Source of the DNA: a virus
Reading direction: 5' to 3' (one strand)
DNA length: 38,988 nucleotides
Virus record (IMG/VR): IMGVR_UViG_3300032249_000167
Coordinates: 1-38,988 of that record
The notes beneath the pieces were generated by a model, which saw only the letters and a list, made by a program, of their open reading frames with translations, was not told the DNA's origin and did no database searches. The stretch's first letter is position 1. Each line of letters starts with the position of its first letter. Both the position numbers and the translations under genes were made by a program. Below are positions 1 through 38,988 of this stretch, in pieces.

Positions 1-489
1 ATTATTTCCTTGTCCTGGTACACCAGCGCCACCTCTACCTGCGCCACTATAGCCACCACCGCCTCCACCAGAACCACCTGTTTGACCTAAGTCAACAAAT
101 TGATTCTCGCTACCACCGCCACCACCGCCAACTGCATATATATTATTTAATCTACTGGAAGCACCGTTAATTCCAAATTTACTAAAACCTGAGACAGAAC
201 CAGCACCACCATTGCCAACAGTTACAGTTAAAGTTCCAGCAGGTAAAATTGCAGAAGTATCATATAGCATTCCTCCAGCACCACCACCTGAGTAACCACC
301 TCCACCTCCACCACCAACTACTAATATCTCAGCAGTTCCAGCAGTTCCAATAGTAATAGAACCAGAACCAGTAAATCTATAAATGGTCTTTCCAGCACGA
401 GTAGAAGAATCAACAGAAGGTGAACCAGTAGTAGCAGTAACTGTAGCCTTACCAATTCCACCTGCTGATACGGGGCTAAATAATGGCAT
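1..489 (-). CDS. Glycine-rich tail/adhesin protein, N-terminal part (runs off left edge)
   Basis: The frame opens at an ATG (487-489) behind a good Shine-Dalgarno (AAGGAGA) and stays open for 163 codons to the first base of the window, so the C-terminus is missing. After about 45 ordinary residues it becomes glycine-rich (runs of six or seven Gly, motifs such as SGGGAGG and GGSGGGGGYSG). Such sequences are known from phage tail-tip adhesins, where glycine-rich motifs form a receptor-binding sandwich; that role here is inference. It follows the fibre-type gene at 499-1047. The last residues visible (GVPGQGNN) would continue naturally into the glycine-rich fragment at the right edge, 38589-38988, so the two are probably one gene cut by linearisation. 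Confidence 0.75.
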   Translation of the reverse strand, partial: MPLFSPVSAGGIGKATVTATTGSPSVDSSTRAGKTIYRFTGSGSITIGTAGTAEILVVGGGGGGGYSGGGAGGMLYDTSAILPAGTLTVTVGNGGAGSVSGFSKFGINGASSRLNNIYAVGGGGGGSENQFVDLGQTGGSGGGGGGYSGAGRGGAGVPGQGNN

Positions 490-498
490 TATGTCTCC

Positions 499-1047
499 TT
501 AAGCGTACTTGATAGGACCAGCACCAAATACAGTGTATGTAGGTGTTGCTGCAGTTTTAATAATTGTATATGTGTATACATCAATTGATGATGCATTACC
601 AGATGCAGGGGCTGTGCCACCTGAATACTTAGGTGTTACGGCAGAGCCATCAATGTTAAATGCTGTTTGGTAATATGCTGTGCTTCCATTAGTTACTAGG
701 AAGTTAACAGTAATTGCATCACCAACAGCAAGGATAGAGTCAAGAGTTATACCAGATGCAGCCCGAACATTTAATGTCCAGTTGCCAGAAGCATTAGTTG
801 TATAGTAAAGAATACCTTGAGTTGAAGCATCAAAGTTAACAGTTCCAGTTGCTGCTGTAGCAGATACAGTTGTACGTTCTTCTGGGCTAATAACTATTGG
901 ACCAGTTAAAGTAGGGGTAGTTGAGTTAGCCTTAGCATTTACTTGTGTCTGTATAGCAGAGGTGACTCCATCTAAGTAGCCTAACTCTGTTGCGGATACT
1001 GCAGAAGGTGCAGGGGCTGCACTCGCTATATCTCTTGCTTTAGTCAT
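499..1047 (-). CDS. Tail fibre-like protein
   Basis: 182 residues. The N-terminus (MTKARDIAS, then VSATELGYLDGVTSAIQTQ) is a motif I recognise from phage tail-fibre proteins, in which a short helical segment precedes a beta-rich C-terminus. The rest is rich in Thr, Ser, Ala and Val with no catalytic motif, as expected for a trimeric fibre domain. It overlaps the upstream gene at 1040-1231 by 8 bases, implying translational coupling. Likely role: part of the host-recognition fibre or its cap. The family assignment comes from the N-terminal motif only. Confidence 0.7.
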   Translation of the reverse strand: MTKARDIASAAPAPSAVSATELGYLDGVTSAIQTQVNAKANSTTPTLTGPIVISPEERTTVSATAATGTVNFDASTQGILYYTTNASGNWTLNVRAASGITLDSILAVGDAITVNFLVTNGSTAYYQTAFNIDGSAVTPKYSGGTAPASGNASSIDVYTYTIIKTAATPTYTVFGAGPIKYA

Positions 1048-1231
1048 TTGTTATTTCCTCTACTATTGGCTTAGTAAATTCAGAACCATTCCAGTTATCA
1101 CCTTTACCTACTGGATTTTCATCTGTATATTCAATGCATATAGAACCAGTTACTTCTTCTGCTATTTCTTTTGTATCAGCAACAATAATGTTTGATACTA
1201 CATCATCAATTAAAACTGCATATTTAGCCAT
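1040..1231 (-). CDS. Small tail-fibre-associated protein
   Basis: 63 residues beginning MAKYAVLIDDVVSNIIVA, followed by EIAEEVTG and a YTDENPVGKGDNWNG segment. Small proteins of this layout (Ala-Lys-Tyr start, a predicted beta-strand pair, then a 'G..W.G..F' ending) recur beside fibre genes of marine and freshwater phages and may be fibre chaperones or caps. The start is preceded by AAGGAGAATATAA. It sits between two fibre or glycine-rich genes. The function is inferred from neighbourhood and resemblance; no enzymatic motif is visible. Confidence 0.6.
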   Translation of the reverse strand: MAKYAVLIDDVVSNIIVADTKEIAEEVTGSICIEYTDENPVGKGDNWNGSEFTKPIVEEITND

Positions 1232-1248
1232 TTATATTCTCCTTAATT

Positions 1249-1992
1249 TTAATAGTAAATAAGAACAGCGCCTGAGCCACCATCGCCACCAGCGTCGTTA
1301 CCAGCACCGCCACCACCAGCGCCGCCACCGCCAGAGCCACCGTTTTTGCCTGAACCATTAGCAATAGCACCTGCTCCACCACTACTACTTGGCGTAAAGT
1401 TAAAGAAAGTAGAGGCACCACCTAAGGCACCACCTCTACCACCAGAACCAGCAATAAAACCTGCTGTTGCATTAGCAGGGTCTCCATTTATATTACCTCG
1501 TTGAGTTGAACTACCAGCGACAGAAGCATAATTGTTGTAAGATGTAGTAGCACTCATTCTGAATCCTGTATTAGATGCTACTGCAGAGTTAGCCTGACCT
1601 TGCGCACCTGGGCCGCCACCGCTTACAAGTATGTCTAGTGTATTTACACTTGTACTACCGCCAGAAGAGCCGTTAGAGCCATTATTTGAACCACCAGCAC
1701 CACCAGTGCCACCTGCGCCTATAGTTACACTCGACGGAGCAGGAATCCAAGCAGCAATTACAGAACCGCAACCACCACCACCACCTGCAGTTGGACCAAC
1801 ACCACTACCACCTCCACCTCCACCGCCAGCGCCAATAAGTACAGCAAAAACATTTTCTACAGGAAAAGTTAACCCTGATGTTGAGGAAGTATATGTATTT
1901 CTTAAAGTTAAGCCAGGTGGAATTGCAGCAACAGGAATAGTTAATGGAGGAAAAGAACTTTCTACTGGTGTAGGAAATACTGATAATCCCAT
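1249..1992 (-). CDS. Glycine-rich tail protein, putative adhesin
   Basis: 247 residues. The first 80 or so are ordinary (Pro/Thr-rich, beta-type); the remainder is dominated by glycine runs (GAGGGGGGGSG, GGSGGGGAGGGGAG) and ends with VLIYY. The same ending type (VVFLYY) occurs in the glycine-rich protein at 38589-38988, so the two are probably paralogous modules. Its ATG overlaps the stop of the gene at 1992-2294 (TAATG), indicating coupled translation. The inferred role is receptor binding at the fibre tip. A plus-strand reading frame inside it (1631-2014) is a compositional shadow caused by the GC-rich glycine codons. Confidence 0.75.
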   Translation of the reverse strand: MGLSVFPTPVESSFPPLTIPVAAIPPGLTLRNTYTSSTSGLTFPVENVFAVLIGAGGGGGGGSGVGPTAGGGGGCGSVIAAWIPAPSSVTIGAGGTGGAGGSNNGSNGSSGGSTSVNTLDILVSGGGPGAQGQANSAVASNTGFRMSATTSYNNYASVAGSSTQRGNINGDPANATAGFIAGSGGRGGALGGASTFFNFTPSSSGGAGAIANGSGKNGGSGGGGAGGGGAGNDAGGDGGSGAVLIYY

Positions 1993-2294
1993 TACGCTAT
2001 CTCCACTCCGCTAATATGAAAATCTACAGATGTAGATGATGCACTGCCAGCAATTATTTGAGTTGCAGGAATAACTTGCTTTAAGTCAAAAAATACAGAT
2101 GAGTTGGCAGCAATAGATACACTACCCAGCAAATCAATAGCATTGATAGTCATTGATGCTGTTACTGCAGAGCCTGTTGGATTACAGATAACTATATTAG
2201 TTACTACTGTAGTTGTACCAGCAGGTACTGTGTATAGAGTTGTGCTTGATGTTGCTGCTGCTGTTCTAGCCAGCACTTTGGTTGTTGTAGCCAT
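1992..2294 (-). CDS. Small beta-rich virion protein
   Basis: 100 residues with no Cys and almost entirely Thr, Ala, Val, Ser and Ile. The central segment (TTLYTVPAGTTTVVTNIVICN, then SVSIAANSSVFFDLKQ) has the alternating pattern of a beta-sandwich. Phage genomes often encode such a protein next to fibre genes as a head decoration or fibre-associated subunit. It lies directly downstream of the 614-residue fibre and is coupled to the next gene by a TAATG overlap. A structural role is likely; the precise position in the virion cannot be read from sequence. Confidence 0.6.
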   Translation of the reverse strand: MATTTKVLARTAAATSSTTLYTVPAGTTTVVTNIVICNPTGSAVTASMTINAIDLLGSVSIAANSSVFFDLKQVIPATQIIAGSASSTSVDFHISGVEIA

Positions 2295-2309
2295 TAGTTA
2301 CTACCTTTC

Positions 2310-4154
2310 TTAGTATGCGCCCATTATGGACATTATTGTTGATGATTGTAAATCTACTTCTGCCCACTTAAGACCAGTTGCGGTTGATGAGTCAGCAGTT
2401 AAAACATAGCCATTAGTTCCTAGTGTTAGTTTACCAGGTGTATCTGCAGCAGTTGCTACTAGTATATCTCCCTTAGCATCAAAGAGTGTCTTGTCAATAG
2501 CAGTTGCTAAATCAAAGGCTGTAAAGGTAATAATTTCTAGAATGTCTCCAGCGGTAAGGGCTGCAAGAGATGTAATACTTGTGCCATTAGATGCTGTGTA
2601 ATCAGATGTACGAGCAAGAAGGACACCATTAAGGTAAACTTGTTCTTTTCCTGGAAGGTATGAAAGGGTTATACCATTATCATCTAGTCCAGACTTTGAT
2701 GTTTCTCCTCCTGTTGCTGTAAAGCGGAATCGGAAGATTGCTGCAGTTGAGGATATTGAACCCCAAGCAGAACCAGTCCAAGCGTACATAGTAGCGCCAG
2801 GAGTATTCCAGTAGATAGCACCAGTTATAAGGGCGTTACCATCATTGTCTACAGATGGAGCAGTTGACTTAGCACCTAGGTATCTATCATCAAAGTTATC
2901 ATAAGTTGTAGCAGCAGCACTAGCAGAGGCTGCAGCAGCAGTAGCAGAGCCAGCAACTGCATCTACGTACTGCTTAGTGGCAGCACCTAGGTTAACTGAT
3001 GGGTCTGCGCTAAGTACTAATGCACCTGTCATAGTAGAACCAGCCTTGAGCACCATAGCGTCAAAGACTGTACCGCCTGCTTGGATTGCTGTTGCAATCT
3101 CACCAAGAGTATCAAGTGTTCCTGGGGCTGAGTTAACTAAATTTGCAACTGCTGTATCTACATAAGCCTTAGTTGAAGCATCGGTACTTACTGTAGGTGT
3201 AGCAAGGTTAGTAATCTTTTGGCTATTAGCAGATACTGAACCTGTAGGTGCAGCCATCTGGTCTAAGCGAGATGCTCTTACTTGTGTATCAAAATCTGAG
3301 ACTGTGGCTGCTAGTTGCGTACCAGTATGGTTAGCACGAGCATATGGGTCAGTAACCATCTTGGCTGCAGTAATAGTTCCATTAGCAATATCGGTTGCTA
3401 CAATGGTTCCATCTACTAGGTCAGCAGAGGTAATAGTTCCACCAAGGTTTAACTTGGTCTTAGCAATAGCAGCAGATGCGTTTACGTCAGCATCAACAAT
3501 TACACCAGTACCAATGGCTGCTGTCATAGTAGCATTACCAGTACCGTCAAATGAGCCAGTAGTTCCAGTTACATCTCCAGTAAGAGATATAGTGCGACCA
3601 GTTGCAAGGGCTGTGGCAGTAGCAGCATTACCTGTTGTAGAGCCAGCAGTACCTGATACGTTACCAGTTACGTTACCTGTTAGGTTACCTGTAAAGGTAC
3701 CTGCAATAGCACCAGTACCAGTAATGGTTGGGCTAGTTAAAGTCTTATTAGTTAATGTCTTTGTGTTTGTAGTTGTTACTACATCAGCAACAGTTAAACC
3801 GTGTGCTGTGGTTTCATTTTCAGTGTGGGCGTTAACCTCACGGAAATCACGGCCTGAAGCCATATGGCGTACTTTAGCACCTGCTGAGTGGGCAACAATA
3901 GCAGATGATTCAATACCACGAACAACAGTTAATGTATTGCTTCCAGGAGCACTAGGAGAGACAACATCTACAATTTCTTCAAGAGCCGTATCTGGATCAA
4001 TAACTATAGTAAATGTTTGACTGCCAGTTGGCGCAATAGATGCTAACAAAGCAGACGCACTATTGACCACCAAAGTAGTAGCACTTGAACTACCCGCTAA
4101 TGATGAGGTTAGGGTAGTCTCCTGCGAGATGGATGAGTATAAGCGAGTTGTCAT
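2310..4154 (-). CDS. Tail fibre protein
   Basis: 614 residues. Residues 1-110 form an N-terminal beta domain with 'VDVVSPSAPGSNTLTVVRG', a pattern typical of virion attachment domains. Residues 130-240 carry collagen- or fibre-like repeats (GNLTGNVTGNVSGTA, TGDVTGTTG). Two copies of a repeat ending in ATKQYVDA / STKAYVDTA, together with MTGALVLSADP, are classic long-tail-fibre signatures. The C-terminus includes 'YLPGKEQVYLNGVLL', found in many fibre tips. It probably trimerises and carries host recognition. Its Ala/Gly/Thr-rich codons create long false reading frames on the opposite strand. Confidence 0.9.
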   Translation of the reverse strand: MTTRLYSSISQETTLTSSLAGSSSATTLVVNSASALLASIAPTGSQTFTIVIDPDTALEEIVDVVSPSAPGSNTLTVVRGIESSAIVAHSAGAKVRHMASGRDFREVNAHTENETTAHGLTVADVVTTTNTKTLTNKTLTSPTITGTGAIAGTFTGNLTGNVTGNVSGTAGSTTGNAATATALATGRTISLTGDVTGTTGSFDGTGNATMTAAIGTGVIVDADVNASAAIAKTKLNLGGTITSADLVDGTIVATDIANGTITAAKMVTDPYARANHTGTQLAATVSDFDTQVRASRLDQMAAPTGSVSANSQKITNLATPTVSTDASTKAYVDTAVANLVNSAPGTLDTLGEIATAIQAGGTVFDAMVLKAGSTMTGALVLSADPSVNLGAATKQYVDAVAGSATAAAASASAAATTYDNFDDRYLGAKSTAPSVDNDGNALITGAIYWNTPGATMYAWTGSAWGSISSTAAIFRFRFTATGGETSKSGLDDNGITLSYLPGKEQVYLNGVLLARTSDYTASNGTSITSLAALTAGDILEIITFTAFDLATAIDKTLFDAKGDILVATAADTPGKLTLGTNGYVLTADSSTATGLKWAEVDLQSSTIMSIMGAY

Positions 4155-5060
4155 TTAGTACCTCGTGTAGTGGATTTTGGATGGGTAGACATCACGGAGT
4201 TTTTCAGATTCCTCTGTTAGTCTTTGGGTAAATAGAGCAAGTAAGAAACGAGCAGTAGAAGCACCAGAACCGTATTGGATTTTAGTGTCAGTTTGGTCTG
4301 CTTCAGCAGATGTATATGTAAGTCTGCCTGGATCAATAAAGGATGCTAAGCGGTAAGCAGCACCGTACATAATCACATCTTTACAGGATGAAGGTAATCC
4401 AGTTACAGTTTCAAATACCGCAGAAGATGCTGAATCGGTTAAAGTTGTAGGTTTCTTTAAATAGTAAACTTGTACAGTTCTTCCTGGGCTTATTCTATCA
4501 TATACAGAGACGCTGTTTCTAGTAGTAAAACTAGTAGCATTAGCCAATGGATCATGGCGCCAAGATTTAACTGGAAGCCATTCATTAGATGGACCAACTA
4601 CACTCCATGAGACATAGAGCACAGTTTGTACATCTGCTGGAATTTCGTAGGTAGTCTTAGTTGCTTGTAAAATAAATGTATGTGTGCCTACAGCAAATAG
4701 TTTAGGAAATACTGCATCAATTGTATCATTGATAGTTTTCTTTACAACAGTTTTAGGAAAAGATGGTGCAACCGTAACCTTTGTATTGGCAGTATGAGTA
4801 GCAGCAACCGTGCCATTGTAGCCACGACCATATGGGGGAACAGTCGCAGTATTAGAAATACGGTCATATGAATCAATCCAAATTAGTTCATCGTCAATCT
4901 CAATGAGACCCTTGCCAATGTTGCTAACACTTGCGAGGTTAAGTGTTGTGCTAGATGTGGTAATATTACCAGTTAAATGTGTAGTTCTGTCTTGGCGAAG
5001 TGTATAACCTGATAGGTTAAGTAACACATCGTCTACAAGATTGGCATAGGTCGTTGGCAT
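4155..5060 (-). CDS. Putative head-tail connector / tail tube-type structural protein
   Basis: 301 residues starting MPTTYANLVDDVLLNLSGY. The C-terminal third has the helical signature 'CKDVIMYGAAYRLASF...' followed by a long helix ending near the C-terminus, which resembles connector or adaptor proteins of podo-like phages. The middle is beta-rich (TTSSTTLNLASVSNIGKGLIEIDDELIWI). It lies between the 90-residue protein and the main tail fibre, where neck and tail-tube genes normally sit. Its start overlaps the upstream stop (TAATG at 5060). Identification as a connector is an inference from position and secondary-structure pattern; a minor tail protein is the alternative. Confidence 0.55.
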   Translation of the reverse strand: MPTTYANLVDDVLLNLSGYTLRQDRTTHLTGNITTSSTTLNLASVSNIGKGLIEIDDELIWIDSYDRISNTATVPPYGRGYNGTVAATHTANTKVTVAPSFPKTVVKKTINDTIDAVFPKLFAVGTHTFILQATKTTYEIPADVQTVLYVSWSVVGPSNEWLPVKSWRHDPLANATSFTTRNSVSVYDRISPGRTVQVYYLKKPTTLTDSASSAVFETVTGLPSSCKDVIMYGAAYRLASFIDPGRLTYTSAEADQTDTKIQYGSGASTARFLLALFTQRLTEESEKLRDVYPSKIHYTRY

Positions 5061-5332
5061 TAAGAGGATATCCTTCTAAGGGCTTCGGGTGCTTCTAAGT
5101 TACTTGTTGAACCAAGTAAGTTACAAATACCGTTGAGGTCTAAAAATGTTGTTGGGTCTGTTTTGCCAGCCTTACGATTGAGAGCACCCTGTATACTTTG
5201 ACCAGTTGTGCCTGCCCATACGTTGGCTGCTTCTTGATCGCCCTTATAGGCTAAGATGGCAGGGTAAGTGCCACCATTAGCAAGACGATTTAATTCAGCA
5301 CTAAATGTAGAACCTAAAGTTCCGACGGCCAT
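5060..5332 (-). CDS. Small virion-neck protein of unknown function
   Basis: 90 residues: MAVGTLGSTFSAELNRLANGG, then two short helices with AANVWAG and SIQGALNRKAG. No enzymatic motif. It sits between the Pro/Lys-rich protein and the putative connector, only two bases after the former's stop region, and overlaps the latter by the TAATG arrangement. Genes in this position commonly encode head-completion or neck components. I do not recognise the family with confidence. Confidence 0.55.
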   Translation of the reverse strand: MAVGTLGSTFSAELNRLANGGTYPAILAYKGDQEAANVWAGTTGQSIQGALNRKAGKTDPTTFLDLNGICNLLGSTSNLEAPEALRRISS

Positions 5333-5334
5333 TT

Positions 5335-5916
5335 TTAGCGGCCTCCAGCCTTCTTCTTAGCATCTGCAATAGCCTTCTTTTGGGCTGGTGATAATGCCTT
5401 GATTCCAGTAAACTTAACTGGCTTTGTACCGCCAACAGTTCCACCACGAAGTCTGCCTTGCTCTAATTGAGCAGCGGTTGGCTTTGGTGCTACATAAGTC
5501 TTCTTAGGTGCCTTTGGCTTAGGGGCAGCATTAGGGGTATAAACATTAGATGCTCCTGATCTTGCTTGCGCAGATGAGATCTGGCTTGCAGAAGGGGCCT
5601 TAGGAGCCTTGTAAGGGGCCATAGAGGCCATAGGAGCCTTAGGGGTAGGGGTTGATGTAGAACGCTCACCAGCACGGAAGGAAGTGCTCTTGGTCGATGG
5701 CATAATGTCATACTTAAAATTAGATGGTGCTACTACGCCGTTAGGCTTGAATGCCTTTGCTTGGTTGTTACGGCTTGTGTAGTTAGTACGTGACTTAGTT
5801 GACTTTGCCAACTTTGTTAACTTAGCAGTGGTTGCTCTTAGATCGCTAGCAGCAATTGCAAGATTAACTCTTTGAATCGCTAGATCTACTTCGCTGTTGT
5901 CGTTAATATCGGCCAT
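5335..5916 (-). CDS. Pro/Ala/Lys-rich virion-associated protein
   Basis: 193 residues. The N-terminal 50 residues are helical and basic (DLAIQRVNLAIAASDLRATTAKLTKLAKSTKSRTNY); the middle (95-160) is low-complexity, dominated by Ala-Pro-Lys repeats (TPKAPMASMAPYKAPKAP); the C-terminus is again Lys-rich (SPAQKKAIADAKKKAGGR). A net strongly positive, probably disordered protein. It starts behind GAGGAAA. It belongs to a run of Lys-rich proteins encoded between capsid and tail genes and could bind packaged DNA or link head and tail. Function unknown. Confidence 0.6.
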   Translation of the reverse strand: MADINDNSEVDLAIQRVNLAIAASDLRATTAKLTKLAKSTKSRTNYTSRNNQAKAFKPNGVVAPSNFKYDIMPSTKSTSFRAGERSTSTPTPKAPMASMAPYKAPKAPSASQISSAQARSGASNVYTPNAAPKPKAPKKTYVAPKPTAAQLEQGRLRGGTVGGTKPVKFTGIKALSPAQKKAIADAKKKAGGR

Positions 5917-5928
5917 TTTATTTCCTCG

Positions 5929-6090
5929 CTATTTCTTTTTGGATTTTTTGGCTACAGCAGCATTATCTATAAGATTAGGGTAAGGTCGACCAGCAGCCTT
6001 TGCCCTTGCCTTAGCAGCACTCTTTTGATTTGGTGTTAGTTTGGTAGAAGTTTTTTTAGGGTTCTTCTTATCCCAAAATTGTTTTTTCAT
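5929..6090 (-). CDS. Lysine-rich miniprotein (53 aa)
   Basis: A 53-residue frame beginning MKKQFWDKKNPKKTSTKL and ending AVAKKSKKK. About a third of the residues are Lys or Arg. The stretch TPNQKSAAKARAKAAGRPYPN resembles short basic proteins encoded near capsid genes in other phages. Its ATG (6088-6090) overlaps the end of the gene at 6087-6365 as ATGA-type coupling, and the stop lies 13 bases before the next ATG. The location and charge suggest a DNA-condensing or head-internal peptide; this is inference. Confidence 0.6.
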   Translation of the reverse strand: MKKQFWDKKNPKKTSTKLTPNQKSAAKARAKAAGRPYPNLIDNAAVAKKSKKK

Positions 6091-6365
6091 CCGCAGTTAC
6101 AGTCCCATGCTCGAAGTGATTTATTGATTCTAGAGTTAGGATCTCTAGCAGTTTTAGCAGAGGTAAGTTTAGACTTCATACCGCACATACGGCTACAGAA
6201 AGACTTACGTCTTGCAGCAGACTTAGGTGACTTCTTAGCCTCAGCCTTCTTTACAGGTGGCTTAAGATTCATGCCTGCTGCTTTTGCAGAGGCTCTACCC
6301 TTGGCGTTTAATCCGCCTTTAGGATTTTTGCCCTCCTTGCGAGTCCACGCTGGTGTTGTCGCCAT
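6087..6365 (-). CDS. Basic DUF6321-type phage protein
   Basis: 92 residues when started at the ATG at 6363-6365, which has a strong Shine-Dalgarno (TTTGGAGGAAAG) eight bases upstream; an upstream in-frame ATG (6405-6407) would add 14 residues but lacks a better site. The signature PAWTRKEGKNPKGGLNAKGR followed by a KKSFCSRMCGMK...TARDPNSRINKSLRAW ending matches a small phage family I know as DUF6321. It has Cys residues near the middle and at the extreme C-terminus (CNCG). Function unknown. Its start lies inside the last 47 bases of the glycosyltransferase gene. Confidence 0.75.
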   Translation of the reverse strand: MATTPAWTRKEGKNPKGGLNAKGRASAKAAGMNLKPPVKKAEAKKSPKSAARRKSFCSRMCGMKSKLTSAKTARDPNSRINKSLRAWDCNCG

Positions 6366-7050
6366 TTTTCTTTCCTCCAAATATTGCATTGTAGTAGTGA
6401 ACATCAAATGAGAATCTCTTCATGTGTGGAGCCAAGGCTCCTGTATGACACCATAATGGAATCTTTACTTGGTGACATATAGCAAAGAAGTAGATATCTT
6501 CTCCTACGAAACTATCAGCCTTGCCCTGTTCAGCAAATAAGCGAATGTCTCCCTTATCATCTCTAATCTTCTTGACTACGCTTCTGTGCATCAAGATGAG
6601 TCCCATACCTGCTGCATCAACCTGAATTAGTTGATCTACTGGCATAGGGTGGATTCTCTTAGAGAACACTCTGCCATCTTCATCAGCAAACTTGAAGATA
6701 GTAGGCATTGGAATCATTAGAGGTTCCTCAGGATTATCTGAAGTAAAGTAAACTCCAGTAATCATAGGCTTTGACCATTTGTCTTTAGCATTCCAAAGTT
6801 TCATAAATATCTCTGGATTGATTACTACATCTGAGTCTACCCATAGTAGCCACTCTGATTTATTAGAATCATACCAATGGTTGATTAACCGATCACGCTG
6901 TCTAGCGATCTGATTACCACCACTGCGGATAGTTGATTCAAACTTAATACCTGATTGAAGTAACACATCGGTTACCCCAAGCATAAACATGCCGTCTACG
7001 TTGCCGTTATCACACCATGCTAGCGATACTGTTTCTTGCTTTTGCCTCAT
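6319..7050 (-). CDS. GT-A type glycosyltransferase
   Basis: 243 residues. The features of a nucleotide-sugar-dependent GT-A fold are visible: a helix with NQIARQRDRLINHW (46-59), a hydrophobic strand ending in the metal-binding DxD motif, WLLWVDSDVVINPE (D72/D74), and a downstream acidic GEDIYFF (183-189) where family members place the catalytic base. It is encoded among virion genes, so it could glycosylate capsid or fibre proteins, or modify host surface sugars. No transmembrane segment. Sugar donor and acceptor cannot be predicted. Confidence 0.75.
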   Translation of the reverse strand: MRQKQETVSLAWCDNGNVDGMFMLGVTDVLLQSGIKFESTIRSGGNQIARQRDRLINHWYDSNKSEWLLWVDSDVVINPEIFMKLWNAKDKWSKPMITGVYFTSDNPEEPLMIPMPTIFKFADEDGRVFSKRIHPMPVDQLIQVDAAGMGLILMHRSVVKKIRDDKGDIRLFAEQGKADSFVGEDIYFFAICHQVKIPLWCHTGALAPHMKRFSFDVHYYNAIFGGKKNGDNTSVDSQGGQKS

Positions 7051-7075
7051 AAACTATTCCCCTGTCTTTGTGGAA

Positions 7076-7420
7076 TTACCTAGTTACTTTTTTCTTAGGC
7101 GTTTTGTTTATATACTTACCGCCTACAATTTGGTCAGAGCGTGTACCCTTTTTGCCAGTAATAGACTTAATTGCCTCTTTAACTTGGCGACGAGTATTCC
7201 AGTCAGCACGGGTATCATTATCTACAATCTTCTGTAAATACTCTGATCCAGGCTTACCACCTTGGTTTCTGTCGATTGAAGCAACAAAACCAGTACCCAT
7301 AGCGGTAGGAATATCACGTACTTCTCTAGCAACTATGCCAATACGTCCAGCAACAGATGATAGAAAGTTTTGATTCTGACGAGACTTGTCGTCTGCTTTA
7401 AAGCGAGGTTTATTTACCAC
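7076..7420 (-). CDS. Basic virion-associated protein, unknown function
   Basis: 114 residues with a GTG start (7418-7420) lying 11 bases inside the upstream gene. The sequence has a hydrophobic N-terminal half (SSVAGRIGIVAREVRDIPTAMG) and a basic C-terminal half (WNTRRQVKEAIKSITGKKG, ending TPKKKVTR). It continues the run of Lys/Arg-rich small proteins between capsid and tail genes. No catalytic or metal-binding motif. Possibly a head-internal or DNA-associated protein. Confidence 0.55.
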   Translation of the reverse strand: MVNKPRFKADDKSRQNQNFLSSVAGRIGIVAREVRDIPTAMGTGFVASIDRNQGGKPGSEYLQKIVDNDTRADWNTRRQVKEAIKSITGKKGTRSDQIVGGKYINKTPKKKVTR

Positions 7421-7589
7421 CTTTAACTCCTGATACTTTCTTAAGTCTAGGATTAGCCTTTACAGCCTTCTTAGATGCTTTGCGAGCACCGGCGGCAACA
7501 ATTGCTCCAGCACGCTCCATTGAGACACCTTGCTTTGCAGCAACCTTTTTTTGGACTGCTTTAAATCCTGGATGTGCTTTCTTTTTCAT
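7410..7589 (-). CDS. Lysine/alanine-rich miniprotein (59 aa)
   Basis: 59 residues: MKKKAHPGFKAVQKKVAAKQ, then a short AGAIVAAGARKASKKAVKAN helix and a RLKKVSGVKGGK tail. The AAGARKASKKA segment resembles the Ala/Lys-rich tails of histone-like proteins, and the N-terminal HPGFKAVQKKVA is typical of small phage basic proteins. The ATG (7587-7589) overlaps the preceding TGA in an ATGA arrangement. Probably a nucleic-acid-binding virion peptide, by inference. Confidence 0.6.
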   Translation of the reverse strand: MKKKAHPGFKAVQKKVAAKQGVSMERAGAIVAAGARKASKKAVKANPRLKKVSGVKGGK

Positions 7590-7714
7590 TGTTTCTTCTT
7601 TCTACGTGCTACGACTATTTTGCCATTTTTTTCTGTAACTTTCATACCAGCAGATTCAGTCTGCCGTTTAAGTTGGTTATACTTTTGAGCAGCAGTAAGT
7701 TTTGCCTTAGGCAT
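7586..7714 (-). CDS. Basic miniprotein (42 aa)
   Basis: 42 residues: MPKAKLTAAQKYNQLKRQTE, then SAGMKVTEKNGKIVVARRKKKQ. The segment ESAGMKVTEKNGKIVV looks like a beta-hairpin, with a polybasic end. Start and stop are both in four- or five-base overlaps (TAATG upstream, ATGA downstream), so it is translated as part of a tightly coupled string of small genes. Function unknown. Confidence 0.55.
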   Translation of the reverse strand: MPKAKLTAAQKYNQLKRQTESAGMKVTEKNGKIVVARRKKKQ

Positions 7715-7848
7715 TACTTCTTCTTGCCCATTTTCTTCATGGCCATCTTCTTCATAACCATTTTCTTACCTGTTTTTTTGGCTTCTTTTTTGGCCATAGC
7801 CATTCCCTTTGCTGTGTAAGCAAATTCTTTTCCGTTTACTTTTGGCAT
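7714..7848 (-). CDS. Lysine/methionine-rich miniprotein (44 aa)
   Basis: 44 residues: MPKVNGKEFAYTAKGMAMAK, after which the sequence is almost only Lys, Met, Gly and Ala, ending MGKKK. The first 15 residues (VNGKEFAYTAKG) are a recurrent opening of small phage proteins encoded downstream of capsid genes. The ATG overlaps the upstream TAA and the stop overlaps the downstream ATG. The extreme composition suggests a disordered DNA-binding tail; this is inference. Confidence 0.6.
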   Translation of the reverse strand: MPKVNGKEFAYTAKGMAMAKKEAKKTGKKMVMKKMAMKKMGKKK

Positions 7849-8123
7849 TAGATTATTCCTCTTCCTGGTTCGTCGGCTTTAAACGCTTTGCCGAAGTGGT
7901 TTGATGCAGCAACTGCTGCGTTTATATCTTTCATCTGTGTAGAGGCAGGTTGTATACCTTGAGCACGTGCATCACGGTAGGCCTGTAACTCCCCATCCCA
8001 CTTCTTAGTTGACATGCTAGTGCGAGTAGATGCCTCGCCTGGATTCAACTGTAAAGCGGAAATCTTGCAACCAAAACATCCATCAACTTCTACTGGATGT
8101 GTTCTTTCCCTGTGTAAAGACAT
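7848..8123 (-). CDS. Small CxxC-containing virion-module protein
   Basis: 91 residues. The N-terminus has HRERTHPVEVDGCFGCKISALQ, a His/Cys arrangement (H4, H8, C16, C19) that could bind one zinc. The C-terminal half (KWDGELQAYRDARAQGIQPAST, then NHFGKAFKADEP) is helical. I recognise this layout from small genes just downstream of actinophage capsid genes, without a known function. It is coupled to the next miniprotein by a TAATG overlap. Confidence 0.6.
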   Translation of the reverse strand: MSLHRERTHPVEVDGCFGCKISALQLNPGEASTRTSMSTKKWDGELQAYRDARAQGIQPASTQMKDINAAVAASNHFGKAFKADEPGRGII

Positions 8124-8135
8124 TCCCTGTTATCC

Positions 8136-8408
8136 CTAGTCTGCTATCGTTATTGTTTCTATTGTATATCCCGCTGCTTCTAAAGATGTCTTCTCAGCAA
8201 GGGAAACTTCATATCTACTTCCACCTAGGTAGTAGGCTTGGGCTGCATTCAATTCATCAATGTATGGATAACGTGCCTCACGATAAACACCATTCTCCTT
8301 AAGTACTGATACACCACGTTTTAACTTCATGCGATAGTGTAGCCTATTGTACCCTGCTGGACCTTCCATAACGAATGGTGGTTCGAAGTAATATTTATAA
8401 GTTGGCAT
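8136..8408 (-). CDS. Putative head-completion protein
   Basis: 90 residues, starting after a strong AAGGAGAA site: MPTYKYYFEPPFVMEGPAGYNRL, then RGVSVLKENGVYREARYPY and an acidic Tyr-rich end (AAGYTIETITIAD). It appears to be a compact alpha/beta protein. It is the first gene after the major capsid gene, the usual place for head-tail joining proteins. No catalytic motif; the role is positional inference. Confidence 0.55.
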   Translation of the reverse strand: MPTYKYYFEPPFVMEGPAGYNRLHYRMKLKRGVSVLKENGVYREARYPYIDELNAAQAYYLGGSRYEVSLAEKTSLEAAGYTIETITIAD

Positions 8409-8430
8409 TTGTTCTCCTTAGTAGTTTTAC

Positions 8431-8462
8431 AGATAGGGCTAGAGTTGCCCCTAGCCCCATCT
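8431..8462 (-). promoter_or_regulatory. Stem-loop after the capsid gene
   Basis: Inverted repeat between the capsid stop and the next gene: AGAT plus GGGCTAG (8431-8434, 8436-8442) pair with CTAGCCC plus ATCT (8451-8457, 8459-8462), with one internal mismatch and an eight-base loop. On the minus strand it is followed by GTAAAAC rather than a T-run, so it is more likely a processing or stability hairpin, or a leaky terminator setting the high capsid-to-downstream ratio, than a strong terminator. Confidence 0.6.
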
Positions 8463-8477
8463 ATCTAATTACTTAGA

Positions 8478-9458
8478 TTAAGCCGCTGGACGAACTGCTG
8501 ATGCAGTCTGTACACGCCATAGAGCGTCTGGACGGTATAGGCTCCAACCTAATACTCCGTACCAGCCGATTGGGCGTAGACGCATCAACTTGTCGGTCAC
8601 TGGACCAATTACAGTGTGTGGCTCTTCAGCAACAGCCTCTGCAAGTGCTTGTTGACCCATGATAAATGTGTCGTACACACGAGTTTGTGTTGTGCCTGAA
8701 CCTGCGCCTGCTTGTGAGTTAGGTAGACGTGGAGACTCGATGAAAGCAACGCCTTCAAAAGTTCCAATCTCGCCTGCGTAAATGCCTGCTGGGTTTACGT
8801 ACTCTGCAGGTTGACGCCATGAAGCAGTTCCTGTTTCTGCACGAAGATCGTGTGAAACTTCTGGGTGGATGTATGAAGCAAATAGGCTTCCACGACGTGG
8901 AACTACGTTTGCTGCACGCATCTTTGCTACTACGTAGCGGATGTCTTTTGCCTTCAAGGTATCTGTTGCAGATACACCTGTTACGGCAGCAGTTGAGATT
9001 GCTCCAGCGATTTCGCGGATAACCTTTGTGCCAGCCCCAAGAACTCCCTTGATAACTTCATCAAGAGAATCGTTCAAGTTGTAAGCAACAATGTTAGCAA
9101 GTGCTGGCTCTACATCTGCAAGTGAGAATAAATCTAACTTACGTGTTGAGATAATTGAGTTACCGTACTCGTTTAGAGTTACAGCAACACTTGTTGTAGC
9201 AGGTACTGCTACTGCATCTACGTCAACTGTTTCAGTTAGTGTAGATGTCTTTACTGCCAAATCGTTGTAGATCTGGAATAGCACGCTTGAACCAGCGTGT
9301 GTTTGTGATACGGGCTTCTTATCAGCAACTTGACGGAATGATGGTACGGAACGAAGAGCAAACTCTACGAGACGATCATACGCCTGTGTTACAAGGTTAG
9401 CACCGACCACTGTGCCTGATTGCCCTGCGGGCAATGCAGCAGCGGTAAATAATGACAT
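8478..9458 (-). CDS. Major capsid protein, HK97-fold (N4-gp56-like)
   Basis: 326 residues, ATG behind AAAGGATATGACTAA. The beta-rich segment TVDVDAVAVPATTSVAVTLNEYGN followed by SIISTRKLDLFSLADVEPALAN is the hallmark of N4-gp56-type major capsid proteins. The later VVPRRGSLFASYIHPEVSHDLRAE and FEGVAFIESPRLPN segments belong to the P- and A-domains. It follows a scaffold gene, and no separate N-terminal cleavage site is obvious. Expected to form the icosahedral shell. The family name is my recognition by eye; the capsid role is strongly supported by position. Confidence 0.9.
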   Translation of the reverse strand: MSLFTAAALPAGQSGTVVGANLVTQAYDRLVEFALRSVPSFRQVADKKPVSQTHAGSSVLFQIYNDLAVKTSTLTETVDVDAVAVPATTSVAVTLNEYGNSIISTRKLDLFSLADVEPALANIVAYNLNDSLDEVIKGVLGAGTKVIREIAGAISTAAVTGVSATDTLKAKDIRYVVAKMRAANVVPRRGSLFASYIHPEVSHDLRAETGTASWRQPAEYVNPAGIYAGEIGTFEGVAFIESPRLPNSQAGAGSGTTQTRVYDTFIMGQQALAEAVAEEPHTVIGPVTDKLMRLRPIGWYGVLGWSLYRPDALWRVQTASAVRPAA

Positions 9459-9490
9459 TTAGTCATATCCTTTCGGTTAGTGTGAAATTA

Positions 9491-9976
9491 CTACGATTGT
9501 GAACCGTAGATTAGGTTTAGAATATCTTCGGCAGATTGAGCAGATTGGATTTTAATACCCATGTCCTCAGCCTTGTCGGGGGATAAAGCCCCTGTTGTTA
9601 CATTGTCCATTTGACGAATAGACGCTACATCTCGAGAATCTACTTCTTTCTTAGGTTGTACTTGAACACCGAATATTTCAGCGTTCTGTTCCAACCAAGA
9701 TGAAATTGCTTCTTCCGAAGCATCTAGATCACTTGGAACGAAAGCGGCAACTTTTGGGTTTACGCCACGGGATGCAAATACATCCTTCAAAACCCGCTCT
9801 CTTTGGGATTTACTGAGTTCACCTAAAGTGGACTCCAGATCCTTGTTTCTCTTTTGCTCGACCTTTAAGGCCTTGCGTAGTTTCTTTACAAGGTCTGTAT
9901 CTGAATCAAATGTTGTCACATTGACATCATCATCTTCTTCATCTTCATCCCAGTAGTTATCGCGGTTGTTGCTCAT
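9491..9976 (-). CDS. Scaffolding protein
   Basis: 161 residues when started at the ATG at 9974-9976, preceded by GGGAG nine bases upstream; an in-frame upstream start would add 18 residues but has a poorer site. The N-terminus is intensely acidic (YWDEDEEDDDVNV), followed by a charged coiled coil (LVKKLRKALKVEQKRNKDLESTLGEL) and a helical C-terminus containing ISSWLEQNAEIFG. This architecture and the position immediately before the capsid gene are typical of phage scaffolds. It may be a substrate of the Ntn-hydrolase encoded upstream. Confidence 0.85.
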   Translation of the reverse strand: MSNNRDNYWDEDEEDDDVNVTTFDSDTDLVKKLRKALKVEQKRNKDLESTLGELSKSQRERVLKDVFASRGVNPKVAAFVPSDLDASEEAISSWLEQNAEIFGVQVQPKKEVDSRDVASIRQMDNVTTGALSPDKAEDMGIKIQSAQSAEDILNLIYGSQS

Positions 9977-10096
9977 AGCAACTTCTCCCTTGTTAGTAGT
10001 TGGCGTACGCCTCATTAAAGATAGGGGCATCTATAATGGCTCGTACTATCGGTTTTATACACCGCATGGACCGATGGCTCCATGTCGGGAATCTAG
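9977..10096 (-). other. Intergenic region with inverted repeats
   Basis: About 120 non-coding bases upstream of the scaffold gene. It holds two mutually exclusive inverted repeats: CATGGA/TCCATG (10065-10070 and 10079-10084) and ATCGGT/ACCGAT (10048-10053 and 10070-10075). An AT-rich TATAAA element on the minus strand could be a -10 box, but no convincing -35 is spaced correctly. A possible internal promoter or regulatory site for scaffold and capsid expression; not assigned further. Confidence 0.35.
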
Positions 10097-11329
10097 TTAG
10101 TACTGTCCTGCTACTGATCTTCTGCCTAGTGATTGAGTTGTCAATCCTGATCTACCACTAAATGACATCGCTTCTTGCTCTGCTAATCTCTTTTGCAAAG
10201 TAGATTCGATACCTTGGAACTCTTGTTGTTCAAGTTCTTTTTGGATATCAGCCTTTGTTTTACCAGCAGGGCGATTGTAAATATCTGTAAGTTTAGTCAT
10301 TGGTTGTAGGCTTGCTGCTACAGTTGCATAACCCTTAGAAGCAACACCAGAAACTTGACCTGTAGTTAATCCTTGAGCAGTAAGAGCAGCACCATACTTC
10401 TTGATGTCCTCAGCATTTACAACTAAGCCAGTCTCTACATTAGAACGACGAACTGCCTCTAGGGCAATTGCTGCAGTATTAACATTTTGCTTCATTTTCT
10501 CAACGCCAACATCTGGATCTAAGAAGAAATCAGTTAGGCCTTGACTGCCAGAAATGTATCCCATCTTCTTTAATGCATCAACATATGCAGGATCTGAAGT
10601 AACTGCTGCTAGACGTGCTTGATTAGCACCCTCATTAAATGCAGCAACTGATAATTTATTCTTTAAATACTTTTGGGTATATTCAGTATTTGTAAATTTA
10701 GAGTCTAGACTAAATCTAGTGGCAACATCCTTATATCCTTCTATAGTATTAAATAACTCAGATGGAGTATATTTATCTGTTATAGAATCATTATAGAATC
10801 CATATTTGCTATAGAAAGGTGATGTTAGAACCGTTCCACCCTTAGTAGTAAAATCTTTATTGTTTAGGTAGATCTCTGTAATAGAGTCATTATCTAGTCC
10901 CTCTTTTTTGAGAGCAGTTAAGAACGATACAGAATCATCTACCAAAGTAGCAGGAATACCCTTGCTCTTTAGAACCGCCTTAAGTACGTCAACATCTTTA
11001 GTGCCAACTATTATATCAGGAGTCTCATCTTGAGGAGGAGGAGGAGGTGGAGTTTTTGTATTAGAAGAAACGATATTTCCATTAGCATCAATAGTTACAC
11101 CATAAACATCAGAACCAATTTTTATAAGGTTAGAGATATTTTTCTCTAGATTTGCTGTTACCTGTGTAAGACCTGCAATTACGTTTGCAGCATTTACTTT
11201 AGGAGTCGCAACAGGCTTATTAACAACTGGGGGTTTAGGAGTTGTTACTGGCTTAACGGCAGTAGTTCCACCTTGTTCACCTTTACGAACAACTGGTGCT
11301 TTAGCAGTTTCTTTTCTTATCTCAGCCAT
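10097..11329 (-). CDS. Large virion protein, putative internal/ejection protein
   Basis: 410 residues. Residues 1-110 are low-complexity and Lys/Pro/Thr-rich, with a run of seven prolines (TPPPPPPPQDE); 110-380 are helical and soluble; the C-terminus ends FSGRSGLTTQSLGRRSVAGQY, a motif I recognise from the ends of internal virion proteins of environmental phages. It overlaps the preceding gene (TAATG at 11329). Together with its two upstream neighbours it forms a block of about 8.2 kb encoding large helical proteins. Ejection into the host with the DNA is possible but inferred. Confidence 0.5.
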   Translation of the reverse strand: MAEIRKETAKAPVVRKGEQGGTTAVKPVTTPKPPVVNKPVATPKVNAANVIAGLTQVTANLEKNISNLIKIGSDVYGVTIDANGNIVSSNTKTPPPPPPQDETPDIIVGTKDVDVLKAVLKSKGIPATLVDDSVSFLTALKKEGLDNDSITEIYLNNKDFTTKGGTVLTSPFYSKYGFYNDSITDKYTPSELFNTIEGYKDVATRFSLDSKFTNTEYTQKYLKNKLSVAAFNEGANQARLAAVTSDPAYVDALKKMGYISGSQGLTDFFLDPDVGVEKMKQNVNTAAIALEAVRRSNVETGLVVNAEDIKKYGAALTAQGLTTGQVSGVASKGYATVAASLQPMTKLTDIYNRPAGKTKADIQKELEQQEFQGIESTLQKRLAEQEAMSFSGRSGLTTQSLGRRSVAGQY

Positions 11330-12474
11330 TATCGCCCTAACTTAGATGCTATGCTGTCTGCAAGTGCTACTGACTTATTGATGGCAGCAGAACTTGTGGC
11401 ATAGCGAGGATCTGCTTCATATGCTTGTTGGAACTCAAGATCATTCATCATGCGATAAACACCTTTGTCGTCTTTAAAGTTAAGAGCCTTTTTAACCAAA
11501 GGGTCATCTGCATAGGTAGTTCTACCTAATACCTTAGTCAATGTATTAGCCAAAGGATTTGTATATTTAGCAGCATCTTCTCCAGCATTTAATTCATTAG
11601 CAATTCCTAGGTATTGTTTAGCCGCAACCTTGCGACCTTCTTGTAGGAATGCCTGTAGTTTTTGAGTAGCAACTGCATCATCTGATGATGAAAGAACATC
11701 CTTGATAACACCAGATACTGTCTTAAAGTCAGGTTCTGGTTGGTAGTTAGAAGTATAGGTATTTACAATAACATCATAAAGAGACTTTGCTTGTCCACCA
11801 AGATCATCTCTTGAATCCATCTCATAGTTCTTTACAAGGTAATCAGCCAAGAATTGCTTCTGCTCATTCTCGGTAAAGCCCTCACCCTTTGTAATACTTG
11901 TACTTGTAGTTACTTTACCTCCAGTAGAGGTAGTTGTAATAGTCTGACCCTTTTGACGCTTAGCCTCAGCATTGTAAAGGTTCATGTAATTCTCTATTTG
12001 AGCCTGACTTGGGAATGCACCAAATGTCTTATAGTAGGCATCTGATAGGCTAGCCTTGGCATCTGTAGGATCTATTAACTTAATAGAGGTTGCTACCTGC
12101 TTGCTAAATCCACCACCACTAGCACCTTTGTTTTTGTATAATTCTTGCAGTACTTGCTCAAATGGAATACCATTCTGAAGAGCAATTAATGATACATCCT
12201 TAAGGGCAGCAGTATCTTTATTTCCAAAGACACCTCTAGGTGTAGTATCGCTAGATAGACCACTACCACGAACTAATGCTTGAAGGTAATCTAATTTATT
12301 CTGGAATCCTTCTTGAGGAGTATTTCTCCACTCAAGTAAGAACTTACTGATAGCCTTTGAGTAGGCAGCAGGATCATTGTATACTCTGGATTGTAATTCA
12401 AATCCACCCTCTTTTTGTACCTCAGCAAGTTGTGATGCTTGTGATTGGTACTGTGGTCCAGTATTAAATGCCAA
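11329..12474 (-). CDS. Large helical virion protein, TTG start
   Basis: 381 residues beginning TTG GCA TTT AAT, with a good Shine-Dalgarno (AGAGGA) seven bases upstream; no ATG lies nearby in frame. Mostly alpha-helical (SQASQLAEVQKEGGFELQSR, FTENEQKQFLADYLVKNY), with a short Thr/Ser-rich insert at about 180-195. The Shine-Dalgarno lies in the last codons of the 1932-residue gene, so the two are translationally coupled. Unknown function; likely a partner of the flanking large proteins in the virion. Confidence 0.5.
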   Translation of the reverse strand: MAFNTGPQYQSQASQLAEVQKEGGFELQSRVYNDPAAYSKAISKFLLEWRNTPQEGFQNKLDYLQALVRGSGLSSDTTPRGVFGNKDTAALKDVSLIALQNGIPFEQVLQELYKNKGASGGGFSKQVATSIKLIDPTDAKASLSDAYYKTFGAFPSQAQIENYMNLYNAEAKRQKGQTITTTSTGGKVTTSTSITKGEGFTENEQKQFLADYLVKNYEMDSRDDLGGQAKSLYDVIVNTYTSNYQPEPDFKTVSGVIKDVLSSSDDAVATQKLQAFLQEGRKVAAKQYLGIANELNAGEDAAKYTNPLANTLTKVLGRTTYADDPLVKKALNFKDDKGVYRMMNDLEFQQAYEADPRYATSSAAINKSVALADSIASKLGR

Positions 12475-12475
12475 T

Positions 12476-15400
12476 TTATTCCTCTACCTTCAATAGTGAA
12501 GCAAACACTCCATAATACATACGAGCAAATGCTGGGTTTTGAACTATTAACTGTGTTGCTAAGTTATTTAGTCTACCTGCTTGTTCTTTTGCATACCAAA
12601 ATCCACTACCAATATTAGGTGTGGCAGTAGTTCTAACCTCTTGTAAGTACTTCTCTACAGACTTATAAGCATCAAAGAACTGCTTTGTCTCATTGTAAAT
12701 AGGAGACTTTTGAAATGCAGGTTCTACTAATGCCTTTTCGACGTTAGCAACCTTTTCTCTAGCAGATCCAATATCTACTGACATAACAGGAGCAGAGCCA
12801 CCAAATTGATTATTTAGTGCCATTAGTTGCTCTGTATACCAGATATCGCTATATCCTAAATCGGCTTGTTGCTCAGAGATCTGAGACTTAGCCATTTGGT
12901 ATACAACGTTCTCAGCATACTGTTCTAACTCTTCTGGGCGTAGGTTACGACGACGGCCTGTAGCCTTTTGCCAGTTATAGTAAGCAGTTGCTGCTTCTCC
13001 ACCAGGGAAGAAGTAAGGGACAATATCGCCAGTCTTAGTAGCATACTTATCTGCAACATCTGGATTCTCATTTAAGAATGACCAAGCATCTCCAGTACCA
13101 CGAACTGATCTTGTAGAACCAGCAAGGATAACTAATAGATTCTTAATACCAAACATATCAGAGAACTCACCAATAGCACCAAAGTAATCACCAGGATACT
13201 TCTGTGCTATCTGATCGTATGCTGCATATAATGCTGTTTGAGTACGTAGTTTTCCATCTTTGTCTTTAGCAAATACTTCTTGAGAAGGAGTTGCTGGAGC
13301 AATAGACTGGAAGAATGCAGTCATCAAACCTGTCCAACGAGACAAGCCACGAGCATCATTAAATAATTGATTTCTTTCAGTATCGCTGGCTAATGGGTTA
13401 TCACCATAATCACCAGTAGATGCTAGGTATGAAGCCCAGTCTTTAACGCCACGCTCAACTTGAGTACCGTTGTTAATAGCAAGTAAGAATGATTTTTTTA
13501 ACCATGCTGGAAGAAGTAAATCTTGGATACCTTCAGGTTCACCAAATGGGAAAATGATCTGACGCATAGCATCCCATTCAGGACCAAATGCTTTAGACTT
13601 ACCACTTGCTGCATATACAATCTGCCCCATAGGTCCAATTCCTGGAATTGCTGGGTTGACTGCACCAAATACAAGGTTTAAAGATTGAACTGGAGCAGTA
13701 ATCTGTAATGCTTGGGCAGAGTCAATATTCTTGCCAGCCATAGCACCAATGATACTTCCTGCTAATGGATAACGGAAGCGAGTCTCACCAAATTCATCTT
13801 TATAAAAAAATCCTTGATTTTCATCATACTTAGTTCCAGTTAGATCATAGATAGCACTAGATCCAGATTGAGTCAAAGCATTGTAAGCACGGCCTAGTTT
13901 ATAGATCTGTACTGGATTCTCTTTAACTAATTGAGTCCATTTGTACATTGTATTAAACTGTGCCTGCGCAAATGGAAATATAATTCTCCAAGCATTTGCA
14001 TATTGGCGTTGTTTTGCAGCATCATAGAATAACTCTTTAGTATATTTAGATGCCTTCTTAGCAGCCATTGAATTCATAGTATCTAGATCGATACCATCAG
14101 TAACTGACTTACCCTTTTTACGGGCAGCAATCTCTTTGTTAATAGCACGCAAAGATGGATGACGACGCATACTTATATTAGCGCCATTAATAGTTAGTGG
14201 CGATAATGACTTTTTGGCATTTACCAAAAGCGCATCTAAAGCATCATCATTAATCATGCCTACATAACGGCCTACATGGTCCCAGTATGACATACGAAAC
14301 TCAGGGGCAAAGTTAACTACGTTTTCTAGTTTAGTAGCAAGGTCAAAGAACTTATCTACTGCTTCAAGTAAAAACTTTCCTTCGTATTGACCAAAGCGTT
14401 TATCACGAACATGGATAACTGTAGAATCAACCATGTCTTCTCTTGGGAAGTTACGACCTACTAGGGCTCTAAAAGCATTATCTTCGTCAGCAAAGTCATT
14501 AATGTTTCCTACTTTAGAATAACGAGGAATCTTAATCTTAACGCCGTCTTTGATTATTTCACCATCAGCCAGTAATTGTCTAATAGCAACTGATCCAGCA
14601 CCAGTTCCAGCCACATTATCTACATAACGGGCTACAGATCCAGTAGATGTTTTATCAAATAGGTAAGATTTAACATTCTCGGGAATAATATTTTCTGGAC
14701 TTAGGTTATACTTACCATTAACTCTCTTTTGATCTCTCAAAAAGATTTGAGCAAAATCTCCAGTTTCAACACCGTTTCTTCCACCATTTATGAGTGACTC
14801 TAAAACGCCTTTAAACTTATCGCCTTCTCCAGAAATTAATAGACGAACCATATCATCTTCTTGACCTGTGCCAGCATATCTAGCAACTAAAGGTATTAAA
14901 GCATCTGAGTGAGCACGAATTAAAGTATTAGATAGACCAACATGGTATTTAGTACTATCTGTTCCAATTGCTTCATATATCTTACCTACGAATGCAAAAC
15001 GTGGATCTCCAGAGTTATGGTTACGTGCCAAGAAATTAAAGTTTTCTTCAGCAAACTCTGATATTGCTTGGTTAAGTTCAGCATCTTTACTTACTAAAGA
15101 ATTACCTTTAACATCGTTATTATATTTAGCAATCTTAGATAGTAACCTCTGTGCTGCTTTACCATTTGGATTACCAGCAAGCATCGCTATATAATTAATA
15201 GGATGATTTAATAAAGACTCATGTCCTGAAAAGTATTGACGAAATTGCATTTCACCAATGTTGCGCATAATGTAAGCAATACGAAATGCTAATTGAGCAG
15301 TTCTCCAGCGATCACCAATCTCTGTAGAAAATACTTCTAAAGCCTGTTTAGCGCCATACTTTGTTTTACTATTAGTATATTTATTAATTAATTTAGAAAT

Positions 15401-18274
15401 ATCTTTAGTATCAGGTAAACGAATAACGTCATCTAAGAATTGATACTCATATATAGCCTGATCTGGAGCAAAATGATGTATTTCTCCATTTAACAAGTTT
15501 AAAGAAGGAACCTCGCCTTGTGCAAGACGTTCTGCTACATAGTTTTTAACTATAGCATTTTCACGACCAGTAATACGAAATGCATCTTTAACTGCTTCTT
15601 GAAGGGCAATATCTCCTGGTGCTAATCTTTGAGCAAGGGCTACTTGGGCCTTCTCAATTTCTTGAAATACAATACCAGAACGCTCACGTACATCAGTTGT
15701 AGATACAATACGATTGATTGTTGAATCAATTATATCATTAGGAATCTTAGCAGAAGACATCCAGTCTTCCATGCCATTAACTAATCTATCAACATCATCT
15801 AAAGGTAATACAACAGATTTAGTAAAATAACGACCAAAGTTCTTTTCAATCTTCTCCACATAGTTAATTGCTTTATATGCAACAGGAGGTACAGTTTTAA
15901 ATATTGGGTTCTTTGCTGCTAATGCAGCCTCTCCTCTAAGAGCAAGAGAACGATAAATCTGAGGATCAGATGTAGGTGCTGCTAAATGTTTTAGAAATAT
16001 AGAGATAACTTCATCAGAAGTTGTAGCGTCTACAAGTTCTTTGGTCATTTCAGCATCTAGTTTACGACCAAATAGGCGGTGTAAACGAGCAAAGTCTTTT
16101 TCATTTGCTACAATTTCAGCAATCTGATTAAAGCGTTTTCCTAGTAAGTAAGTAGCAGCCTTATCAACGTCGCCTTTTACAGCACCACCAAAGCCGTCTA
16201 CAAGACCAACTTCGCTTCTATAAAACTCTTTTAAGTATCCAGTATCAGCAATCTCTGTTTGAAGATCCATAAGTTTGGCAATACCAATGTTTTCAGGATC
16301 ATTCATTAACTGAACAACAAGGTCTGGATCTAATGCAGCATAATCACGCAAAATATCAATTTCTTTAATCTTACCATCAATACCTGCACGAGATGTTGCT
16401 GCTGAATCTAGGGCAGTTTTAGCCTCTAGGATCTCTTGTTGAGCACTTTTAACAGACTCAATTAACTTAGCACCTAGTTGAGTACCCATAGCAGCAGTAC
16501 CATTTAAGGATGTTAGAGTATCGCTAATGCCTAGTTGACGAGCACCAATCTTAGATGCGTTGGTTATTACTACTCCACCTGTTCCACCATGGATAGCACG
16601 GATATTCACAAATCCGTCATATTTCCATATTTCTTGAACAGCATCAGAGACAGTACTAATTAGATTCTCATCTTTAGTCTTAATAGCGTATGACATCAAG
16701 TCAGCAAGCGTTTGACTTCCATCACTAAATAATAGGTTATCTGCAGAACTTTGTAGGAGATTATACCCAGTATCATTTTTGTTGATATAATCATAGATTG
16801 CTTGCTTAGTATAATCTGGAGTTGCTGCATCATCAGCCTTGGCATATAACTTGCCAAAGAGTTGTTCACGACGATCAAACTCAGCGATTCTCTCAGTTAT
16901 AGGGGCATCAGTGTAGTTCTTTGTAACATCAAATAATTCTAATGGGTTATCTTTAGATACTGTGGCTACATATTCTCTTTCACCAAAAGCACCTAGTTTT
17001 AATTGTCCAGGAGAAGGCACTTCATCTAAGTAGATACCAGTAAATGCTTTGCCAACATTCTCATAATCAGCAGATAGTTGAGCAAGGTTGTCAATTACAC
17101 CTTCTGGTGTATTGTCGCCAATGCTCTTTAATACAAAGTCACCGATCTTGCCAGTTTCAATAGTGGCAACAACATCAGCATTACCTTCTACCTGATCTCC
17201 ACGCTTAATACCATAGTTTAATGCTTTCTCTAAACGAGTCTGTACAGCATTAGCCTTGGCTTGAGACTTCTTCTGAAGATTTTTTTCTGCCCTTAGGTAT
17301 GAATTCTCTACGTTACGGAGAACTTTCTTTTCTTCACCTGTAAATTGTTTTAGTTGAGTCTTTTCTTCTTTTGTTAAATTCTTAATATCGTCTATCTTTG
17401 CAAGACGCTTTGCTTCTTCTACTGCTTGAGCAGAGGCTTTAGCACCCTGTAATTGTTTTCCACCTTTAATAATATTAGTTATAGTGCCAGGTCCAAACCA
17501 CGTTGTAGGATCTGCACCTATTGCTAATGTAGCATCAACAATACCAGACATAACACGATATGGGGCAGTATTGGGATCCATGCCTAGAACATTTAGGCTA
17601 CCACGACCAATAGTAAATGATTTACCATTAACACGACCATAAGCAGACATAGCCTTAGCCTGTCCTGCTCCTACCTTGCTTTCAGGTGATACGAAAAATC
17701 CACTACCAGTATCTACTGGACCATTTCCTGTAACAAGTCCACCAGTTGCCCGCAATAATTGACCTAGGTTAGTTGTTTCTCCAACTAATTGAGCAGGGTT
17801 AAAAGCGGTAAGCACACTAGTTACTGGTTTTTCGCCAGTAGATGCAGCGTATAGGTTTCTGCCTACAGTAGAAATATATTGGTAAGGTGCTTGTAGTGTA
17901 GCAAATGCAGCACGAGTAGTACCTTTTAGAATACTGTAAATGCCTTCACGAAAACCTTTATCTTTGTCTGCTTGACTTTTCAGGTTATCAACGTTTGTTA
18001 AGTCTTGCATCAATTGAGCAAAGCCATCAGCAGATGCTAACTTATCAACACCTTGGCTATTAGCATTTAAGCCTGCTTTGGCAGCACTAAGTAAATAATC
18101 TTTGGATTGATTAGGAAACTTTTTAAATAAAGATTCATAATTTAGTACTATTTGAGGATCAAGGCCAGAGATCTCTTTATTAACAAGGGTGTTCATATTT
18201 GCTTGGACAACATCCTGGTCAAAAAGGCTTGTATACTTGTACTTACTCCAATAGGATTGTAATGGATCAGCCAT
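12476..18274 (-). CDS. Giant virion protein (1932 aa), putative internal/ejection protein
   Basis: This single gene takes about 15 percent of the window. It is largely helical, with a charged coiled-coil region around 275-345 (LTKEEKTQLKQFTGEEKKVLRNVENSYLRAEKNLQKKSQ), several hydrophobic Gly-rich segments, and a C-terminal part carrying AFRIAYIMRNIGEMQFRQYF and WRIIFPFAQAQFNTMYKWTQ. I recognise the latter pattern from very large internal virion proteins of podo-like environmental phages. No lysozyme, ADP-ribosyltransferase, protease or RNA polymerase motif is visible. Encoded between the Ntn-hydrolase and scaffold, an unusual place for a tape measure, so an ejected core or internal protein is favoured. 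Start overlaps the upstream stop (TAATG). Confidence 0.55.
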   Translation of the reverse strand: MADPLQSYWSKYKYTSLFDQDVVQANMNTLVNKEISGLDPQIVLNYESLFKKFPNQSKDYLLSAAKAGLNANSQGVDKLASADGFAQLMQDLTNVDNLKSQADKDKGFREGIYSILKGTTRAAFATLQAPYQYISTVGRNLYAASTGEKPVTSVLTAFNPAQLVGETTNLGQLLRATGGLVTGNGPVDTGSGFFVSPESKVGAGQAKAMSAYGRVNGKSFTIGRGSLNVLGMDPNTAPYRVMSGIVDATLAIGADPTTWFGPGTITNIIKGGKQLQGAKASAQAVEEAKRLAKIDDIKNLTKEEKTQLKQFTGEEKKVLRNVENSYLRAEKNLQKKSQAKANAVQTRLEKALNYGIKRGDQVEGNADVVATIETGKIGDFVLKSIGDNTPEGVIDNLAQLSADYENVGKAFTGIYLDEVPSPGQLKLGAFGEREYVATVSKDNPLELFDVTKNYTDAPITERIAEFDRREQLFGKLYAKADDAATPDYTKQAIYDYINKNDTGYNLLQSSADNLLFSDGSQTLADLMSYAIKTKDENLISTVSDAVQEIWKYDGFVNIRAIHGGTGGVVITNASKIGARQLGISDTLTSLNGTAAMGTQLGAKLIESVKSAQQEILEAKTALDSAATSRAGIDGKIKEIDILRDYAALDPDLVVQLMNDPENIGIAKLMDLQTEIADTGYLKEFYRSEVGLVDGFGGAVKGDVDKAATYLLGKRFNQIAEIVANEKDFARLHRLFGRKLDAEMTKELVDATTSDEVISIFLKHLAAPTSDPQIYRSLALRGEAALAAKNPIFKTVPPVAYKAINYVEKIEKNFGRYFTKSVVLPLDDVDRLVNGMEDWMSSAKIPNDIIDSTINRIVSTTDVRERSGIVFQEIEKAQVALAQRLAPGDIALQEAVKDAFRITGRENAIVKNYVAERLAQGEVPSLNLLNGEIHHFAPDQAIYEYQFLDDVIRLPDTKDISKLINKYTNSKTKYGAKQALEVFSTEIGDRWRTAQLAFRIAYIMRNIGEMQFRQYFSGHESLLNHPINYIAMLAGNPNGKAAQRLLSKIAKYNNDVKGNSLVSKDAELNQAISEFAEENFNFLARNHNSGDPRFAFVGKIYEAIGTDSTKYHVGLSNTLIRAHSDALIPLVARYAGTGQEDDMVRLLISGEGDKFKGVLESLINGGRNGVETGDFAQIFLRDQKRVNGKYNLSPENIIPENVKSYLFDKTSTGSVARYVDNVAGTGAGSVAIRQLLADGEIIKDGVKIKIPRYSKVGNINDFADEDNAFRALVGRNFPREDMVDSTVIHVRDKRFGQYEGKFLLEAVDKFFDLATKLENVVNFAPEFRMSYWDHVGRYVGMINDDALDALLVNAKKSLSPLTINGANISMRRHPSLRAINKEIAARKKGKSVTDGIDLDTMNSMAAKKASKYTKELFYDAAKQRQYANAWRIIFPFAQAQFNTMYKWTQLVKENPVQIYKLGRAYNALTQSGSSAIYDLTGTKYDENQGFFYKDEFGETRFRYPLAGSIIGAMAGKNIDSAQALQITAPVQSLNLVFGAVNPAIPGIGPMGQIVYAASGKSKAFGPEWDAMRQIIFPFGEPEGIQDLLLPAWLKKSFLLAINNGTQVERGVKDWASYLASTGDYGDNPLASDTERNQLFNDARGLSRWTGLMTAFFQSIAPATPSQEVFAKDKDGKLRTQTALYAAYDQIAQKYPGDYFGAIGEFSDMFGIKNLLVILAGSTRSVRGTGDAWSFLNENPDVADKYATKTGDIVPYFFPGGEAATAYYNWQKATGRRRNLRPEELEQYAENVVYQMAKSQISEQQADLGYSDIWYTEQLMALNNQFGGSAPVMSVDIGSAREKVANVEKALVEPAFQKSPIYNETKQFFDAYKSVEKYLQEVRTTATPNIGSGFWYAKEQAGRLNNLATQLIVQNPAFARMYYGVFASLLKVEE

Positions 18275-18693
18275 TAACGACCTTCTTGAAGGAATGCTTC
18301 TAGTAATCTACGATTCTGTGGAGTTGGATTAATTGCAAACATTGCTCTTGCTAAAATAGCAGCGTTATCTGGAGAATCTACTGGTTGAGATAAAATTTCT
18401 GGGCCTGCGCCAGGTGTATTACCTGCAGCACCTTGAGTAATAGGAACTTCTCCACCTTGCATTTCAGTAATCTTAGGCCTAGGTGCAGGAGTTACCGCTG
18501 GAGTAGAACTAACAATAGTACTTGGTTGTACAGTAGATGCACCAGATGCAATATCTTGTAATTGTGCAGCCTGTCCATATGCTCCACCTGTAGCATTTTG
18601 GATTTTTGCTTCTCTTTGAATCTTCTTTACACGAGATAAGTCTTCACGTTTTGCAAATTTACCTGGACCAGATACTGGTGAGATCATTGACAT
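18274..18693 (-). CDS. Small virion-module protein, unknown function
   Basis: 139 residues. The opening MISPVSGPGKFAKREDLSRVKKIQREAK is a pattern I have seen in actinophage genes near the portal; residues 45-110 are Pro/Thr/Ser/Ala-rich and probably disordered; the C-terminus (ILARAMFAINPTPQNRRLLEAFLQEGR) is a short helical hairpin. It lies directly after the proteasome-like gene and before the giant protein, with a TAATG overlap into the latter. Possibly an assembly factor or protease substrate. Confidence 0.55.
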   Translation of the reverse strand: MSMISPVSGPGKFAKREDLSRVKKIQREAKIQNATGGAYGQAAQLQDIASGASTVQPSTIVSSTPAVTPAPRPKITEMQGGEVPITQGAAGNTPGAGPEILSQPVDSPDNAAILARAMFAINPTPQNRRLLEAFLQEGR

Positions 18694-18704
18694 TGTTTAA
18701 TTCC

Positions 18705-19274
18705 TTATCTAGCGAACTGTTTTTTAATAATGACTGGGCCGTTTGAATAAACATCCCACTTAATTGAAGTATTAATAGATTTTTCTATAATTTCTGCTGC
18801 TTGTTCCGCTGTTCTGGCCTTATCTGCGCCAAGAACTTCCATAGCACCTAGTGCTGTGTGTCCTCCGCTACCTGAATAGTAGATTTTAGTAGAGGTTCTA
18901 TCCCAAGAATAATCAGAAAAAATTGGATATATGACACCATTGGCTACAACAATGAACTCTGAATCATGTGAAGCAGCCTGTCCATCTTCTTTCATGTCAT
19001 AACCAGCATCTAAGAATAGTTTTCTCATAGAAGGTATGAACCTTGTAGTCATAAACTTATCTAAATCTTCATTTAATTTAAACCTAGGTGGCTTCCAACC
19101 AAATTGTAGAAGGTTAGAACCACGAGAAGCACCTGCTCCTGCTATAAGATAACTACCATTTTGAATTATCTTAGGAGTAATCATAGTCATTGGCTTACCA
19201 TGATCGTCAGTTGATCGTGAATCGCAACCAACAACAGCCCAACCATTACCTTGAATTGCTGCTAGTGTTGTCAT
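18705..19274 (-). CDS. Proteasome beta / HslV-like Ntn-hydrolase, putative prohead protease
   Basis: 189 residues. The sequence begins Met-Thr-Thr, so removal of Met exposes a Thr nucleophile as in HslV and bacterial proteasome beta subunits. Counting that Thr as 1, an Asp falls exactly at 17 (VVGCDSR) and a Lys at 34 (TPKII), matching the catalytic Thr1/Asp17/Lys33 set with one insertion. A GAGASRG loop (46-52) and a YSGSGGHTALGAMEVL segment (133-148) match the conserved glycine and serine regions, and the TAEQAAEIIEKS...YSNGPV ending matches the HslV C-terminal layout. Encoded between portal and scaffold, where phages normally place a maturation protease. A peptidase role in capsid maturation is inference; an alternative is a non-virion regulatory protease. 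Confidence 0.8.
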   Translation of the reverse strand: MTTLAAIQGNGWAVVGCDSRSTDDHGKPMTMITPKIIQNGSYLIAGAGASRGSNLLQFGWKPPRFKLNEDLDKFMTTRFIPSMRKLFLDAGYDMKEDGQAASHDSEFIVVANGVIYPIFSDYSWDRTSTKIYYSGSGGHTALGAMEVLGADKARTAEQAAEIIEKSINTSIKWDVYSNGPVIIKKQFAR

Positions 19275-19288
19275 TGTCCCCTACTTAG

Positions 19289-21052
19289 TTATTGTTGTCC
19301 TTGTAATCCTGCCAATATACTCATTAAATCTTGTCCACCTTGTTGTGGGGTTCCACCAGAAGCGGATCCAGGAGTGGCTGGGGACAGGGGAGCCTGCTCT
19401 GCTGGGGCTTGTGAACCTGGTGGAACCGTTCCTGCCTGCGCTTGAGCCATCGCTTCTTCCTGCGGAGTAGGTGCAGGTGGCGTAAATACGGCTAGCGCAG
19501 CATTTTCTATGCTTTCCCCGTTTCGTGTGCGTGTGATAACATCAGCGATATTCTTAATCATCGCAGATGGATCTTGACCTTGTGCTGCCATAGCAGGAAT
19601 TGCTTGCGCAGTTGATGTTATAGCGGCGGTCAAGTTAGCACGCATCTTTTCAATTTCAATTCGTTGTCCTTCTAGAGTTACGTTTACGCTCCATGGAAGT
19701 TCACGACGTATGAAGTCTTTAGATACTAGATCAGCACCAAGTGCTTGTAGTGAGAAGATTAGGGCTCGTGATGGGTCAAGTCCTGCCATCAATCCGTAAC
19801 GAACTTCAACAGAAGTGTCGTTCTTGATGTCTTTGCTAGGTGTGTACTTTAACTCGTACGGAGTACCCTGAGCGACGCCTCTAACCGATTTCTCTACATC
19901 AAACACCACCTGGTCAACTTCAAAGCAAGCCTGAACGACCTCTTCAAAAGTTTCTGCCAGAATGGTTTGACCAGCCTTGATTTGTGAATCAAAGGCACCT
20001 AGTAGAGCCTGTACACCTTGGCCAGTAATAACACTAGCGTTGATGTTTCCAGTTCTACCTTCAGGATAACGAGCACCCAATCGCATTTCGCTTTGAAGTG
20101 CTGCTTGCTCCTGAAAGGCTGCTGCAGGGATGTCAAGTTTGACACGACCAACTGCGTTAGGTTGGTTAGTACGAATAATCGCATCAGGTCCCATAGGCAA
20201 ATCTACAACATCAGTAGGAACAACCATAGGAGCCTGAATAGACTTCTCTGCTGCTTCCATACTTAGATTAGCAAAACGCGCTCTTGCTAATTGTACATAC
20301 AATACATCATCAAATTGTCCACGAGGTTCTTCATCGATACCAGGTTTACGAGCAACGTATACCAGCATCTTGCCTAGTGGATTCTTTGCTGCATTTAATA
20401 CTAGGTTACCACGGCTAGGTACATAAAGAACGATATTGTTCTTATCTGTATAGCGGATAAGTTCTACAACTGCATTAGTATTCTGGTTGTATCCAAGGTT
20501 TCCAAGGATAGCACCAGCATACTCAGGATAATCTGTGGCTAGTTCGCCAATTGTCTTCATGTATCGCTTTGCGTATGATACGCAGCGACCAAATCTATCA
20601 AACTCTGGATATGCTCCAATAGGATCTTCTACACGGATGCGTGGCATTCTTGATTCAAAATCTAATTCAATATGGATAGGTAAGAAGCCATATGTAAAGT
20701 ACCAGTCAGCACCCCAGTACATCTGTGATTGTAGGCGTGAATTGTAAATATAGTTATTGGCAATCATGCCACGCTTGTCAGCAAATGCTCTAGCACGATC
20801 TGAGGATGTGTTAGTTGTCGAACAGTTAAAGGATGGTAGTGGAGCCAGTACCTCTGCAAGGTCACGGGCTGCAACATCTACGAAGTTGGCAACCATCGCT
20901 GAGTTCATTCCTTCTGGGAACAAGTCAGGGAATACCTCAGTCATCTTACCTTTACGTACAGCAAGTATGTCTGCCATACGGGCATCACGCTCTGCGTGTC
21001 GTTGTTTTAGATTCTCGACACGTTGAGAGATTAACTGAATATCAATTGCCAT
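19289..21052 (-). CDS. Portal protein
   Basis: 587 residues. It starts seven bases after the terL stop. Features typical of portals: an N-terminal helical region (VENLKQRHAERDARMADIL), a 'MVANFVDVAARDLAEVLAPLPSF' segment, 'YIYNSRLQSQMYWGADWYFTYGFLP', and a central long helix at 300-370 around INASVITGQGVQALLGAFDSQ. The C-terminal 60 residues are Pro/Gln/Gly-rich and disordered. It forms the dodecameric channel through which TerL loads DNA. The order TerL-portal-protease-scaffold-capsid supports the call. Confidence 0.9.
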   Translation of the reverse strand: MAIDIQLISQRVENLKQRHAERDARMADILAVRKGKMTEVFPDLFPEGMNSAMVANFVDVAARDLAEVLAPLPSFNCSTTNTSSDRARAFADKRGMIANNYIYNSRLQSQMYWGADWYFTYGFLPIHIELDFESRMPRIRVEDPIGAYPEFDRFGRCVSYAKRYMKTIGELATDYPEYAGAILGNLGYNQNTNAVVELIRYTDKNNIVLYVPSRGNLVLNAAKNPLGKMLVYVARKPGIDEEPRGQFDDVLYVQLARARFANLSMEAAEKSIQAPMVVPTDVVDLPMGPDAIIRTNQPNAVGRVKLDIPAAAFQEQAALQSEMRLGARYPEGRTGNINASVITGQGVQALLGAFDSQIKAGQTILAETFEEVVQACFEVDQVVFDVEKSVRGVAQGTPYELKYTPSKDIKNDTSVEVRYGLMAGLDPSRALIFSLQALGADLVSKDFIRRELPWSVNVTLEGQRIEIEKMRANLTAAITSTAQAIPAMAAQGQDPSAMIKNIADVITRTRNGESIENAALAVFTPPAPTPQEEAMAQAQAGTVPPGSQAPAEQAPLSPATPGSASGGTPQQGGQDLMSILAGLQGQQ

Positions 21053-21059
21053 TAGTTTC

Positions 21060-22931
21060 CTATTCGTACATAGACATCTCGTAATCGTTTACATTTACAG
21101 TAAAGCGATTATCGATCTGCTTGCGAGTTGCCCATTTATTAGTAATGTGGGTTTGATTGATTTTACCATTATTGATAATTTCTCTTGCTCTTAGTTCACA
21201 GAACCATAGAGCCATAACACAGTCTGTAGGTCCTCTAGTGTCAGGCTTCCAAGTTATTAACTGTTGGATTAAAGCCTTGATACCTTCAGATCCATCCTGA
21301 GATGGTATCTCTATCAAGTTATTATCTTGGTGTAGATTATTGCGCATAGTGCCAAATAGGCCAGACATGGCTGCTACACCGAAAGAGGTGTCCCACTTGT
21401 TCTTACCAGTGAATTGGCTTGAGAACCGAATGCCTCGAGAGGCTAGGTATGAGTTTAGATCTGCGTCTAGGGCGTAAGCCTTCTGATGCGCATTGGTCTC
21501 AATTCTTAGTTCTTGAGGTTGGTATTTAGTAGACCAGTCCTCAATCAACTCCTGTATCTTCTGTGGAGTTGGATCTTTCATATTTTCAACATCTAATACA
21601 TAACGCTTACGTGTCATGCGATCTACAGTCATTACAACTGCAGCGGTTCTTCCACTCATCGCTGGGTCTAGGCCCATGATAGTGTAGTAAGCACCTGCTT
21701 CTTTAGGATGGCCGGCAGCGCCAGGTTTTAGAGGTCCCCTCTTTCGCATCCTGTTGACTGACCCTTGGACACAGCCAGGGGAAAAAATAGAATCTTCTTG
21801 TACGTCCTGCTGTTGATATACCAAAGCCCAGGCAGAGGCCGAGACTTCACTTCTACGACGGAATAACGCTGGTCCGTCCCATTTCGGGTATAGCCCATTT
21901 TCATCAGGTAGTACCTCTTCCTCAGAACCTTCCCATGGTATATGGGACTTAGGCCAAAGAGTAACCCATTTTTCAGGATCCTCATCAAACTCTAATACAG
22001 CAGGACAGTTCATATATGTGAATGGTGTCTTGCCACTTGACCAATGGTCAGGGTTACGGATCTCTCGATAGAGATCATTGGATGCAATTCTGGTCCCCAC
22101 AATGAGCAACTTACCTGCATCTCCAAGACGAGTGATAACTTCTCGCTGTAGCCACAGTAGTTGCTTCTCCCATTCATGAGCGTTGGTAGTAGTCACAACG
22201 TCGTCAAGGATAATCAAATCTGAACGAGCACCTGTAATCTGGCCTCCGATACCGAGGGCTTGTACAGTAGGGTCTTTTTCTGTAGAGTCACGAGCCACAT
22301 AGATGCGGTCCGCTTTCCAGGAATCTGACTCTTCCTTCCAACCAGCAGCACTTCCATAGATGGCTTGCATCTTGGACCAGCGTTCATGGTTGAGGCGTTG
22401 CTTGATGGAGTATAGATACTCCTTGGCACGCTCCTGGGTTTTGGAGACAATAGTAATTTTAACATTCGGATTCATAGCGATCCGATATACACAGTAGTTG
22501 ACTGTGATGACTGTGGACTTAGCATGTTCAGGCGGTACGTTTATTAGTAGACGCTTGGCTGAGGCTGGCTCATAGACCATAGATGAATGCTGCCATGAAG
22601 GCTCACGGCCTTCTAGGATATCAATCCAGTTCTGATGGTGTGGGAAGATGGGGCTATCTAGGAACTCCCTTGAGAACTCCTCAAAGCCAATCTTAAACTT
22701 AGCATCTCCTGAGACAATCTCAAGTGCCTTCTGTCCTTCAGTCTTTGCCTTATCTAGTTCAGCCATGAACTTGGAATCTTTCTTCCAGTCCTTGAGCACA
22801 TCTGGCTTTCGGCCTGCCCTGATAATAGCATCCTGAAGAGATAGACCTTGCCTAGCATAGTCAATGACCTTTGCCTTAGCCTCCCTGAGGGCTACAACGT
22901 TATGATGCTCGACACCCGTCTTAGCACTCAT
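21060..22931 (-). CDS. Terminase large subunit with N-terminal helix-turn-helix
   Basis: 623 residues. Residues 14-63 (ALREAKAKVIDYARQGLSLQ, then DAIIRAGRKPDVLKDWKK) form a helix-turn-helix like those in small terminases. The ATPase has a Walker A variant PPEHAKST (133-140), Walker B DLIILDD (238-244), and a TTTNAHEWEKQ coupling region. The nuclease domain shows MGLDPAMSG (D422), LRIETNAHQ (E478) and GPTDCVMALW (D570) as the acidic metal ligands. It cuts and packages DNA into the procapsid through the portal. No separate small terminase is recognisable next to it, so the HTH may replace one. The start is preceded by TGGAGG. Confidence 0.93.
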   Translation of the reverse strand: MSAKTGVEHHNVVALREAKAKVIDYARQGLSLQDAIIRAGRKPDVLKDWKKDSKFMAELDKAKTEGQKALEIVSGDAKFKIGFEEFSREFLDSPIFPHHQNWIDILEGREPSWQHSSMVYEPASAKRLLINVPPEHAKSTVITVNYCVYRIAMNPNVKITIVSKTQERAKEYLYSIKQRLNHERWSKMQAIYGSAAGWKEESDSWKADRIYVARDSTEKDPTVQALGIGGQITGARSDLIILDDVVTTTNAHEWEKQLLWLQREVITRLGDAGKLLIVGTRIASNDLYREIRNPDHWSSGKTPFTYMNCPAVLEFDEDPEKWVTLWPKSHIPWEGSEEEVLPDENGLYPKWDGPALFRRRSEVSASAWALVYQQQDVQEDSIFSPGCVQGSVNRMRKRGPLKPGAAGHPKEAGAYYTIMGLDPAMSGRTAAVVMTVDRMTRKRYVLDVENMKDPTPQKIQELIEDWSTKYQPQELRIETNAHQKAYALDADLNSYLASRGIRFSSQFTGKNKWDTSFGVAAMSGLFGTMRNNLHQDNNLIEIPSQDGSEGIKALIQQLITWKPDTRGPTDCVMALWFCELRAREIINNGKINQTHITNKWATRKQIDNRFTVNVNDYEMSMYE

Positions 22932-23057
22932 AATAAAACCTCCATATATCCCCCTTCGTTCGGCGCTTCTTAAAAGCGCCTCACTACCCCCTAGGCGAGG
23001 AGCACATTAAGTGCTCCGAGAAAACTCACTAGGTACTTGCGTTCGTTTTACGGTACA

Positions 23058-23087
23058 TATATACTAACCCGTTCAACTATGTTGAAC
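23058..23087 (-). promoter_or_regulatory. Candidate late promoter with overlapping palindromic operator
   Basis: On the minus strand a TTCAAC hexamer (23081-23086) and a TATATA hexamer (23058-23063) are separated by 17 bases, giving a sigma70-type promoter that would start transcription near 23051, about 120 bases before terL. The -35 lies inside the palindrome GTTCAAC-N3-GTTGAAC (23071-23087), a plausible repressor or activator site. The -35 match to consensus is only partial, so confidence is modest. Confidence 0.35.
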
Positions 23088-23349
23088 CGAACGCTAGTAC
23101 TTTAGAAGATATGGATAACCGCAGGTCAGAGCATATAATGAGTAAAAAATATATCCTGATAGTGTATACCTCCCGCGAGGCGAGTTTAAAGCATCGGGGT
23201 CTTTTTCCGATGCGTAAACGAGCCGAGCGAGGAAAGAGCGTGCTTTGCACGCCTTTCTGGGCGGGGTGCGGGGGCGCAGGGGCCGCATCTTTTAATAGGT
23301 CTGCGTAGCAGACATTAAATCCCGAGCGAAGCGAGGGCGATTTTTTGCA

Positions 23350-23385
23350 TTATAAAACCCGCCTATCCCTTGCGGGATAAGCGGG
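23350..23385 (-). terminator. Intrinsic terminator of the 23404-23832 gene
   Basis: CCCGC-c-TATCCC (23358-23369) pairs with GGGATA-a-GCGGG (23374-23385) across a TTGC tetraloop with one internal mismatch. On the minus strand the stem is followed by TTTTATAA. It lies 18 bases past the stop codon of the minus-strand gene, so it separates that gene from the late operon. Confidence 0.8.
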
Positions 23386-23403
23386 CTAGTTTGTGTTGGC
23401 TGA

Positions 23404-23832
23404 CTATCTGCTTCCTTTAACCATGCTTGCGAATAACTGCAAGGCTTCGAGTATCTCGGGCGTAGTTTGATCGACTTCCACGCTTGCGGATTTCTTTGGC
23501 TTGCTTGGCGCATCGACTGGCTTCAGATTTTCCCAACCTGTTTTGCGCTTCTTGGCTGGCTTGTCCTCTGCTTGCGCTGGCTTCTTGTTGTCCACGCCTA
23601 ACACGCTGGCGAATTTAAGGATTGAGGATAAGGCGTTTAGTGAAGCGTAATCGCTTGTTTCATCATCGTACTTATCACGAAGGGCGCTGAGTGATGATGA
23701 CGCCATAGATAAGCGTGATGATGTTGAGCCTGTTTTTGTAAGTGCAGACTCTAAGCGATTAACACATGATTTTGATGCTTCGGCAGACATTTCAAACATG
23801 TCCACGATTTCGGTTATTTCGATCTTGTTCAT
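23404..23832 (-). CDS. Helical protein of unknown function
   Basis: 142 residues with its own Shine-Dalgarno (AAAGGAC) and terminator, thus a monocistronic unit. Residues 1-80 are helical and Ser/Ala-rich (VDMFEMSAEASKSCVNRLES, then SLSALRDKY); 80-115 are Lys/Pro-rich and flexible (DKPAKKRKTG); 120-142 form a last helix (EILEALQLFASMVKGSR). It is divergently oriented to the accessory operon, which suggests an early regulator or a small terminase-like DNA-binding protein, but no helix-turn-helix is clear. I do not recognise the family. Confidence 0.6.
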   Translation of the reverse strand: MNKIEITEIVDMFEMSAEASKSCVNRLESALTKTGSTSSRLSMASSSLSALRDKYDDETSDYASLNALSSILKFASVLGVDNKKPAQAEDKPAKKRKTGWENLKPVDAPSKPKKSASVEVDQTTPEILEALQLFASMVKGSR

Positions 23833-23934
23833 TTTCTGTCCTTTGTTTGGTTTTCTGCCGAGGTTTCGGCATTGAGATAACAGTATCAGAATTTCAAGCC
23901 ATGACCTAATTTACGCTCATTTTGAGGCGTTTCT

Positions 23935-24024
23935 TGTCCGATATGTCCGTTTTGTCCTCTGCTCGTGGGTTTGTGTTGGTGATGTTTTCTCTACGGGAAT
24001 CCAAGCGTATGTCCGAAATGTCCG
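23935..24024 (+). repeat. TGTCCG 9-bp iteron-like repeats (two clusters)
   Basis: TGTCCG occurs at 23935, 23944 and (as TGTCCT) 23953, exactly nine bases apart, and again at 24010 and 24019, with a degenerate TTTCCA at 24028. The two clusters start 75 bases apart. One inverted copy (CGGACA) is at 24088-24093. Nine-base phasing places copies on nearly the same helix face, typical of cooperative binding by a regulator or initiator. Confidence 0.7.
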
Positions 24025-24048
24025 ATTTTTCCATACTCGCCTGCACGC

Positions 24049-24132
24049 ACACGCACTACATTCATCGCTGCTACGCACACGCCTGTGCGGACACGCACAA
24101 CATTCCTTGCTGTCGTACGCACACACCACACA
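24049..24132 (+). repeat. Two 42-bp imperfect direct repeats
   Basis: Unit 1 (24049-24090) and unit 2 (24091-24132) share ACACGCAC-N-ACATTC, then N-T-N-GCTG and a TACGCACAC block that is offset by two bases. The copies abut directly. The region is unusually rich in CACAC/CACGC. It overlaps the leader side of the TGTCCG clusters and ends just before the operon promoter. Confidence 0.55.
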
Positions 24133-24209
24133 CCCACGAATCGTATGTGAAGGAAGGATTTTTATGATCTCTACATACGCACGCATTTTTTCTTTTATTC
24201 AGGGCTTTT

Positions 24210-24237
24210 TTGAACTTAAAAACCGATCTGCTATGAT
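24210..24237 (+). promoter_or_regulatory. Sigma70-type promoter for the accessory operon
   Basis: TTGAAC (24210-24215) and TATGAT (24232-24237) are separated by 16 bases, matching four and five of six consensus positions. Predicted start near 24244, about 92 bases before the first ATG at 24336. It is the only good plus-strand promoter seen upstream of the operon. Confidence 0.7.
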
Positions 24238-24266
24238 GGTTTCTTGGTGGTCAAAGGATCATCAAA

Positions 24267-24311
24267 AACTCTCTACGGGAGGTTTCCTTCATTTTCCACT
24301 CGTAGAGAGTT
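24267..24311 (+). promoter_or_regulatory. Leader hairpin of the accessory operon
   Basis: AACTCTCTACG (24267-24277) is perfectly complementary to CGTAGAGAGTT (24301-24311), an 11-bp stem with a 23-base loop, beginning about 23 bases after the predicted transcription start. The Shine-Dalgarno of the first gene (AAGGAAG, about 24325) lies 14 bases beyond it. No T-run follows, so it is not a simple terminator; it may stabilise the transcript or bind a regulator. Confidence 0.6.
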
Positions 24312-24335
24312 TCTCATCACACGAAAGGAAGTACC

Positions 24336-24518
24336 ATGTACCTAGACACAGGCACAATGATCGCAATAATGATTGCGCTCACAGTAAGTACATCGCTGTT
24401 CATCACGACAGCGGTGCAAAACGCACGCCTAACGCAATCAAGAAATGCGTATCGTACTGCTTACCTACAATGGAATAGCATTATGAACGATACACGCATG
24501 AAAGACACACGCAAGTGA
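24336..24518 (+). CDS. Small single-pass membrane protein
   Basis: 60 residues, first gene of the accessory operon, ATG behind AAAGGAAG. A hydrophobic segment at 7-26 (TMIAIMIALTVSTSLFITTA) is a clear transmembrane helix, followed by a polar basic tail (NARLTQSRNAYRTAYL). Function unknown; the size would allow a superinfection or toxin-type membrane protein. It overlaps the following GTG start by four bases. Confidence 0.65.
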   Translation: MYLDTGTMIAIMIALTVSTSLFITTAVQNARLTQSRNAYRTAYLQWNSIMNDTRMKDTRK

Positions 24519-24649
24519 GTGCCGAGTTAGAGATCAAGTGCTGGTGTGGAGTAATTACTTACTCAGACGCTGATCGCATAGCACACGATTGCAACTACTA
24601 TCCACACGACATCATCGAGCGTGATGAGTTATGGGAGAAACAATTATGA
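24515..24649 (+). CDS. Small Cys/His-containing protein, GTG start
   Basis: 44 residues: MSAELEIKCWCGVITYSDAD, then RIAHDCNYYPHDIIERDELWEKQL. The Cys-x-Cys pair and the later His-Asp-Cys could bind a zinc ion. The GTG start (24515-24517) overlaps the preceding TGA, and its own TGA (24647-24649) overlaps the next ATG as ATGA. Both overlaps fit real translation in a tightly coupled operon. Function unknown. Confidence 0.55.
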   Translation: MSAELEIKCWCGVITYSDADRIAHDCNYYPHDIIERDELWEKQL

Positions 24650-26169
24650 GTACAGGCTTACAGGGTACATTCGTAGATTACTATGCGAGTGTACCCACAA
24701 GCGATTGGTTCATGCTACTGAACCGAGATGATCTAGACGCACTTCTCGCCGTACGCATTACAACGGCAGGTTATGGCGTCTGCGATAACTGTGGCAAAGG
24801 CTCTGCTCTGTACGACACACAGACAACCACACGCCAAAGGACATACCTATGCGATCCTTGCACACGCAAGGCTTTGCGCTTTGATACAGACATCGAGAGC
24901 GCATACTCGAAGGTATTAAACCTCACAGATAGCGTTTCTACTGCGATAGACACGCTGTTTCCTACTGAGCATGTACCCAAGCACGAGGATACACGCCATG
25001 TATGCCTGTGTCATCGTATGATACTTCAAACAGGCGATTATCATGTTCCGTTTGAGTACATGACCAATACTGTTGAGGTTATGTACGATGACGAGAAGCG
25101 TACAGTACACCGCACATGTTCATATACATGTGGTGAGTGTGCAACTCCGCACTATGGTAATCAACACGCATACTTTGACGGCTCTCCTACATGTGCAACA
25201 TGTTCGGATATGCTCAATGAGTCAGATGATTACTCGATGTGTGAGTATTGCAACGAGATGTTCAGTGATCTGCATTACTCAGATGCTCGTGATCGCAGCC
25301 TGTGTGGTACATGCTATGATGAGAGTTGGGAATGTGGTGAGTGCTACAATGATCGCACAGAGGGTGATGACCACGAGTGCTATCGCAACGGCTTGATCTA
25401 CGATTACTCATACAAGCCTAGCCCAGAGTTCTACGGGAAGGCTGAGTATTACTTCGGCTTCGAGTTAGAGGTCGAGGATAACAGAGGTCAGGGCGTGGAT
25501 GCTGGCGCTCAAGCGGTGATAGATCAACTCGGAGATCGTGTGTACTGCAAGCATGACGGCTCGCTCAATGACGGCTTCGAGATAGTTTCTCACCCACACT
25601 CATTCGATCAACTCGAGAACCTTAACTGGGATTGGCTAACACGCTTACGCCAACTTGGTTTCCGTTCATGGGATACAAGCACATGTGGATTACACATTCA
25701 CATATCACGCACAGCCTTCACAAAGAATGGCAAGCGTGATGAGGGTCATGAGTTGCGGTTTCAGAAACTCATATACGACAACTCACGCATGGTCGAAGGC
25801 ATAGCAGGTCGCTCAAGTTCTTACGCAAGATTCAAGGACAAGGGCTATCTCGTACCCAAGATCAAGCATGGACAACAGGCAGATAGGTATGAGGCTGTTA
25901 ACTCATACAATGATGCCACGCTAGAGGTTCGTGTGTTCAGAGGATCACTTCGCAAGCAGAGGATTTTATCTGCTGTTGAGTTCCTACATGCAGCCACAGA
26001 ATACACACGAGACATGAGAATAAACCCAAAGGACAAGCAACTATCGTGGTTTAGGTTCATGGCTTATGTGCTAGACAATCAGGACAAGTACGGAAACTTC
26101 ACGCAAGTTGCGATGAAGGTGCTAGAAAATACAAGCGTGGGATCTAATTCCACAGATGAGGAAAACTAA
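24646..26169 (+). CDS. Cysteine-rich phage amidoligase (COOH-NH2 ligase)
   Basis: 507 residues from the ATG at 24646, which has GGGAG eight bases upstream and an ATGA overlap; an ATG 15 bases earlier is less well placed. Residues 46-240 carry CxxC pairs (CDNCG, CDPC, CGEC, CATC, CEYC, CGTC, CGEC), probably several zinc modules. Residues 268-440 show the amidoligase signature of the phage-type glutamine-synthetase-like fold: FGFELEVE (270-277), KHDGSL (302-307), GFEIVSHP (310-317), CGLHIHIS (347-354), RYEAVN (414-419) and TLEVRVFRGS (425-434). These bind ATP and metal and join a carboxylate to an amine. The neighbouring amidotransferase suggests glutamine-derived ammonia as one substrate; the acceptor is unknown. 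Confidence 0.85.
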   Translation: MSTGLQGTFVDYYASVPTSDWFMLLNRDDLDALLAVRITTAGYGVCDNCGKGSALYDTQTTTRQRTYLCDPCTRKALRFDTDIESAYSKVLNLTDSVSTAIDTLFPTEHVPKHEDTRHVCLCHRMILQTGDYHVPFEYMTNTVEVMYDDEKRTVHRTCSYTCGECATPHYGNQHAYFDGSPTCATCSDMLNESDDYSMCEYCNEMFSDLHYSDARDRSLCGTCYDESWECGECYNDRTEGDDHECYRNGLIYDYSYKPSPEFYGKAEYYFGFELEVEDNRGQGVDAGAQAVIDQLGDRVYCKHDGSLNDGFEIVSHPHSFDQLENLNWDWLTRLRQLGFRSWDTSTCGLHIHISRTAFTKNGKRDEGHELRFQKLIYDNSRMVEGIAGRSSSYARFKDKGYLVPKIKHGQQADRYEAVNSYNDATLEVRVFRGSLRKQRILSAVEFLHAATEYTRDMRINPKDKQLSWFRFMAYVLDNQDKYGNFTQVAMKVLENTSVGSNSTDEEN

Positions 26170-26170
26170 C

Positions 26171-27001
26171 ATGTGTATGTTATGCGTAGTACCACCCAAT
26201 GTATTACCTGATCGTGAGAAGTTAACTTACTCAGCGATCAACAACCCAGACGGCTTCGGGTTTGCTATTGTCGTGAGCAAAGAGAAGCGCATCATCACCT
26301 ATCACACAATGAACGCTGATGATGCGGTCAATGAGTTCCTCAAGATGCGTGCTGAGTATCCGTCTGACTATGCACTATGGCACGCACGACTAGCCACGCA
26401 TGGTGCAACTAACTTAGACAACTGCCACCCGTTCAAGGTAGCAGACAGCATGACTGTGCTTGCACACAACGGCATACTTCCGATAGATATTCCAACGGGA
26501 GATTGGCGTAGTGATACACGCATATTCGCAGAGGAAGTTCTCGCCAAGATAGGCGGTGTATCTGCTCTCGATAATCCACACATCTACAACATACTCGAGG
26601 AATACACATCAGGCTCTAAGGTGTGTGTGCTTACTGTTGATCCCAAAGCAGAGTATCAGATGTACCTGCTACACGACAACAAAGGTACGACAGACGAGAG
26701 TGGTGTGTGGTGGTCTAACGACAGTTGCTCGCCTTCATACGGCATCTACAACAAGTGGTATAGCAAGAGTGAGTTAGGCTCGTTCTACACCACAGCAGAA
26801 AACACATACGATAACGAGGAATGGCCATGTGTAGGATGCCAAACGCACTTAGTCGAGGATGATCTCATCATCCACAACTATGTGTGCCAAGTGTGTGATA
26901 CCTGCCAATGGTGCGACATGGATACTGTAAACTGTATGTGCTACAAGAAGCCTACATACGAGCAATCACACAAAGCATACTCAACAGCATGGGAGTTCTA
27001 A
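26171..27001 (+). CDS. Class II glutamine amidotransferase with C-terminal Cys cluster
   Basis: 276 residues. The ATG at 26171 is favoured because Cys then becomes residue 2, the N-terminal nucleophile exposed after Met removal in this Ntn-hydrolase family; GAGG lies about nine bases upstream. Other family marks are NPDGFGFA (25-32), WHARLATHG (70-78), CHPF (85-88), AHNG (98-101) and RSDT (113-116). The C-terminal 50 residues contain CVGC, CQVC, CQWC and a final CMC, like the cysteine modules of the amidoligase, which suggests a shared metal-binding or docking part. It should release ammonia from glutamine for the adjacent ligase. The amidoligase gene ends one base upstream. Confidence 0.85.
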   Translation: MCMLCVVPPNVLPDREKLTYSAINNPDGFGFAIVVSKEKRIITYHTMNADDAVNEFLKMRAEYPSDYALWHARLATHGATNLDNCHPFKVADSMTVLAHNGILPIDIPTGDWRSDTRIFAEEVLAKIGGVSALDNPHIYNILEEYTSGSKVCVLTVDPKAEYQMYLLHDNKGTTDESGVWWSNDSCSPSYGIYNKWYSKSELGSFYTTAENTYDNEEWPCVGCQTHLVEDDLIIHNYVCQVCDTCQWCDMDTVNCMCYKKPTYEQSHKAYSTAWEF

Positions 27002-27002
27002 C

Positions 27003-27173
27003 ATGAGTACACCGCCACTAAAAGCATACGCAACAATGGCAGACACATGCTACAAGCACTATGAGATCGCGCTATCCCAGCGCAAGATGATAGATGCTAG
27101 TCGTTGGTTGCTACGCTCACACACATATCGTGAGAAGGCTCAACAGTTGGGATACACAGATGAGAACGATTAA
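27003..27173 (+). CDS. Small helical protein, unknown function
   Basis: 56 residues: MSTPPLKAYATMADTCYKHY, then EIALSQRKMIDASRWLLRSH and a TYREKAQQLGYTDEND end. Entirely helical in appearance, with no metal or catalytic motif. The ATG follows the amidotransferase stop by one base, and its end overlaps the next small gene by 14 bases. Operon membership is the only clue to its role. Confidence 0.5.
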   Translation: MSTPPLKAYATMADTCYKHYEIALSQRKMIDASRWLLRSHTYREKAQQLGYTDEND

Positions 27174-27309
27174 CTGTGTGGACACTCGTTGCTACAAGTG
27201 TGATGTACCCATGTGGGTACCGATACACGATTACAACGAACAACGAAACTATTGCTACACATGTGGCATGGCAAAGATCGGAGTTTTGTATGCTCAAAAT
27301 GATGCGTGA
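27160..27309 (+). CDS. Zinc-ribbon-like miniprotein (49 aa)
   Basis: 49 residues from the ATG at 27160: MRTINCVDTRCYKCDVPMWV, then PIHDYNEQRNYCYTCGMAKI. Two CxxC pairs (CYKC and CYTC) about 22 residues apart are the spacing of a small zinc ribbon. It overlaps both neighbours out of frame, 14 bases upstream and 20 downstream. The role could be nucleic-acid or protein binding. Confidence 0.5.
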   Translation: MRTINCVDTRCYKCDVPMWVPIHDYNEQRNYCYTCGMAKIGVLYAQNDA

Positions 27310-27634
27310 ACGCAAGTGTGAGTGGGATGATCTCGTGTGGAAAACCACGCAGAGTGGTAATAAAACCACACGAGTTGATCTACTCGCAGGTGAGTTCATA
27401 CACCTAGAGGAAGGTTGGGAGATAGACGGGCCTGTGTCTGTTTATCTCACATACCTACCAAGCAAGGACATCACTCGTGTTAGGTATAAGTCGTTGCCAC
27501 ACAGTATGTTTGATTTAGATAATCCGCTTGAGTATCCATGCGCTATGTGTGGTGCTCAGCGTGGTGTACAATGTATAGGCGATAACACAGAGTGTGCGTA
27601 TCGTGTGTTCTTTATGAAAGGTGGTCTGTTATGA
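27290..27634 (+). CDS. Protein with C-terminal zinc-finger-type motif
   Basis: 114 residues from the ATG at 27290, with GGAG seven bases upstream; a start further up would lack a ribosome-binding site and overlap more of the previous gene. The N-terminal 70 residues are beta-type (DDLVWKTTQSGNKTTRVDLL). The end reads PCAMCGAQRGVQC-x7-CAYR, the CxxCGA..G..C....C..R zinc finger that I know from many actinophage proteins. It overlaps the WhiB-like gene by an ATGA. Likely a nucleic-acid-associated protein. Confidence 0.6.
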   Translation: MLKMMRERKCEWDDLVWKTTQSGNKTTRVDLLAGEFIHLEEGWEIDGPVSVYLTYLPSKDITRVRYKSLPHSMFDLDNPLEYPCAMCGAQRGVQCIGDNTECAYRVFFMKGGLL

Positions 27635-28020
27635 CTATGCCTAACTTCGTGAACGAAGCAAGTTGCGCATACGATCCAAGTCCTGACGATTGGTTTCCCG
27701 AGATGAGTGCAGTTATCGGCGTGTACCCACGCTGGAAACTTAGGGAACAATTCTCACGCACACCTAGCGCCTTGCGTGCTAGGACTGTGTGTATGAGTTG
27801 TTCTGCGTATGATGAATGTTATGAGTATGCTTTATCATACAAGGACTTAGACGGGATATGGGCTAACACAGATCGTTTTGAGCGTGTGGATATACAGCGT
27901 GCTATGGGATTAGACCCACGCAAGTTGCCACCTGCTTACATCAACGAGATACCGCAATTCGTAGGGCAAGGCAATTCATGGCTACCAGTAGAAAGCGAGT
28001 GGGATGATGTACGAGAATAG
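27631..28020 (+). CDS. WhiB-like Fe-S regulator
   Basis: 129 residues. The four-cysteine pattern of WhiB proteins is present: C12, then C54-x2-C57-x5-C63 (RARTVCMSCSAYDECYEYAL), followed by the DGIWANT turn (74-80), a variant of the G[V/I]W tryptophan loop that contacts the principal sigma factor. WhiB proteins are confined to actinobacteria and their phages, so this is the strongest host indicator here. It likely binds a 4Fe-4S cluster and alters host or phage transcription. The basic DNA-binding tail typical of cellular WhiB proteins is weak or absent; the C-terminus is acidic. Confidence 0.85.
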   Translation: MTMPNFVNEASCAYDPSPDDWFPEMSAVIGVYPRWKLREQFSRTPSALRARTVCMSCSAYDECYEYALSYKDLDGIWANTDRFERVDIQRAMGLDPRKLPPAYINEIPQFVGQGNSWLPVESEWDDVRE

Positions 28021-28123
28021 TGAGTTCACAGAAGAAACTGTATGGGAACAGGCGAGATTCATAGCGCACCTGTGTGTGGCTACCCTTGCTGTCGTTTCAC
28101 TATTGTTTGCGGTGATACTATGA
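28007..28123 (+). CDS. Membrane miniprotein (38 aa)
   Basis: 38 residues: MYENSEFTEETVWEQARFIA, then a hydrophobic HLCVATLAVVSLLFAVIL helix that ends the protein. The acidic N-terminus and single C-terminal membrane segment suggest a tail-anchored peptide. Its start lies 14 bases inside the WhiB-like gene and its TGA overlaps the next ATG as ATGA. Very short, so support comes mainly from this coupling. Confidence 0.45.
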   Translation: MYENSEFTEETVWEQARFIAHLCVATLAVVSLLFAVIL

Positions 28124-28308
28124 GTGAGCAAGGCGTGTATCGTGTGAAGGCTAAGGCACTCATAACTGTCTATCGTGATATCTATGCGCTAGATGTACAC
28201 GATGCTATCAAGTTAGCAACTGAACGCATTGACGAGTGGGAATTGTACGATTGGGATGAGGCTGATATCAAGCGTGTCCTAGATGTGGAATACCTGCGTG
28301 ATGAATAA
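28120..28308 (+). CDS. Small alpha/beta phage protein
   Basis: 62 residues from the ATG at 28120. The pattern YRVKAKALITVYRDIYALDV followed by HDAIKLATERIDEWEL is a beta-strand, beta-strand, helix unit often seen in short phage proteins, with an acidic C-terminus. The start is chosen because of the ATGA overlap with the membrane miniprotein; the frame is open further upstream to 28042. Function unknown. Confidence 0.55.
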   Translation: MSEQGVYRVKAKALITVYRDIYALDVHDAIKLATERIDEWELYDWDEADIKRVLDVEYLRDE

Positions 28309-28504
28309 GGCTAAGCCTAATCCGTACAAGGCTGTTATTTATTTAGTCAAGCGTGTAGAAGTTGAGGGTCTGCTCGGGCGAGAGTTATCTCGTTCCGAGT
28401 GGAAACTCGCTAAGAGTATGTTCATGAACGATAAAGAATTGTGGATGCGTGTAGACGACACACTTATGTTAATTGCTGACGAGATCGGCAAACAGAGAAT
28501 TTAA
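28301..28504 (+). CDS. Small basic protein at operon end
   Basis: 67 residues: MNKAKPNPYKAVIYLVKRVE, then a helical LGRELSRSEWKLAKSMFMND segment. The ATG at 28301 overlaps the upstream TAA by eight bases; an in-frame ATG at 28283 is the alternative. It is the last gene of the plus-strand operon, with a terminator 20 bases later. Function unknown. Confidence 0.5.
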   Translation: MNKAKPNPYKAVIYLVKRVEVEGLLGRELSRSEWKLAKSMFMNDKELWMRVDDTLMLIADEIGKQRI

Positions 28505-28522
28505 CTGCGCATACACACTAAG

Positions 28523-28557
28523 ACCCCTGCGTACTGTCCTTGCGTGGGGGTTTTTTT
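28523..28557 (+). terminator. Intrinsic terminator of the accessory operon
   Basis: ACCCCTGCG pairs with CGTGGGGGT (two G-T wobbles) around a short loop and is followed directly by seven T residues on the plus strand. It ends the operon just before the convergent minus-strand replication operon. Confidence 0.88.
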
Positions 28558-28684
28558 ATTGCCCATTCACCTGTCTGATGTTGGCACGCACAATCAGCGT
28601 ATTCACAATTCCTGTGTGCTTCGTGTGCTAGTTGCTCACGCCCATAACTATTCATCGTGCCACCCGTTATACATGATGCACATA

Positions 28685-28975
28685 TCACGCGAAACTCACA
28701 CCCTCAGGCTCAGCAGGAGTTTGTGTTGGTTCTATCCATTCCTTGCTGTCAGGCTCAGTATTAAATGCTGGCACACGAACATTAGACTCTAATATGTTTG
28801 CGTATTGCTCAAAGGCATCTAGAAATATAAATAATTGTTGTGATAGTTCATAGATGATACCCTCACACGAAGATATAGCATCAATTAACTCAGGATCTTG
28901 CGACTTAATCCATTCATCATTGTTCAGATGCGTCTGTATCGTCTGGTATATCTTCTGTAATGCCTGTGTTGACAT
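28685..28975 (-). CDS. Small acidic helical protein, unknown function
   Basis: 96 residues if started at the ATG at 28973-28975, which gives a 59-base overlap with the end of the sigma-like gene. The region before the ATG has only a weak GAG. The sequence is helical (ALQKIYQTIQTHLNNDEWIK, then ISSCEGIIYELSQQLFIFLD), with a Pro/Glu-rich tail. It is the last gene of the early operon. Start and function are uncertain. Confidence 0.5.
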   Translation of the reverse strand: MSTQALQKIYQTIQTHLNNDEWIKSQDPELIDAISSCEGIIYELSQQLFIFLDAFEQYANILESNVRVPAFNTEPDSKEWIEPTQTPAEPEGVSFA

Positions 28976-29606
28976 CGTTTTGCTCACTAATTTCCTCCTC
29001 TGTGTAATCGCGTTCCTTGCGTGGATAATTCCCACCAAGAAAGTTTAACATATTTTTTAATGCTCTGTTCACACGCATACGCACAGCATCCGTAGACGAG
29101 GATACTTCAGATGCTATCGCACCCATCTCAAGCCCACTTGCGTAGCGCAAGAATATCATACCTTGCTGTTCCTTGGACAACTTGTTGTACGCCTTAGTTA
29201 TATCAGCACACATAGCAGGCCAGTTGTTGCCCTCTGAGGCAACCTTTTTCACGTTGCTAAAACTTAGATCACTCAAGACGGGTGCTTCTCTTACGCCTGT
29301 TAATACAGCAGGAAGTACGCTCTCAAGTAATTGTTTATCGTAGTAATAGTTATCCTCTACACGATAGCCAACAACCTTAGCCTTTTCCCTCTGACAGTAA
29401 TCTTTTGCAGCATTACGTAATGAGCGTGCTATAAGTTTCACAGATTGCTTGCTGTCAAGTTCAGTCTGCCAATGCTTAACCTTTTTAGGATGGGTTAAGA
29501 ACCATAGCCATAACTCTTGGCGCAGATCATCTACTTCAACCATGCGATACTTGCGTGTGTATTCGTAGGCAATAGATGACACTACACCATCGTAATCTTC
29601 GATCAT
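28917..29606 (-). CDS. Sigma-70-family factor
   Basis: 229 residues from the ATG at 29604-29606 (GGTGG eight bases upstream); a GTG 18 bases earlier is possible. Residues 1-60 (YDGVVSSIAYEYTRKYRMVE, then VDDLRQELWLWFLTHP) resemble region 2, which binds core polymerase and the -10. Residues 137-187 (AYNKLSKEQQGMIFLRYASG, then MGAIASEVSSSTDAVRMRVNRALKNML) are region 4, the -35-binding helix-turn-helix. The acidic tail is unusual. It probably redirects host RNA polymerase to phage promoters, perhaps together with the WhiB-like protein. Confidence 0.78.
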   Translation of the reverse strand: MIEDYDGVVSSIAYEYTRKYRMVEVDDLRQELWLWFLTHPKKVKHWQTELDSKQSVKLIARSLRNAAKDYCQREKAKVVGYRVEDNYYYDKQLLESVLPAVLTGVREAPVLSDLSFSNVKKVASEGNNWPAMCADITKAYNKLSKEQQGMIFLRYASGLEMGAIASEVSSSTDAVRMRVNRALKNMLNFLGGNYPRKERDYTEEEISEQNDVNTGITEDIPDDTDASEQ

Positions 29607-29611
29607 TCTTT

Positions 29612-30352
29612 TTACCACCGCCACGTCTTGCCTTCGACAGTAAACGAATTCTTAATGATTGGAACAATCTGCGGAGTCACATTCTTGCCATCAACATGCA
29701 GGATACCAAAGCCTTGTTGCCATGTAAACAGACCGGCCTTGATGTATTTAGCGTGCTTAACATTCATGAGATGTCCAACTTCCATACCCCATACAGCACG
29801 AGATCCATTAGCCCATGATTGAGTGTAATGAGCAAGACCCATACGATGTGTGTGACCACATACGACTGACATTCCTGAACGCTTCGCGAGTCCGAGAGCA
29901 GTAGCCCCTGCTGTCGGTTGTACGTTACCCTCATCGCCATGCATTAGTAACCAACCTGGAGCAATCTCGACAGGTCCATGATAATAATTGATACCAAGTT
30001 CATCTAACTTAAGAAACTTTTCAATCTCTAACTCTGGTAGTCCAAGAAACCCAGGTGCAGATGAGCGTAACTTATTGAACAATCTATCTGAATGGTTGCT
30101 ACGTACAATAGTATCAACAGTTAACTGTTCAAGAATCTTTACAGTAGTATCTCTGTCTTTACCTATCGATCTTTCCCATTCAAGTTCAGTACCCTTTGCC
30201 CAACGGCTGATACTCTGGAAATCTATTTCATCTCCAACCGATACAACAGAATCAGGTTGGTATGCATAGATAAACTTCTTGATTGCATTGACCGCATCCA
30301 CATCGTGGAACGGGCTTTGTAAATCTGAGATTACTACTATGGCTTTACTCAT
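29612..30352 (-). CDS. Calcineurin-like metallophosphoesterase
   Basis: 246 residues from the ATG at 30350-30352 (GGAG upstream, ATGA overlap). The ordered metal-binding motifs are present: ISDLQSPFHD (D and H ligands), GDEID, a SNHSDR variant of GNHD, MHGDE, and CGHTHR. These coordinate two metals and hydrolyse phosphate esters or cyclic nucleotides. Encoded between a zinc-ribbon miniprotein and the sigma-like gene in the replication operon, so nucleic-acid or nucleotide processing is likely. The exact substrate is unknown. Confidence 0.85.
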   Translation of the reverse strand: MSKAIVVISDLQSPFHDVDAVNAIKKFIYAYQPDSVVSVGDEIDFQSISRWAKGTELEWERSIGKDRDTTVKILEQLTVDTIVRSNHSDRLFNKLRSSAPGFLGLPELEIEKFLKLDELGINYYHGPVEIAPGWLLMHGDEGNVQPTAGATALGLAKRSGMSVVCGHTHRMGLAHYTQSWANGSRAVWGMEVGHLMNVKHAKYIKAGLFTWQQGFGILHVDGKNVTPQIVPIIKNSFTVEGKTWRW

Positions 30353-30495
30353 TTGCACTCCGTACAATAGTTATCAACTCTTACATTTTCGTAAGATGTA
30401 TGATAGATGGAACCACAATGGATACACACTACTTTAACCTGACCATTTCTATCGTTTTCAGCCCAATAAAAAGGGTTCCTAACTCTTAGATTCAT
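30349..30495 (-). CDS. Zinc-ribbon miniprotein (48 aa)
   Basis: 48 residues: MNLRVRNPFYWAENDRNGQV, then KVVCIHCGSIYHTSYENVRV and DNYCTECK. Two CxxC pairs (CIHC and CTEC) form a complete small zinc ribbon. Its ATG and TGA overlap both neighbours by four bases (ATGA), so it fits exactly between the HNH protein and the phosphoesterase. Confidence 0.65.
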   Translation of the reverse strand: MNLRVRNPFYWAENDRNGQVKVVCIHCGSIYHTSYENVRVDNYCTECK

Positions 30496-30773
30496 TTCTT
30501 TTTTGCTCTTCGTTTATTCTCTAAGGCAACGTTCTTGCTCTTAGATAGTACTCGTAGATTTTTCATGCCATCACGACCAGCACGACCACCGTTATCTTTA
30601 TGATCTACCTCTTGATCTTTTCGTAAGGATTTACCTGTGGCTTTTTTATAGTCCACACGAGCCTTATTGCTAGAAGTAGTAACAGTAGTGCCATCTTTTT
30701 TCTTACGTTTAAATACATAGATCGGCCTACCGCCATTCTGTTTACTACCTTTGTATGGTCCAAATATTTTCAT
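30492..30773 (-). CDS. Small HNH nuclease
   Basis: 93 residues. The core is EVDHKDNGGRAGRDGMKNLR followed by VLSKSKNVALEN: a D-H pair (57-58) with the following Asn at 72 and Asn/Asn at 81 and 86, the H-N-N/H layout of HNH endonucleases. The N-terminus (KGSKQNGGRPIYVFKRKKKDG) is basic, for DNA contact. It might be a homing-type or recombination nuclease. Encoded within the replication operon and coupled at both ends. Confidence 0.78.
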   Translation of the reverse strand: MKIFGPYKGSKQNGGRPIYVFKRKKKDGTTVTTSSNKARVDYKKATGKSLRKDQEVDHKDNGGRAGRDGMKNLRVLSKSKNVALENKRRAKKK

Positions 30774-31069
30774 TTAGTCCAGTCTCCTCTTAGTACTAGC
30801 AGTCCTATGACTGCGTAGTTTGCCATATCTTTGAATGAATCCTCAAGGGATTCGTGTTGAGGTTGAAAACCTCCAGTATCTTGCATGTATTCGTATAAGT
30901 TATTTATACGTGCCAACTTGTCATGCATACGAACTCTAAGTCCATTGATAGCACCACCTGGCGCTTCGGCAATATTCTTAGGGCCGTAATCCTTATGTTT
31001 AGATAGCAATAGTTTCTCTAGTTCATTGAACGTATCGCTTAACGCTATCTCAAATTCTTTACTTATCAT
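30770..31069 (-). CDS. Nmad1/DUF1599-like small protein
   Basis: 99 residues. The pattern LLLSKHKDYGPKNI, then GLRVRMHDKLARINNL and ESLEDSFKDMANYAVIGLLVLRGDW is that of the DUF1599/Nmad1 group, distantly MazG-like all-helical proteins frequent in phages. The Lys-Asp and Glu/Asp pairs on helices could bind metal and nucleotide. A role in nucleotide metabolism or base modification is known for some relatives; here it is inference. Confidence 0.65.
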   Translation of the reverse strand: MISKEFEIALSDTFNELEKLLLSKHKDYGPKNIAEAPGGAINGLRVRMHDKLARINNLYEYMQDTGGFQPQHESLEDSFKDMANYAVIGLLVLRGDWTK

Positions 31070-31415
31070 CGTGCTCCTTTAGTAATTCCTCTACTCCCTG
31101 CACCAAATCTGCTGCAAGTTCTACTGTATGCGCTTCATTTATAAACCTATGTAATGTTTCTTCACCTTCTGATGCATTAACTAATGCCAAGGCAATAGAT
31201 TGAATCAAGTCATATAGATTATCTAGGTCACCATGATCTATTAGATGAGCCATCTCATCAAGTATGGCAAACAGTTCTAATGAGTACTGGCTACTTAAAC
31301 GAACCTTCCATTCAAAACTTATTTCACAGTGGTCTAAGAATGTAAATAAATCAGGTGTGAGAAAGTCACAATCCTTGCACTTATATCCTTTTTCTGTAGG
31401 TATCAGCATTGTCAT
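31059..31415 (-). CDS. Helical protein with N-terminal C2HC-like zinc motif
   Basis: 118 residues. The start YKCKDCDFLTPDLFTFLDHC gives Cys-x2-Cys plus His-Cys, a C2HC-type zinc finger. The rest is an amphipathic helical bundle (LFAILDEMAHLIDHGDLDNL, then ELAADLVQGVEELLKEH). Overlaps the primase gene by an ATGA and its downstream neighbour by 11 bases. Function unknown; it could be a primase or helicase accessory protein. Confidence 0.5.
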   Translation of the reverse strand: MTMLIPTEKGYKCKDCDFLTPDLFTFLDHCEISFEWKVRLSSQYSLELFAILDEMAHLIDHGDLDNLYDLIQSIALALVNASEGEETLHRFINEAHTVELAADLVQGVEELLKEHDDK

Positions 31416-32035
31416 TGTGAGTTAGCCACCTTCTGCGTAAAGTACTCAGCACCATGCTTGAGATACATAGAGTTAACATCTTCACCCTCAGGCATCTGAA
31501 CAGTAATGACGTTACCTAATTCTCTAGTCAATGATTTAGAAAACTCATGCCCTGCTTGATCTCCGTCAGCAAACATGAATACCTTGTCGAAGTCTGCTAG
31601 TAATTTCGTATAATGTTTTTTCCAATTGTTTACTCCAGGCACTCCGACGGAAGGGAGACCACAAACATAATCCAACGTGATCGTGTCAATCTCACCTTCA
31701 CAAATACAAATGTACGATGAGGCTTTGAAGAACGCTCTCGTATTAAAGAGGTGTGTAGTTGCACCAGCCAAGCCCATGTACTTTGGTTCTTGCGAATCCA
31801 TAGACCTGAACCTGAGGTCAACCACACCCGTACGTGTAATGTACGGAATAGACAACCTATTTTCATATTGTTCATGCCCCGTAATTGGATCTAGCACGAC
31901 GCCCAATCCCACTTTGCGGGCTATCTCCAACGAGATTCCCCGTTCTCCGAGGTAATCCTCCGCTTCGTGTACTGCTGCTGCGTAATACTTGGCTGCTTTG
32001 CCCAGAGATTCTCTCTGCAAACTTGACTGCTTCAT
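31412..32035 (-). CDS. Primase catalytic (Toprim) subunit, split from its zinc domain
   Basis: 207 residues. DnaG-type features: YLGERGISLEIARKVGLG (29-45), CEGEIDT (112-118) and FADGDQAG (155-162), the Glu and Asp-x-Asp metal ligands of the Toprim fold, and VGVPGVNNWK between them. The zinc domain needed for template reading is encoded by the overlapping gene 31872-32240 in another frame. An in-frame stop lies nine bases before the ATG, so this chain starts here unless a frameshift occurs upstream of the overlap. It primes DNA synthesis for the phage fork. Confidence 0.85.
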   Translation of the reverse strand: MKQSSLQRESLGKAAKYYAAAVHEAEDYLGERGISLEIARKVGLGVVLDPITGHEQYENRLSIPYITRTGVVDLRFRSMDSQEPKYMGLAGATTHLFNTRAFFKASSYICICEGEIDTITLDYVCGLPSVGVPGVNNWKKHYTKLLADFDKVFMFADGDQAGHEFSKSLTRELGNVITVQMPEGEDVNSMYLKHGAEYFTQKVANSQ

Positions 32036-32240
32036 AAAACTTTAGCCCCTCTTTCCCCATAATAATGTTATAAGTGTTTCCCTTAACTTGACAGGCGAAA
32101 CAACAAAATACATTTTCTCTAGTGTTGACTGTGGCCGATCTATGTGTGTCGTCGTGGAAGGGACATCTGATTGATGACCATCCACTTCGTTCAGGTACTT
32201 TTGCTCCATAGTGCTCCAGTATCGGCTTAATCGGTAACAC
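31872..32240 (-). CDS. Primase zinc-binding (CHC2) subunit
   Basis: 122 residues with a GTG start that overlaps the nuclease gene by 14 bases. CPFHDD (26-31) and FCCFAC (45-50) give the Cys-x2-His and Cys-x2-Cys zinc ligands of DnaG primases, and GLKFYEAVKFAERISG (65-80) is the normal end of that domain. The last 55 residues are Ser/Arg/Gly-rich and lie in the frame overlapping the Toprim gene by 164 bases; they look like read-through of non-coding frame. A fused primase by +1 frameshift, or an assembly indel, are the alternatives. Confidence 0.75.
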   Translation of the reverse strand: MLPIKPILEHYGAKVPERSGWSSIRCPFHDDTHRSATVNTRENVFCCFACQVKGNTYNIIMGKEGLKFYEAVKFAERISGQSSQVLRSSSTRSGGLPRRTGNLVGDSPQSGIGRRARSNYGA

Positions 32241-32598
32241 ATCTACATGATGTGACTTTCTTGATCCATTGGTTGAAATCTTCCACCACCCATGCTTGAT
32301 CGATGCCTGCCATCCTACGCTTAACTATAACATACGATGGTGGTACCTCGCTAAGTGAACGTGCCTCTGCATAATGCTTTGCTTCGATAGTTGCTTCATT
32401 CCAGAACTCAGGCAACTTTAGCGCCTTAGTCGCCTTGAGTTCCAGGATATAAGTTTTACCATTGGCAATAACAACAATGTCGCCTTCGTCTTTTGCGCCA
32501 GCCTTAGTTAATCTTTCAGCCATTACATTTTTAGAACGCAACCATTTTAATACAGTTGTTTCAAATAAAGAACCTTTGCGACCATTCTTGTTTGCCAT
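32227..32598 (-). CDS. Hjc-like PD-(D/E)xK nuclease
   Basis: 123 residues. KGSLFETTVLKWLRSKN supplies the N-terminal Glu (E13), followed by DEGDIVV (D40) and YILELKATK (E53-x-K55), the complete PD-(D/E)xK active site in the order found in archaeal Holliday-junction resolvases of the Hjc type. Basic surface and small size fit a dimeric resolvase. It would process recombination or replication junctions before packaging. A restriction-type endonuclease is less likely given the length. Confidence 0.78.
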   Translation of the reverse strand: MANKNGRKGSLFETTVLKWLRSKNVMAERLTKAGAKDEGDIVVIANGKTYILELKATKALKLPEFWNEATIEAKHYAEARSLSEVPPSYVIVKRRMAGIDQAWVVEDFNQWIKKVTSCRCVTD

Positions 32599-32605
32599 TT
32601 AGTCT

Positions 32606-33028
32606 TTAATACCAACCCTTTCGCAAGTGGTGTTGAAGCGCCAAAGTAGGCGTTTTATACCGTTTTTTGATGTATTTTATACCCAAGTCAACTTGCTGAG
32701 TTGGGGTGGTATCTTCTGACATACGTAGAATTTGGGGTATTCCGTATGCAGTAGACTTTGGATTATCTGCTGTGTAATCCCAGCGAGATTCCTTAGACCA
32801 GAGTGTTAATAAAGATTTCCACTCATGATCGTTCCAACCTTGTAACTTTACTTTCATCTTAGCGTAACGCTTAGCGAGTATTTTACTTTGACTAATTGTG
32901 AGTTCTTGTTCTTTGCATTCTGGTTTCGTAGGGGTTAGGACCATCATAGTCGCAACCGCACTTTGAGGCCAGAAACCCGCAAAGACCACAAAACACATCA
33001 ATATGTATTTGAGGTTGTTTTTCTTCAT
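32606..33028 (-). CDS. Secreted lytic transglycosylase-like protein
   Basis: 140 residues from the ATG at 33026-33028, with an excellent AGAGGAGAG site. Residues 1-26 are a signal peptide: a KKNN start, a hydrophobic LKYILMCFVVFAGFW core and an AVA end. The catalytic region WKSLLTLWSKESRWDYTADNP has the transglycosylase Glu (E80) followed by AYGIPQI, as in SLT domains; the end reads YIKKRYKTPTLALQHHLRKGWY. It should cleave peptidoglycan glycan strands outside the membrane. Its place in the replication operon, apart from the lysis genes, is unusual. Confidence 0.78.
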   Translation of the reverse strand: MKKNNLKYILMCFVVFAGFWPQSAVATMMVLTPTKPECKEQELTISQSKILAKRYAKMKVKLQGWNDHEWKSLLTLWSKESRWDYTADNPKSTAYGIPQILRMSEDTTPTQQVDLGIKYIKKRYKTPTLALQHHLRKGWY

Positions 33029-33240
33029 AGTCTCTCCTCTGTTGGGGCTGTTGCCTTTGTCCCACAGACAGCACACTCCATATCGATAAAGTATGAACTT
33101 ATTGTTTCACTATCGTCATCCCATTCGACTAATAGTTTCCATATATAAGAACCGCAAGGACATACTTTGGTAGGTTCACCACGTATATCCATTGATTCTT
33201 TATAGTCTGGTTTTAATTCCCAGATATCCTTGGCGCTCAT
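33025..33240 (-). CDS. Zinc-ribbon protein (71 aa)
   Basis: 71 residues: CPCGSYIWKLLVEWDDDSET, then SYFIDMECAVCGTKATAPTE. CxCG and CAVCG form the two knuckles of a zinc ribbon about 28 residues apart. It is coupled to the DnaB-like gene upstream (ATGA) and to the transglycosylase downstream. It may act in the replication complex; no enzymatic residues. Confidence 0.6.
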   Translation of the reverse strand: MSAKDIWELKPDYKESMDIRGEPTKVCPCGSYIWKLLVEWDDDSETISSYFIDMECAVCGTKATAPTEERL

Positions 33241-34025
33241 AATCTTTCAGGTATATCGGAAACTTCCATCACTTCAGGATTAAATTGTAGCCAGAACGAT
33301 GTATCGCCAGTTGGATCTGCTTTGCCGTATCTGTTTTTAACAGGTGCGACAGCAATATATCCAGGAGCGTTACTTCCGACAGTTAAGATCAAGGCTGGTA
33401 GTTGTGCTACCATTCCTTGTAATGCTGATCGTGGCTGACAAGGATTGCCAGGATACGATTCCTTCGTATGGTGAAGGAGAAGAACTGCAGCATTAGTATC
33501 TCTTGCAAGATATTTCAGTTCTTTAATTGTAGAACGCATCGCTGCGAACTCTTCGCCACTATCATTAGATATATCAATTAGATTATCTATAACGATTAAA
33601 GTTGGCGGACAACCCCATAGTTCTTCAAAAGCAGATACTTCCATATCTAAATCAGCCAATGTTGGCGCTGAGTCAAATGACCAGAAGATATGCCCTGAAT
33701 GTTCATTGATAGTCTTACGAGACTCCTCAACTGAATCTATGAGCATCTGTTCAGCCATTGATTGTGGCTGTCCAGAAATCATTGATAGCAAACGCATAGC
33801 CATAGTGTGGGCATTGGTGTCTGCACTTATGTAAAGAGTAGGAACTTTAGTTCTTAAAGCAACTGCAAGGGCAAGTGTTGATTTACCTGCCCCTGGAGTT
33901 CCTGCAATCATAGACACTTCTGCCCGTCGTATGACGATTTTATTTACGTCAAAGGTACGGAATACAGTTGGTAATGGTTCACCACCGATATCCTTACTAC
34001 CTACGGCACGGGCTAAGGTTCTCAT
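33237..34025 (-). CDS. DnaB/RecA-like replicative ATPase
   Basis: 262 residues. Walker A AGTPGAGKST (41-50), Walker B TLIVIDN (142-148), a VLLLHHTKE segment (181-189) matching the SF4 helicase sensor region, and VKNRYGKADPTG, a DnaB-type end motif. At 262 residues it is only the ATPase domain; the N-terminal helical domain of DnaB is missing, as in many phage helicases. It probably unwinds DNA at the fork with the primase encoded downstream. RadA/KaiC-like function is the alternative. Confidence 0.82.
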   Translation of the reverse strand: MRTLARAVGSKDIGGEPLPTVFRTFDVNKIVIRRAEVSMIAGTPGAGKSTLALAVALRTKVPTLYISADTNAHTMAMRLLSMISGQPQSMAEQMLIDSVEESRKTINEHSGHIFWSFDSAPTLADLDMEVSAFEELWGCPPTLIVIDNLIDISNDSGEEFAAMRSTIKELKYLARDTNAAVLLLHHTKESYPGNPCQPRSALQGMVAQLPALILTVGSNAPGYIAVAPVKNRYGKADPTGDTSFWLQFNPEVMEVSDIPERL

Positions 34026-34028
34026 TAA

Positions 34029-34451
34029 CTAAAACGAATTCCAATCTGCATCAGTACGTCGGATCCATACTGGCTCACATTGGTCAGGCGTTCCCTTAGG
34101 AGATGGACACATGAACGCTTTCCATGGACCCTTTGCCCCAGCACCTGTTCGCTTAGTCATCTCACCATGTTTACAAGCACGACTTGACGGACCTGTACTT
34201 GGTGAAAATGTTTGTGTTGGTGTTGCTACTGGCCTAGCACCTAGACCTTGTGCAAGATTACCTACTGCTTGTTCTACGCTTGTAGGTGCTCCTTCTAATG
34301 AAGATGCCATTGTAGAGATTAGATTCTCTGCACCGATATCTCCCAGTATCTGAGTCAAGTTACCCTTGAACCCATCGGCTGTATCTCCTGCGATCAAGAA
34401 GATACGACCATCATTTAACTTAGCACTAACTTGGAAGTTAGCATTAGCCAT
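34029..34451 (-). CDS. Putative ssDNA-binding/replication-associated protein
   Basis: 140 residues from the ATG at 34449-34451 (AAGGAGC upstream), overlapping the nuclease stop by eight bases. Residues 1-60 have a beta-rich start (FQVSAKLNDGRIFLIAGDTA); 60-95 are flexible and Pro/Ser/Thr-rich; the C-terminus has CKHGEMTKRTGAGAKGPWKA followed by MCPSPKGTPDQCEP, a Cys/His module that recurs in this type of phage gene. Position between the Cas4-like nuclease and the helicase suggests a fork accessory. No direct evidence for ssDNA binding. Confidence 0.5.
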   Translation of the reverse strand: MANANFQVSAKLNDGRIFLIAGDTADGFKGNLTQILGDIGAENLISTMASSLEGAPTSVEQAVGNLAQGLGARPVATPTQTFSPSTGPSSRACKHGEMTKRTGAGAKGPWKAFMCPSPKGTPDQCEPVWIRRTDADWNSF

Positions 34452-35220
34452 TGTTTTGCTCCTTATCCGTGTATTTTCCATTCATAAACTTACAGTGAGA
34501 CAGTACACCACATCGACCACAGTTGCTTAGATTAGGCAGGAAGATCTCAGCCTTACGAGCCTTATCAAAGCCAAGGAATATTTCCTCTACTTTTTCTGTT
34601 GCTAGATGTTCTAAATTCCATATAGATACATGTCCAGTTCGTGCATCCCAAAAGCCTGCTTTGTTCACTTCAAGGCCATCCATCTTGCGCAAAGCCCACG
34701 CATAAGTAGCAAGTTGAAGTGGGTGCCTTTGGGATGACGCCCCTGTCTTTATATCAAGGAGGACTATGTTGCCATCGAAATCCGTCATCACTCGGTCAAT
34801 GGCCATTTTAACAGTTGTATCTACTAAAGGAACTTCATACTGTTTTTCTACATAGTCTTTATAGATGCCCCAACCATTGGCACGAAAGTCCGCCCAACGC
34901 TCCAGCATCCATAAACCTTCGCCGTACCACCACGACATATCTTCACGACCACGGAACTGCCAGTCATTCATGTCGCCGTTTATTTCTTCATCTTCTTTAA
35001 CCTGTTGAAACCATGCTTCATTCCATAGTTCTTCAAGGGTAGAATACTTTAGGGGATTTAAGTCATAGAGTTCTGTAGCCTTATGAACGGCAGAACCACC
35101 AGTAAACCAAACAGCATGTCCTTCTTGGATACCTTGAAGTTTAGTTAGATTATACTTCCAGCCACATTCTAGGAATGTACCGAGAGACGAGTAAGAAACA
35201 TGTTGCGGTAAATTGTTCAT
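34444..35220 (-). CDS. Cas4/RecB-like Fe-S exonuclease
   Basis: 258 residues. The family order is complete: SYSSLGTFLECGWKY with Cys19, GSAVHKATE (H46), AIDRVM...IVLLDIKTG (D142, D156, K158), QLATYAWAL (Q169) and a C-terminal CGRCGVLSHC (C234, C237, C243). The four cysteines would hold a 4Fe-4S cluster around a PD-(D/E)xK nuclease, as in Cas4 and AddB. It probably makes or trims DNA ends in recombination-dependent replication. First gene of the replication operon, with the ATG at the predicted transcription start. Confidence 0.85.
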   Translation of the reverse strand: MNNLPQHVSYSSLGTFLECGWKYNLTKLQGIQEGHAVWFTGGSAVHKATELYDLNPLKYSTLEELWNEAWFQQVKEDEEINGDMNDWQFRGREDMSWWYGEGLWMLERWADFRANGWGIYKDYVEKQYEVPLVDTTVKMAIDRVMTDFDGNIVLLDIKTGASSQRHPLQLATYAWALRKMDGLEVNKAGFWDARTGHVSIWNLEHLATEKVEEIFLGFDKARKAEIFLPNLSNCGRCGVLSHCKFMNGKYTDKEQNNG

Positions 35221-35226
35221 ACCGTA

Positions 35227-35255
35227 ATCATACTACACCGTATTTGCTACCGCAA
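35227..35255 (-). promoter_or_regulatory. Promoter for a leaderless replication operon
   Basis: On the minus strand TTGCGG (35250-35255) and TATGAT (35227-35232) are 17 bases apart. The start would fall near 35220, which is the first base of the ATG of the Cas4-like gene (35218-35220), so the mRNA would have no leader. Leaderless mRNAs are common in actinobacteria. The -10 is good; the -35 matches only in TTG. Confidence 0.55.
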
Positions 35256-35420
35256 ATCGAAACGATGCCTGAACCCTGAATTTAAGAAATGCCCCCCCAC
35301 CCCCCAAGAAAAATCTTGGTTGGTAGAATGGCTGGTTAGGCTTTTGCCGTCACCCGTCATTTGAAGTTTCTGCCCCACGGTTTCCCGCATGGGTATAATA
35401 TATGATAATCAACCAAGGCG

Positions 35421-35471
35421 CAAAACAACAAAAAGCCCCCCTTGCCTATGGAATTACCTTAGGTAGGGGGG
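35421..35471 (-). terminator. Terminator of the late/lysis operon
   Basis: CCCCCCT-t-GCCTA (35436-35448) pairs with TAGGTAGGGGGG (35460-35471), with one bulged T, and on the minus strand is followed by CTTTTTGTTGTTTTG. It lies about 40 bases after the holin stop at 35514 and would end transcription of the late genes. Confidence 0.82.
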
Positions 35472-35513
35472 TTAAATGTCTTAAAATGGCCTTTAAAGGC
35501 TAATTAGGGGTAC

Positions 35514-35726
35514 TTATTCGGCTCCTATGCCGTACTCTTTTTCAGTCTTATCAGCCCATTTAGCCAATGGAGCAGCCAATGCGCCAATTAGGATTGCTTG
35601 CTCTGGGGCAAGGTCGGCAGCAAGGGCTAATCCCATTGTAACTGCTGATGCTAGAACAGCACGGATATAAGATTTAAAAGCAGCCTTTGTCTTAGGGTCT
35701 TTTAATTTAGCAACTAAGTCTTTCAT
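35514..35726 (-). CDS. Holin
   Basis: 70 residues behind a strong AAGGAGAAC site. The sequence has a basic N-terminus (KDLVAKLKDPKTKAAFKSYI), a membrane region RAVLASAVTMGLALAADLAP and a second hydrophobic stretch AILIGALAAPLAKW, then a charged tail. This two-helix layout and the position next to an endolysin fit a class II holin that opens the inner membrane. It overlaps the endolysin gene by four bases. Confidence 0.75.
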   Translation of the reverse strand: MKDLVAKLKDPKTKAAFKSYIRAVLASAVTMGLALAADLAPEQAILIGALAAPLAKWADKTEKEYGIGAE

Positions 35727-36172
35727 TTGTTCTCCTTCTTAGGCAACGGCTTTACTGCAGCCTTTACCTTGTTGAGTGTTGTTACATTTCCCAACCAAGG
35801 GAACCAGGGCGCTGTGTTATTGCCTTGATTATCTTTGATGGAAATATGTAGATGTTTATTATGTGGATTGCTACCAGTATATTTAGATTCGCCATTACTG
35901 ACGGACCAAATTTTACCAGTAAAAATTAAGTATTTAACTCTTGGGTCTGATTGCAACTTCTTATAAAGGTCAAAACAATCTATACCATTGGCTGGGTCGT
36001 GAGTTAAATCTACGGCGTAGCCTGTATTATGGTCTGAGTTAGGACTCTGATTTAGGTGAGCAGCAGAAGGCAAAAGTCCGTCCGAAGCCTTCTTGCGTTT
36101 CGGTCTTAATGCCGTCGCCTGGCGCAATACAGCAATCGCAGCAGGTGTGGCTTTCTTGACAACAGTTGTCAT
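35723..36172 (-). CDS. Endolysin, M15-like zinc peptidase
   Basis: 149 residues. SDHNTGYAVDLTHDP provides the HxxxGxAxD motif (H48, D55) and NKHLHIS the HxH end (H107, H109), the zinc ligands of M15-type D-Ala-D-Ala or L-Ala-D-Glu peptidases. No cell-wall-binding domain is recognised; the C-terminus is basic (LPKKENK). It should cut peptide crosslinks in peptidoglycan at lysis. Flanked by two small membrane proteins. Confidence 0.8.
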   Translation of the reverse strand: MTTVVKKATPAAIAVLRQATALRPKRKKASDGLLPSAAHLNQSPNSDHNTGYAVDLTHDPANGIDCFDLYKKLQSDPRVKYLIFTGKIWSVSNGESKYTGSNPHNKHLHISIKDNQGNNTAPWFPWLGNVTTLNKVKAAVKPLPKKENK

Positions 36173-36178
36173 TTATAC

Positions 36179-36382
36179 TCATTTCTTTAATGCTTGTAAT
36201 ACTAAGTCTGTTAAAAATTCTACTTTATCGTCTAGTTGATTAACCTTATCACGAAGACTTGAGCCACCATTTGGTTTAAGTTCAGTAAGATAATGTTTTA
36301 CCATCCATCTAACTGCAGCAGCAAGTGCTCCAACAAGTGTGGTTATTGCTACTAATAATGCAGCCCAATCTTGCATTGTCAT
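36179..36382 (-). CDS. Small membrane protein, putative second holin
   Basis: 67 residues: a single transmembrane segment WAALLVAITTLVGALAAAVR (6-25), then a basic linker and a C-terminal coiled coil (LRDKVNQLDDKVEFLTDLVL). This one-helix plus coiled-coil layout occurs next to endolysins of many actinophages. It may act as holin, antiholin or spanin-like partner. The start overlaps the previous stop (TAATG); a second ATG six bases later is possible. Confidence 0.65.
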   Translation of the reverse strand: MTMQDWAALLVAITTLVGALAAAVRWMVKHYLTELKPNGGSSLRDKVNQLDDKVEFLTDLVLQALKK

Positions 36383-38388
36383 TATAAGACCGTTCTAACT
36401 GTGATGGTTAATAAACCGCCAAACCCGTCATAGCGAGAACTTGGTGGGGTTTTGCGAGCAAATGATACACGCTCAATAAGAGCCTGTACTCTTTCGCCAG
36501 TAGTAAAATCTTGTACGTTTATAATATCACCATTGGCTTCAATGGACTCAATGACTTGGATACGCTCCCATGCACGGCCTTCATAGCCAGCCAGCACATT
36601 GTATCTATCGGTTTCCACGTCAAAGCACCAAACAGGGAACTGAATCAACCGTTGGCGTTTAGTTGCTGGAAGAGATTTTGCTTGAAAGCCCTTAAATATA
36701 GGGCCTAGGCTGGTATCGCTTGCGCTACGTGAGAGCGTAAATTTGTATGATATATATTCTTGTGGACCCTCAGGGCTTAGTGTGGCAGCCTCAGGAGATC
36801 CAGTAGTAGAGTTATAAGTTATAACTGCATAAGGATTATTGTTGGAATCTATTGTGGCTATATCCATAGCGCCATTAGAATAAATGCCACGAGCAAGTAT
36901 AAACTTGTAGTTCTTAGGTTCTAAAGTTCCATAACGTACTGCGCCTGTAGTTAAATATCCATTAGATACTAAAGCAGTAGCAGATTCTAAATATATCGCT
37001 CCATTGGTGGTTTTATGAGCAGTGCAGAATGCTAAACGATCAGTTGCTCCAATAAAAGTTACACCAGTTGTATAATGTTCTGATGTTTGAGGAAATTGTA
37101 AATCATTAGCATAAGCAAATCTAAGAGATTCACCCTCAATTGTAGTGCTTAAGTCAATTCGAGTAAGACCTGCGTCTATTGCTCCAACGCCTGTACCGCA
37201 CCATACGAAACGATCACGAGCAGTAAAGTCATATACTGGTTGGGGCGTTTCTACAATTAATGGACCATATCCTATAGATCCATCTTGTGGATCAATAATA
37301 GAAACACGCACACCCTTGTTAGTACCAATTATCATATAACCAAGATAGTAGAATATTTTTTCGACTATTTCCCCTGGAGGAAATTCTGCAGATACTACCG
37401 CTGAGGTAAGTTGAGGCATACCGCCTAAGGTTGACAGTACATACTTTTGAATAGTTGAATATATACCTGAATGGCCGGCAGTATAAATAGCAGGACCAGA
37501 GGCAGCCACACTTGTATAGTGATAATTAGTATTAGGATTAGTATAAATAGGAGCAGGTAAAGATGTGGCAGATGTAGTTATTTCATAAACTTGATTGTTG
37601 ACGCAAAGCACAATACGGTCTTTAACAAATTCCATTGTTGCGTAAATAATTTCAATATCACTACTTTGGAACATTCGGGTAACATCACCACTTGCAGATG
37701 GGTTAGATGAACCAGTAGTTGAATCACCAGATAATGGTTTTTTAAACATAATAAGACGTTGGTTAGCACCTACAGTTTTATTAGTTACCCAGTAAGCATT
37801 AACGCCATCATCACATATAGCAAACACTTTTTGGTCAGTACCAGAAGTGTAATCGATAAATTTAGTTACAGTTCCATTGGTTGATATTTTTTCAACATCA
37901 AATTCATCGTGTAGTAATACGCCATTTGTACTAGACCATTGAATAGAGCGAATATGTTGATTAGTATGTTGATGATCTGTACCCACAACTTGACCAGTAG
38001 TTGCATGGGTTGAAATTGCTTCTTTAAGTAGAGATGCTTGTCCTTTAGTCCATACGTTTATACCTTGAGAATCAGCAAAACGATATCCAGTAGATTCACC
38101 TGAGGTAGGATCATAGAACTTAATACCTGAGCCACCATGAAATGATGATTGAGAACGAATCCACCAACCAGTAAGTGATTGCTCACCTGGTTCTTTAGAG
38201 TTATCAAACTGATCTTTACGATAAGGAGCAGTCTCTCTTTGATATGGATTTAAATCTGTTGGTGCTAAGATAAATGGGATGCCACCTATAGCAATATCAT
38301 AACCTTCTGCGTTATTAGTCCAAAAACCTGAAACTCCAGGGTTACCAACATTGACTGGTAAGCCTTCGGTTATATCACGACCTGCCAT
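36382..38388 (-). CDS. Tail protein with beta-propeller-like repeats
   Basis: 668 residues. The start (DITEGLPVNVGNPGVSGFWT) and the RSQSSFHGGSGIKFYDP segment are features I know from minor tail proteins of actinophages. The central 180-480 region has repeating blade-like strands with Trp/Tyr and Gly-Thr turns (FAICDDGVNAYWVTNK, VVSAEFPPGEIVEKIFYYLG, RDRFVWCGTGVGAI), suggesting a beta-propeller. C-terminal domain is beta-type (RQRLIQFPVWCFDVETDRYN). Probably a tail-hub or receptor-facing protein. Encoded next to the lysis genes at the end of the late operon. Confidence 0.65.
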   Translation of the reverse strand: MAGRDITEGLPVNVGNPGVSGFWTNNAEGYDIAIGGIPFILAPTDLNPYQRETAPYRKDQFDNSKEPGEQSLTGWWIRSQSSFHGGSGIKFYDPTSGESTGYRFADSQGINVWTKGQASLLKEAISTHATTGQVVGTDHQHTNQHIRSIQWSSTNGVLLHDEFDVEKISTNGTVTKFIDYTSGTDQKVFAICDDGVNAYWVTNKTVGANQRLIMFKKPLSGDSTTGSSNPSASGDVTRMFQSSDIEIIYATMEFVKDRIVLCVNNQVYEITTSATSLPAPIYTNPNTNYHYTSVAASGPAIYTAGHSGIYSTIQKYVLSTLGGMPQLTSAVVSAEFPPGEIVEKIFYYLGYMIIGTNKGVRVSIIDPQDGSIGYGPLIVETPQPVYDFTARDRFVWCGTGVGAIDAGLTRIDLSTTIEGESLRFAYANDLQFPQTSEHYTTGVTFIGATDRLAFCTAHKTTNGAIYLESATALVSNGYLTTGAVRYGTLEPKNYKFILARGIYSNGAMDIATIDSNNNPYAVITYNSTTGSPEAATLSPEGPQEYISYKFTLSRSASDTSLGPIFKGFQAKSLPATKRQRLIQFPVWCFDVETDRYNVLAGYEGRAWERIQVIESIEANGDIINVQDFTTGERVQALIERVSFARKTPPSSRYDGFGGLLTITVRTVL

Positions 38389-38579
38389 TAGGATTCCTCT
38401 GTAATTTCTGCCTGATAAACAGGCTCAGCAATAGTTTCAAACTCTGTGCGACTGGTTTCTACATACTCACCCTGACCACAGATATTGCACTTAGTCATTA
38501 TCTGAGCATCATCATTGTTGCGAGTTTCTACATAGTAATGAGAGCAACACTCTGAACTGTATTCGTATTTAATAGCCAT
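38388..38579 (-). CDS. Small zinc-type protein in tail module
   Basis: 63 residues: YEYSSECCSHYYVETRNNDD, then TKCNICGQGEYVETSRTEFE. CCSH and CNICG give a potential zinc site. Start and stop overlap or abut the neighbours, with the stop overlapping the ATG of the 668-residue gene. Its presence among tail genes is unexplained; function unknown. Confidence 0.55.
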   Translation of the reverse strand: MAIKYEYSSECCSHYYVETRNNDDAQIMTKCNICGQGEYVETSRTEFETIAEPVYQAEITEES

Positions 38580-38588
38580 TAGAACTCC

Positions 38589-38988
38589 TTAGTAGTAAAG
38601 AAAGACAACGCCGTTACCGCCTGAGCCAGCAGTGCCACCTGTTGAAGCACCGCCTCCACCACCTCCGCCTGAACCACCATTACCGCCAGCATTAGAAGTC
38701 GCATTAGCGCCAGCGCCTGTGTAACCTGCACCGCCTCCGCCTCCGCCAAAAGTTATTCCTGTTCCTGATGAACCAGTTCCGCCAGCGTAGAAATCACCAG
38801 TTCCACCAGCACCGCCTGTGCCAACACCTACTGTTCCTACTGCTCCGCCACCACCGCAAATGAGTCCACGACCACCAGTACCCATAGTTAAATTTCCCGT
38901 TGCGTTACTACTACCCGCACCGCCACCTGTTGAAACACCTGGATTAGTATTAAGTGTTGAAACAGCACCTCCACCTGATGCATAACCA
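38589..38988 (-). CDS. Glycine-rich tail/adhesin protein, C-terminal part (runs off right edge)
   Basis: The frame is open from the last full codon of the window down to a stop at 38589; the methionine at 38883-38885 is internal, and in-frame coding extends 34 codons further upstream (reading GYASGGGAVSTLNTN). The protein is glycine-rich throughout (CGGGGAVGTVG, GSGGGGGGGASTG) and ends VVFLYY. With the N-terminal fragment at 1-489 it would make one protein of about 297 residues: an ordinary N-terminal domain followed by glycine-rich repeats. Inferred receptor-binding tip. Confidence 0.75.
   Translation of the reverse strand, partial: GYASGGGAVSTLNTNPGVSTGGGAGSSNATGNLTMGTGGRGLICGGGGAVGTVGVGTGGAGGTGDFYAGGTGSSGTGITFGGGGGGAGYTGAGANATSNAGGNGGSGGGGGGGASTGGTAGSGGNGVVFLYY

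Follow-up and report, generated by a model that had tools for sequence, protein, structure and literature searches.

What does a phage gain from a proteasome-like peptidase encoded directly behind its portal gene, and is this enzyme the protease that matures the phage head? The question is raised by a 38,988-base viral record of IMG/VR, here called the window, in which an open reading frame for a predicted Ntn hydrolase is the feature under study. A preliminary description of the locus gave the correct coordinates for this gene and omitted its strand, which is minus; the plus strand of the same interval contains many stops. Along the minus strand the order is terminase large subunit (TerL), portal, Ntn, a 139-aa gene, the genes for proteins of 1932, 381 and 410 aa, scaffold, major capsid protein (MCP) and SU10-type adaptor (Table 1). 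The Ntn gene had been placed between portal and scaffold, which is accurate for the portal, its immediate neighbour, and loose for the scaffold, whose gene lies about 8.7 kb away. Ntn starts only 14 bp beyond the portal stop and ends 11 bp before the next gene, and a promoter and terminator scan of the Ntn region gave no excess over shuffled sequences.

Table 1. Features of the window and of the slot that follows the portal gene in related phages.
Feature	Position	Strand	Remarks
Ntn hydrolase gene, proteasome/HslV-like (group I)	18705..19274	minus	189 aa; sequence, profiles, AF2 model
Ribosome-binding site AGGGG	19278..19282	minus	sequence; just 5' of the Ntn ATG
Gly48	residue 48 of Ntn protein		oxyanion-type residue
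GSGG segment	residues 135-138 of Ntn protein
Portal protein (PHROG 104)	19289..21052	minus	upstream neighbour of Ntn
139-aa gene (PHROG 8200)	18274..18693	minus	next gene downstream; conserved right edge of the variable slot
1932-aa protein (weak PHROG 10618)	12476..18274	minus	kept with and without Ntn
Head scaffolding-like protein (PHROG 7813/648)	9491..10030	minus
Major capsid protein (Phage_capsid_3, PHROG 1357)	8478..9458	minus
Helicase and 71-aa gene	33237-34025 and 33025-33240	minus	directly abutting
S1, 72-87 aa protein with acidic DEDED-like tail	slot after portal		L177-L224 and L311 2529-2765 (S1 and S2 together)
S2, 78-aa protein, unrelated to S1	slot after portal		loci as given for S1

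The fold can be addressed from several sides. A single-sequence phmmer search of the PDB with the Ntn protein returned only noise, and a profile of relatives was therefore needed. In the PDB the profile, built from 18 Ntn relatives, finds HslV at E 1.5e-10 and BPH at E 6.6e-9, both at full length, and its alignment sets Thr2 on Thr1 of HslV and Lys35 on the catalytic lysine. PHROG 1040, the "peptidase HslV family", matches the protein with an E-value of 1.9e-20. The Pfam Proteasome profile (PF00227) gives it 22.2 bits, just below the cut-off of 22.4, and matches 27 of the 29 family members (best 6.3e-9). The AlphaFold2 (AF2) monomer model (pLDDT 88, pTM 0.86) has the alpha-beta-beta-alpha arrangement of Ntn hydrolases. 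BPH (5ovt) is the closest structure, with a Z-score of 18.6 and an rmsd of 2.6 Å over 172 residues, and residue 2 of the model superposes on residue 1 of the 5ovt chain, the catalytic Thr1. Proteasome beta subunits follow with Z-scores of 17-18 over residues 2-189.

Thr1, Asp17 and Lys33 form the catalytic set of HslV and of proteasome beta subunits. The translated frame contains all the marks read earlier from the DNA: the MTT start, the GAGASRG and GSGG motifs, and Asp18 and Lys35, which are positions 17 and 34 when counted from Thr2. Thr2, Asp18 and Lys35 are invariant across 93 aligned relatives and also occur in A3; they are likewise present in every member of a diverse set of 27 sequences (26 phage homologs and HslV, down to about 30% identity), 25 of which also have Gly48. 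The gene evolves under purifying selection, with a dN/dS of 0.06-0.13 between close relatives. Profile matches, model, invariant triad and dN/dS together rule out a chance resemblance to Ntn hydrolases, and the first three bear out the HslV/proteasome-type reading of the preliminary description. By predicted fold class and triad, the protein belongs with the group I proteasome-like Ntn hydrolases, in the neighbourhood of HslV, BPH, AAH, CPH and PPH.

Where in this neighbourhood does it stand? With HslV (ClpQ) it shares the fold, the catalytic residues and an MTT start without a long propeptide. It does not reach the level of an HslV equivalog, scoring 16.7 bits against a cut-off of 157.75 for TIGR03692 and 17.2 against 137 for NF003964, and no HslU accompanies it. 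The AAA_2 profile (Pfam) has no match in the window or in ten related genomes; by this profile the window lacks an HslU-like unfoldase, as had been stated from the first, and an HslUV system can be set aside. BPH, a bacterial (beta-proteobacterial) protein represented by 5ovs, 5ovt and 5ovu, is the best structural and full-length profile match; it is only 18% identical to the window protein, and its rings have been shown experimentally. Citromicrobium phage RXM has been reported to encode a "BPH", with no functional data (PMC8953757).

Closer at hand are proteins already known from phages. The HslV-like proteins of PHROG 1040 in Actinomycetia phage DSL-LC01, Psychrobacter phage D'Alembert and Arthrobacter phage Pitbull carry the same Thr2, Asp18 and Lys35; these and the window protein are alike in being phage-encoded with no dedicated unfoldase found in the window. 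They differ in setting, the gene lying among non-structural genes in the three named phages and after the portal in the window. PPH, AAH and CPH are proteasome homologs of group I that occur in phages and in bacteria; neither a function nor an informative genomic context has been assigned to them (Fuchs, Alva and Lupas, 2021, PMC8665760). The window protein resembles them in its compact group I type without propeptide, in the Thr/Asp/Lys triad, in its occurrence in Caudoviricetes and in the absence of a co-encoded AAA+ partner. PPH has about 140 residues and lacks helix H2 (PMC8665760), whereas the window protein has 189 and its model places helices at residues 51-58 and 71-89 in the H1/H2 region, the second being equated with H2 by position only; the modelled protein thus looks like a full group I architecture. 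Scans of bacterial genome contigs gave no confirmed relative, and plasmid matches, mostly rhizobial and unannotated, are 24-30% identical.

The window has a GC content of 42% and a gene for a WhiB-family transcription factor (27592-28020, plus strand), and the nearest named phages by capsid are Streptomyces phages of the Beephvirinae (MCP 55% identical). An actinobacterial host is inferred from these three features, and the habitat would be freshwater, judging by the named relative DSL-LC01, which comes from a lake sample. Several other genes deserve mention. A putative Amidoligase_2 gene (24631-26169, plus strand) overlaps a class II glutamine amidotransferase-like gene (GATase_4, 26156-27001), whose product belongs to another Ntn-hydrolase family; the two are possibly an amide-bond-forming pair. 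A glycosyltransferase-like gene (PHROG 34859; 6319-7050, minus strand) lies within the structural region. The 1932-aa protein, possibly an internal or ejection protein, diverges fast (39-93% identity) although gene order, portal and capsid are conserved.

Is the Ntn gene a fixed part of the structural operon? About 65 IMG/VR loci fetched through the Ntn protein have the gene directly after the portal. These loci were preselected for Ntn, and relatives were therefore fetched additionally through the portal and through the capsid protein. Where the portal is at least 84% identical to that of the window, Ntn is present wherever the slot is readable. About three dozen loci with 75-82% portal identity have no Ntn in the slot, with the order of the 139-aa and 1932-aa genes behind it unchanged. 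The slot then holds one of two small proteins, S1 or S2, or nothing (L218). Five slot states (NtnA, NtnB, S1, S2 and none) are distributed over a portal tree of 58 deduplicated rows and require eight changes. Mutual exclusion of Ntn and the small slot proteins is not strict, for in one locus, ct2KA10, a weak S2-like match (27%, E 4e-4) comes after Ntn.

The exchange reaches into the immediate relatives of the window. Of the ten rows in its own portal clade, three carry the window type, NtnA, and seven carry NtnB, which starts MTAIVGIQG and is only 31-37% identical to NtnA within the clade. The NtnB relatives are otherwise very close to the window (TerL 92%, portal 89%, scaffold 85-88% and MCP 93-95% identical, against 33-36% for Ntn), and where the portal gene stops, nucleotide identity to them drops from about 90% to some 50-60%. 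Conversely, in phages with a portal identity of only 54%, Ntn is 66% identical to the window type. Taken from these sequence comparisons, the A/B pattern is best read as replacement by recombination and not as divergence in place.

The gene is also found at other sites. In one relative of 39.9 kb (G016, IMG/VR 3300034418_005051; TerL 81%, portal 77% and MCP 79% identical to the window), S2 occupies the portal slot, and an Ntn gene of 186 aa, about 32% identical and with a complete triad, is found in the replication module, flanked by a 71-aa gene and a helicase 85% identical to that of the window. A second relative (G038, MCP 81%) has Ntn in the same place. Since helicase and 71-aa gene abut in the window, the window represents the empty state of this alternative site. 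A more distant phage (G029, portal 51%) has a more divergent Ntn (E 2.9e-10) adjoining its primase gene; upstream of both, split ORFs resembling a C5 cytosine methyltransferase were noted by eye (L321, 592-1765). Two further loci, L048 and L069, encode type A Ntn proteins (62% and 53% identical) and show no portal match in the vicinity. In L069 the gene is flanked, as judged by eye, by a transglycosylase-like gene on one side and HNH/SSB-like genes on the other, at a position upstream of the terminase. In L048 (6001-8203), also by eye, it stands beside dual-specificity phosphatase-like and histone-deacetylase/AcuC-like ORFs, a possible host-takeover cluster.

In some phages the gene was not found at all. 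A profile search did not find Ntn in the complete Beephvirinae genomes, nor in several relatives of 39-45 kb whose portal was found. Absence is firmest for the complete Beephvirinae, because IMG/VR contigs that lack terminal repeats may be incomplete.

How do these observations bear on head maturation? The preliminary description had assigned the gene to a prohead-protease slot and proposed that an Ntn-fold enzyme replaces the usual serine-type protease and cuts scaffold or capsid. In most carriers the gene does lie directly 3' of the portal, within the late structural operon, and the window encodes no Peptidase_S78 or ClpP-type protease. The likeness to caudoviral prohead proteases (Peptidase_S78/U35, ClpP-like S14/S49, S77/T4 gp21) is one of gene order only, downstream of the portal; fold and nucleophile differ, and the Ntn slot is exchangeable, being filled in close relatives by a divergent Ntn, by unrelated small proteins or by nothing. 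Co-inheritance with scaffold and MCP fails, since in relatives with capsid proteins 79-82% identical Ntn is missing from the slot or located in the replication module. Complete phages with homologous capsids have no Ntn, and other phages carry the same family among early genes. The distance to the scaffold gene points the same way. From residue 1 onwards, MCP and scaffold align collinearly across NtnA, NtnB and Ntn-minus relatives, and no N-terminal extension or propeptide is confined to Ntn carriers, which argues against a maturation protease. The Peptidase_S78 and ClpP-type (S14) profiles have no match in 11 genomes of carriers and non-carriers, so that among those families non-carriers have no substitute for a required protease. 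Phage P22 assembles on a scaffold and needs no protease, and the unchanged head proteins fit a protease-free, scaffold-type assembly of this kind. No report of an Ntn-fold capsid protease was found in the literature. Given the exchangeable slot, the other positions of the gene and the constancy of the head proteins, a prohead protease is highly improbable here.

It is also conceivable that the peptidase serves the virion in another way, modifying or protecting a single component (the portal, the 139-aa or the 1932-aa protein) or being packaged and injected. Its stable place between the portal and the 139-aa and 1932-aa genes in the NtnA clades would agree with this; however, all three partners are conserved where the slot holds S1, S2 or nothing, and Ntn also occurs far from their genes, which makes such a role unlikely. 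A non-degradative enzyme, either ligase- or transpeptidase-like (compare connectase) or a specific processor of one host or phage protein, is about equally doubtful. The missing unfoldase would suit it, and proteasome homologs do include the ligase connectase (PMC8665760), but the window protein shows no sign of a connectase-type insertion, its model follows the secondary structure of BPH and the proteasome over residues 2-189, and its profile matches are to HslV and BPH. That the protein is an inactive relic, or puts the fold to structural use, is hardly credible: nothing speaks for it directly beyond the protein's own Pfam score just under the cut-off, and a triad invariant to about 30% identity and a dN/dS of about 0.1 contradict it.

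The best reading is a catalytically competent accessory protease of the threonine type that probably acts in trans during infection and is not an obligate head-maturation protease. The gene is exchanged at its slot and occupies alternative positions, and divergent-allele swaps combined with early or late placement are the behaviour of a trans-acting accessory factor. Going by the alignment with HslV, Met1 would be removed, so that Thr2 becomes the N-terminal nucleophile of a putative active site that also comprises Asp18 and Lys35. HslV and BPH form small self-compartmentalised rings, and the phage protein probably does the same. Inside the infected cell this ring would cleave unfolded proteins or peptides, acting with no unfoldase or borrowing an AAA+ partner from the host. 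Its role may lie in proteostasis, host takeover or counter-defence, and the data favour none of the three. A place in a known defence system was considered and rejected: among 18 Ntn members PADLOC gave a single weak match, which was to a restriction enzyme model.

Why, then, does the gene so often follow the portal? Recombination would have put it there and exchanged it there, while other phages carry it at other genomic sites. Most NtnA carriers have it directly after the portal, and this position is stable within large clades. The stability could reflect co-regulation with the late genes. It could also be that Ntn gained a head-related role in the sublineage of the window alone. A broader and more tentative idea is that unfoldase-independent proteasome-like proteases of phages are exchangeable weapons of actinophages for host takeover or counter-defence. 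Repeated allele swaps and moves between early and late positions would be expected if Ntn targets variable host proteins or defence factors; the idea is nonetheless offered as a possibility with chances well below even.

The family itself is known, from PHROG 1040 and from the phage proteasome homologs of Fuchs et al. (2021). An Ntn-fold capsid-maturation protease would have been a surprise, and the evidence gives it no support; what is informative is the pattern of allele exchange in an actinophage lineage. Fuchs et al. found no Actinobacteria-specific phage with AAH (PMC8665760), so it is useful to add a lineage of actinophages in which such genes are common. Within one abundant group of freshwater actinophages, Ntn sits in the late slot, is swapped between alleles, lies in the replication module or is missing in sister phages, which argues against a role in head maturation. 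The same group supplies matched phage pairs (with Ntn, without it, with allele A and with allele B) and thereby a testing ground for the function of viral proteasome-like proteases.
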